A DNA stretch of 36,536 nucleotides from a virus, in IMG/VR virus record IMGVR_UViG_3300031976_000989, positions 1 to 36,536 of that record, one strand, 5' to 3'. Both the position numbers and the translations under genes were made by a program. This document shows, in pieces, positions 1 through 36,536 of this stretch (within the stretch, counting starts at the first letter, position 1; every line of letters begins with the position of its first letter). The notes beneath the pieces were generated by a model. The model was not told the origin of the DNA. It did no database searches and was given only the letters and a program-made list of their open reading frames with translations.

Positions 1-26
1 CGCGTATAACATAAAAGAACTTTTTA

Positions 27-113
27 ATGGCAGACCAGACTTTTCTAAATGAAGTAAGCGATAGACGAACCTTCGCAATCATCTCCCACCCAATTGATAG
101 TGCTAAAGTCTAG
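27..113 (+). pseudogene. prfC: Displaced 5' fragment of host prfC (left junction)
   Basis: The ATG at 27 opens a 28-residue frame that contains [11 protein letters not shown], the start of the G domain of peptide chain release factor 3. It leaves homology after the proline and stops at TAG 111-113. The missing P-loop and downstream sequence appear at the right end of the window. This is therefore the native 5' end of prfC, cut off by phage integration at codon 22. It probably keeps the original promoter, so a short peptide may still be made. The reading is firm because both halves of the gene are visible. Confidence 0.9.
69..103. other. attL, left attachment junction in prfC
   Basis: The sequence here and at 36431-36465 shares GATAGACG, ATCAT and TCCCACCC with scattered mismatches between them. 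The longest identical stretch at the point where the two sequences diverge is the 8-bp TCCCACCC (84-91 here, 36446-36453 on the right), so the crossover most likely lies there. Upstream is host prfC; downstream (AATTGATAGTGC) is phage. Identity of the core is inferred from the two junctions only. Confidence 0.8.
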
Positions 114-220
114 CAAAGTCAAACCCCGTCAAAAATCCCCTATAAGCCTTTAATTTCCTGATATTACCCGTTTTAAGGTTAGACATAACAAGACCAACCA
201 AGACATAATAAGCCAAACTA

Positions 221-285
221 AATGTGTACACAGGCGTGTACATAAAATGCAGTTTTTCGAGTCTTGAAAAATATGTACACAAAAA
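221..285. repeat. Putative integrase arm-type sites, left end
   Basis: Three TGTACA-centred motifs lie between attL and int, at 223-230 (TGTGTACA), 235-247 (CGTGTACATAAAA) and 272-285 (TATGTACACAAAAA). Nearly the same motifs recur beside attR. Repeats flanking both sides of the core are expected of arm-type sites for a tyrosine recombinase or for an excision factor. They also overlap the likely int promoter, so binding could autoregulate int. The rest of 114-300 contains no gene that I can see. Confidence 0.55.
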
Positions 286-300
286 GCGGCGGGGCTAGGT

Positions 301-1521
301 ATGGCGCTATCTGAGGCATGGTTAAAAGCCAATCATAAAAAAGAACGATCAAAGCCGGAAGAAAGGGCTGACCGTGATGGTCTAAGTGTTCGAATATCGT
401 CAAAAGGTAAGATCGTTTTCCAAATTCGTTATCGATACGACGGCAAAGGTGCGCGGCTTGATGTGGGTTCTTATCCTCTTATTGGACTAAAAACAGCACG
501 CGAAAGAGCGCAGGAGTTTAGGTCAAAACTAGAGCAGGGTTTTGATCCGCGCATAGTCAAGCGCATGGAAAAGCAAGCGATAGTACAAGCCGAATCATTC
601 CAAGAGATATTTATTCAGTGGTATCACGCATACTGCAAAAAGAACAAAAAAGGCCATGAAGAAATAAAGCGGTCTTTCGAGCTGTACGTGATCAAAGAAG
701 TGGGCATGTTGCCAATTGGTGCCATAACATTACAGCAATGGTTGAAAATACTGGAAGACTTGGTGGCCGCTGGAAAGCCGTCTATTGCTGACAGGATATT
801 GACCAACACAAAACAAATGCTGAAATGGTGCGTTAGGCGGCAATTAGTAGACAGAAACGTCTTGTCAGACATCAACGCAAAGCAAGACTTGCAAATTAGT
901 AGTGGCGTAACGGATCGGGCATTAACAGACGAAGAAATATATCATTTATGGCGTGCGGTGGATTTGTCACGCATGGCGCCAAAGAACAAAAACTTCGTGA
1001 AGTTGTGCTTATTTTTTGGCTGTCGAAATGGTGAACTAAGATCGAGCGAAAAGGCTCACTTTGATTTTGAAAAACGAGTATGGACAGTGCCGCCAGAAAA
1101 CCACAAATTAGGGGCGAAAACAGGAAAGCCACTACTGCGGCCAATCATTCCAGAAATAGAACCGATCATAAAAGACGCCATCGCGCTAAGCGGAAAGGGG
1201 CGGTTTGTGTTTAACAATGCGGGGACCGATGAACCTATGGGGCGTTCGGCACCATTGCCATTACCCTACAACATTATGCAATGGCTGAGAAAAAACGACG
1301 GTTACGAAATGGCGCATTGGTCGCTGCATGATTTGAGAAGAACAGCACGAACAAACTTTTCGACACTCGCACCACCGCACATTGGGGAAATTATATTGGG
1401 GCACAAACTCCCAGGTGAATGGCAAACTTATGACCGATATGACTATCTTGATGAGCAGGCCATAGCGTATAAAAAATGGTGGATTAGGCTAAGTAAATTA
1501 GTCGCTAGTTGTGCGAAATAA
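301..1521 (+). CDS. int: Tyrosine site-specific integrase (SXT/P4-type, prfC-targeting)
   Basis: This 406-aa tyrosine recombinase catalyses integration into, and with an excision factor excision from, the 5' end of prfC. The N-terminal 90 residues match the DUF4102 arm-binding type, with a conserved RYRYDGKGARLDVGSYPL segment. Catalytic residues visible are R242 (GCRNGEL), H343 and R346 (LHDLRR), H368 (GHKLPGEW) and the probable nucleophile Y377 (TYDRY). The opening MALSEAWLKANHKKERSK resembles, from memory, the integrase of SXT/R391 elements, which also use prfC. It is complete, reads away from attL and is followed after 18 bp by a cargo gene. The 3' end is partly duplicated at 2843-3043. 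Confidence 0.95.
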   Translation: MALSEAWLKANHKKERSKPEERADRDGLSVRISSKGKIVFQIRYRYDGKGARLDVGSYPLIGLKTARERAQEFRSKLEQGFDPRIVKRMEKQAIVQAESFQEIFIQWYHAYCKKNKKGHEEIKRSFELYVIKEVGMLPIGAITLQQWLKILEDLVAAGKPSIADRILTNTKQMLKWCVRRQLVDRNVLSDINAKQDLQISSGVTDRALTDEEIYHLWRAVDLSRMAPKNKNFVKLCLFFGCRNGELRSSEKAHFDFEKRVWTVPPENHKLGAKTGKPLLRPIIPEIEPIIKDAIALSGKGRFVFNNAGTDEPMGRSAPLPLPYNIMQWLRKNDGYEMAHWSLHDLRRTARTNFSTLAPPHIGEIILGHKLPGEWQTYDRYDYLDEQAIAYKKWWIRLSKLVASCAK

Positions 1522-1539
1522 ATAATAGGATATTGGATT

Positions 1540-2805
1540 ATGGTCAGTTGGAAAAAAGGTAGCGAAGAAAAAGTAAAGGTGGTTTTAGACAAATACTTAG
1601 AAGTAACTGAGAAGCAAGAGGACGGAAGTGGTATTGCGATAAAGTCGAATTTTGAATACAAAATGGCATTGGATTGTTTGGCTGAATTAGTTGAAGTTAA
1701 GAGCAAGAATGAAGGATTGGATGTTAAGTGGGTGTTGAGAGAAATTCTTCCAAAAGTGATTCATGAAGCCGGTTGCCTGCAGAAAAATATCATAGAAAAA
1801 TTAAACGATATAGCAATAGAAAAAAGCAAAGAGAAGCTGCAAAGGTTTGACTTAGTTACATCTATTTCAATTCCGGTGAGTTTTTTGCAAAAGACAATTG
1901 TTGTCAGTGATAAGGTTCAAATGAGTTTCTTTGAGGGAGAATGGCCGAAAAAATATATTAATGGAAGAGCGATTGTTCTTAAAAATAAAAAAGATTGGGA
2001 CAGTGCCGAAGATAATACAAAGGTGGTTGTTTCGGTAGTGAGTAAGTCTTCTAGGAATGCTGCTGAAACTGCACAAAAGTGTTTGAGTGTATACAGGGCG
2101 TTATTATGCCTTGCGGTTAATAACCAAGATGAATGGGTGGGGGGTAATAGAGGAGTTATAAATAAAGTCTTGTTAGGAAAATATCATACCGTACATTATG
2201 AGGATGGTAGGAACGCAGGGCTGATGTTCTGGTATGAGCCAAATCATCACGAGGGGAGGGCGGGCCACTTTCACCCTGATAGATTTCCGTTTTTAAAAAA
2301 AAATATAAGCTTTTTATGGAAAAGAATTAATAAGTACTCGCCGCAATACCAAGAATTTTTGAAAAATGCATTAATTCGATATGTGTCTGCGTTTGATGAA
2401 GTTGATACCTATGCTGCATTTATTAAATCATGGGGCGCGCTAGAAGGGTTGCTTGCTAATGACAATCAGATGAACAAGGAAATTGTTGCGAAACGAGCGT
2501 CATGGATATTTCATGATTACCATTTTCATGGGCAATTAGTTGACACAATAAGGAAGGCTAGGAACAACTATATACACGAAGCTAATGAGGCGGAGAGCGT
2601 AAGAAGTTATTGTTTCTATATTCAATATTATTTTCGAGAGTTAATTATTTTTGCTTTAACTAACAACTATAAATCTATTGATGAGCTTTACTGTGTGTTA
2701 GATACGCCTAAGGATTTAAGTGAGATAGAGAAACAGAGAAAAATCGCTGCAAGAAGAATTCGTGATTTAAAGTTCGCTTCAAAATTTAGAAAAGATGATT
2801 ATTGA
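1540..2805 (+). CDS. HEPN-motif cargo protein, candidate anti-phage RNase
   Basis: This 421-aa soluble protein starts 18 bp after int behind a GGAT-like site, so it is probably cotranscribed with int. I recognise no full-length family. The C-terminal third has the layout of HEPN RNase domains: a helix with SWGALEGLL (297-305), then R341-N-N-Y-I-H346, matching the catalytic R-x4-6-H motif, then an aromatic-rich helix. The N-terminal part could be a sensor, as in ApeA-like HEPN proteins. It is AT-rich and bracketed by the int 3' end and a decayed copy of that 3' end, so it looks like acquired cargo. A defence role is inference from the motif and the location. Confidence 0.6.
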   Translation: MVSWKKGSEEKVKVVLDKYLEVTEKQEDGSGIAIKSNFEYKMALDCLAELVEVKSKNEGLDVKWVLREILPKVIHEAGCLQKNIIEKLNDIAIEKSKEKLQRFDLVTSISIPVSFLQKTIVVSDKVQMSFFEGEWPKKYINGRAIVLKNKKDWDSAEDNTKVVVSVVSKSSRNAAETAQKCLSVYRALLCLAVNNQDEWVGGNRGVINKVLLGKYHTVHYEDGRNAGLMFWYEPNHHEGRAGHFHPDRFPFLKKNISFLWKRINKYSPQYQEFLKNALIRYVSAFDEVDTYAAFIKSWGALEGLLANDNQMNKEIVAKRASWIFHDYHFHGQLVDTIRKARNNYIHEANEAESVRSYCFYIQYYFRELIIFALTNNYKSIDELYCVLDTPKDLSEIEKQRKIAARRIRDLKFASKFRKDDY

Positions 2806-2842
2806 GCCGTTTTTTCTTTAGTGTATAGAGGAGGTTTATAGA

Positions 2843-3043
2843 ATGGCGCATTGGTCATTGCATGATTTGAGAAGAACAGCATGAACCAACTTTTCGACAC
2901 TCGCACCACCGCACATTGGGGAAATAATACTGGGGCATAGATTGCCAGGTGAATGGCAAACTTACGACCAATACCATTACCTTGATGAACAAGCGGAAGC
3001 TTACAAAAAATGGTGGGTTAGGTTGATGGAGATTGTTATTTAG
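2843..3043 (+). pseudogene. Decayed duplicate of the integrase 3' end
   Basis: The translation closely parallels int residues 337-400 from MAHWSLHDLRRTA onward, including the catalytic H/R, GH and Y motifs, and ends in TAG at 3041-3043. One CGA codon has become TGA at 2882-2884, and no 5' part is present. The copy differs from int at many silent sites and at several residues (TYDQYHYLDEQ against TYDRYDYLDEQ), so it derives from a related integrase gene and not from a recent tandem duplication. The two copies form direct repeats around the 1540-2805 gene. Confidence 0.9.
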
Positions 3044-3807
3044 GTGTGTTTGATATGGTTGTGAATGCGTAAATCGAAGTAGCTAGCAGAAACGAGTTTA
3101 TCAAGGTTAATGCTGACTCTTAGGCTTTCTTCGGATACGTTGAATTTGCTGGCGTCATAATAAGTATTGAAAACAATATCTAATGCGGTGGGGTTTCTGA
3201 ACCCGCTAAGTAAGGGAAGTATTTCGACGTTCTTTCCTGTTATTGCTGAGTCTGCGTCTGGGATATCAATTGAAATGACGTATCCTACGTAAACTTTTTT
3301 AGTGTCTAAGGTTAATAATACTAGCTTAGCAAACCTAGCAGAATCGTACATCATGAGGGTGAGAGGGTCTGCAATCCTTTTAAGGCTCATCTGAAATACA
3401 GCATTTTGTTTGGTGTCGTATTTTGTGTATATGATGAGGTTAGAAATAAGAGCGGTTAGCCAGCTAAGAATGAATGAGATTATTGTTATAGAAATTACTT
3501 TGGATAGTGAATGAGCTGAGTGTGGTTCAGGGTTGTAATAAAGGAGCTTAGCAGATCCGTTTTCTAAAAATTCTATGATTTTATAGATAGGTATTGATGT
3601 AGCGCCTATTGGAATGGTGAACTTGTTGGCGGTATCAATGAACATCATTGCTATTATTGAAAGCAATATGAAAGGTGTTCCCCAAGCCAGTATCCTAAGG
3701 TAAGTATATTGGCCGTGTCTTTTATCTATGCTGGTTTTTATCCATATAGAGCAATGGCAAAATATGTATCCACTTATTAGTAGAGGAAGTATTAAAAGTG
3801 CAAACAT
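3040..3807 (-). CDS. Membrane protein of unknown function (cargo)
   Basis: This 255-aa protein has three hydrophobic segments in its N-terminal half (about residues 3-22, 41-62 and 103-127) and a soluble C-terminal domain. The C-terminal part contains KVYVGYV and EILPLLSGFRN, a pattern I associate with uncharacterised inner-membrane proteins of mobile islands. It is AT-rich and lies 21 bp downstream of the small gene at 3829-4017 on the same strand. Its stop overlaps the stop of the int remnant from the other strand. Location in the cargo block suggests a lysogenic-conversion or exclusion function, but nothing in the sequence proves that. Confidence 0.7.
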   Translation of the reverse strand: MFALLILPLLISGYIFCHCSIWIKTSIDKRHGQYTYLRILAWGTPFILLSIIAMMFIDTANKFTIPIGATSIPIYKIIEFLENGSAKLLYYNPEPHSAHSLSKVISITIISFILSWLTALISNLIIYTKYDTKQNAVFQMSLKRIADPLTLMMYDSARFAKLVLLTLDTKKVYVGYVISIDIPDADSAITGKNVEILPLLSGFRNPTALDIVFNTYYDASKFNVSEESLRVSINLDKLVSASYFDLRIHNHIKHT

Positions 3808-3828
3808 ATTTTGCGGAAAACATCCTTG

Positions 3829-4017
3829 TTACGCGTTCATAAGATCTTTTGCTAGCTCTTTATCTGAGCGATATTTTTCAGAGCGAATAATGTCTTTAGG
3901 GTCTGATGTGAAATTTCCATCAAAGCGAACATTGATACGGCGAACTAAAATGGATTTACCATTAGCGGCAGTTCGTCGTTTTGAGTTTTCTGGTTTAGTT
4001 TTTAGAAAATCAAACAT
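3829..4017 (-). CDS. Small basic hypothetical protein
   Basis: This 62-aa, lysine/arginine-rich protein has no recognised domain. A strong ribosome-binding site (AGGAGGTAAA, adjacent to ATG) marks it as real. It ends 21 bp before the membrane-protein gene, so the two form a leftward pair, presumably expressed from a promoter in 4018-4120. It may be an accessory or regulatory partner of the membrane protein. Confidence 0.65.
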   Translation of the reverse strand: MFDFLKTKPENSKRRTAANGKSILVRRINVRFDGNFTSDPKDIIRSEKYRSDKELAKDLMNA

Positions 4018-4170
4018 TTTACCTCCTATCGATACCGTTATTTTTTGGCGGCACGGTCAAAAAGTTTAACTTGATTCAGCCAGACTGAATTAATCATGTA
4101 AACTTGATTCTCTTTCATTCTATACATGTTGCATAACATTTACCACAAAAAAACTGCGGACTACACAAGA

Positions 4171-4250
4171 CAAACAGGGACAAACAGGGACAAACAGGGA
4201 CAAGCAGGGACAAACAGGGACAAGCAGGGACAAGCAGGGACAAGCAGGGA
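4171..4250. repeat. 10-bp tandem repeat, 8 units
   Basis: Eight perfect-length decamers of CAAACAGGGA or CAAGCAGGGA (only A/G variation at position 4) run without spacers, followed by a decayed unit CAAGTGCAAA. The array lies between the small leftward cassette and the next rightward gene, just upstream of a hairpin with a T-run. The unit length is near one helical turn. Function is unknown; iterons for a DNA-binding protein or simple slipped-strand expansion are both possible. Confidence 0.9.
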
Positions 4251-4267
4251 CAAGTGCAAACAAGTGA

Positions 4268-4290
4268 GGCCGCTTAATTGCGGTTTTTTT
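4268..4290 (+). terminator. Short rho-independent terminator after the repeat array
   Basis: CCGC TTAATT GCGG followed by seven T residues. The stem is short but GC-only. A plus-strand transcript covering the tandem repeat would end here. Confidence 0.55.
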
Positions 4291-4352
4291 ATGTCTGAGA
4301 TTTATCAATGTGATAAATTCGTTGTTTGATCAGTAAAATTTAAGGATAAATA

Positions 4353-4586
4353 ATGTCTGGAGAAGTTCTGAAACCAAAGCAAGGTGATCTTTATCTAGCG
4401 GCTAATGGTCGTAAATATTTTGTAGAAGAGATGAGTGAATGGGAGGACGAGGGAGAGTCATATTTTCAGATTGTCTTAGTTGAAGAGGGGTATGAAGATA
4501 GCTTTGATGCACCCTCTGAAGAGGTCATGGATCATGAATGGGAAAGTTATGTAAGGATTCATAAGCTAAAAAAAATTGAAAACTAA
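4353..4586 (+). CDS. Small acidic hypothetical protein
   Basis: This 77-aa, strongly acidic protein (many E/D) begins with MSGEVLKPKQGDLYLAANG, behind TAAGGATAAATA. It is flanked by terminators on both sides, so it is a monocistronic unit. No domain is recognised. The high negative charge is compatible with a DNA mimic or a partner-binding protein, but that is speculation. It lies at the boundary between the cargo block and the leftward early operon. Confidence 0.65.
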   Translation: MSGEVLKPKQGDLYLAANGRKYFVEEMSEWEDEGESYFQIVLVEEGYEDSFDAPSEEVMDHEWESYVRIHKLKKIEN

Positions 4587-4589
4587 AGT

Positions 4590-4617
4590 AAAAAAGCCGC
4601 TTAATCGCGGCTTTTTT
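4590..4617. terminator. Bidirectional rho-independent terminator
   Basis: AAAAAAGCCGC TTAAT CGCGGCTTTTTT is nearly perfectly self-complementary, with T-runs on both strands. It ends the 4353-4586 gene from the left and the minus-strand operon ending at 4638 from the right. Confidence 0.9.
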
Positions 4618-4637
4618 GTGTTTGCGATATTGGGCAA

Positions 4638-5150
4638 TCACTGCATCATAAGAAGTGATTGCTTAAGTTGTATTGGTGGGTTTATGAAAACTGTTGGGCG
4701 TGTACCTGCCGTATCCCGCAATCGATCTTGTTGATCTGGTGTGTGTGATTTCGAAAAATACTTCTCGATGTATTGATCAACGTGGCATTGCTCTTTTGCT
4801 TTCTTGGTGACTGATTTGAAACCATGATCTGTGAAGTGTCCTGCAAGCGCTTCGTTTATTCTTTCCAGCGACTCTTTTGCCGCAAATATTCCTATTTCTA
4901 GTTTTGGGTGGTCGTGTTTTTTGCTGAGAGTGATCCGACGATAACCTTGAATTTCCAAGCCATTGCGTTTGCAATAGGATCGAAAATAAGCCCACGCCTT
5001 GTGCATTTCTTCAATGACAACTTTGTTAGATTTGTCTGTTTGTTTTGCCGATACAAACCATCCAAACAACCATTCGTGGTTCATGTTTTCAGGACGTGAT
5101 TCCATTTCTTTTATGCGTGCTGCTATCGATTCGCTGTGTTGTGTAGTCAT
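4638..5150 (-). CDS. HUH-replicase-like miniature with degenerate HUH motif
   Basis: This 170-aa protein is last in the leftward operon and has a strong GGGGAG ribosome-binding site. Residues 26-134 align by eye with residues 286-421 of the phage's own gpA. HEWLFGWFVSA matches HDGWFLTLTA, WAYFRSYCKRNGLEIQGYR matches WAKFRSWCKRHEIDFYGLR, and YIEKYFSK (Y127, Y131) matches the catalytic YIVKYISK (Y414, Y418). The metal-binding HWH of gpA (361-363) is KLE here (83-85), so the HUH histidines are lost while the two tyrosines remain. It lacks the rest of gpA. It could be a catalytically dead binder of the origin or of gpA, or a divergent nuclease. Confidence 0.65.
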   Translation of the reverse strand: MTTQHSESIAARIKEMESRPENMNHEWLFGWFVSAKQTDKSNKVVIEEMHKAWAYFRSYCKRNGLEIQGYRRITLSKKHDHPKLEIGIFAAKESLERINEALAGHFTDHGFKSVTKKAKEQCHVDQYIEKYFSKSHTPDQQDRLRDTAGTRPTVFINPPIQLKQSLLMMQ

Positions 5151-5183
5151 AATATTTACTCCCCTGATTAAAAAAAAATGTCA

Positions 5184-5573
5184 TTAACCTTGCGTTGGTA
5201 AATTCGGCCAGCGTTTTTTTAAGTCTTCAAAAGCCGCACCGCCGTTTTGGATGACGTTGTGCGGTTCGGTGTGCAATGACCAGCGGCCTTTGATGACGGT
5301 AATAGCGGCGTCAAAGTTGAGGGCGTCGAGGTGGCAAAACCAAGCCAGCGGCGCGTGCCAGTTATAACTATTGTAAGTAGACAGCAAGATTTGCGCGGCG
5401 ACTTCTGAGGCGCTGCTGTCATCTTGTGCCAATTTTAGCAAGCGTAAGATCGCGTCTTTGTATTCGGATTCGCTTACTCGGCTTTTGCTTGCGGCTGCAT
5501 CATAAGCTTTTTCTTGTTCTTCAATCGCCGCGCGAAATTCTGGACTCATTGTTGTTGTGAGTTGTTGTTTCAT
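5184..5573 (-). CDS. Conserved phage protein, DUF7673-like
   Basis: This 129-aa soluble protein has a helical N-terminus (residues 10-50) and a conserved-looking core, AAQILLSTYNSYNWHAPLAWF, followed by CHLDALNFDAAITVIKGR. I know this pattern from small proteins of plasmids and phages that carry an uncharacterised DUF. It sits 4 bp downstream of the 5578-5940 gene and 33 bp upstream of the HUH-like gene in the leftward operon. Its role is unknown. Confidence 0.6.
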   Translation of the reverse strand: MKQQLTTTMSPEFRAAIEEQEKAYDAAASKSRVSESEYKDAILRLLKLAQDDSSASEVAAQILLSTYNSYNWHAPLAWFCHLDALNFDAAITVIKGRWSLHTEPHNVIQNGGAAFEDLKKRWPNLPTQG

Positions 5574-5577
5574 AGTC

Positions 5578-5940
5578 TTAATACCCTAATTTTTTAAGTT
5601 GTTGTTCATACATTTCTTTAAGCTTTGGGTGCTTGCTTAAATGCTCGGTCATGGCGCCGCGTTCCCATTGCACACCTAACAAGGCTTCGATAGCTCGAAA
5701 CGCTTTATTCTGATAAATCAACGCGTTTTCACCTCGATCTAATGCGAGGTAAAACAGTTTGATGATCCTTTCTATAGCGTGCATTTTTATCGAAAGGGCT
5801 TCGGCATCGGTTACGCATGCTTCAAAGTGTCCAGCGCGTTGGACTGCATCGCCGCCGCATGTTGGGCACTTTGTTGTTTCTGTTTTAAAAACATCGGCCA
5901 AGTTAATTTCAGCGGATAGAAAGCGTGATTTGTTTGCCAT
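5578..5940 (-). CDS. Hypothetical protein with an N-terminal zinc-ribbon half
   Basis: This 120-aa protein contains CPTCGG (25-30) and a later single cysteine (C42), with the rest helical. A complete four-cysteine finger is not visible, so metal binding would need a partner or H39. The start has a good site (AGGAACCATC then ATG). It is third in the leftward operon, close behind the 45-aa ORF. No function can be assigned. Confidence 0.6.
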   Translation of the reverse strand: MANKSRFLSAEINLADVFKTETTKCPTCGGDAVQRAGHFEACVTDAEALSIKMHAIERIIKLFYLALDRGENALIYQNKAFRAIEALLGVQWERGAMTEHLSKHPKLKEMYEQQLKKLGY

Positions 5941-5948
5941 GATGGTTC

Positions 5949-6086
5949 CTACTTGGTCAGTTTAAGAAGGGCGGTTTTTACGCACGCGGGGCACGTTGCC
6001 AGGTAACGGCTTTTTAAATCTGGTGAGAGATTGATAAAACCGCTTAACGTGGTGCGGCGGATGACGTTATAATCTGATTTCGACAT
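5949..6086 (-). CDS. 45-aa hypothetical protein
   Basis: The short frame reads MSKSDYNVIRRTTLSGF, then a middle part, and ends TCPACVKTALLKLTK. It has a CPAC pair and an AGGAATTAATT ribosome-binding site before ATG. Tight spacing with the next gene (8 bp) supports translation in the leftward operon. A CxxC pair in two neighbouring small proteins is notable, and they might form one composite finger. No family is recognised. Confidence 0.5.
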   Translation of the reverse strand: MSKSDYNVIRRTTLSGFINLSPDLKSRYLATCPACVKTALLKLTK

Positions 6087-6122
6087 AATTAATTCCTATG
6101 GTTAGGGTTGGTTGTTGTCTCG

Positions 6123-6157
6123 GCCGGTTGGGAAGTTGCATTTCCTACCGGCTTTTT
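6123..6157 (+). terminator. Terminator-like hairpin oriented against the alpA operon
   Basis: GCCGGT-GGAA and TTCC-ACCGGC form a long stem around a small loop, followed by five T residues on the plus strand. All nearby genes are on the minus strand. The signal either ends an unrecognised plus-strand (antisense) transcript or acts as a stem between alpA and the next cistron in the leftward mRNA. Confidence 0.5.
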
Positions 6158-6162
6158 CGTTT

Positions 6163-6429
6163 CTAATGCGTGCTCGTTTTTTTGCTGCGAGATTTTGAAC
6201 GCGCCTTTTCTCTTTCTTCCCATGCGTAGATTTCATCGGCTGACCAAAGATTGCATGTGCCACTTGGGCGGATCGTCGGTTCTGGCAATGGGTTGATTTC
6301 TTTTTGCTGCCAACGGTGAAGTGTGCGAGTCGACAAATTGCCGAGGCGTTCGCAAAGTTGACTAGAGGTTAAATAACCTGATGCTGGCGTGATTGGATTG
6401 TCTTTAGTGTCACGAGATTGAGTGGTCAT
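6163..6429 (-). CDS. AlpA/Cox-like winged-helix regulator, probable excisionase
   Basis: This 88-aa MerR/AlpA-type protein has a winged-helix motif in SGYLTSSQLCERLGNLSTRT, then LHRWQQKE and a basic KARSKSRSKK tail. I chose the ATG at 6427-6429 because AGGAA sits 9 nt before it; an upstream in-frame ATG would give 98 aa but lacks such a site. In P2/HP1 phages the equivalent Cox protein directs excision and represses the lysogeny promoter. It heads the leftward operon, and its promoter carries a CI-type operator. Confidence 0.75.
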   Translation of the reverse strand: MTTQSRDTKDNPITPASGYLTSSQLCERLGNLSTRTLHRWQQKEINPLPEPTIRPSGTCNLWSADEIYAWEEREKARSKSRSKKTSTH

Positions 6430-6460
6430 TCTTAGTGTTCCTGTGTTTTTGATTTGCAAT

Positions 6461-6491
6461 TAGTTTAGTTTACTAAGATTTTTAAAGTCAA
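6461..6491 (-). promoter_or_regulatory. Promoter of the alpA operon with overlapping operator
   Basis: On the minus strand, TTGACT (6486-6491) and TAAACT (6462-6467) are separated by 18 bp. A palindrome-like block at 6461-6480 ends in CTAAGATT and shares the CTTAG/CTAAG half-sites of the CI/Cro operator at 7341-7360. It lies between the -35 and -10 elements, so bound repressor would block transcription. Confidence 0.55.
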
Positions 6492-6550
6492 CTAAAAACT
6501 TAAACTTCTAAGTATTTGCTAATATTTCTAAGAAATAAAATGACAGGCAC

Positions 6551-6576
6551 AAAAAAAGCTGCACTAGGCAGCTTTT
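6551..6576 (-). terminator. Rho-independent terminator of the CI gene
   Basis: On the minus strand, AAAAGCTGC CTAGT GCAGCTTTTTTT directly follows the repressor stop at 6599. It separates CI transcription from the alpA operon. Confidence 0.85.
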
Positions 6577-6598
6577 CTATTTGGATGTGATTACATGT

Positions 6599-7297
6599 TT
6601 AGAGTAGGGACTCTTGCCAGAATACGCGGCCAATAATGCGAATGTCTTTGGCTACTTCGGCGCTTAATTCTTCGTCTGGGTAGTCTTCAGTGTTTTCAGA
6701 CTTAATGCGAAGGCCGTTGAAAGGAAGGCGATATAGATACTTAACTCTTAACATGCCGCCGTGTTCAATGGCGTAAATGCTTCCATCTTTAATTGGTGCT
6801 TTTCGAGTATCGATGGCGATTTGAGCGCCATTTTTCAATACCCTTTCCATTGAGTCGCCAACGACTTTGCAACATGCAACGGAAGAGGCTGGAACTCTTG
6901 CTCTTTCTAGCATTGCTATACTTAGTCGACTTGTTTTTGTTGCACTATCAAGCATGCTTGTAAATCCATTTCCTGCCGCAAACTCAACTTCTTCAAAGAA
7001 TGGTACTTCTACATCATCGTGATGAAGTGGCGTTTGATGTTCGTAAACATCCACTTTGCTGAATCCATCTTGAGAAACATTCGCTTCATGCGAACCATCA
7101 TGTTCACCAGATAGTAACCATCCGGGAGAAGTTTTTAGGAGTTTCGCTAGGTTTAGCAAATTTTGGCCGCTAGGTTTCGTTGCGCCGTGAAGCCATTGCG
7201 ATACGCCACCACTCGACACTCTCATGGCCTTTGTAACGTCCACGCTTTTTAGGCCAAGTTCTTTCATGCGGGATCGGATGCGGTCTGATATTTCCAT
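6599..7297 (-). CDS. cI: CI-like lysogeny repressor with S24 autoprotease domain
   Basis: This 232-aa repressor has an N-terminal helix-turn-helix (residues 5-60, with SVDVTKAMRVSSGGVSQWLHG). It has a linker with the LexA/CI cleavage dipeptide A108-G109 (EFAAGNG), and a C-terminal S24 peptidase domain with catalytic S149 (GDSMER) and K186 (RVKYLYRL). RecA-stimulated self-cleavage would make the prophage SOS-inducible. This differs from P2 itself, whose short C protein lacks the protease. It is divergent from the cro gene, and palindromic operators fill the 80-bp gap. Confidence 0.92.
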   Translation of the reverse strand: MEISDRIRSRMKELGLKSVDVTKAMRVSSGGVSQWLHGATKPSGQNLLNLAKLLKTSPGWLLSGEHDGSHEANVSQDGFSKVDVYEHQTPLHHDDVEVPFFEEVEFAAGNGFTSMLDSATKTSRLSIAMLERARVPASSVACCKVVGDSMERVLKNGAQIAIDTRKAPIKDGSIYAIEHGGMLRVKYLYRLPFNGLRIKSENTEDYPDEELSAEVAKDIRIIGRVFWQESLL

Positions 7298-7314
7298 ATT
7301 AAGAATTCTAAACC

Positions 7315-7360
7315 TTGACTCTCTTAGTTTCTTGAGTTTAAATCTTAGAAAACTAAGATT
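7315..7360. promoter_or_regulatory. Lysis-lysogeny switch: P-early with two operators
   Basis: A perfect 20-bp inverted repeat AATCTTAGAAAACTAAGATT occupies 7341-7360. A weaker copy sits 21 bp upstream at 7320-7339, about two helical turns away. On the plus strand TTGACT (7315-7320) and TTAAAT (7338-7343), spaced by 17 bp, form the early promoter, with the weaker operator between them. The leftward CI promoter must overlap the same region. This is a classic CI/Cro competition layout. Confidence 0.75.
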
Positions 7361-7377
7361 AAGTTAAGGAGGCTAAG

Positions 7378-7575
7378 ATGTTAAAGACAGAAGTAATTAA
7401 GCACTTTGGTAAAGCGAAGCTGATTTGTGAGGCATTGGGTCTTTCTTCCGGCTCCATTTCTCAATGGGGGGAAGTTATTCCCGAGACTCAGGCTTTCCGT
7501 TTAGAACGCCTTACAAACGGCGAACTGAAATATGACCCGTCACTGTATGAGAACAAGCATAAACAAACCGCCTAA
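7378..7575 (+). CDS. cro: Cro-like regulator
   Basis: This 65-aa protein (MLKTEVIKHFGKAKLICEAL, then GLSSGSISQWGEVIPETQAFRLERLTNG) has the helix-turn-helix arrangement of the Cro/YdaS family. It is the first gene rightward of the operators and has a strong TAAGGAGG site. Binding to the CTTAG/CTAAG operators would repress cI and commit the phage to the lytic cycle. The assignment rests on size, motif and position. Confidence 0.85.
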   Translation: MLKTEVIKHFGKAKLICEALGLSSGSISQWGEVIPETQAFRLERLTNGELKYDPSLYENKHKQTA

Positions 7576-7611
7576 CGAAAAATATATTTCATTGTCTGGG
7601 GAGAAAATGAA

Positions 7612-8049
7612 GTGACTCACTTAAATCAAGCCATGCACGACCTTGTTCATAAATCGGAAATGAGCACCACGGAAATATCAGAGACATTGGGCATTGGTCG
7701 CCAAATCCTGACGAACAAAGTCAATCCTGAAAACGAATACAACAAACTAACCGTGCATGAGTTGCACGCTATCCAAGTGTTAACGGGTAACGACGTTGTG
7801 TTACGTGCTATGCAAGCCGAATTTGTCATTAGCGTTTTGAAGGATGCGCCACCGTCCATTCTGGAAGCCATGATTAATCAAGGCAAAGAGATAGGCGACG
7901 TATTCGCCGCGGTGCAAGAAGCCTTAGCGGATAACCATTTGTCCGAGCGCGAACGCTCAAAAATCCTAAAAGAAATCCGCGAGGCGATAACGTCATTGGA
8001 AGTGACCGAGCAAGCCGTTATTGCCCACGGCCGACCATTAGCGGGGTGA
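7612..8049 (+). CDS. Phage regulatory CII-like protein (CP76/YmfL type)
   Basis: This 145-aa protein begins at GTG behind GGGGAGAAAATGAA. It has an N-terminal helix-turn-helix (EMSTTEISETLGIGRQILTN) and the KVNPENEYNKLTVHELHAIQ segment typical of CII proteins of phage 186 and Vibrio K139. The C-terminal part is a helical region. In phage 186, CII activates the promoter that establishes lysogeny. It is second in the early operon behind cro, in line with that role. Confidence 0.8.
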   Translation: MTHLNQAMHDLVHKSEMSTTEISETLGIGRQILTNKVNPENEYNKLTVHELHAIQVLTGNDVVLRAMQAEFVISVLKDAPPSILEAMINQGKEIGDVFAAVQEALADNHLSERERSKILKEIREAITSLEVTEQAVIAHGRPLAG

Positions 8050-8052
8050 GTT

Positions 8053-8190
8053 ATGTATTTCGATTTCACGAAAAAAACAGCAAGGAAAAGACACAACCGC
8101 CGCATGGCCTTGGCCGCTGCATCGGCTGTGTTGGTCACCATCGGAAGCGTGGTGGAAATCACGATGTTAATCAAAGTGGGGTTTTTATGA
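8053..8190 (+). CDS. 45-aa single-pass membrane protein
   Basis: The frame starts MYFDFTKKTARKRHNRRMAL, a basic leader, followed by one hydrophobic segment (AAASAVLVTIGSVV) and a short tail. It starts 3 bp after the CII gene and its TGA overlaps the next ATG. That tight coupling supports it over the alternative reading frame that starts at 8046. No family is recognised. Confidence 0.6.
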   Translation: MYFDFTKKTARKRHNRRMALAAASAVLVTIGSVVEITMLIKVGFL

Positions 8191-8300
8191 AGCGTAGACA
8201 GCGTAATCAATTTTTTATCGGTTTGATGGTCTTTGGCATTTTGAGTGGGGCGGTTGAATTGTTCGCTTTGTGGTACCTGATAAAAGGGATGTGCTCATGA
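8187..8300 (+). CDS. 37-aa single-pass membrane protein
   Basis: The protein starts MKRRQRNQFFIGLMVFGILS, followed by GAVELFALWYLIKG and a short tail, with one membrane span at about residues 9-33. Its start overlaps the previous stop (ATGA) and its own stop overlaps the following start (ATGA), so three small genes are translationally coupled. The function is unknown. Confidence 0.6.
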   Translation: MKRRQRNQFFIGLMVFGILSGAVELFALWYLIKGMCS

Positions 8301-8575
8301 AACGTACATGGCAGCAAGGTGTAAATGCCTATCACGCGGGTGTTCCAGTGGAAGAGGCAAAGGCGGATTTAGAAAACAATATCGAATGGGTAATGGGTTG
8401 GTTTTCCGCTCAATCTGAGGTGCTGGATAAAAAGTATTCAGACCACAGCGCGATTCTAGCGAAGTATGAAAAATCGTTGGATAAGTGGGAAAAGCACATT
8501 GATGAATTGCAAAAGGAAAACAGGCATCTAAAGCAGCAATTGCAAGAAGCCTTATCTGTTCAAACCGTTCACTAA
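8297..8575 (+). CDS. RMF-like small protein with coiled-coil tail
   Basis: This 92-aa protein has an N-terminal segment (QQGVNAYHAG, then NNIEWVMGWFSAQ) that follows the G-x-x-A-x-x-G ... N-x-x-W-x-x-GW pattern of ribosome modulation factor homologues common in phage early regions. It is followed by a charged coiled coil (residues 45-85). I start it at 8297, coupled to the preceding stop, and not at the upstream 8270 ATG. Phage RMF-like proteins may affect host ribosomes; whether this one does is unknown. Confidence 0.6.
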   Translation: MKRTWQQGVNAYHAGVPVEEAKADLENNIEWVMGWFSAQSEVLDKKYSDHSAILAKYEKSLDKWEKHIDELQKENRHLKQQLQEALSVQTVH

Positions 8576-8586
8576 GCGAGGTTTTT

Positions 8587-8871
8587 ATGATGTCAGCAAA
8601 AATAAATCGCATAAATCACCAGTTACGTGAATTGCAAATTAAGCAATTCGAAGCCGTCCAGAAAGACGCAAACGAAATGTATGACTGTGTTGATTGCGCT
8701 TGGGAGGGGAAGAAAAGCCAATTGGGTAGCTGGCTGTTCGGTGGAAAAAGGTTTTGTCCGGAGTGCGGTGATTCGAGATGGCTTGTTACTCGCGCTGAAT
8801 ACAACGAAATGATGCGAGAGGATGACTCATGCAAATTATCACGCCCCTTGAGCTGTCATACGAACAGCTAA
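8587..8871 (+). CDS. Small zinc-ribbon protein
   Basis: This 94-aa protein has an N-terminal helix and then CVDC (34-37) and CPEC (58-61), a standard four-cysteine zinc ribbon. An ATG three bases later is an equally good start (SAKINRINHQL). It belongs to the early operon between the RMF-like gene and the replication genes, and its 3' end overlaps the next ORF by 43 bp. It does not resemble Ogr/Delta closely enough to call it a late activator. Confidence 0.65.
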   Translation: MMSAKINRINHQLRELQIKQFEAVQKDANEMYDCVDCAWEGKKSQLGSWLFGGKRFCPECGDSRWLVTRAEYNEMMREDDSCKLSRPLSCHTNS

Positions 8872-9056
8872 AAGCCATGCTGCGGATTATGCCGCCGCAA
8901 GAGGTGCGCCAGAAAATATGGCGTTCGTGGAAAGAAGAAAAGAAAGTATTAGAGGGTCAGCGCCATGACAGCACAACCAAAAGCATTGCAGAAAGTTCAG
9001 TCCATTTTGTTCACGTTCACGGCGGCGGAATTAAACGTGTTGCGCCTGATCGGTAA
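8829..9056 (+). CDS. Hypothetical small ORF overlapping both neighbours
   Basis: This 75-aa frame (MQIITPLELSYEQLKAMLRI, then MPPQEVRQKIWRSWKEEKK) has a GAGG-type site before the ATG. The first 45 residues look protein-like and lie mostly in otherwise unused sequence. The last 30 overlap the next gene by 92 bp and look like shadow translation. It is likely real, but the overlap makes this uncertain. Confidence 0.45.
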   Translation: MQIITPLELSYEQLKAMLRIMPPQEVRQKIWRSWKEEKKVLEGQRHDSTTKSIAESSVHFVHVHGGGIKRVAPDR

Positions 9057-9534
9057 CCACTGGTCAAAAATGTTTGTCTGTCACGAGATAGATCGTGGCG
9101 GCATTGCGGGCGAATCCTTTATGCGTATTTGGTCGCCAGAATACACGCTGATGAAGTTACGCGAACAGCCTTCTTTTTTATCCAGTTCAGTGGAAAAAGC
9201 GCCTTACTCGTTTGATGGTTTTTTTAATCAAGTGCAGCACCCGCTTTGCTGTTTTGAATTAGACATGCTGATGCGCATGGTAAGGGCCGCGATAACGGGC
9301 GAGCTGGACAAATTCTTGTTACTTGAAAAAGGCGTCATGCGGGACGTGATAGGAAGCCACTTTACCCAGTCTTGGACGGTGAACGGTTCGGCTCATGACT
9401 TGGCAAACAAGATGATTATCTTAGAGAGGGTGGCGGGTTTGTTTGATGGGCATTCGGGGTATGACATTGCCATGCGTGATATTGCTCACAGTTTCCGTGC
9501 ATTGGATGGTGTGGAGGCGATAGAGAATGCTTAG
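8965..9534 (+). CDS. Conserved early-region hypothetical protein
   Basis: This 189-aa soluble, helical protein is preceded by AGAGGGTCAGCGCC before the ATG. No motif is recognised. Its stop overlaps the start of the gpA gene by 8 bp (ATGCTTAG), implying translational coupling and a role linked to DNA replication. Two cysteines in HPLCCFELDMLMRMV stand out but form no known motif. Confidence 0.7.
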   Translation: MTAQPKALQKVQSILFTFTAAELNVLRLIGNHWSKMFVCHEIDRGGIAGESFMRIWSPEYTLMKLREQPSFLSSSVEKAPYSFDGFFNQVQHPLCCFELDMLMRMVRAAITGELDKFLLLEKGVMRDVIGSHFTQSWTVNGSAHDLANKMIILERVAGLFDGHSGYDIAMRDIAHSFRALDGVEAIENA

Positions 9535-11233
9535 TTATTGGAGCTATGAAAAAGAAGAGCATACATATTCTGCGCCAGCGGGTTTTATGTGGCCCTATGA
9601 ATGTGAGGAATGGCGAGCAGAGCAGTTGGAAGGTGTAAGCCCTGAGGACGTGCTGATTTTGCGGGCGCGTCTTGAGGAGTTGGACCAAAACGGCGGTTAC
9701 ATTGTCGCGAATGCTTGGCTTAGCTCTGTTGTTGAGCGTTATCGTTTGCTGAACAAAATATCCATCATGCGTCCTGTTGTAGCGAAAGAGGTTAATCGAT
9801 TGGCGGACGAAGATAGCGACGAAGTGGCTATGGCATGGTTGCGTAAGGTGGTAGGGCGTTTGCATTTTTGTGACAAGGTTATCACAGAATTAGACGGTGA
9901 AGGTTTGCATAAGTGGGCCGAGGAAAGACGCTATAAATTTGAATCTAATCTGTATCGAATCTTTATGGAAGAAGGTAGCGATGCAATGCGACGTTGGATT
10001 GATACTAACTTAAAGGATGTTGGTATTGAATTTGATTGCTGGGGTGATACGGACAAAGTAGCAGGAATGACGGCGCGCATGATCACGCCAGAATGGTGGG
10101 TTAGGCAAGCAAAACGCCAGTGGATTGTGGTCGAACAGGTATTGCGCGAGTGCGGCCAAGTGGAGAAATTTAAATCCCCGTATTTGTCAAACTGGGCGCT
10201 GAATAAAGCCGAAAAACAGAAGGAGAATAACAAGGCGTTTTTGGAAGGGTGGGAGGCTGTCAACAATTTGGGGCAGTCTTTCACGCTGGCTCAATTGTCA
10301 GAAAAAGGCGTCTCTAATTCAGATAATCGATTTGCTGAAATGGTCGTCCGTGCCAAAGGCTTGGAAGAAATATCCGAAGAAGAAGGGCACGACGGTTGGT
10401 TTTTAACATTAACCGCCCCGTCTAAATATCATCCTATTTCGAATGGTCGACGTAACCGTAAATTCTGGCGGGCAGATTGCCCCAGCGTGCGGGAAACGCA
10501 TTTATACATGCTGAACGTATGGGCCAAATTTCGTTCTTGGTGTAAACGCCATGAGATTGATTTTTATGGTTTGCGCACGGTAGAGCCGCACCACGACGGC
10601 ACACCGCATTGGCATTTAATGCTGTGGGTTCACCCTGATCATTCACAAGACTTTTTAAGTGCGTTTTCCCGCTATGCATTGGAAGAAGATGGAAACGAAA
10701 AGGGTGCTCAAAAATACCGCGTAAAAGTCAAAAAGATAGATCCCGCGAAAGGTTCGGCGGTGGGTTATATCGTCAAATACATTTCTAAAAACATCCACGG
10801 TAAACACGTAGACACAGACCACGAAACAGGGCGAAGCGGCACCGATGCGGCTAACCGTATTGTGGGTTGGGCGCGCATGAATCGTATTCGTCAATTTCAA
10901 TTTTTGGGCGGGGCGTCTGTCACCGTGTGGCGTGAGTTGCGCCGCCTCGGCAAAGACAAAGCGCCGACTATTTTTAAAGACATTTACCACGCGGCAAACC
11001 GTCCTGATTATGCGGCGTTCGTTAAGTTGATGGGCGGCGTGTTTGCTGGTCGTAACCAAACACTAAAAACCCATTATAGCGATGGAGAAGAGAACCAATA
11101 TGGCGAAATGGTCAAAACCGTTAAAGGCGTGGCGCGAGGGATTGAAGTGGTTATTACCCGAATTTACGAGTGGACGATTCAGCGCAAGGGGGCTGGATCT
11201 TTAGAGGACGACGAAGTCGTCCCTTGGGAGTAA
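9527..11233 (+). CDS. A: gpA replication initiation endonuclease (HUH family)
   Basis: This 568-aa protein is the rolling-circle initiator, which nicks one strand at the phage origin and stays covalently attached. Motifs seen are WFLTLTAPSKYHP (291-303, strand 1), PHHDGTPHWHLMLW (354-367, with metal-binding H361 and H363) and YIVKYISK (414-421, paired tyrosines Y414 and Y418 as in P2 gpA). It is shorter than P2 gpA (about 760 aa), mainly at the N-terminus. In P2-like phages the origin lies inside this gene, and I could not locate the nick site. A miniature relative is encoded at 4638-5150. Confidence 0.93.
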   Translation: MLSYWSYEKEEHTYSAPAGFMWPYECEEWRAEQLEGVSPEDVLILRARLEELDQNGGYIVANAWLSSVVERYRLLNKISIMRPVVAKEVNRLADEDSDEVAMAWLRKVVGRLHFCDKVITELDGEGLHKWAEERRYKFESNLYRIFMEEGSDAMRRWIDTNLKDVGIEFDCWGDTDKVAGMTARMITPEWWVRQAKRQWIVVEQVLRECGQVEKFKSPYLSNWALNKAEKQKENNKAFLEGWEAVNNLGQSFTLAQLSEKGVSNSDNRFAEMVVRAKGLEEISEEEGHDGWFLTLTAPSKYHPISNGRRNRKFWRADCPSVRETHLYMLNVWAKFRSWCKRHEIDFYGLRTVEPHHDGTPHWHLMLWVHPDHSQDFLSAFSRYALEEDGNEKGAQKYRVKVKKIDPAKGSAVGYIVKYISKNIHGKHVDTDHETGRSGTDAANRIVGWARMNRIRQFQFLGGASVTVWRELRRLGKDKAPTIFKDIYHAANRPDYAAFVKLMGGVFAGRNQTLKTHYSDGEENQYGEMVKTVKGVARGIEVVITRIYEWTIQRKGAGSLEDDEVVPWE

Positions 11234-11238
11234 TGACT

Positions 11239-11538
11239 ATGAAAGCATTAGCGGCTAACGGAAAAAAAGACGTGGTAACAGGGAATGAGGTTAAAGCCAT
11301 AAATTGGAACCAATTAGCAGAACTGGGTTTGATGGCTCGAATCAATCAAGAAGTATTGCACCCGCTAGGATTGGCCGTATCTCGTAATCCAGAAACGGGA
11401 AGTAGTGATCATATTTTTGTTTCTGGTGACGGGGTTTATGAATACTCGGCAGGGATAAAAAGCCAGATTACAAAGCTAACCAATGAACAAGTTGAAGAAA
11501 AATTACTCGCCATGATTGGCGGATCAAGAACCGAATAG
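11239..11538 (+). CDS. Conserved phage protein downstream of gpA
   Basis: This 99-aa protein contains NWNQLAELGLMARINQEVLH and PLGLAVSRNPETGSSDHIFV, a pattern I know from uncharacterised phage and prophage proteins. I prefer the ATG at 11239, 8 nt after GGGAG; an ATG two codons upstream overlaps the gpA stop. It is probably in the gpA operon, and a terminator follows its stop. Confidence 0.7.
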   Translation: MKALAANGKKDVVTGNEVKAINWNQLAELGLMARINQEVLHPLGLAVSRNPETGSSDHIFVSGDGVYEYSAGIKSQITKLTNEQVEEKLLAMIGGSRTE

Positions 11539-11557
11539 CGTGACACGTCACGCTTTT
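11537..11557 (+). terminator. Hairpin terminator ending the gpA transcript
   Basis: AGCGTGA CACG TCACGCT is a perfect 7-bp stem followed by a short T-run. It overlaps the stop codon of the preceding gene. Confidence 0.65.
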
Positions 11558-11585
11558 AAAATTTAACACTGGGGAGTGGTTGAAA

Positions 11586-12053
11586 ATGGCATATGCAGAA
11601 AATACAACAGTAAGCACGGACAAAAGTAGGTCTGAAATAGAGCGGACATTACAAAAATATGGTGCGGATCAATTCATGTATGGATGGGATCAGCAAAAGG
11701 CGGTTATTGGGTTTCGAATGGTAGATAGACAAATAAAATTCATCTTGCCTATGCCGGATAAAAACAGCAAAGAGTTTACAAAGACAGAAACGGGTAAGGC
11801 TCGTGTGCAGTCGGCCGCTCATAAAGTATGGGAACAGGCTTGCCGTCAAAAATGGCGGGCGCTTGCGTTGGTGATAAAAGCAAAGCTTGAAGCGGTGGAA
11901 GCAGGGATTTCCATGTTTGAAGAAGAGTTCATGGCAAATATCGTTTTGCCTAATGGTGGCACGGTGGGGGATTTCATGTTGCCACAAATTAAAGAGGCTT
12001 ATTCGTTTGGGAATATGCCAAAAATGTTGCCAGATTTAAGTGAAGGGGAGTAA
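11586..12053 (+). CDS. Conserved phage hypothetical protein
   Basis: This 155-aa soluble protein ([20 protein letters not shown], then [20 protein letters not shown] and IGFRM) resembles a widespread phage family without known function. The ATG at 11586 is 9 nt after GGGGAG; a TTG two codons earlier is less likely. It opens a second rightward early unit behind a leader that resembles the one at 14500. Confidence 0.7.
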
Positions 12054-12058
12054 CACCA

Positions 12059-12340
12059 ATGAAAGTGCATCAATTAAAAATAGATTATGTGTTCTGGCAC
12101 GATCTAGTCAGCGAAAAGAAAACCGCCGAGTTACGCAAAGATGACCGAGGTTACCAGGTCGGTGATGTTCTTGTTTTAAAGGCGTTTGTTTTGGATGCGG
12201 AGGATTACGAACACGAGACGCCAGAGGAAACACGCATAGTCACTCACATTGTCCAAGGCGGGCAATACGGTATAGAGGCGGGTTACTGCATGCTAAGCAT
12301 GGCAAAGCCTGAACATGTTGAAATTAACGTACTGAGATAA
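12059..12340 (+). CDS. DUF3850 / ASCH-like RNA-binding protein
   Basis: This 93-aa protein contains [40 protein letters not shown] and later [12 protein letters not shown]-like elements (here [12 protein letters not shown]). This is the usual outline of the DUF3850 members of the ASCH/PUA superfamily, which are thought to bind RNA or modified nucleotides. It starts 5 bp after the previous gene and belongs to the same unit. Confidence 0.8.
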
Positions 12341-12349
12341 GGCGGAATC

Positions 12350-12649
12350 ATGAACAACCTAGAAACCACACTAGAACATGCCCAAAAAATCACCCTCGGG
12401 CAGGTAGACAACGGAACGCTTGCTACAGCGGTAACGTGTGCAGAAACGCTGCAAATCGTCAGACACGGCATCGTAGAGAGCTACGTGATACCAAAGCACC
12501 TAATTGATGACCTACTTTTGAAGGTGGCCGTCTTAGAATGCGACAACAAACGCTTACTAGGCGAGCGCGTCGCGGAATCCATAGAGGTACCAAAGCTTTC
12601 TGTTGGGCATTCGTTGAATTTTAAGGAGCTAGTGAAGACTGCTTTCTAA
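12350..12649 (+). CDS. Hypothetical protein with coiled-coil segment
   Basis: This 99-aa soluble protein has a leucine-rich helix near residues 52-75 (DDLLLKVAVLECDNKRLLGE). There is no recognised domain. It is the last rightward gene of the early block. Its 3' end overlaps, tail to tail, a small minus-strand gene by 21 bp. Confidence 0.55.
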   Translation: MNNLETTLEHAQKITLGQVDNGTLATAVTCAETLQIVRHGIVESYVIPKHLIDDLLLKVAVLECDNKRLLGERVAESIEVPKLSVGHSLNFKELVKTAF

Positions 12650-12781
12650 TGCGGAATTCAGCTCGTCTTGGAGCTGTTCTAAATGCTCGACAATGCTGTG
12701 TTGGTTGTCTTCGGGTAGGGTGGAAATATCGGTAAGCGTGATTTGCTTTATTTCGTTGAGTAGTGCGGTTAGACGTTCCAT
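12629..12781 (-). CDS. 50-aa hypothetical protein on the opposite strand
   Basis: The protein starts MERLTALLNEIKQITLTDIS and continues with an acidic amphipathic helix (HSIVEHLEQLQDELNSALES). A good AGGAG site 6 nt before the ATG supports translation. It is convergent with, and overlaps, the end of the 12350-12649 gene. No family is recognised. Confidence 0.5.
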   Translation of the reverse strand: MERLTALLNEIKQITLTDISTLPEDNQHSIVEHLEQLQDELNSALESSLH

Positions 12782-12980
12782 GTGATCTCCTAAATTCAAT
12801 GAGCCCAAATCCTTTGGGTGTTACTAATTTAGCTCAAATGGAAATAATTTCAAGGCACAAATGCAACAGGCACAAACAGCCATAAACACCAGAGGCGTTG
12901 ACAGATTGAAAACCATAGGACTATCATTACCGTGCGTTGGCAAAATCCAGCGTCGGGCTTGGACTCCTGATATCAAAGCG

Positions 12981-13012
12981 GACACACACCGCTTACGCGG
13001 TTTTTTTGTGTC
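12981..13012 (+). terminator. Strong rho-independent terminator
   Basis: ACCGC TTAC GCGGT is followed by seven T residues, and an outer GACACA/TGTGTC pairing extends the stem. It would stop rightward transcripts entering the KilA-N region. The preceding 12782-12980 shows no gene. Confidence 0.85.
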
Positions 13013-13020
13013 TGGCGTAT

Positions 13021-13130
13021 AGCTTCCTGTTATGGGTGAGCTGTGCGGGGCGCATTCGTGCGCGCCAGCCCTTTGACTGGTAGTCCAACCCGTATGGCTT
13101 GCCCACCCTAATTGGACTTAGGGTGAGCAA
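13021..13130 (+). ncRNA. C4-like antisense RNA region upstream of KilA-N gene
   Basis: This GC-rich leader is highly structured. GGGTGAGC (13034-13041) can pair with GCCCACCC (13101-13108). A GC hairpin spans 13048-13066. GTCCAA (13083-13088) is exactly complementary to TTGGAC (13112-13117). TTGCCCACCCTAA and TTAGGGTGAGCAA form a 13-bp stem with one mismatch around that same TTGGAC loop. Short segments complementary to a target just upstream of an antirepressor gene are the hallmark of the C4 RNAs of phages P1, P7 and P4. Identity is from pattern memory and not from a covariance model. Confidence 0.6.
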
Positions 13131-13159
13131 ATACGCAGCTTTCAAAGGATATTAATACG

Positions 13160-13699
13160 ATGGATTATTTAACTACCTTATCTAAAAACATCCGTGTACA
13201 AGACGGACTCTTTTCATTGAATGACCTACATAAAGCTTCGGGAAGTGAGAAGCGCCACGAACCTAATCGATTTATTCGAATAGATAAAACCAAAGGTTTA
13301 ATTGCAGAAATTGAGCGTTGCCCAAATGTGGGTATCGGTTTTAGAGCTGTTAGAGGTGGCTCGAATCAGGGTACTTGGGTTTGCAAAGAATTGGTCTACG
13401 CCTACGCTATGTGGATCAGTGCTGAATTTTACCTTTATGTTATCCGTGCTTTTGACCAGAAGCAAAATCCCAGTCATTCCAAAGCCATTGCGCTAAAGCA
13501 AGATGAGTACATTGCCTCACTTGAACGGCAAGTCATCCAGTACGAAAAACAAATGAACTTGATCCATTCCCACGCCACCTCTATGAAAAAAGAGTTTGCT
13601 GATACCGTCTTTCCTGCTTTAAAAGCCTTAAACTCAAGGCTGTATGGGAATGCTTATGAACGGCTGCATGTGGTACACATGAGTAGTAAGGTTTACTGA
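13160..13699 (+). CDS. KilA-N domain protein, probable antirepressor
   Basis: This 179-aa protein has a KilA-N DNA-binding domain at residues 10-100 (GLFSLNDLHKASG, then GTWVCKELVYAYAMWISAEF). The C-terminal half is helical, with a coiled coil around 115-145. The ribosome-binding site is AAAGGATATTAATACG before the ATG. KilA-N/Ant proteins relieve repression or are toxic to the host when expressed. The structured C4-like leader and the terminator before it suggest that expression is silenced in the lysogen. Confidence 0.88.
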   Translation: MDYLTTLSKNIRVQDGLFSLNDLHKASGSEKRHEPNRFIRIDKTKGLIAEIERCPNVGIGFRAVRGGSNQGTWVCKELVYAYAMWISAEFYLYVIRAFDQKQNPSHSKAIALKQDEYIASLERQVIQYEKQMNLIHSHATSMKKEFADTVFPALKALNSRLYGNAYERLHVVHMSSKVY

Positions 13700-13709
13700 A
13701 AAAAACGCA

Positions 13710-13737
13710 AACGCCCCAATGATGGGGCGCTTTTTTA
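13710..13737. terminator. Bidirectional terminator
   Basis: CGCCCCA ATGA TGGGGCG is followed by six T residues on the plus strand, with A-rich sequence on the other side. It separates the convergent KilA-N gene and the minus-strand membrane-protein gene, whose stop lies in the T-run. Confidence 0.85.
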
Positions 13738-14445
13738 TTGAGGAGCTATGGAAAATAAATCGGTGAATAGGTGCAACTTATCTCTCAATAGCACCGATAG
13801 AAAAGCTGATATTGAAACTAATTTAGGGGCTAGCAGATCAAGTGTTTCTCTGTTTCTGATCATAAAGTGACCTCTTAAATCAATCTCAACCCAGAGCAGT
13901 TTAAGATATTGAGAAAGATCTATTTCTGTTAAAAGGTTGTGAGATTTAATGCTTGTAATGTCGTGTTCACGATGACCGTAGGAAACGATTAGATATCGCA
14001 AAAATATGAATTTGCTTTTATATTTTATTTCAATTGAATACGTTTCTTCTACGGAGGCGCAATGATTGTCATCATAAATGTCGGTATAAATATCTCCTAA
14101 TATTCCTTCGTAATGCCTTTCTTCGTAGTTGGCATTTTTTACTCTAGGATCAGATAGTAGACGTATTTGCCATATGTTATTTAGAGCTTGTTCATATGGA
14201 GTAGAGTAGTTTTGATACCGGATAAAACAAAAGATATTTGCAATGAATAGTAAAGCCATTAGACCCTCAGGCTTTAGAAAATCTAACTTGAATAAGAAAG
14301 TATTAGCTTCTTTTACTGTCGCTGCTGATAGTGTCAAAGCTAGCGTGATTAAGGCGACATACATGACCATTTGTCGTTTAGATTTTAGTCCTTTGTCATC
14401 GTCAAGTTCCTTGTGCAAGTCCATTAGTTGTCTATTTGAGGTCAC
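13735..14445 (-). CDS. Membrane-anchored protein of unknown function (moron candidate)
   Basis: This 236-aa protein has two membrane spans close to the N-terminus (about residues 27-47 and 61-77) and a long soluble C-terminal domain of about 150 residues. It is AT-rich compared with the flanking phage genes, opposite in direction to them, and closed off by a terminator. These are typical traits of a lysogenic-conversion gene. The two-span anchor with a cytosolic effector domain resembles the layout of some exclusion or abortive-infection proteins, but I recognise no family. Confidence 0.65.
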   Translation of the reverse strand: MTSNRQLMDLHKELDDDKGLKSKRQMVMYVALITLALTLSAATVKEANTFLFKLDFLKPEGLMALLFIANIFCFIRYQNYSTPYEQALNNIWQIRLLSDPRVKNANYEERHYEGILGDIYTDIYDDNHCASVEETYSIEIKYKSKFIFLRYLIVSYGHREHDITSIKSHNLLTEIDLSQYLKLLWVEIDLRGHFMIRNRETLDLLAPKLVSISAFLSVLLRDKLHLFTDLFSIAPQ

Positions 14446-14547
14446 TATGAATGTCCTTATTGTTAGTAAATAGTTGGTGAGTTTATAGTTTTCTGGAATG
14501 AGTTACACGTCACGTTTTATAAAATTGACAAGATGAGTTGAGAGAAA

Positions 14548-15042
14548 ATGAAAAAAATACGTGTATTGATATGTCTTTTGTTGTCTTTGGTGGTCACTGG
14601 TCATGCGTTAGCAGATGGGGCGAAATACAAACGAAGTGAATTTGGTAGTGGTTGGGCAGACGTTGACCGAGATTGTCAAAACACCCGACAAGAAATTCTT
14701 ATATCAATGTCTACCACGCCTGTTCGCTTCAATACAGAAAAGCAATGCCGCGTCGTGTTTGGCCGCTGGATTTCCATGTATTCCGGTGAAGTCATCTTTG
14801 ACGCGTCGAAAATAGATATTGATCATATCGTGCCATTGAAATGGGCATGGGATCACGGTGCTAGTGAGTGGAGCAAAGAGAAGCGCAAAGAGTTTGCCAA
14901 TGATCCAATAAACCTAGTGGCCGTCGAAGCCAGGTTAAACAGGCAGAAAGGCGCAAAAGGTTTAGGTGAATGGTTACCACCTAAAAACATTAAACAATAT
15001 AAGGCACGTTTTAAAAGGGTATTGGTAAAGTATGGGTTATGA
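14548..15042 (+). CDS. Exported HNH endonuclease (DUF1524/GmrSD-C-like)
   Basis: This 164-aa protein has a signal peptide (KKIRVLICLLLSLVVTGHA, cleavage likely after ALA at 20-22). The HNH core is DIDHIVPLKWAWDHG (D92, H93) with INLVAVEARLNRQKG supplying N122 and N131. C43 and C67 could form a disulfide in the periplasm. Related secreted nucleases in proteobacteria degrade external DNA. In a prophage it might act at the envelope or after release. It is monocistronic and has its own terminator. Confidence 0.82.
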   Translation: MKKIRVLICLLLSLVVTGHALADGAKYKRSEFGSGWADVDRDCQNTRQEILISMSTTPVRFNTEKQCRVVFGRWISMYSGEVIFDASKIDIDHIVPLKWAWDHGASEWSKEKRKEFANDPINLVAVEARLNRQKGAKGLGEWLPPKNIKQYKARFKRVLVKYGL

Positions 15043-15045
15043 AAT

Positions 15046-15068
15046 AAAGGAGGCTACAGCCTCCTTTT
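15046..15068 (+). terminator. Terminator of the HNH nuclease gene
   Basis: AAAGGAGGCT AC AGCCTCCTTTT has a perfect GC-rich stem and a T-run, 3 bp after the stop codon. Confidence 0.88.
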
Positions 15069-15074
15069 AATAAA

Positions 15075-15182
15075 TCAAAGACTTATTGTTAGGTGGTTAC
15101 CATTAATAGTGACTGGGCTTCCAGACGTGGAAGGCAGAACCATTAAGGCAACACAGAATAAGATATATGCATAAGAACGCAT
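15075..15182 (-). CDS. Possible 35-aa exported peptide
   Basis: The protein starts MRSYAYILFCVALMVLPSTS and continues GSPVTINGNHLTISL. The start looks like a short signal peptide or single span, and AAGGATTAGC precedes the ATG. There is no homologue I recognise. It is divergent from the 17-codon ORF at 15227 with only 44 bp between the starts. Such a short frame could be chance. Confidence 0.35.
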   Translation of the reverse strand: MRSYAYILFCVALMVLPSTSGSPVTINGNHLTISL

Positions 15183-15226
15183 GCTAATCCTTGTGTAAAA
15201 TTTTAGTTTTCACAAAAAAGGACTTG

Positions 15227-15280
15227 ATGAAATGGTATCGAATATCTATCCTAACGGTCTCACTCGCGGTTAGATATTGA
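15227..15280 (+). CDS. Possible 17-aa hydrophobic micropeptide or leader
   Basis: MKWYRISILTVSLAVRY is preceded by AAAAGGACTTG. The second half of the frame lies in a hairpin (AATATCTA with TAGATATT, and an alternative CTAAC/GTTAG register), and a terminator follows 28 bp after the stop. A small hydrophobic peptide in a short structured transcript resembles either a type I toxin or an attenuation leader. The evidence is only the layout. Confidence 0.3.
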   Translation: MKWYRISILTVSLAVRY

Positions 15281-15308
15281 AAATTCTTCGGTCTCTTTCT
15301 TGCACCTG

Positions 15309-15333
15309 AAAGCCTCTTTATGAGGCTTTTTTT
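15309..15333 (+). terminator. Rho-independent terminator
   Basis: AAAGCCTC TTTAT GAGGCTTTTTTT. It would close a transcript of about 110-130 nt containing the 17-codon ORF. A second perfect hairpin without a T-run, AAGCCTTG/CAAGGCTT, follows at 15340-15360. Confidence 0.85.
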
Positions 15334-15400
15334 ATACCTAAGCCTTGTGTAACAAGGCTTGCGAGAACAATAGTGCTCATTGAAGTGAAAATCAAGGCTT

Positions 15401-15651
15401 GAAAAAAACTCGAAAATGACAATTGAGTAATGGCGAAGTGGTCACTTACTTTACTTGCCTCAAAGAGTCGTAAGTTAGCAGTTGGCAAGTTCGAAAAGTT
15501 TATTTTTTATTATTTTTACATGAAAAAAACTAATCAAAAGCTAAATTAAAAATAGCGAAGTAGTTACTTACTTTACTTGCCTTAAAAAGCGTGAAGTTGG
15601 CTATTGGCAATGGCTTAAGTGCTATTTTTACCTATTTTTATTGGAAAAACT
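15401..15651. repeat. 121-122-bp tandem direct repeat next to the portal cluster
   Basis: Two imperfect copies start with GAAAAAAACT at 15401 and 15522, and a third begins at 15643 (GGAAAAACT). The best conserved block is ACTTACTTTACTTGCCT in copy 1 at 15444-15460, with its equivalent about 122 bp later. It is preceded by GCGAAGT and followed by a GGCAA element in both. There is no coding frame. In P2 the packaging site lies at this place, between the early region and portal gene Q, so a role in packaging is possible; it could also be a regulatory or partition-like site. Confidence 0.8.
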
Positions 15652-15658
15652 CTACGTG

Positions 15659-16384
15659 CTAAAATGAATCTAAATCATCTACACCAAAATCACTAACCAG
15701 CACGGCGCTAAGTTCTGGCCCTGCCAATCTCACCAAAAACGGCCTAACACAGGGATCCTTTATCAAGGCGGAAACCTTGAAAGATTTCGCCATACGCATG
15801 TGCTGGTCGTACATGTTTTGTACCATGCTGGCTTCGCTGCTGATCATCCCTAGAATGGCCGTTAAATTACTGCCTAGTTCGGCGGTGACTCTATCAAGCA
15901 ACGCTTCAAAATCTTCTTTTTCCATGGTGCCGCCATCGAATGCGGTAATACCTTGGTCTAGTTCGTTTAGTATGTCCGTGGATGCGGCTAAAAGGTCATC
16001 CGTGGCGCCCGCTGCGGTGCCGGCTATCGTGTTTATGTTGGCGCAACTTTCTGGCACATCGCTGATATAGCTATCAACAGACTTAACCGCGCTAGCCACT
16101 TGCATGTCATCTAATAGGGAATCTAGCCGTGTTTGTACATGCGCGTTTAAGGTGTTCGCGCCGGTGCCGTAATTCAATAGGGCGTTTTGACAGTTGGTCA
16201 CTTTCGTTTCGTCGGGCAAGGTTGGATCAATCACCACTTCACCTTCAACGGGTAAATATTTATCTAGCCGCGTGCGTAGCGTGCCGCATTGGCTGTTCGT
16301 GGCCGTGGCTTTGCTCATCGTCGCGCTTTGAAACGCGTTACTAGAACCAAAAACATTGAATAAGCCTTTATTAAAATTCAGCAT
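15659..16384 (-). CDS. Portal-adjacent phage protein of unknown function
   Basis: This 241-aa protein follows the portal gene in the leftward late unit, its start overlapping the portal region (ATG 16382-16384, portal stop at 16386). It is acidic, with scattered cysteines (C at SQCGTL, TNCQNAL, ESCANI and KDPCVRP) and long helices. Similar ORFs accompany portal genes in some marine P2-like phages. A virion role is plausible from its late position. The upstream in-frame ATG at 16444 lies inside the portal gene and is not preferred. Confidence 0.7.
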   Translation of the reverse strand: MLNFNKGLFNVFGSSNAFQSATMSKATATNSQCGTLRTRLDKYLPVEGEVVIDPTLPDETKVTNCQNALLNYGTGANTLNAHVQTRLDSLLDDMQVASAVKSVDSYISDVPESCANINTIAGTAAGATDDLLAASTDILNELDQGITAFDGGTMEKEDFEALLDRVTAELGSNLTAILGMISSEASMVQNMYDQHMRMAKSFKVSALIKDPCVRPFLVRLAGPELSAVLVSDFGVDDLDSF

Positions 16385-16385
16385 G

Positions 16386-17471
16386 TTAATTACTCGCCTT
16401 TGCATCAACCAACCAACGTGGCTCGTTGAATTGAATTTTTGCACGCGTTAGTAACTGGTCGTTTAGTTCTTGCCAAATCGCTTGCTTGGGGATGGTTTCA
16501 CAGTCGTAATACACTTCACGAACGTTCTTTAAATCCCCATGCCCTGCGGCATTGTTTGCCATGATAGACGCCAACCCAGCGGGCACGCGGTGCATATTTA
16601 AAATGTCTTGCTGAGTGATTTCTTTGATCTTGTCGTATTCGTCGCGGTTGCCAAAATCCCCAACGGGGATAACTTGCACGCGGTCTTTTGTGTAGCCCGG
16701 TTTGCCTTGTAATGTAGATGCCATGTTTAAATACATGGATCGATGGTTACCGGGTCCCTTTGATTGAGAAATCGCGCTTTGTAGGTCATTGGCTTTGTTT
16801 TTATCAAGATCAAACGTTACCAAGATATACCCAGTGTGGGCGCCATTTTGATAATACTTGCGACGGAAAAGCGTGGCCGCTTCACCTAATAAAATGCTTT
16901 GAATGCCCGAAAAATAGGTAGGTACACCGTAAATGCTTTGACGAATATCGCCGCCGTTTAGATGAATAATGTCGGCCGCGTCGTATTCCGTGAAAGATCC
17001 GTCTGAGTGAAGTAGAAAGTAATTATCTTCTGTACCCACGCGCATATTAATAGCGGGCAAACGTACATAGCGATTAATGCCGCCTAAAAAATTGCGGATC
17101 GCTAGAAAATAAGCATTTTGAAAAACATCGTAGTCTTTCATTGCGGGGCGCGCCTCGCGGCGGGCTATCATTGGGTTATCTTTGAAACTGGATAAAAGCT
17201 GATTTTGTTTGAATTCCAAAACACTGGCATGGGTGCCGTTGGCATACATGGTTTTTGCCAGCCCTGCCAAACTAACGGGTGGGACATACCAATACCCGTT
17301 TGAATCCGCAAACACGCCTAAATAGTCGCTTATCTGACTACCCAATACCGGTTCGGGATCACCAAAGGAAAACGCCGTCGGTTGTACTTCTTCTTGCTTT
17401 GGCATCAACACGCCACCGGTTGACGTGGTGTAACTGCTGTCGATTCGTTCGCGTGGTTTCTGTGTTGTCAT
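16386..17471 (-). CDS. Q: Portal protein gpQ
   Basis: This 361-aa portal protein of the PBSX/P2 gpQ family forms the ring at the capsid vertex through which DNA is packaged and to which the tail joins. Recognisable segments are YGVPTYFSGIQSILLGEAAT, FRRKYYQNGAHTGYILV and PAGLASIMANNAAGHGDLKN. Its length is typical. It is read leftward with terminase gpP just upstream (15-bp gap), exactly the Q-P arrangement of P2. Confidence 0.95.
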   Translation of the reverse strand: MTTQKPRERIDSSYTTSTGGVLMPKQEEVQPTAFSFGDPEPVLGSQISDYLGVFADSNGYWYVPPVSLAGLAKTMYANGTHASVLEFKQNQLLSSFKDNPMIARREARPAMKDYDVFQNAYFLAIRNFLGGINRYVRLPAINMRVGTEDNYFLLHSDGSFTEYDAADIIHLNGGDIRQSIYGVPTYFSGIQSILLGEAATLFRRKYYQNGAHTGYILVTFDLDKNKANDLQSAISQSKGPGNHRSMYLNMASTLQGKPGYTKDRVQVIPVGDFGNRDEYDKIKEITQQDILNMHRVPAGLASIMANNAAGHGDLKNVREVYYDCETIPKQAIWQELNDQLLTRAKIQFNEPRWLVDAKASN

Positions 17472-17486
17472 GATTCGTTGTCCTGT

Positions 17487-19313
17487 TTATTGACTCATTG
17501 CCATGTGTGTTTCGTTGTCGTTTGCTGTGTCGTCGGCTTTTTTCGATTCGAAGAATTGTTTCTCCGCCTGCATCGCGTGGAATGCTGCCCACGCCAAATC
17601 CGCGTGACCAGTTTCGCCACTGCGTGCCGCGCCATAGGTGATAGAGCCATTAGGCGTGGTGATTTGGTGAATCATCATCAACGATTGGGAAAGCTCTTTA
17701 TTGCCCATGTCGTATTCGAATCGTCCGCCGTCGATTAGGCGTTTTGCTCGTGTTACCAGGTCGGTTTTTTCAGATACGGAATAGTAAATAGGCACCACAA
17801 AATCTAGGTCCAGATCCAAACAACATTGGAAAGTGTCGTGGCCAATGCCAGTGGTATCGATGCCGCACCATTTAACGTTGAATCGTTTATATATCTCGGC
17901 AATACGCGCGGCTTGGTATTCGGACGTAATACCCTTAAATTGATGGGTTTCAATAACGCGCCATTTTTGCGCCAGTGTTCGTGGGATTTCCAACACCACC
18001 AACGCGGCGTTGTCTCGAATCCGTGACGGATCGTAACCAATCGCCACGGGTCTAGTGCGACTTGGGTTGTCGCTATCGAAATCAACATCCGTCCATTTGC
18101 TGTAAGCGTCGACCATACATTTTTGCAATGTGCTGAATGGAAATACGCTTTCGTTATCGTCAACAAATTTACAGCCAAATAGGTTTTCGTAATCCGCTTT
18201 GCTGTATTCGGCTTTTAGTTCGTCAATGTCGAACAGCGTGCAACCGGCTTTTTCCGCATCTTCCACGGTGACCAAGTGGCGCCATATTTTGTCGCCACCA
18301 AGCGCGCCCTGTTTAAGCACTTTGTCGGATAAATCAATATCCACTTTACGGGATCGGTTTTTATTGAATTTCGCGCCGCTCCAATGTTCGTAAGCGGGGT
18401 GTTGCAAACTGGATGGCGTAGAAAAGTAGGTACGACGCCATTTTTTATGTGCGGCCATGCCGGACGCCAATTTTTGCAACTTGGCGTAGCCGTGAATCCA
18501 AAACACCTCGTCCACATACAAATGGCCGTGGTAACCCTGTGCGGTGCTGGAATTGGTAGAGAGAAAATACAGCGTGGCCCATGATTTGCCGTCTTTCGTT
18601 AGCTCGATAGAATCTTGGCCTTTCAACTCAATATCAAACGTATTGCGGGCGAACGCCTGAATATAGCCTTTGAATATTCGCGCCTGGTCTTTCGAGGCGG
18701 AAAGGAAGACTTGGTTTTCGCCATTCTTCACTGCGTCTTCGAACGCTTCCCAAGCGAAATAGTAGGTTGCACCAATCTGACGGCTTTTTAATATAAAGCG
18801 GTTTCGGCAAAGATCGGGATCGTGTGCCACGGCACGCCACAGCTTTTGGTATTCGAATAGATTTTCATGGGCCCACTCATCAAATAGACCAACATCAATA
18901 ACGCTAATGTCGTTTTTCGCCTTGGCTTTCTTCTTGCTATTGCCACGACGATTGCCACGACTGATGGCGCCTTCTACTGCGTCCGGTTTGCCATCGGCAA
19001 TGGCCTTGGCTTCAGCAATGATTTTTTCGGCTTTCGCTAGATCCTGCCTTAATCCACCAAAAATACGACACAGCGAGGTGAGCTCTTGTACTTCCTCTTT
19101 TGTCTTGTTCTCGCGGTTCGTTAGCGTGCTGATACGGCGGCTGACTTCTATTTCTGCTGTGTCGTAAGCAAGTAATTCTTTCCAATTGAATTTATCAATC
19201 CAGTTAAAAATAGTCCTTTCACTAACGTTTAGACGTTCGGATATCTCCGACGGTTTGTGCGCGTGGATATAAAGCTTTCGTGCGTATTCAATCGTATCTG
19301 TGGAATGTGCCAT
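17487..19313 (-). CDS. P: Terminase ATPase subunit gpP
   Basis: This 608-aa large terminase powers DNA translocation and cuts the concatemer. It has an N-terminal helix-turn-helix (HKPSEISERLNVSERTIFNW, 19-38), an ATPase with KSRQIGAT (176-183, Walker A-like) and VDEV (267-270, Walker B), and an RNase H-like nuclease with IGYDPSRIRDNAALVVLE (D428) and CGIDTTGIG (D486). Length and order fit P2 gpP. It is divergent from gpO, with 176 bp between. Confidence 0.95.
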   Translation of the reverse strand: MAHSTDTIEYARKLYIHAHKPSEISERLNVSERTIFNWIDKFNWKELLAYDTAEIEVSRRISTLTNRENKTKEEVQELTSLCRIFGGLRQDLAKAEKIIAEAKAIADGKPDAVEGAISRGNRRGNSKKKAKAKNDISVIDVGLFDEWAHENLFEYQKLWRAVAHDPDLCRNRFILKSRQIGATYYFAWEAFEDAVKNGENQVFLSASKDQARIFKGYIQAFARNTFDIELKGQDSIELTKDGKSWATLYFLSTNSSTAQGYHGHLYVDEVFWIHGYAKLQKLASGMAAHKKWRRTYFSTPSSLQHPAYEHWSGAKFNKNRSRKVDIDLSDKVLKQGALGGDKIWRHLVTVEDAEKAGCTLFDIDELKAEYSKADYENLFGCKFVDDNESVFPFSTLQKCMVDAYSKWTDVDFDSDNPSRTRPVAIGYDPSRIRDNAALVVLEIPRTLAQKWRVIETHQFKGITSEYQAARIAEIYKRFNVKWCGIDTTGIGHDTFQCCLDLDLDFVVPIYYSVSEKTDLVTRAKRLIDGGRFEYDMGNKELSQSLMMIHQITTPNGSITYGAARSGETGHADLAWAAFHAMQAEKQFFESKKADDTANDNETHMAMSQ

Positions 19314-19489
19314 GCCGCCATATTAGCCGCCCATTAACCACTTAATAACGTCAGTAAATACAATGAGTTGCGCTTTTACGTTTATCGCAATTTCGTGGAT
19401 TTTACCCGCTGGAATCGTCGCTATTTGGCGCTTATCTTTGCCATATCGAGTGTTTAAACGAATTGGCGAAACGGGAAAAAGGGCGCGAA
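19314..19489. promoter_or_regulatory. Divergent late promoter region (P-Q left, O onward right)
   Basis: The gap between the divergent gpP and gpO genes must hold both late promoters, by analogy with P2. In P2 these need the zinc-finger activator Ogr. I could not identify a convincing Ogr-type inverted repeat here, nor an ogr gene, so the activator is unknown. No small ORF in the gap is convincing. Confidence 0.5.
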
Positions 19490-20371
19490 ATGGCGGGTAA
19501 ATCTAAGTGGTTCAAAGTGGCAACAGCGGGTCCAACTATTGACGGTCGAGAGATCGAAGAGCAGTGGATTGAAGACATAGTTGAAACCTACAGTACGGAC
19601 GAATACACCGCCAGTATTTTTAAAGACCATTCTTCTTGGGGTGGTAACTATGGGCGAGTGCTGAAAGTAAAGGCAGAGAAAGACGCCAAAGGGCGTTTGT
19701 GTTTATTCGCAATACTAGAGCCGAATAAATATCTATTGAAGCTTAATGAAGAAGGCCAAAAACTTTTTACCAGTATTCGAGTCGTGGTAGATGCTGCTAA
19801 GTCGGGTAAAGCCTATTTAATGCACCTCGCAATTACAGACGAGCCCGCCAGCCTTGGCACCGAACAACTTTCCTTTAGCCAGAACGGCGAACACTCAGAA
19901 ATTTTTATAAACAAAGAAAGCGAAAAGCTGGAATTTGAAACAGCCCAAACAGACGAAGAATTGGCGGCGGAAGTTACGAAACGCCCTGGTTTTTTACAAC
20001 GTTTTTTTAGCAAGCAAACCTCCCCAACACAGGATGACGAACCCATGACAGACGCAGAAAAAGCAGCGTTTAAAAAGCTGCAAGACGAATTAGCCGATTT
20101 TAAAACCAAGCTCGAAAAGCTAACGGCAGAAGATAGGCCGGAAGGCGAAGAAGCGCCAAACGAGTTCGCGGCCAAAATTGCACAGTTGGAAGACAAGATC
20201 GCCCAGCACGAAAAAGAAAAGGCCGATTTTGCTAAGCAAGCGGAAACGCTGAACACGTTAACGGAAAACTTCGAAACGCTGCAAAACAGCTTTACCGAAG
20301 CGATGAAAGACAAAACCGAGCAACCGCCAAAAAGCAAAGGCGAGTCGGAAGAGTCTTTCGACATTTTCTAA
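19490..20371 (+). CDS. O: Capsid scaffold and maturation protease gpO
   Basis: This 293-aa protein is both internal scaffold and head protease. The N-terminal serine protease region is seen as KWFKVATAGPTIDGREIEEQ, KDHSSWGGNYG and FTSIRVVVDA, giving a probable triad D18, H47, S95. The C-terminal half is a charged coiled coil (about 185-275) expected of the scaffold. I use ATG 19490 with AAGGG seven bases before it; the TTG at 19463 is an upstream alternative. Confidence 0.92.
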   Translation: MAGKSKWFKVATAGPTIDGREIEEQWIEDIVETYSTDEYTASIFKDHSSWGGNYGRVLKVKAEKDAKGRLCLFAILEPNKYLLKLNEEGQKLFTSIRVVVDAAKSGKAYLMHLAITDEPASLGTEQLSFSQNGEHSEIFINKESEKLEFETAQTDEELAAEVTKRPGFLQRFFSKQTSPTQDDEPMTDAEKAAFKKLQDELADFKTKLEKLTAEDRPEGEEAPNEFAAKIAQLEDKIAQHEKEKADFAKQAETLNTLTENFETLQNSFTEAMKDKTEQPPKSKGESEESFDIF

Positions 20372-20435
20372 CAGTACTACATGGTTAGGCGTCTGGGGAG
20401 CCGCTTAAAAACAGAATTCAGTAAAGGAAAAAGTG

Positions 20436-21467
20436 ATGGGCAATTACGCATTATCAGATCAGGGCCGAAGCCAGTTAGAAAGCTTTAGTCAGAAAATACA
20501 TAAAGCGGTAGGTGTTGAGCCGGGTAAACAATTTGCTGTGGCGCCAGGAGCAGTGCAAAAACTGTTTGAAAAAGCCGTTGAAGATGGCGTTCCATTTTTA
20601 GGGAAAATCAACGCCAACGTAGCAGTAACGGAAAAAGTGGGCGAAAAAATCGGCCTGTTTGTTTCTGGTTTGGTGGCGGGTCGTACCGATACCAGCGGAA
20701 GCAACGAACGCCAAGCGCGTAGCCTTCATTCGTTGGAAAAATTCGGCTACTCGCTGAAACAAACCAACGCTGACGTGGCATTGAAATACAGCATCATCGA
20801 CCAATGGAAACACGTTGCTGGCGGTAAATTTGCCGAGCTTTACGCGTCGGCCATTCGTATGGCAATTGCCAATGACCGTTTGCGTATTGGTTGGTATGGC
20901 ACAAGTGCAGCGGACACAACCAACCCAGTGGCAAACCCACTAGGTCAAGATGTAAACATTGGTTGGTTCCAAAAAATCCGCAACGAAGCGGCACCGCAAA
21001 TTAGTGACGCTGAAATCACTATCGGCGTTGATGGTGATTACGCAAACCTAGATGCCGTTGTTCGTGAAATGAAAGACAGCATTGATCCTGTGTTTCGTAA
21101 TGATCCGCGTTTGCGTGTGTTCATTGGTAGCAACTTGATCAGCCTTGCGGAAAACAAGTTTTATTCTGCAGGTGGTGATAAACCGAGTGAAAAGCGTCAT
21201 TTAGACGGTGGTCGTTTGTTGGATACCTACGGTGGTCTGCAAGCAGAAACGCCGCCTTTCTTCCCTGAAAACGCAATCATGATTACGTTTTATTCAAACT
21301 TGTCGATTTATCGCCAAGAAGGAACGTGGCGTCGAACCATTATCGACAACCCGAAAAAAGACCAAATCGAAGACTTCAACTCATTCAACGAAGATTACAT
21401 CGTTGAAGATTATCGCGCGATTGTGGTTGAAACCAATGTGGTGGCTTACGTGCCGCCAGTTGAATAA
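20436..21467 (+). CDS. N: Major capsid protein gpN
   Basis: This 343-aa P2-family major capsid protein (HK97 fold) has recognisable segments DTSGSNERQARSL, RIGWYGTSAADTTNPVANPL and YNGLQ-like YGGLQAETPPFFP near the C-terminus. A strong AAAGGA site precedes ATG 20436. In P2 the N-terminus is trimmed by gpO. It follows gpO and precedes the small terminase, in canonical order. Confidence 0.95.
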   Translation: MGNYALSDQGRSQLESFSQKIHKAVGVEPGKQFAVAPGAVQKLFEKAVEDGVPFLGKINANVAVTEKVGEKIGLFVSGLVAGRTDTSGSNERQARSLHSLEKFGYSLKQTNADVALKYSIIDQWKHVAGGKFAELYASAIRMAIANDRLRIGWYGTSAADTTNPVANPLGQDVNIGWFQKIRNEAAPQISDAEITIGVDGDYANLDAVVREMKDSIDPVFRNDPRLRVFIGSNLISLAENKFYSAGGDKPSEKRHLDGGRLLDTYGGLQAETPPFFPENAIMITFYSNLSIYRQEGTWRRTIIDNPKKDQIEDFNSFNEDYIVEDYRAIVVETNVVAYVPPVE

Positions 21468-21543
21468 ACCTAAATAGGTTTAACAAATGGCATTCGCTTG
21501 AACGCGAGTGTCATTGATTAAACCCATACAAATGGACAAGAAC

Positions 21544-22590
21544 ATGAGCCTAATTAAAAAACGTCGATTGGAACGATTGGCATTGGTAAACGCGCAGAAC
21601 CAAGCGGCCAAGCCAGCCAGTAAAAGTGGTAAAGGTGAAGCGCCTGTTTTATCAAAAATGCAGCAAAAGGTAGTGGCTAAAAAGGCACAAAAAGCCAAGG
21701 CAGAAGCGGAAAAAGCAGAAGCCGAAAAAGCCGCCGCTGAAAAAGCCAATGCAGAAGCGGAAAAAGCAGACGCGGAAAAAACCGACGAATTGGAAAACCA
21801 AGTCGATGGCGTGGAAGGGTCGGTGGATGACCTAAGAAACGAAGTAGAAAGCCAAAGTGAAAAAACCGACGAATTGGCCGGAACGGTTGAAGATTTAAGC
21901 GACGACCTAGACAACGTAAAAAGTGACGTTAGCGATTTGGATTATCGCGTGGATCACGTCGAAAGCGACATTGAAAAAATCAAAGAAAAGCTGCAAGACG
22001 ATTCCGAATTTATCGGTAATCCAGAGCTTGAAACACACAAAGCGATTTTAGCGGCCAGCATTGACGAAATGCTGAACGTGGAAGACATCGAAGACCGCAA
22101 AGCCTACAAAGCGGAAGCCATTGTGAAGCTAGAAGCGTTTGTAAATGGCTATGTGAGCAGCGCCGCGAAATACCCAAACATTGTTGCCGTGTGGTTCATG
22201 ATTTGGCTTTTCGATTTGGGCGACATTGCCCGCGCGTTGCCATTAGCGTTGCACCTTGCTAAGCAAAAAATTCACAACATGCCGACGCGTTTTAAATCGG
22301 AAATCGAAACCTTTATCTGTGACCAAATGTACGACTGGGCAAAAGCTAAGTTGGACGCGAACAAAAGCGCGGGGCCGTATTTGGATGACTTAATTAAAGC
22401 GATTGAGTCGGAGAAATGGAAATTATCAGACATTGTCCACGGGAAAATGTACGCCATGCACGGCAAGCATTTGGACGCAATCGCAGAAGACGAAGCAGCG
22501 TTAAAAGCCTACGAAAAGGCCATGGAATTAAACCCGCGTGCGGGTGTGAAAAAGAATATTGAAAGACTTAGAGCAAAGCTAAAAGTTTAA
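21544..22590 (+). CDS. M: Terminase small subunit gpM with coiled-coil insertion
   Basis: This 348-aa protein has a C-terminal domain (from about 160, ELETHKAILAASIDEM, then YPNIVAVWFMIWLFDLGDIA) that matches P2 gpM, the DNA-recognition subunit of terminase. Residues 45-152 are an alanine/lysine/glutamate-rich then acidic coiled coil, with a repeated EKTDEL element at 78 and 107. This makes the protein about 100 residues longer than P2 gpM (about 247). The start used is MSLIKKRRLERL; an upstream GTG at 21508 encodes a similar MSLIK and is less likely. Confidence 0.88.
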   Translation: MSLIKKRRLERLALVNAQNQAAKPASKSGKGEAPVLSKMQQKVVAKKAQKAKAEAEKAEAEKAAAEKANAEAEKADAEKTDELENQVDGVEGSVDDLRNEVESQSEKTDELAGTVEDLSDDLDNVKSDVSDLDYRVDHVESDIEKIKEKLQDDSEFIGNPELETHKAILAASIDEMLNVEDIEDRKAYKAEAIVKLEAFVNGYVSSAAKYPNIVAVWFMIWLFDLGDIARALPLALHLAKQKIHNMPTRFKSEIETFICDQMYDWAKAKLDANKSAGPYLDDLIKAIESEKWKLSDIVHGKMYAMHGKHLDAIAEDEAALKAYEKAMELNPRAGVKKNIERLRAKLKV

Positions 22591-22606
22591 AACGGGCTCC
22601 CCAAGC

Positions 22607-22672
22607 GGCACACACAACGGCTTTGGCGTAGTCATTTATGGCGATGACCATAAGCCGATTGTGATGTGTTCC
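22607..22672. repeat. Long imperfect inverted repeat between M and L
   Basis: Left arm GGCACACACAACGGCTT and right arm AAGCCGATTGTGATGTGTTCC pair over about 17 bp with small bulges, and an inner GTCAT/ATGAC pair lies in the loop. No T-run follows, so it is not a simple terminator. In the RNA it would fold just before the GTG start of gpL. Confidence 0.6.
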
Positions 22673-22697
22673 ATAACCAATATCAGGAGTAAGAAAC

Positions 22698-23207
22698 GTG
22701 AGTTTAAACGGCAAAATAACCGCCAGCACGACAACGGACACAGTGATTCAAAACACGCGCCCGTTCTTTCCTGATATTGAATTGCAAGCGTTTATCGAAA
22801 ACTACCGCTTGCCAGGTGAATACAACGAAGCGCCATTGGTTTACGAATTAACAGGCGCCATGCGTCATGTAAACGAAGAATTGACCGACGATGTTTTGGT
22901 GTTGCAAAGCGTGATCGTCGCGGAAACCTTAGAAGCGTTTCAGGCGGATTTAGTAGACACCTATAAAGCTGCCGTCATGCACTGGGCGCGGTCTGGATTG
23001 ATCAAATATTTCGAAACCATAAACCGCAAAGCAGCGGCAGAAATACAGGGCGAACGTAACGAGATTATCGTCACGGAATGGAAAAGCGAGGCGCAAAGCT
23101 GCATCGACATGCTAAGCAAAAGCATTTTAGACGTGGCCGCAGATAACGGCGCGCTAGGCATCGGACGTCGTGAATATGCCGACAGTTTTAGAGCATCGAT
23201 CATATGA
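22698..23207 (+). CDS. L: Head completion protein gpL
   Basis: This 169-aa protein of the P2 gpL family stabilises the filled head at the neck. Supporting segments are FFPDIELQAFIENYRLPGEY, VYELTGAMRHVNEEL and GIGRREYADSFRASII near the end. The start is GTG behind CAGGAGTAAGAAAC. Its stop overlaps the start of the next gene (ATGA). Confidence 0.88.
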   Translation: MSLNGKITASTTTDTVIQNTRPFFPDIELQAFIENYRLPGEYNEAPLVYELTGAMRHVNEELTDDVLVLQSVIVAETLEAFQADLVDTYKAAVMHWARSGLIKYFETINRKAAAEIQGERNEIIVTEWKSEAQSCIDMLSKSILDVAADNGALGIGRREYADSFRASII

Positions 23208-23662
23208 AAAAAATGATCGCCTTACGCTCGTATTTGGAAAGTTTGAGTTTTTGCCATCGCATCGAAAAGCTTGATGTTTGGGCGGAAGACATAGACCAAA
23301 TCACGCGAGGAAAGGACGAAGGTAACCGAGTATTGCTTTACACTATGAAGTATCGGGCGGTGTTCTCAATAGAGGGGTTTGTGTATAGCAAAGATCCAAT
23401 TGAGATTTTGCACACTCGTTTGATTACTTGGCTAGCGGATAACGACGACCGCAGCGATATGGATGATGCAGAGTTAAATATCAGTCCTGAGCTTTTGGAT
23501 AAGCACACAGCAAACATCGAGATAACGCTAGATTTTGAAGAAGATGTTTACATCGCTGAAAAAGAAGATGGGCCAATTGAATACGCGGGTAAGCATTGGG
23601 AACTGGCCGAGCCTGAACACGATATAGCCGAATCATTCGATCTATTGAGCAGTAATGAGTAG
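23204..23662 (+). CDS. R: Tail completion protein gpR
   Basis: This 152-aa protein matches the P2 gpR pattern: an N-terminal LRSYLESL helix, then KYRAVFSIEGFVYSKDPIEI with LITWLADND, and ELNISPELLDKHTANIEITL near the end. gpR acts at the head-proximal end of the tail. It is coupled to gpL upstream and overlaps gpS downstream by 8 bp. Confidence 0.82.
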   Translation: MKKMIALRSYLESLSFCHRIEKLDVWAEDIDQITRGKDEGNRVLLYTMKYRAVFSIEGFVYSKDPIEILHTRLITWLADNDDRSDMDDAELNISPELLDKHTANIEITLDFEEDVYIAEKEDGPIEYAGKHWELAEPEHDIAESFDLLSSNE

Positions 23663-24359
23663 CAGCGGTGTAAGTGCGAATTGGAGCGGCGTTAAAGACA
23701 TAGAGTACTCGCTCATGTTGCTGCAGTTAAGCGACAAAAAGAAGCGTCGTATTACAGGGAATATTGCCAGAAGCATTAAAACCCAAACGCGAAAGAACAT
23801 TAAAAATCAAAGCTCGGTAACCGGTAATAAATTCAAGGATCGGAAAAGAAAAAGAACGCTAAAAGGCAAGATGTTAAGCGGCTTTGGTAGAGACAAAAAC
23901 TTCTTTGTGAAAACGTCGGCAGAAAGTGCGCAAGTGTCATGGAAAGGCGAAATGGCAGGGCTGGCAAAAATACACCAAGAAGGGGCGCAATTTAAATCTA
24001 AGCCTCGAAAAATGTCTAGGCAAAAACTAGAAGAAATGAAAAGCATGATGGCCCAACGCTGGCAAGCAAGATTAATGAATGGCATGGGTTTTAAGGTTGC
24101 TAATAAAGATGGCGGCGGCAAGCGAGGTAAAGCAGGGTTAAAAAAACGGCGAGTATCTCAAGCTTGGATCATGCAATACATAACCGCGTTTCAAGCCATG
24201 ATTATTATCGCCAAGTTACGCGAGGAAAGAGGCGAAAGCGGCGGAAAGGACATTGAAACAAAGATTCCAGCGCGGCACTTTTTCCCTAATGAACGGGCTT
24301 GGTTAACAGAATTAGCCACGCAAATGGTAACAAAAGAATTTAGAAAGGCAGGTAAATAA
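23655..24359 (+). CDS. S: Tail completion / virion morphogenesis protein gpS
   Basis: This 234-aa, very basic protein of the phage virion morphogenesis family has SIKTQTRKNIKNQSSVTGNK and MAGLAKIHQEGAQFK, and ends with IPARHFFPNERAWL-like residues as in other gpS proteins. It is longer than P2 gpS because of a basic insertion (GGGKRGKAGLKKRRVSQA). It sits between gpR and the sheath gene. Confidence 0.88.
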   Translation: MSSSGVSANWSGVKDIEYSLMLLQLSDKKKRRITGNIARSIKTQTRKNIKNQSSVTGNKFKDRKRKRTLKGKMLSGFGRDKNFFVKTSAESAQVSWKGEMAGLAKIHQEGAQFKSKPRKMSRQKLEEMKSMMAQRWQARLMNGMGFKVANKDGGGKRGKAGLKKRRVSQAWIMQYITAFQAMIIIAKLREERGESGGKDIETKIPARHFFPNERAWLTELATQMVTKEFRKAGK

Positions 24360-24360
24360 C

Positions 24361-25473
24361 ATGGCATTGGGCAACGTAAGCGTAAGCAGTACAGACAGAG
24401 GGCAGGGCGATTTTACACAAGTAGAAAAGCAATTTTTGTTCATCGGTGCGGCGGGTAAAAACGCCGGAACGGTGCAAAACATCGATCAAACCACAAACTT
24501 GGATGAAGTGCTTGGCATTCCACCAAGCAAACTAAAAACGGCTATTGAGTGGGCGCGTAATAACGCGGGCACAAATTGGACCTGTATTGCTATGCCACAA
24601 GCGGCGGCGGGTACATGGGAAGCTGCGTTTGATACCGCAATGGCACAAAACCTAGTGTGTGAAATGGTCGTTATTACCGACGCGGTCACAACGCAAGCCG
24701 AACTAGACGACATGAACGCGGCGGTAACCAGTGCCGAAAACCAATACGGCCGCTATTTGCATATGATCGCCGTCACCGCACCAATAGATAAAGTCACACA
24801 AACATGGGCGGATTTCATTGCCGATTTTGAAGCGCTACAAGATGGCGTTGCGGCGCCTTCTTTGTCATTGGTTCCGCAAGTATTTGCGGGTTGGCTGGGT
24901 ACGTATTGCGGCCGTTTATGCCATGAAGACCAATCTATTGCCGACACGCCAATGCGCGTGGAGTCGGGTGCCATTGTCGGGTTATCCACATTACCCGTGG
25001 ATAAAGACGGTATTACGTTCGGCAATAGCCATGCTAAAGCACTAAACGACGCGCGCGGCACCGTGCCGCAAGTATATGTCGATTACGCCGGCATCTATTG
25101 CAGCGACGGTATGACGCTCGCACCAGAAGCCAGTGACTATGCGGTCATTGAAAATTGCCGAGTGGTCAACGTGTGTAAGCGCGAAATTCGAATTTTAGGT
25201 ATTAAAAAAATTGGTAATCGTGAGCTGAACAGCACGCCGGCATCTATTGCCGCGCATGAAACCTACTTTATGCGCCCGCTTATTGATCGCAGCAAGACCA
25301 CGACCATTAACCGAATTACTAAGCCGGGTGATGTGAAAAAGCCACAGGACGGTGACGTCGTTATCACGTGGAAAACACGAACAAATGTGGACGTGGCTTT
25401 ATTGATTCGCCCATACAACTGCCCGAAAGCCATTAGCGCTACCGTGGCCCTAGAACTTAGTAACGGAGTGTAG
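24361..25473 (+). CDS. Tail sheath protein (DUF2586 type)
   Basis: This 370-aa protein begins MALGNVSVSSTDRGQGDFTQ, a pattern of the DUF2586 sheath family in HP1/K139-type phages, and is shorter than the P2 FI sheath. Its position directly before a tube gene supports a contractile sheath. The C-terminal region (TRTNVDVALLIRPYNCPKAI) would form the conserved sheath core. It starts 1 bp after gpS. Confidence 0.88.
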   Translation: MALGNVSVSSTDRGQGDFTQVEKQFLFIGAAGKNAGTVQNIDQTTNLDEVLGIPPSKLKTAIEWARNNAGTNWTCIAMPQAAAGTWEAAFDTAMAQNLVCEMVVITDAVTTQAELDDMNAAVTSAENQYGRYLHMIAVTAPIDKVTQTWADFIADFEALQDGVAAPSLSLVPQVFAGWLGTYCGRLCHEDQSIADTPMRVESGAIVGLSTLPVDKDGITFGNSHAKALNDARGTVPQVYVDYAGIYCSDGMTLAPEASDYAVIENCRVVNVCKREIRILGIKKIGNRELNSTPASIAAHETYFMRPLIDRSKTTTINRITKPGDVKKPQDGDVVITWKTRTNVDVALLIRPYNCPKAISATVALELSNGV

Positions 25474-25476
25474 AGC

Positions 25477-25935
25477 ATGAGCACGCATCATATTTCGGGA
25501 ATGGATGTAAACGTGTCATTAGGCACGCAATTGATCAACGTAAAACAATTTACGCTGAACATTGAAGACGGCATGAAAGAAACCACCACGCGCGGCGTGG
25601 CAAATGGTTTTGTTAATGGTGTAACAGGGGCAAGCGGTGAAATCACCGTGGATACAGAAAACTTTAATCGAATCATTGAAGAAGCGCGCAAGGTTGGCTC
25701 ATACCAGCAATTGCCAGCATTCGACATTATCGGCTTGGGTCAAACAGTAAACCAGAAGCTGAAAACAGCGGCTTACGGTTGCAAGTTGAGCGTGTCTAAA
25801 TTGATTGATGCGGCCGGCGACGGTGGCGACAAATTAGAACACACCATCCCGTACAAAGTGACAGATCCACGTTTCGTCGAAATCAACGGCGTACCGTACT
25901 TGGATCAAAACCACTTAGCGGCGTTGGGGTTGTAA
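25477..25935 (+). CDS. Tail tube protein (DUF2597 type)
   Basis: This 152-aa protein has NVSLGTQLINVKQFTLNIED and TRGVANGFVNGVTGASGEIT, typical of HP1-like tube proteins (DUF2597). It forms the inner tube inside the sheath. It lies 3 bp after the sheath gene and 3 bp before the lysin. Confidence 0.88.
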   Translation: MSTHHISGMDVNVSLGTQLINVKQFTLNIEDGMKETTTRGVANGFVNGVTGASGEITVDTENFNRIIEEARKVGSYQQLPAFDIIGLGQTVNQKLKTAAYGCKLSVSKLIDAAGDGGDKLEHTIPYKVTDPRFVEINGVPYLDQNHLAALGL

Positions 25936-25938
25936 ATC

Positions 25939-26472
25939 ATGAGTCACTTTAAAACAGCATTGGCCGACGTACTGAAACACGAGGGCGGCTATGTAGACCA
26001 TAAGAACGACAACGGCGGCGCCACGGCGTTTGGTATTTCGTTGCGTTTCTTGTCTACATTGCCAGCGTTGGCCGGTGATGTGAACGGTGACGGCCATGTG
26101 AACAAGGACGATGTAAAGGCGCTTTCAAAAGAAGATGCGGCCAAGTTTTACGAAAAGAATTTTTGGCAGCATTACCGTTTGAATGAAGTGGAGACCGAAA
26201 GTATCGCCGTGAAATTGATGAATCTATTCGTCAATATGCGCGGAAAAACAGCAGCTTTAATTGCCCAACGAGCAGCCAATGATTTAGGCGCGGGATTGGT
26301 TGAAGACGGTATTTTAGGGTCAAAAAGCATGGCCGTTCTAAACAGTTTAGAAGCAGAGCCGCTTTTGGTTTGTATCAAATATCAGGCATGGGCTGTTTAT
26401 AAAGCCATTGTTGAAAACACACCAAGCCAAGCGGTTTTTATTAACGGATGGCAAAAGAGGGCGTTTGCATGA
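25939..26472 (+). CDS. Endolysin, glycoside hydrolase family 108
   Basis: This 177-aa muramidase-type endolysin has the HEGGYVDHKNDNGGATAFGI motif, with catalytic E15, and a C-terminal peptidoglycan-binding part (NDLGAGLVEDGILGSKSMAV). Residues 47-58, DVNGDGHVNKDD, match a dockerin-type EF-hand calcium loop inserted in the catalytic domain, a feature I have seen in other GH108 enzymes. There is no signal peptide, so export needs a holin, and two candidates follow. Confidence 0.92.
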   Translation: MSHFKTALADVLKHEGGYVDHKNDNGGATAFGISLRFLSTLPALAGDVNGDGHVNKDDVKALSKEDAAKFYEKNFWQHYRLNEVETESIAVKLMNLFVNMRGKTAALIAQRAANDLGAGLVEDGILGSKSMAVLNSLEAEPLLVCIKYQAWAVYKAIVENTPSQAVFINGWQKRAFA

Positions 26473-26957
26473 GTATTTTAGGCGGTTTGAAAAGCTTATT
26501 TACAGGTGATAGCGGCATCGTGTCATCGATTGCGGGGTTGGTAAAAGACTACTTTCCACCGGATTTGTCGCCAGATAAAAAAGCGGAATTGGAAGCAAGG
26601 CTTCGTGATTTCCAGCTGCAGGCGCAAAGGCAGGTGGATGATGCAACAAGTGAAGCTGAGAAAAATTTGACTCAACGCATTGCAGAGCTAGAAGGCACGG
26701 CGAGTGATTTAAAGGCTATCCCGTTCTTTGGTCCGGTAATGATTTTCTTACGTGGATTACAGCGGCCAGTGTGGGGATTTTCCACCTTGTACATGGATTT
26801 CATGTGGTTTGCTGAGTGGGAGACTCTGACGCAAAAGCAAGAAAGCGCCTTGATGATTATCAACGTGTTAGTGCTTGGCTTTTTATTTGGTGAACGGGCA
26901 ATTAAGAATGTCATGCCGTTAATTACCAAGCTGTTTGAAGCAAAAAAGGATAGGTAA
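26469..26957 (+). CDS. Holin of the 3TM type
   Basis: This 162-aa protein has an amphipathic N-terminus, a coiled coil (42-80), and hydrophobic segments at about 84-104, 107-118 and 128-148. LKAIPFFGPVMIFLRGLQRP is characteristic of the 3TM holin family. The start overlaps the endolysin stop (ATGA). It may act as holin or as antiholin with the next gene. Confidence 0.82.
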   Translation: MSILGGLKSLFTGDSGIVSSIAGLVKDYFPPDLSPDKKAELEARLRDFQLQAQRQVDDATSEAEKNLTQRIAELEGTASDLKAIPFFGPVMIFLRGLQRPVWGFSTLYMDFMWFAEWETLTQKQESALMIINVLVLGFLFGERAIKNVMPLITKLFEAKKDR

Positions 26958-26960
26958 CAC

Positions 26961-27146
26961 ATGGAACAGACCAACGTAGCAGCTAATTATTGGGTTTCGT
27001 TCTTCACGTTTATGGCGGGTTTATCGGTAAACGAGTGGGTGGCGCTGGGTGGTCTGATGATTGGTGTGGCAACATTTTTAACGAATTTTTGGTTTAAGCG
27101 CGAGCATTTAAAAATAGCTCGTCAAAATATAAATCTAGGGGAATAA
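26961..27146 (+). CDS. HP1-type small holin
   Basis: This 61-aa protein has the sequence WVSFFTFMAGLSVNEWVALG, then GLMIGVATFLTNFWFKREHL. One long or two short spans and a basic C-terminal tail match class II holins of HP1-like phages. It lies 3 bp after the 3TM holin and 2 bp before the tail chaperone. Confidence 0.82.
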   Translation: MEQTNVAANYWVSFFTFMAGLSVNEWVALGGLMIGVATFLTNFWFKREHLKIARQNINLGE

Positions 27147-27148
27147 GC

Positions 27149-27475
27149 ATGGCTAAGATGATTCCGGTAACAATCGGCACAACGGACTTTGAATTCACAA
27201 TTACAGACCGTGATTACAATAAATTTGTAGACAGTATTACAGGTGGAAAAACCGTATTGCCAGGTTACAACTTGCTTTCGTCTACTGTGAAAAATGAGCA
27301 GCACGCGGAATTAAAACGCTTAATCACAGACGGGGAAAATAACCCGCGCGCCACATTAGTAATGGGTGTAATTGGTGAAATTACCGAAGAATTTACGAGT
27401 GATCTACCTACTGTGGTAAAGACGCGCAAGAGTTCTGCGAATTCATCGAAAGGAATGGATACGAGCAACTCGTAA
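27149..27475 (+). CDS. Tail assembly chaperone (short form)
   Basis: This 108-aa protein (MAKMIPVTIGTTDFEFTITD, then DYNKFVDSI) belongs to the putative phage tail assembly chaperone type found before tape-measure genes. Its last 18 residues (KTRKSSANSSKGMDTSNS) are low-complexity, while the -1 frame over the same bases codes for well-formed protein. This indicates a frameshifted long form. Confidence 0.88.
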   Translation: MAKMIPVTIGTTDFEFTITDRDYNKFVDSITGGKTVLPGYNLLSSTVKNEQHAELKRLITDGENNPRATLVMGVIGEITEEFTSDLPTVVKTRKSSANSSKGMDTSNS

Positions 27476-27612
27476 CACTGCGAATGCGACACCTGCCACA
27501 TGAAGACGATTCCTACGAAAACCTAGGGCGGGCGTTGTGGTTAGAAAAGCGTGAATTGGAAAGACAAACCGCCGCCATTGCAAGTGGCATCAATAAGGCT
27601 TTTTCGGGATAA
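27403..27612 (+). CDS. -1 frameshift extension of the tail chaperone
   Basis: The -1 frame is open from 27403 (just after an in-frame TGA at 27400) to TAA at 27610-27612. It encodes KDAQEFCEFIERNGYEQLVT and later EDDSYENLGRALWLEKRELE. No ribosome-binding site or good start precedes it. A slip at GGTAAAG (27415-27421) would join it to the upstream chaperone as a protein of 154 residues. This mirrors the lambda G/GT and P2 E/E' arrangement just before the tape measure. Confidence 0.72.
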   Translation, partial: STYCGKDAQEFCEFIERNGYEQLVTLRMRHLPHEDDSYENLGRALWLEKRELERQTAAIASGINKAFSG

Positions 27613-27627
27613 AGAGGGTAAGGGTCA

Positions 27628-29679
27628 ATGTCTGCATCATTAGATAAATTAATGCTTACCGTCGGCCTGTTGGACAAAATCACGGGCCCAATGAAAGGCA
27701 TTCAGCGAACTATCCAGCAAGTCACAAGCAACTCTCGAAAAGCCTTTATGAACACGGCGGCGGGCGTTGCGGCGCTTATCGCTGCCTCGTCTTCTTTTGC
27801 AAATACCGTCAACCCAGCCAACGACATGAACAACGCCTTAAGAGAGGTGAGTTCGTTGGAGGTGGCCGACGATACATTAAAACGGCTTAATCAAGCCGGC
27901 CTTCAATATTCAATTCAATTTGGCGAATCTGCATCAAATTATGTGCGGGCGGCTTATGACATTCAATCTGCTATCGACGGTTTAGCGGGTGACGATTTAC
28001 CACGTTTCACCACGGCAGCGGGCACGGTGGCAAAAGCCACAAAAGCCAATGTGACTGATATCACGTCTTATTTTGGTTCAATGTACGGCATCTTTAAAAG
28101 CCAAGCCAACGAAATGGGCAAAGGCACGTGGGTCGAAATGCTCGCGGGTCAAACTGCTACCGCTGTGCAAATGTTCAAAACCACAGGCCCCGAAATGAAA
28201 TCGGCCTTTGAATCCATCGGTGCCGGTGCAACAAGTATGGGCGTAAAGCTTAACGAGCAAATGGCCGTACTTGGCACATTACAGTCAGCTATGAGCGGTT
28301 CAGAGTCGGGAACAAAATACGCTGCGTTTTTAGAAGGGCTTTCCGGTGCCCAAACAGAATTCGGTCTTAATTTCAGTGATGCTAATGGTGACTTATTGCC
28401 TATCGTCGAGATCATGCAAAAGATAAAAGGCGAAATGGGCGATATGGGCTGGGATCAAAGCCGCGACTTTTTGTCAGGTGCGTTCAATGATGAAGCAGTC
28501 GACTTTATTCAATTTATGTCAAAAGACATTGGAAAATTAACTGCTGACATAGACAAACTGGGCAAAGTAAAGGGTATGGATAAAGCCACGACGATGGCTG
28601 AAAAGATGATCGATCCTTTTGCAAGATTAAGACACGCCGTGACAGACATATCCATTGCCATTTGGCAAAAAGCCCTGCCATCCATTGAACCTTACATAAA
28701 CATGATGACAACCGCCGCCAGCGTCATAGTTGAATGGGCGGATAAATACCCGCATTTGACCAAGATGGTTGGTTTGTTGATTACCGGATTTATTGCCCTT
28801 GTGGCAGTGGCGGGTGTTGTAACGCTTGCCATCGGTCTAATGCAATACGCCCATGTTGGTTTGATGATGCGCTTTGTGTTGCTAAAGCCAATTATTTGGG
28901 GTGTTCGTTTGGCTGTATTGAGCTTAAAAACCGCGTATACCGTGTTGCGTGTGGTTGGGTTATTGCTTTATGGGTCAACCATTTTAATGGGATTTGCTTT
29001 AACGGCGTTAAAAGCGGGATTTTTATCTTCTTTACCGGCAATTTGGGCATTTACCGCCGCGTTGCTTGCCAATCCATTAACGTGGGTTGTGGTGGGCGTG
29101 GTCGCATTGATCGCTGCGTTAGTTGCCTTGGTGGTTTATTGGGACGACGTAAGTGCAGCGGTTGGGCGATTCTTTTCAAGCCTTGGAGACTTTGTCGACG
29201 TGTCTATTTTTGAGCCTATCCAGCAATGGTGGGGCGATTTCCAAGTGTGGCTTGGTTCTGTGTCATTGATTCCGAATTGGAATTTAGGCATTGAAGCGTT
29301 TGAGTCTATCAAGCAATGGTGGATCGATTTTAAAGGCTGGTTATCTGCATTAGATCCGTTCGCGTTCTTAGGTGAAAAAGTCGATTGGCTAAAAGAAAAG
29401 TTGTCTTGGTTGCCAGGTATCGACACCAGCACAACAAGTACGCAAGAAGTTATCAATAAGGTAGAAAGCCAAGCCGAAACGGTGAATAAGTCGGTGGTGT
29501 TGCCAGGTTCAGAATCAAGCCAAAGCGCTGGCGAATCAGGCGGGCTATTCCAAACCATAAGCAACATGTTTGGCGGAAATAAAAAATCCGTATACGTCGA
29601 TAAGATGGAAGTGAATAACAATGGGCAAGCAGTACGCGGTGCGGATTTACTCTATCAATTAGAAATGGAAGCGGGCTAA
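27628..29679 (+). CDS. Tape measure protein
   Basis: This 683-aa protein sets tail length. The N-terminal half is helical with TP901-like features (SFANTVNPANDMNNALREVS, then long alanine/glycine-rich stretches). The hydrophobic middle (about 380-505) has several membrane-like segments, such as LLITGFIALVAVAGVVTLAI and ALLANPLTWVVVGVVALIAA. The tail is acidic. It follows the chaperone frames and overlaps the next start by 1 bp. Confidence 0.92.
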   Translation: MSASLDKLMLTVGLLDKITGPMKGIQRTIQQVTSNSRKAFMNTAAGVAALIAASSSFANTVNPANDMNNALREVSSLEVADDTLKRLNQAGLQYSIQFGESASNYVRAAYDIQSAIDGLAGDDLPRFTTAAGTVAKATKANVTDITSYFGSMYGIFKSQANEMGKGTWVEMLAGQTATAVQMFKTTGPEMKSAFESIGAGATSMGVKLNEQMAVLGTLQSAMSGSESGTKYAAFLEGLSGAQTEFGLNFSDANGDLLPIVEIMQKIKGEMGDMGWDQSRDFLSGAFNDEAVDFIQFMSKDIGKLTADIDKLGKVKGMDKATTMAEKMIDPFARLRHAVTDISIAIWQKALPSIEPYINMMTTAASVIVEWADKYPHLTKMVGLLITGFIALVAVAGVVTLAIGLMQYAHVGLMMRFVLLKPIIWGVRLAVLSLKTAYTVLRVVGLLLYGSTILMGFALTALKAGFLSSLPAIWAFTAALLANPLTWVVVGVVALIAALVALVVYWDDVSAAVGRFFSSLGDFVDVSIFEPIQQWWGDFQVWLGSVSLIPNWNLGIEAFESIKQWWIDFKGWLSALDPFAFLGEKVDWLKEKLSWLPGIDTSTTSTQEVINKVESQAETVNKSVVLPGSESSQSAGESGGLFQTISNMFGGNKKSVYVDKMEVNNNGQAVRGADLLYQLEMEAG

Positions 29680-29990
29680 TGCCAAGTATTGATTTGCTCA
29701 TTCAAGATGACGACATAGTGCTATCCAGCATTGGCGAGCCGTTGTTAGTTGAGGGTGTGAACTGCGTTGCGCAAGACATACGCCACATGATCCGCGAAAA
29801 AGGCTACGTGTGGCGGATGATTGGCGAGCGCAACCAAACCACCATTAAGGCGCTATGTACTGAAATTGAAATCGAAGTGGAAAACGATGAGCGAATTTAC
29901 CCAGGTACGGCCAGCGTCAATTTAAGTGGTGAAAAGCTGATTTGTGAAGCGCAAACAGTAGAAGGCGAGCGATTAGTGGTGACGGTATGA
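29679..29990 (+). CDS. Baseplate protein, DUF2590 / gpW-like
   Basis: This 103-aa protein (MPSIDLLIQDDDIVLSSIGE, then CVAQDIRHMIREKGYVWRMI) resembles the DUF2590 family that takes the place of the gpW/gp25-like baseplate wedge in HP1/K139-type phages. The position between tape measure and gpJ supports that. The start overlaps the tape-measure stop (TAATG). Confidence 0.8.
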   Translation: MPSIDLLIQDDDIVLSSIGEPLLVEGVNCVAQDIRHMIREKGYVWRMIGERNQTTIKALCTEIEIEVENDERIYPGTASVNLSGEKLICEAQTVEGERLVVTV

Positions 29991-31138
29991 GCGATTTTGA
30001 AGACGTATTAAAAGACAACGGCGTACCAACCACGGAAGAGGAAATAACCGCCAAGTTTCGTGAAGTATTGGCCGAGTCGGGTTCGACCATTGCCAATGAT
30101 TCGAACTATTCACCGTTTTGGCGTTTGATCTCGGCTATCGCTACCAAGCCATTTTTATGGCTTGTGCAATTGCTTATTAAAACCGTCATGCCGCAGTTTT
30201 TCCTTAAGACCGTGGGTGAAAGCTTTATTGAATTATGGGGCGATAGTTACAACTGCCCACGTAAACAAAGCCAATTTTTGAAAGGCCGCGTTGTATTCAC
30301 AAGAGCCAATACAGCGGGAACTTTCACCGTGCCGGCGGGCACCATTGTTTATACGGATTTGATCAACAACACCGTATACAAAGTGATTACCGATGTAGAG
30401 GCTATTTTTCAGGATGGCGAAGTGGGGTTGATTGTCTCGGTGACGTCCGAAAAAGCCGCTACCGCTTACAACTTAGAAGCGGGCTACTTTAGCAAGTGCG
30501 ATGTAGACGGCATAAGCGTTACCAATCCAAACGATTGGATAGATCAAGTGGGCGCGGATATTGAAGAAATTGAAGCCTATCGAGCGCGAATTCGTAACGC
30601 GTTCAACACGTTAAGCCATTACCACACCGACGGCGTTTATAAGTTTTTGATTTCTTCATGGGTGGGCGTTCAGTCGGACAAAATTTGGTTTCAGCATGAT
30701 GCGCCGCGTGGGCCAGGTACAGCAAACGCCTATATTTTGTTTGATCTAAACGCACCGGCACAAAGTTACCTAGAAACCATTAACCGTCAGATTTCGACGG
30801 AAGGTTATCACGGCCATGGTGACGATGTAGTGGCCTACAACATGCCAGAAACCGAGCGCGATTTAATCACTACTTTGTACTTTTCAGACACCTTATTAAG
30901 TGAAGAAAAAGAAGCGAAAAAAGAAGAAGTGCATAACATTATCTACGCCGCCTTTCGTGGCAATGCCGCCTATGATGTGACAAAGACAGCGCCGTTTTCT
31001 CGTTTCTCGTTTACTAATTTGGCGGGCGAAATTTACGACTTAGTAGATGGAATTGAAGACATTGAATTCAACTTAAACAGTATTGTTTCTGAAATGTCGA
31101 TTCCGGTTCTTTCCTCGTTAAGCGTTGTAGAGGGTTAG
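29987..31138 (+). CDS. J: Baseplate J-like protein
   Basis: This 383-aa protein of the baseplate J family (P2 gpJ, T4 gp6-like) forms the wedge. Supporting segments are GRVVFTRANTAGTFTVPAGT, VGADIEEIEAYRARIRNAF and HTDGVYKFLISSWVGV. The start overlaps the preceding stop (ATGA). It is longer than P2 gpJ (about 300). Confidence 0.9.
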   Translation: MSDFEDVLKDNGVPTTEEEITAKFREVLAESGSTIANDSNYSPFWRLISAIATKPFLWLVQLLIKTVMPQFFLKTVGESFIELWGDSYNCPRKQSQFLKGRVVFTRANTAGTFTVPAGTIVYTDLINNTVYKVITDVEAIFQDGEVGLIVSVTSEKAATAYNLEAGYFSKCDVDGISVTNPNDWIDQVGADIEEIEAYRARIRNAFNTLSHYHTDGVYKFLISSWVGVQSDKIWFQHDAPRGPGTANAYILFDLNAPAQSYLETINRQISTEGYHGHGDDVVAYNMPETERDLITTLYFSDTLLSEEKEAKKEEVHNIIYAAFRGNAAYDVTKTAPFSRFSFTNLAGEIYDLVDGIEDIEFNLNSIVSEMSIPVLSSLSVVEG

Positions 31139-31140
31139 CC

Positions 31141-31752
31141 ATGACAGACCGTTACCCATTGCCAGTATGGGAAAGAAAGGGGCCAAACAATAACAGCTTA
31201 AAAAGTGCGTTTGGTGCGTGGTGGGACAAGGCCGAAGGCTGGATAAAAACACCGCTTAACCAAATGGACGCGGAAACCTGCAGCGGCGCGCTATTGAAAT
31301 ATTTCGCATACCAAAAAGACGTAACGCGTTTTACTGATGAACCGGAAGACCTGTTTAGAAAACGTGTGAAATACGCCGAACAAAACGCCATGGATGCCGG
31401 ATCAAAAGCGGGATTTATCCAAATATTTGATCGTCTTGGTATTGGCTATTTAGAAATGTTGGAGCGTCAAGACGAAGTAGATTGGGACGTGGTTTCGTTG
31501 CGCCTTTCTGATTCACAGATTGCCGGAAATATCGATTTATTAGGTTACATCATCCAGCAATACGGGCGTACATGTCGCCGTTATGAATTGACAGTATTAA
31601 CGCCCATTGAAATGACAGTGGGTGTGTTTGAAATAGGGCATTCATGGTCGTTAGACGTGGCAAAACAAGTGATAGAACCATGGGAAGCGCAAACAACAAT
31701 GCAAAACACAGCAATTGGGCATTCGTGGTCGTTAGATGTGGCAAGCATCTAG
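31141..31752 (+). CDS. Baseplate/tail protein I-like, fibre attachment
   Basis: This 203-aa protein lies between gpJ and the fibre gene, the place of P2 gpI, which links baseplate to fibres. The core (AWWDKAEGWIKTPLNQMDAE, then FAYQKDVTRFTDEPEDLFRK) fits gpI-like proteins of K139-type phages. The C-terminus has the motif GHSWSLDVA twice, 27 residues apart. It is followed by a 31-bp gap with a ribosome-binding site. Confidence 0.8.
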   Translation: MTDRYPLPVWERKGPNNNSLKSAFGAWWDKAEGWIKTPLNQMDAETCSGALLKYFAYQKDVTRFTDEPEDLFRKRVKYAEQNAMDAGSKAGFIQIFDRLGIGYLEMLERQDEVDWDVVSLRLSDSQIAGNIDLLGYIIQQYGRTCRRYELTVLTPIEMTVGVFEIGHSWSLDVAKQVIEPWEAQTTMQNTAIGHSWSLDVASI

Positions 31753-31783
31753 TAAATAAATTCGAAAGTAGAGAGAAACAAAT

Positions 31784-33436
31784 ATGGCATTTATTACCAT
31801 TGCGGGTCAGAACCAGATAGCAAAAAAACAGGGTGACAATGTCACTCTGAATATTGCTTCGTTTGTGTTGGCGAACGTGCCAGATTTGGGCAGCGAGCCA
31901 GCAACACGAATAGAAAACATTCCTAACGAGCACGTTGTAGACCAATTGGTTGTTACAAAATCAGGCTATGTAAACACCAATCAAGTCGTGTATTCGCTTG
32001 TGATGGGGTCGGATATTGGTAACTACTCATTTAACTGGGTTGGGCTAGTTGATGATGAAGGCGTTTTGATTGCCGTTACTTATATACCGTTAACGCCGAA
32101 AACAAAAAACGATGGTGGTGTGCCAGGTAACACAATAACGCGTAACTTCTTGCTTGCTTACACAGGTATTCAACAAACAACCGCCATTAACGTTCCTGCT
32201 GAAACGTGGCAAATCGACTTTAGCGCACGACTAAGCGGCATTGACGAACGCGAGCGTTTAGCGAATTTAGACATTTATGGCCATGAAGGCTTTCTTGGTG
32301 ACGGCTGGAAAGTCACCGGATCGGCTGGCACTTATAGCGTCGCCGCAGGCATTGGTTATGTTGGCGGTATTAGAGCCAAAAACACCGCACCGCAAGAAAT
32401 CACAACCGCGACTTTTCCGAATGAGATTTGGTTAAACGTTAGTCTGCAGGGCGACATTTCAGACATGACCGCTGTGTCTGAATTCGTCATCGACACGGGG
32501 CCGTTTGCTGATTATGTTGATGAGAACGGGATTGAACATTACCTAACAAAAATCGCTGATATTGATGCGGCGGGCGTAGTGGTCGAAGCGAGAGTTATTT
32601 CGTATCTGAAAGACATTAAATCCATTGTTGATAAATCAGCAACGGGTAAAAAGTTGTTCGATGTTAGCGGTGACGCAAACGACATTGTCCTAACGTCGAA
32701 AGCCGGAACAACAAAGATTACCGAGTTAAACGACTACGACGAGTTTTCGTTTGTTGTTGCTGAAACAAACACGGATGTTGTGACAATCAAGATCGACGAC
32801 TTAGCGCGATTACCTCTTGCGGGAGTTGTCACTGACACACAGATATTCGAAACCGCATTGCTCACAGTTCGATACATCGCGGGATCGTTCTTCGTAGCGA
32901 ATCAGATCAATCCAAAAACAGGAAATCCCGTGGCGCTTATCGGAGAGATAATTACGTCCCCATTTTCTGCTGTTGGCGCTTGCAAAATGCGCTTTGACAG
33001 CGGTGAACTAAGCCGTGCAACACACCCAATTCTATTCGCCAAAGCGAAAAAAACGGGCTTAGTGGATCAAGCATTGAAAGACGCGGATCTGAAAGAGTAT
33101 GGCGGTAAATGGGGTGACGGAGACGGAACCACAACATTTACGGTACCGATATATGGCGGCGCGTTTTTGCGCTATGCAGACAACGGACGGGGGTTGGATG
33201 TGGGCCGCGAGTTCGGGAGCTGGCAAGGTGATGCTATTCGAAATATCACGGGTAATTTGCCGATCGATATATCAAATCTGATGACGACTGGAGCGTTTGC
33301 GCCAAATGTGCTCGGCGGTACTAATCCCACCGTCGCTACAGCAGAGGGTTCTGATTTTGACGCGTCTCGGGTTGTTCCAGTCGCTGCCGACAACCGCCCA
33401 ATGAACTACTCAATTAACGCCGCGTTTTTGGTTTAG
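31784..33436 (+). CDS. Tail fibre protein with collar domain
   Basis: This 550-aa receptor-binding fibre has an N-terminal phage tail-collar-fibre domain (residues 1-150, MAFITIAGQNQIAKKQGDNV) that anchors it to the baseplate. It has a central shaft (150-380) and a C-terminal collar-type region, GEIITSPFSAVGACKMRFDS then YGGAFLRYADNGRGLDVGRE, ending in the variable tip. It is followed by its assembly factor. The tip presumably sets host range. Confidence 0.9.
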   Translation: MAFITIAGQNQIAKKQGDNVTLNIASFVLANVPDLGSEPATRIENIPNEHVVDQLVVTKSGYVNTNQVVYSLVMGSDIGNYSFNWVGLVDDEGVLIAVTYIPLTPKTKNDGGVPGNTITRNFLLAYTGIQQTTAINVPAETWQIDFSARLSGIDERERLANLDIYGHEGFLGDGWKVTGSAGTYSVAAGIGYVGGIRAKNTAPQEITTATFPNEIWLNVSLQGDISDMTAVSEFVIDTGPFADYVDENGIEHYLTKIADIDAAGVVVEARVISYLKDIKSIVDKSATGKKLFDVSGDANDIVLTSKAGTTKITELNDYDEFSFVVAETNTDVVTIKIDDLARLPLAGVVTDTQIFETALLTVRYIAGSFFVANQINPKTGNPVALIGEIITSPFSAVGACKMRFDSGELSRATHPILFAKAKKTGLVDQALKDADLKEYGGKWGDGDGTTTFTVPIYGGAFLRYADNGRGLDVGREFGSWQGDAIRNITGNLPIDISNLMTTGAFAPNVLGGTNPTVATAEGSDFDASRVVPVAADNRPMNYSINAAFLV

Positions 33437-33445
33437 GAGAAGATG

Positions 33446-33979
33446 ATGGCAACACTATATAGATACGAGACTTCTACTAAATTTTATCTGTTAATCGGCG
33501 TAGTAGAGTCGCAAAAAGATGCGGTCAGTGGTGAGCAACTAACATATCGCAACACAACAGAAAAAAAGCCACTTGCTGAAAAGAAAGGCTTCGTTCAAGG
33601 GTTTGTGACGGGCGATTGGAAATATTACCCAGCAAGCCAAGAATATTGGGTACCAGACGGTTCAAAACATAAAACTGAAGACGGCGAAGAATTACCAGAA
33701 GGCGCGTTACTAGAAGCGCCCGTTATTCCGCCAACGGTGGAAGGTCAGACATCACTCGCAAACGCTGAATGCACACGTCGTATTAATGAGCATTGGAACC
33801 AGATCGGGCAAATTAACGCGTCGTTAGGTGTGTACGGCGAAGAAGACACGGCAAATTGTGCCGCGTGGATTTCATCAAATCGCGAGGCGCTTATTGCATT
33901 ATTAGCGAGTGAAGATTTGCTAGAAATCGACGTGACAGACGATCAATACTGGCCGATTTTTGAAGATGACAGCGAATGA
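33446..33979 (+). CDS. Tail fibre assembly chaperone-like protein
   Basis: This 177-aa protein lies directly behind the fibre gene, with an acidic C-terminus (CTRRINEHWNQIGQINASLG; then DDQYWPIFEDDSE). The R-x-x-I-x-x-x-W pattern near the C-terminus is seen in tail fibre assembly proteins. I prefer the second of two adjacent ATG codons for spacing from AGGAGA. The stop overlaps the next start (ATGA). Confidence 0.72.
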   Translation: MATLYRYETSTKFYLLIGVVESQKDAVSGEQLTYRNTTEKKPLAEKKGFVQGFVTGDWKYYPASQEYWVPDGSKHKTEDGEELPEGALLEAPVIPPTVEGQTSLANAECTRRINEHWNQIGQINASLGVYGEEDTANCAAWISSNREALIALLASEDLLEIDVTDDQYWPIFEDDSE

Positions 33980-34533
33980 TAATTCTCGTTTTAGATAAGA
34001 CAAATATCGAGGGCTACGGACACACGATAAATTGTGAGTTCCCTTTGCCGGAATCCGATTTGTCCGGCAAAAGCTCGTCGACTGCGAGCGCGGAAGAGGG
34101 AGACAAAGCGTGTCGTTTACGCGTTTCGTTGAAAATAAAAACCAATACACCGGACTTGTTGAAAAACATCAAATTGTTAAGCATGGCGAAAGATGAAGAG
34201 AAAGGTACGCGAAAGGTTTACAACATTGAAAACCAAACAGCTAAAGCCTTCGGTGTTCGTCAGGTGCGTTTCGCGGATAAAGTGGCCGCGCAAGAATTGG
34301 AAGAGGAACAAGCGTGGTCTGTGTCGTTTACTCTGATAGAGCATTTATCAATCGCTGAAAAAGTCGAAACACAGAGAATCAAAGCAGAAGAACCGAAAGC
34401 TGCGCCGGCAGATGAAAAAGTCATATCCGAAGTGTCAGCGGCGGAAAGCTTGCCGGCTGGTTGGTTTGAAAAAGGCTTGGCGTGGATCGATTCGAAGTTA
34501 GCAGAAGAGGAAAAAAAGGGCGATGAAGTATGA
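33976..34533 (+). CDS. Late tail protein, baseplate-hub associated (unassigned)
   Basis: This 185-aa protein lies between the fibre assembly gene and the gpD-like hub gene. The N-terminal domain (residues 1-130, ending EQAWSVSFTLIEHLS) looks like a beta-rich structural domain. The C-terminus is charged, helical and low-complexity. K139-type phages carry a similar gene here. A gpU/tube-terminator or hub-cap role is possible but not shown. Confidence 0.65.
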   Translation: MIILVLDKTNIEGYGHTINCEFPLPESDLSGKSSSTASAEEGDKACRLRVSLKIKTNTPDLLKNIKLLSMAKDEEKGTRKVYNIENQTAKAFGVRQVRFADKVAAQELEEEQAWSVSFTLIEHLSIAEKVETQRIKAEEPKAAPADEKVISEVSAAESLPAGWFEKGLAWIDSKLAEEEKKGDEV

Positions 34534-35206
34534 TTACACGCTTAAAATCAATGGTGAAAGGGTGTCGCTGGTTTCGCATGACGTAGCACTAAATACAATG
34601 ATGCCAGGGCGGGCAACATTTACAGTAGAAAGCGCGGTTTCACTAAGTGGAACCGCGTTTTTTTCGTTTGGGGTCGATGGCCGTCAACAACAAGGCCATT
34701 TTTACGGCTATATAGAACGGTCAATACCCGCGGGAAAAGGCGTGCAAACTGTCTTTTGTCGGGAAAAATCCAACATGCTAGAAATGCCGGTTAAATTGGC
34801 ATTGCGCAACGTCACGTTAAAAGAAGTGCTAACCAAGGTTAAGGAAATAACAGGGCTCGGTTTTGATTTACCCGTTGCTGATTACGCGGCTAAAAAAGTG
34901 CCTCACTTCATCAACACGGGCAACGGCTTCCATCTTATCAAAGCCATTGCGGATGTATTCGGCATAAGTGGCTATTTGTGGCAGCAAAGGCGAGACGGTT
35001 TAATCTATGTAGGATCGTGGAAAGACGGTCACTGGCCAGACACACCAATACACATACCAGCGGCGGTATTGGATAAACAACTGGCAACACAAAGCGCCGA
35101 GATTATGGCAATACCAGGTCTACGGCCAAACTATCTGTTAAACGATAACAGACTGACTAGCGTACGAATGATCGAATCAAAAATGGTGGTTTCATGGAAG
35201 CGATAG
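34523..35206 (+). CDS. D: Tail hub protein gpD-like (short)
   Basis: This 227-aa protein has features of the gpD/gp27-like baseplate hub: GRATFTVESAVSLSGTAFFS, then VKLALRNVTLKEVLTKVKEI and VPHFINTGNGFHLIKAIADV. P2 gpD is about 390 aa; here only the central part is present and the missing piece may be supplied by the flanking ORFs. It overlaps both neighbours by a few bases. Confidence 0.78.
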   Translation: MKYDYTLKINGERVSLVSHDVALNTMMPGRATFTVESAVSLSGTAFFSFGVDGRQQQGHFYGYIERSIPAGKGVQTVFCREKSNMLEMPVKLALRNVTLKEVLTKVKEITGLGFDLPVADYAAKKVPHFINTGNGFHLIKAIADVFGISGYLWQQRRDGLIYVGSWKDGHWPDTPIHIPAAVLDKQLATQSAEIMAIPGLRPNYLLNDNRLTSVRMIESKMVVSWKR

Positions 35207-35934
35207 TTGAACGCGTACTTATGCGCAAATACCCAGAATTAAAGAGTGGTTGGCATTTACCCATGTGGGCCAAAATAACCGATACACTCACACCATTAGC
35301 GGGGGAAACGGTCACCGAAGAAACGCCCGTGTATTCCGTGTCGGTTCAATTACTAAAGGCGAGTGGTGAAGAAGACAAAGACATACCAGTAATAGAGGAT
35401 GTTTTATTACCCGTTCCGGCTGGCGGTGAACAGCGCGGCTTTTGGTCAAAGCCAAGCAAAGGAACCATTGTTGAATTGGCCTTTGCTTACGGATCGCCCG
35501 CACACCCGTTCATTAGGTCCATATTGCCACATGGTTTGAAACTGCCCAACATGGCTGAAACGTCACAGCGCTGGCAACAATCAGAAACCGGATACCTACA
35601 AGTAAACAAAGACAACGAGTGGGAAGCCAAAGGAAAGAACAGCACAACCGAAATCGAAAAAGACTTAAGGTTCAAGGCGGGCCAACTGCATGAAATGATC
35701 GCAGCCAAGCACCATGCGGGAGACGATACGACAAACATTTATAGCCTGCTTCACGACCTAATGAACACCGTGGCAGACCTCGCAAAAATTGCAGGAACGC
35801 ACAATCATTCATATACATGGAGTGATCCAGGTGGAGCGGGCACAACATCCCCACCAATGAACACCGCCAGCTACACACAAAAAGGCGCGGAAGCCACGGA
35901 ACAAGCGGGCAAGCTGAAACCATTGCTTAAGTAA
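35194..35934 (+). CDS. V: Baseplate spike protein gpV-like
   Basis: This 246-aa protein has an N-terminal OB-fold-like region (VYSVSVQLLK, LLPVPAGGEQRGFWSKPSKG and TIVELAFAYGSPAHPFIRSI). Its C-terminal spike region has GTHNHSYTWSDPGGAGTTSP. H203 and H205 form an H-x-H motif like the iron-binding tip of P2 gpV. It is the last late gene, and a strong terminator follows it. P2 places V earlier in the tail operon, so its position here fits the HP1/K139 branch. Confidence 0.8.
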   Translation: MEAIVERVLMRKYPELKSGWHLPMWAKITDTLTPLAGETVTEETPVYSVSVQLLKASGEEDKDIPVIEDVLLPVPAGGEQRGFWSKPSKGTIVELAFAYGSPAHPFIRSILPHGLKLPNMAETSQRWQQSETGYLQVNKDNEWEAKGKNSTTEIEKDLRFKAGQLHEMIAAKHHAGDDTTNIYSLLHDLMNTVADLAKIAGTHNHSYTWSDPGGAGTTSPPMNTASYTQKGAEATEQAGKLKPLLK

Positions 35935-35955
35935 CCAACACACCAAACAACAACC

Positions 35956-35980
35956 AAAGGGCGCACACAGCGCCCTTTTT
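35956..35980 (+). terminator. Terminator of the late tail operon
   Basis: AAAGGGCGC ACACA GCGCCCTTTTT is a perfect GC stem with a T-run, 22 bp after the last tail gene. Confidence 0.92.
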
Positions 35981-35996
35981 CATGCCAGTAGCCAGC

Positions 35997-36050
35997 CCGC
36001 GCGCCGCTTCCCCGACCCCCAAAAAGCACTCCTCCCCACGCCCGCACGCT
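35997..36050. other. C-rich tract, candidate cos site / G-quadruplex
   Basis: The segment around GCTTCCCCGACCCCC (36006-36020) and CTCCTCCCCACGCCCGCACG is strongly C-rich and non-coding. On the minus strand it reads CGGGGAAGC, close to the CGGGGAAAGC core of P2-type cos sites as I recall it. In HP1 the cos ends lie between the tail genes and att, as here. The four G-runs on the minus strand could also form a quadruplex. The rest of 36051-36335 shows only AT-rich sequence with no convincing gene. Confidence 0.35.
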
Positions 36051-36335
36051 TTACGCTTTTTTTTATTCCTGCAATTCTAAAAGCGCAATTAAAAGGCGCC
36101 ACAGCCCGTATACAGTGCGTTTCTATAAAAAATGGAATTGCAACAACATGAAAGAAATTGCAGCTTAAAAAGCCTTAGAATAGACATAAAAAACGCTGAA
36201 AGCCTTATGGTTTCCGTGCTGCGCTGTTTTCATCATCTAAAACACTGCAAAAAAACGGCATGTATTAAAATGAGCGAAAAAGTAAGAGGTTTGATAGAAT
36301 CCCGCCCAATTGTTAAAAATAGCTTGGGCGTGGTT

Positions 36336-36376
36336 CTGTACAAAAGAAAATTGTGTACATAACGGCGTACATAAAA
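36336..36376. repeat. Putative integrase arm-type sites, right end
   Basis: CTGTACA (36336-36342), TGTGTACAT (36352-36360) and GGCGTACATAAAA (36364-36376) repeat the motifs at 221-285 in the same orientation. They sit just upstream of the phage-supplied prfC start. They may therefore also overlap the promoter now driving prfC. Confidence 0.55.
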
Positions 36377-36391
36377 ACGGAATCACAAAGA

Positions 36392-36536
36392 ATGAACGAA
36401 AAATTTATCAATGAAATCAATGATAGACGCACATTTGCTATCATATCCCACCCTGACGCTGGTAAAACAACGATCACTGAGAAACTATTATTACTAGGGC
36501 AGCTAATCCAGACAGCGGGCTCAGTAAAAGGCAGAA
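36392..36536 (+). CDS. prfC: prfC 5' end (release factor 3) with phage-supplied start, partial
   Basis: The frame [20 protein letters not shown] continues with the P-loop PDAGKTT and runs off the window (residue 48). RF3 is the GTPase that recycles RF1/RF2 after termination. The first 18-21 codons come from the phage side of the crossover; the native ones are stranded at 27-113 and differ (MADQTFLNEVSDRRTF). The visible ribosome-binding site is weak, and the promoter must lie in phage DNA. The gene therefore appears intact but re-headed. Confidence 0.92.
36431..36465. other. attR, right attachment junction in prfC
   Basis: This carries the same core as attL: TCCCACCC at 36446-36453, with the preceding GATAGACG and ATCAT matches. 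Sequence left of the core is phage-derived prfC mimic; right of it (TGACGCTGGTAAAAC) is host prfC. Confidence 0.8.

Follow-up and report, generated by a model that had tools for sequence, protein, structure and literature searches.

Gene arrangement around ORF170

The window, i.e., the whole stretch of 36,536 nucleotides analysed here, is a P2-like Marinomonas phage (its gpA is a Phage_GPA protein and its nearest hosts are Marinomonas). Genes for CI, P22_Cro and Phage_CP76 (CII) flank its switch, and a leftward operon that opens with the CI gene has ORF170 as its final gene. The 170-residue reading frame has the strand and length given in the initial annotation, which also placed it correctly in a lysogeny-side operon, as ORF170 closes the cI operon. 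The features of the locus are as follows:

4353–4586, plus strand: orf77, a small acidic protein (pI 4.4), convergent with ORF170
4590–4617, minus strand: terminator-like hairpin 3' of ORF170, recognised from the sequence, which could also serve the convergent orf77
4638–5150, minus strand: ORF170 (pseudo-Rep), 170 residues, almost certainly an HUH-dead paralogue of the gpA core, from sequence, profiles and a structural model
5184–5573, minus strand: orf129, DUF7673 / phrog_6694, immediately upstream of ORF170 in the window and in L001 and L037
5578–5940, minus strand: orf120, zinc-ribbon-like (weak), with a homologue in G054 immediately upstream of ORF170 there
5949–6086, minus strand: orf45, a small conserved protein of the ORF170 operon
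6163–6459, minus strand: excisionase/AlpA-type HTH protein (weak MerR; phrog_4745, phrog_1553)
6599–7297, minus strand: CI-type repressor (HTH and peptidase S24), leading the leftward operon
9527–11233, plus strand: gpA, the P2-type rolling-circle initiator (Phage_GPA)

ORF170 has a good ribosome-binding site (GGGGAG, 8 nt 5' of the ATG) and lies 4.4 kb from the gpA gene, on the opposite strand. A small acidic protein is encoded tail to tail with ORF170 members in the window, L021 and L036 (10723–10953), and is a possible functional partner. Upstream of orf77 the window carries a 10-bp tandem repeat, GACAA[AG]CAGG (4149–4268), and a 192-bp direct repeat, 85% identical, occupies 1297–1488 and 2831–3022. 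In this repeat the 3' end of int is duplicated behind orf421, as if cargo had been inserted in the attachment region or beside it.

The order ORF170, small genes and CI, followed across the switch by cro, CII and gpA, is found in the window, L001/G038, L002, G027 and G054. In the five phages with known layout the cI operon ends with ORF170 and adjoins the integrase region, with ORF170 sitting between cI and int in the window and four related prophages. The small operon genes are variable (DUF7673, a phrog_29348 protein, an AlpA-type gene, a zinc-ribbon-like protein), and the slot of the window's excisionase/AlpA-type gene is held by a Phage_AlpA gene in relatives. We rejected an origin of the operon from filamentous phages, since the records with its neighbour families are those of tailed-type Vibrio, Shewanella and Pseudomonas phages and not of inoviruses. 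Three genomes carry gpA and ORF170 in the same prophage, and two members come from genomes without gpA. One of these, in G033, is frameshifted and adjoins AlpA-like and integrase genes in a prophage of another type, and the other, in G026, lies in an integrase-flanked prophage remnant near two TIR-like genes (both read by eye). In L039 (10572–12556), likewise read by eye, two TIR-like proteins adjoin an ORF170 member and an integrase.

Relationship of ORF170 to the gpA catalytic core

A two-sequence BLASTP comparison of ORF170 with the window gpA aligned residues 49–80 only (E 3e-5), and ORF170 was recognised by none of Pfam, NCBIfam and PHROGs; it did not reach the Pfam cut-off for Phage_GPA, for which the best E value among family members was 0.084. 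On these results the resemblance to gpA might have been due to chance. Profile-profile alignment of the seven ORF170 family members with 13 gpA cores using hhalign gave a match probability of 97.8% (E 8.8e-13) over 128 columns, pairing ORF170 residues 8–137 with gpA residues about 271–424. The catalytic core of the window gpA spans 271–424 and contains E353, D357, H361, H363, Y414 and Y418. The real pair scored 81.0, compared with 15.9 for reversed gpA and a maximum of 19.8 among 200 column-shuffled decoys, and a profile from the distant ORF170 members alone scored 61.5 against gpA. When a gpA-core HMM was run over 2359 ORFs, all gpA genes came out on top, followed by exactly the seven ORF170 members (E 5e-7 for the window copy, 8e-12 for the best member). 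Reciprocally, the ORF170-family HMM ranked gpA directly behind the family, and whole-genome searches with the family profile returned, apart from the family, nothing but gpA genes at E ≤ 0.001. The decoys and the reciprocal profiles rule out chance resemblance, and the parallel with the gpA catalytic core drawn in the initial annotation is borne out by a significant profile match. Two other short stretches, in G022 and G023, matched the gpA profile at E 0.002–0.003 but were dismissed as chance, being antisense to a ThiC-like gene, and single matches near E 1e-3 were for this reason left out of the evidence.

An AlphaFold2 model of ORF170, computed from three close sequences, had a pLDDT of 77.5 and a pTM of 0.74. 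Its elements follow the order H-E-H-E-E-H-E-H (helices 9–18, 42–62, 92–108 and 121–133; strands 25–34, 67–75, 82–91 and 111–117), and the gpA core, modelled likewise, repeats this order, differing by an additional short helix and a longer loop behind strand 1. The top viral structural match of both models was the V86 phage Rep O36160 (3e-5 for ORF170, 9e-14 for the gpA core). A PDB search with the ORF170 model returned generic ferredoxin-like folds only, none below E 0.001, so support for the Rep-like fold comes from the viral library, from the sequence profiles and from the common topology. The predicted fold of ORF170 is thus Rep-like, and the fold unlike HUH endonucleases that would have spoken against the initial annotation did not emerge. 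We regard it as almost certain that ORF170 is a dead paralogue of the gpA core.

The HUH place of ORF170 is occupied by KLE (residues 83–85), aligned to the gpA HWH (H361/H363), a replacement that the initial annotation had read correctly. Both histidines are absent in all seven members, with K, V or I and E or V instead, and the equivalents of gpA E353, P354 and D357 have been lost from every member as well. With the metal site gone, DNA nicking by ORF170 is, judged from its residues, very unlikely. The tyrosines, said to be kept, are both present in the window copy, and Y127 (gpA Y414) is retained in 7/7 members, but Y131 (gpA Y418) is found in five, with I or K in the other two, which also lack the remainder of the KYxSK segment. 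Residues common to the ORF170 family and gpA are R12, F29, W53, R57, G69, R71 and Y127, and the conserved residues of ORF170 look to have a structural or DNA-binding role rather than a catalytic one.

The ORF170 family and the gpA-type origin

The family comprises seven distinct members, all from Marinomonas phages or prophages, which came from two phages and from the 50 Marinomonas-family genomes searched. No relatives beyond Marinomonas were found in 392 order-level and 369 class-level genomes, phages and plasmids, and ORF170 is missing from most gpA-bearing Marinomonas genomes. Two candidate relatives were rejected: L042 is gpA itself and L053 is a truncated gpA that retains HUH. The shortened gpA gene of L053 (1450–2319), with its HUH intact, lies beside transposase-like reading frames.

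The seven members form a single clade (100/100) on a long stem of about 2–4 changes per column, most simply read as the outcome of one origin and a single loss of the metal site. The motif W..FR.[YW]C.R occurs in the ORF170 family and in Marinomonas gpA and not in P2 or HP1, suggesting a local source of ORF170. Descent from the phage's own gpA, as first proposed, is favoured by this shared motif and by the restriction to Marinomonas, but a tree of gpA proteins gave no firm position for the ORF170 clade. The family is basic (pI 9.3–10). Over whole genes, dN/dS was 0.19 and 0.21 for full-length pairs and 0.31 for a diverged pair; within the pair P0001/L021 it was 0.40 for residues 1–55 and 0.08 for residues 55–170. 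As values lay between 0.08 and 0.40 in all comparisons made, ORF170 is under purifying selection and unlikely to be a relic.

In relatives, a P2-like origin lies within the 3' end of gpA and consists of a variable hairpin stem followed by a 27-bp core, a layout shared with the P2 origin (P2 nick at 29892). Compared at the gpA 3' ends of L001, L002, L005, L026, L027, L032 and L042, the core, CTTGGACTCGTGTCAATAA[AC]TGTACGG, is identical except at one A/C position, and the gpA-type origin can be named as the hairpin plus CTTGGACTCGTGTCAATAACTGTACGG. The gpA proteins of phages with this core are about 56–94% identical to the window's gpA, so a single origin binder could act on many phages. For the window gpA itself, Reps of marine inoviruses and of PM2 are better matches than is P2-like HP1.

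The gpA of the window ends abruptly at the expected origin nick, where the hairpin GACGACGAAGTCGTC and CCTTGG are followed by unrelated sequence (11207–11250). By comparison with a 94%-identical relative (L003 8002–9309), about 1.3 kb is absent from the window, including the origin's right half and a gene for an Ogr/Delta-like zinc-finger protein, and a search of the window showed no second origin core. The break may reflect a defective prophage or a deletion made by gpA.

Proposed role of ORF170

Our tentative proposal, to which we give somewhat less than an even chance, is that ORF170 antagonises gpA-type rolling-circle initiation in lysogens. The HUH catalytic domain of gpA would have become a separate gene stripped of its metal site, and its product would no longer nick. 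From the gene order, ORF170 would be co-produced with CI in the lysogen; it may still bind the gpA-type origin, or else gpA, and would there compete with catalytically active gpA-type initiators. In its own prophage, stray replication would be damped, and phages that enter the cell, or other elements, would be blocked or slowed where they use gpA-type Reps. On induction the cI operon would be switched off, the pseudo-Rep diluted and the phage's gpA left to fire. A further-reaching version, in which ORF170 occupies the shared gpA-type origin and so confers a replication-level immunity, second to CI, against P2-like phages and perhaps other gpA-type elements, is more doubtful.

Speaking for the antagonist are the homology to gpA combined with the lost active site, the Rep-like model, purifying selection, the basic character of the family, the conserved gene order, the location in an interval described as an anti-phage hotspot, the origin core common to relatives, the match of the window gpA to inovirus and PM2 Reps, and the existence of short Rep antagonists elsewhere. 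Counted against the antagonist are the loss of Y131 and of the KYxSK segment in two members, a PADLOC run in which no model matched ORF170, and the finding that no origin-like sequence lies near the gene; a decoy origin beside ORF170 was discarded on the same finding. P2 gpA acts mainly in cis, which would blunt an inhibitor working in trans. Members in two gpA-free genomes fit an inhibitor better than a helper, although both copies may be decaying, given the frameshift in one and the location of the other in a prophage remnant. Of the three roles offered in the initial annotation, a dominant-negative origin binder and a superinfection block would fit the evidence, and an obligatory gpA partner is weakened by those two genomes.

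The main rival to an antagonist is a repurposed nucleic-acid binder (of dsDNA, ssDNA or a hairpin) belonging to the cI/AlpA/integrase module, which would regulate transcription or integration/excision independently of gpA. We consider this possible, if somewhat less so than antagonism: ORF170 is located between cI and int and shares its operon with an excisionase/AlpA-type gene, the G033 copy adjoins AlpA-like and integrase genes where gpA is absent, and the long stem branch suggests a changed role. Against this, F29, W53, R57, G69, R71 and Y127 are conserved as in gpA, and we know of no regulator or excisionase of Rep fold. A positive partner of gpA, i.e., a loader, DNA-bending or origin-recognition subunit, would explain the three prophages that carry both genes, but it is improbable given the two gpA-free genomes, the absence of ORF170 from most gpA-bearing Marinomonas genomes, and its position as a repressor-side gene that should be off while gpA works.

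It is equally improbable that ORF170 is a functionless relic, the decaying piece of a foreign gpA. The frameshift in G033 and the loss of the second tyrosine in two copies would agree with decay, but the dN/dS values, the good ribosome-binding site, the single clade, the common conserved residues, the comparable length and the constant location in five phages all argue for a maintained gene. Least probable by far is an active strand-transferase using Y127/Y131 with an alternative metal site: retention of Y127 in all members and of Y131 in most would suit it, but the HUH histidines and adjoining acidic residues are gone from all seven and the second tyrosine from two.

Several known systems resemble the proposed antagonist in part. 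P2-type gpA (PF05840; HUH Y2 Rep, phrog_91) has a core homologous to ORF170 with the same predicted helix/strand order, but at 568–790 residues it is far longer, and ORF170 lacks its HUH histidines, E353/D357 and N- and C-terminal regions and has a short strand-1 loop. RepR' of pIGRK is a negative regulator that lowers copy number fivefold, and pX and A* are named alongside it (PMC6854812). RepR', pX of the filamentous phage M13 and A* of phiX174 are, like ORF170, short initiator forms existing besides a full one; they are in-frame products of internal starts, identical to part of the initiator, whereas ORF170 has a gene of its own, strongly diverged and located in another operon, and its active site is destroyed. 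In addition, RepR is not known to be an HUH protein. Truncated Rep transgenes give resistance to maize streak virus (PMC4148390), where a mutated or truncated HUH Rep acts in trans to stop its cognate virus from replicating; these are engineered and act in plants, whereas ORF170 is natural and its blocking effect is only proposed.

The interval between cI and int is an accessory and anti-phage hotspot in K139 / PhiO18P-like P2-related phages (PMC9122126). ORF170 occupies the same interval of a P2-related marine phage, but its operon is partly conserved and not freely exchanged, and no known defence genes were recognised among the genes tested. BstA, which is prophage-made, suppresses replication of incoming phage DNA and has a DNA self-immunity element (PMC8585504); a prophage-made block on incoming phage replication is likewise what we propose for ORF170. 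A literature search, with most subscription journals outside its scope, found no natural HUH-dead Rep paralogue in phages. Catalytically dead paralogues that act as regulators are well known among kinases and proteases; no description was found of an HUH initiator that occurs naturally with a dead active site, has a gene of its own and is maintained by selection in a phage's lysogeny operon. As the origin sequence can be named, the block hypothesis is testable at once. If ORF170 does block replication, it would provide a repressor-independent immunity that reads the origin common to related phages.
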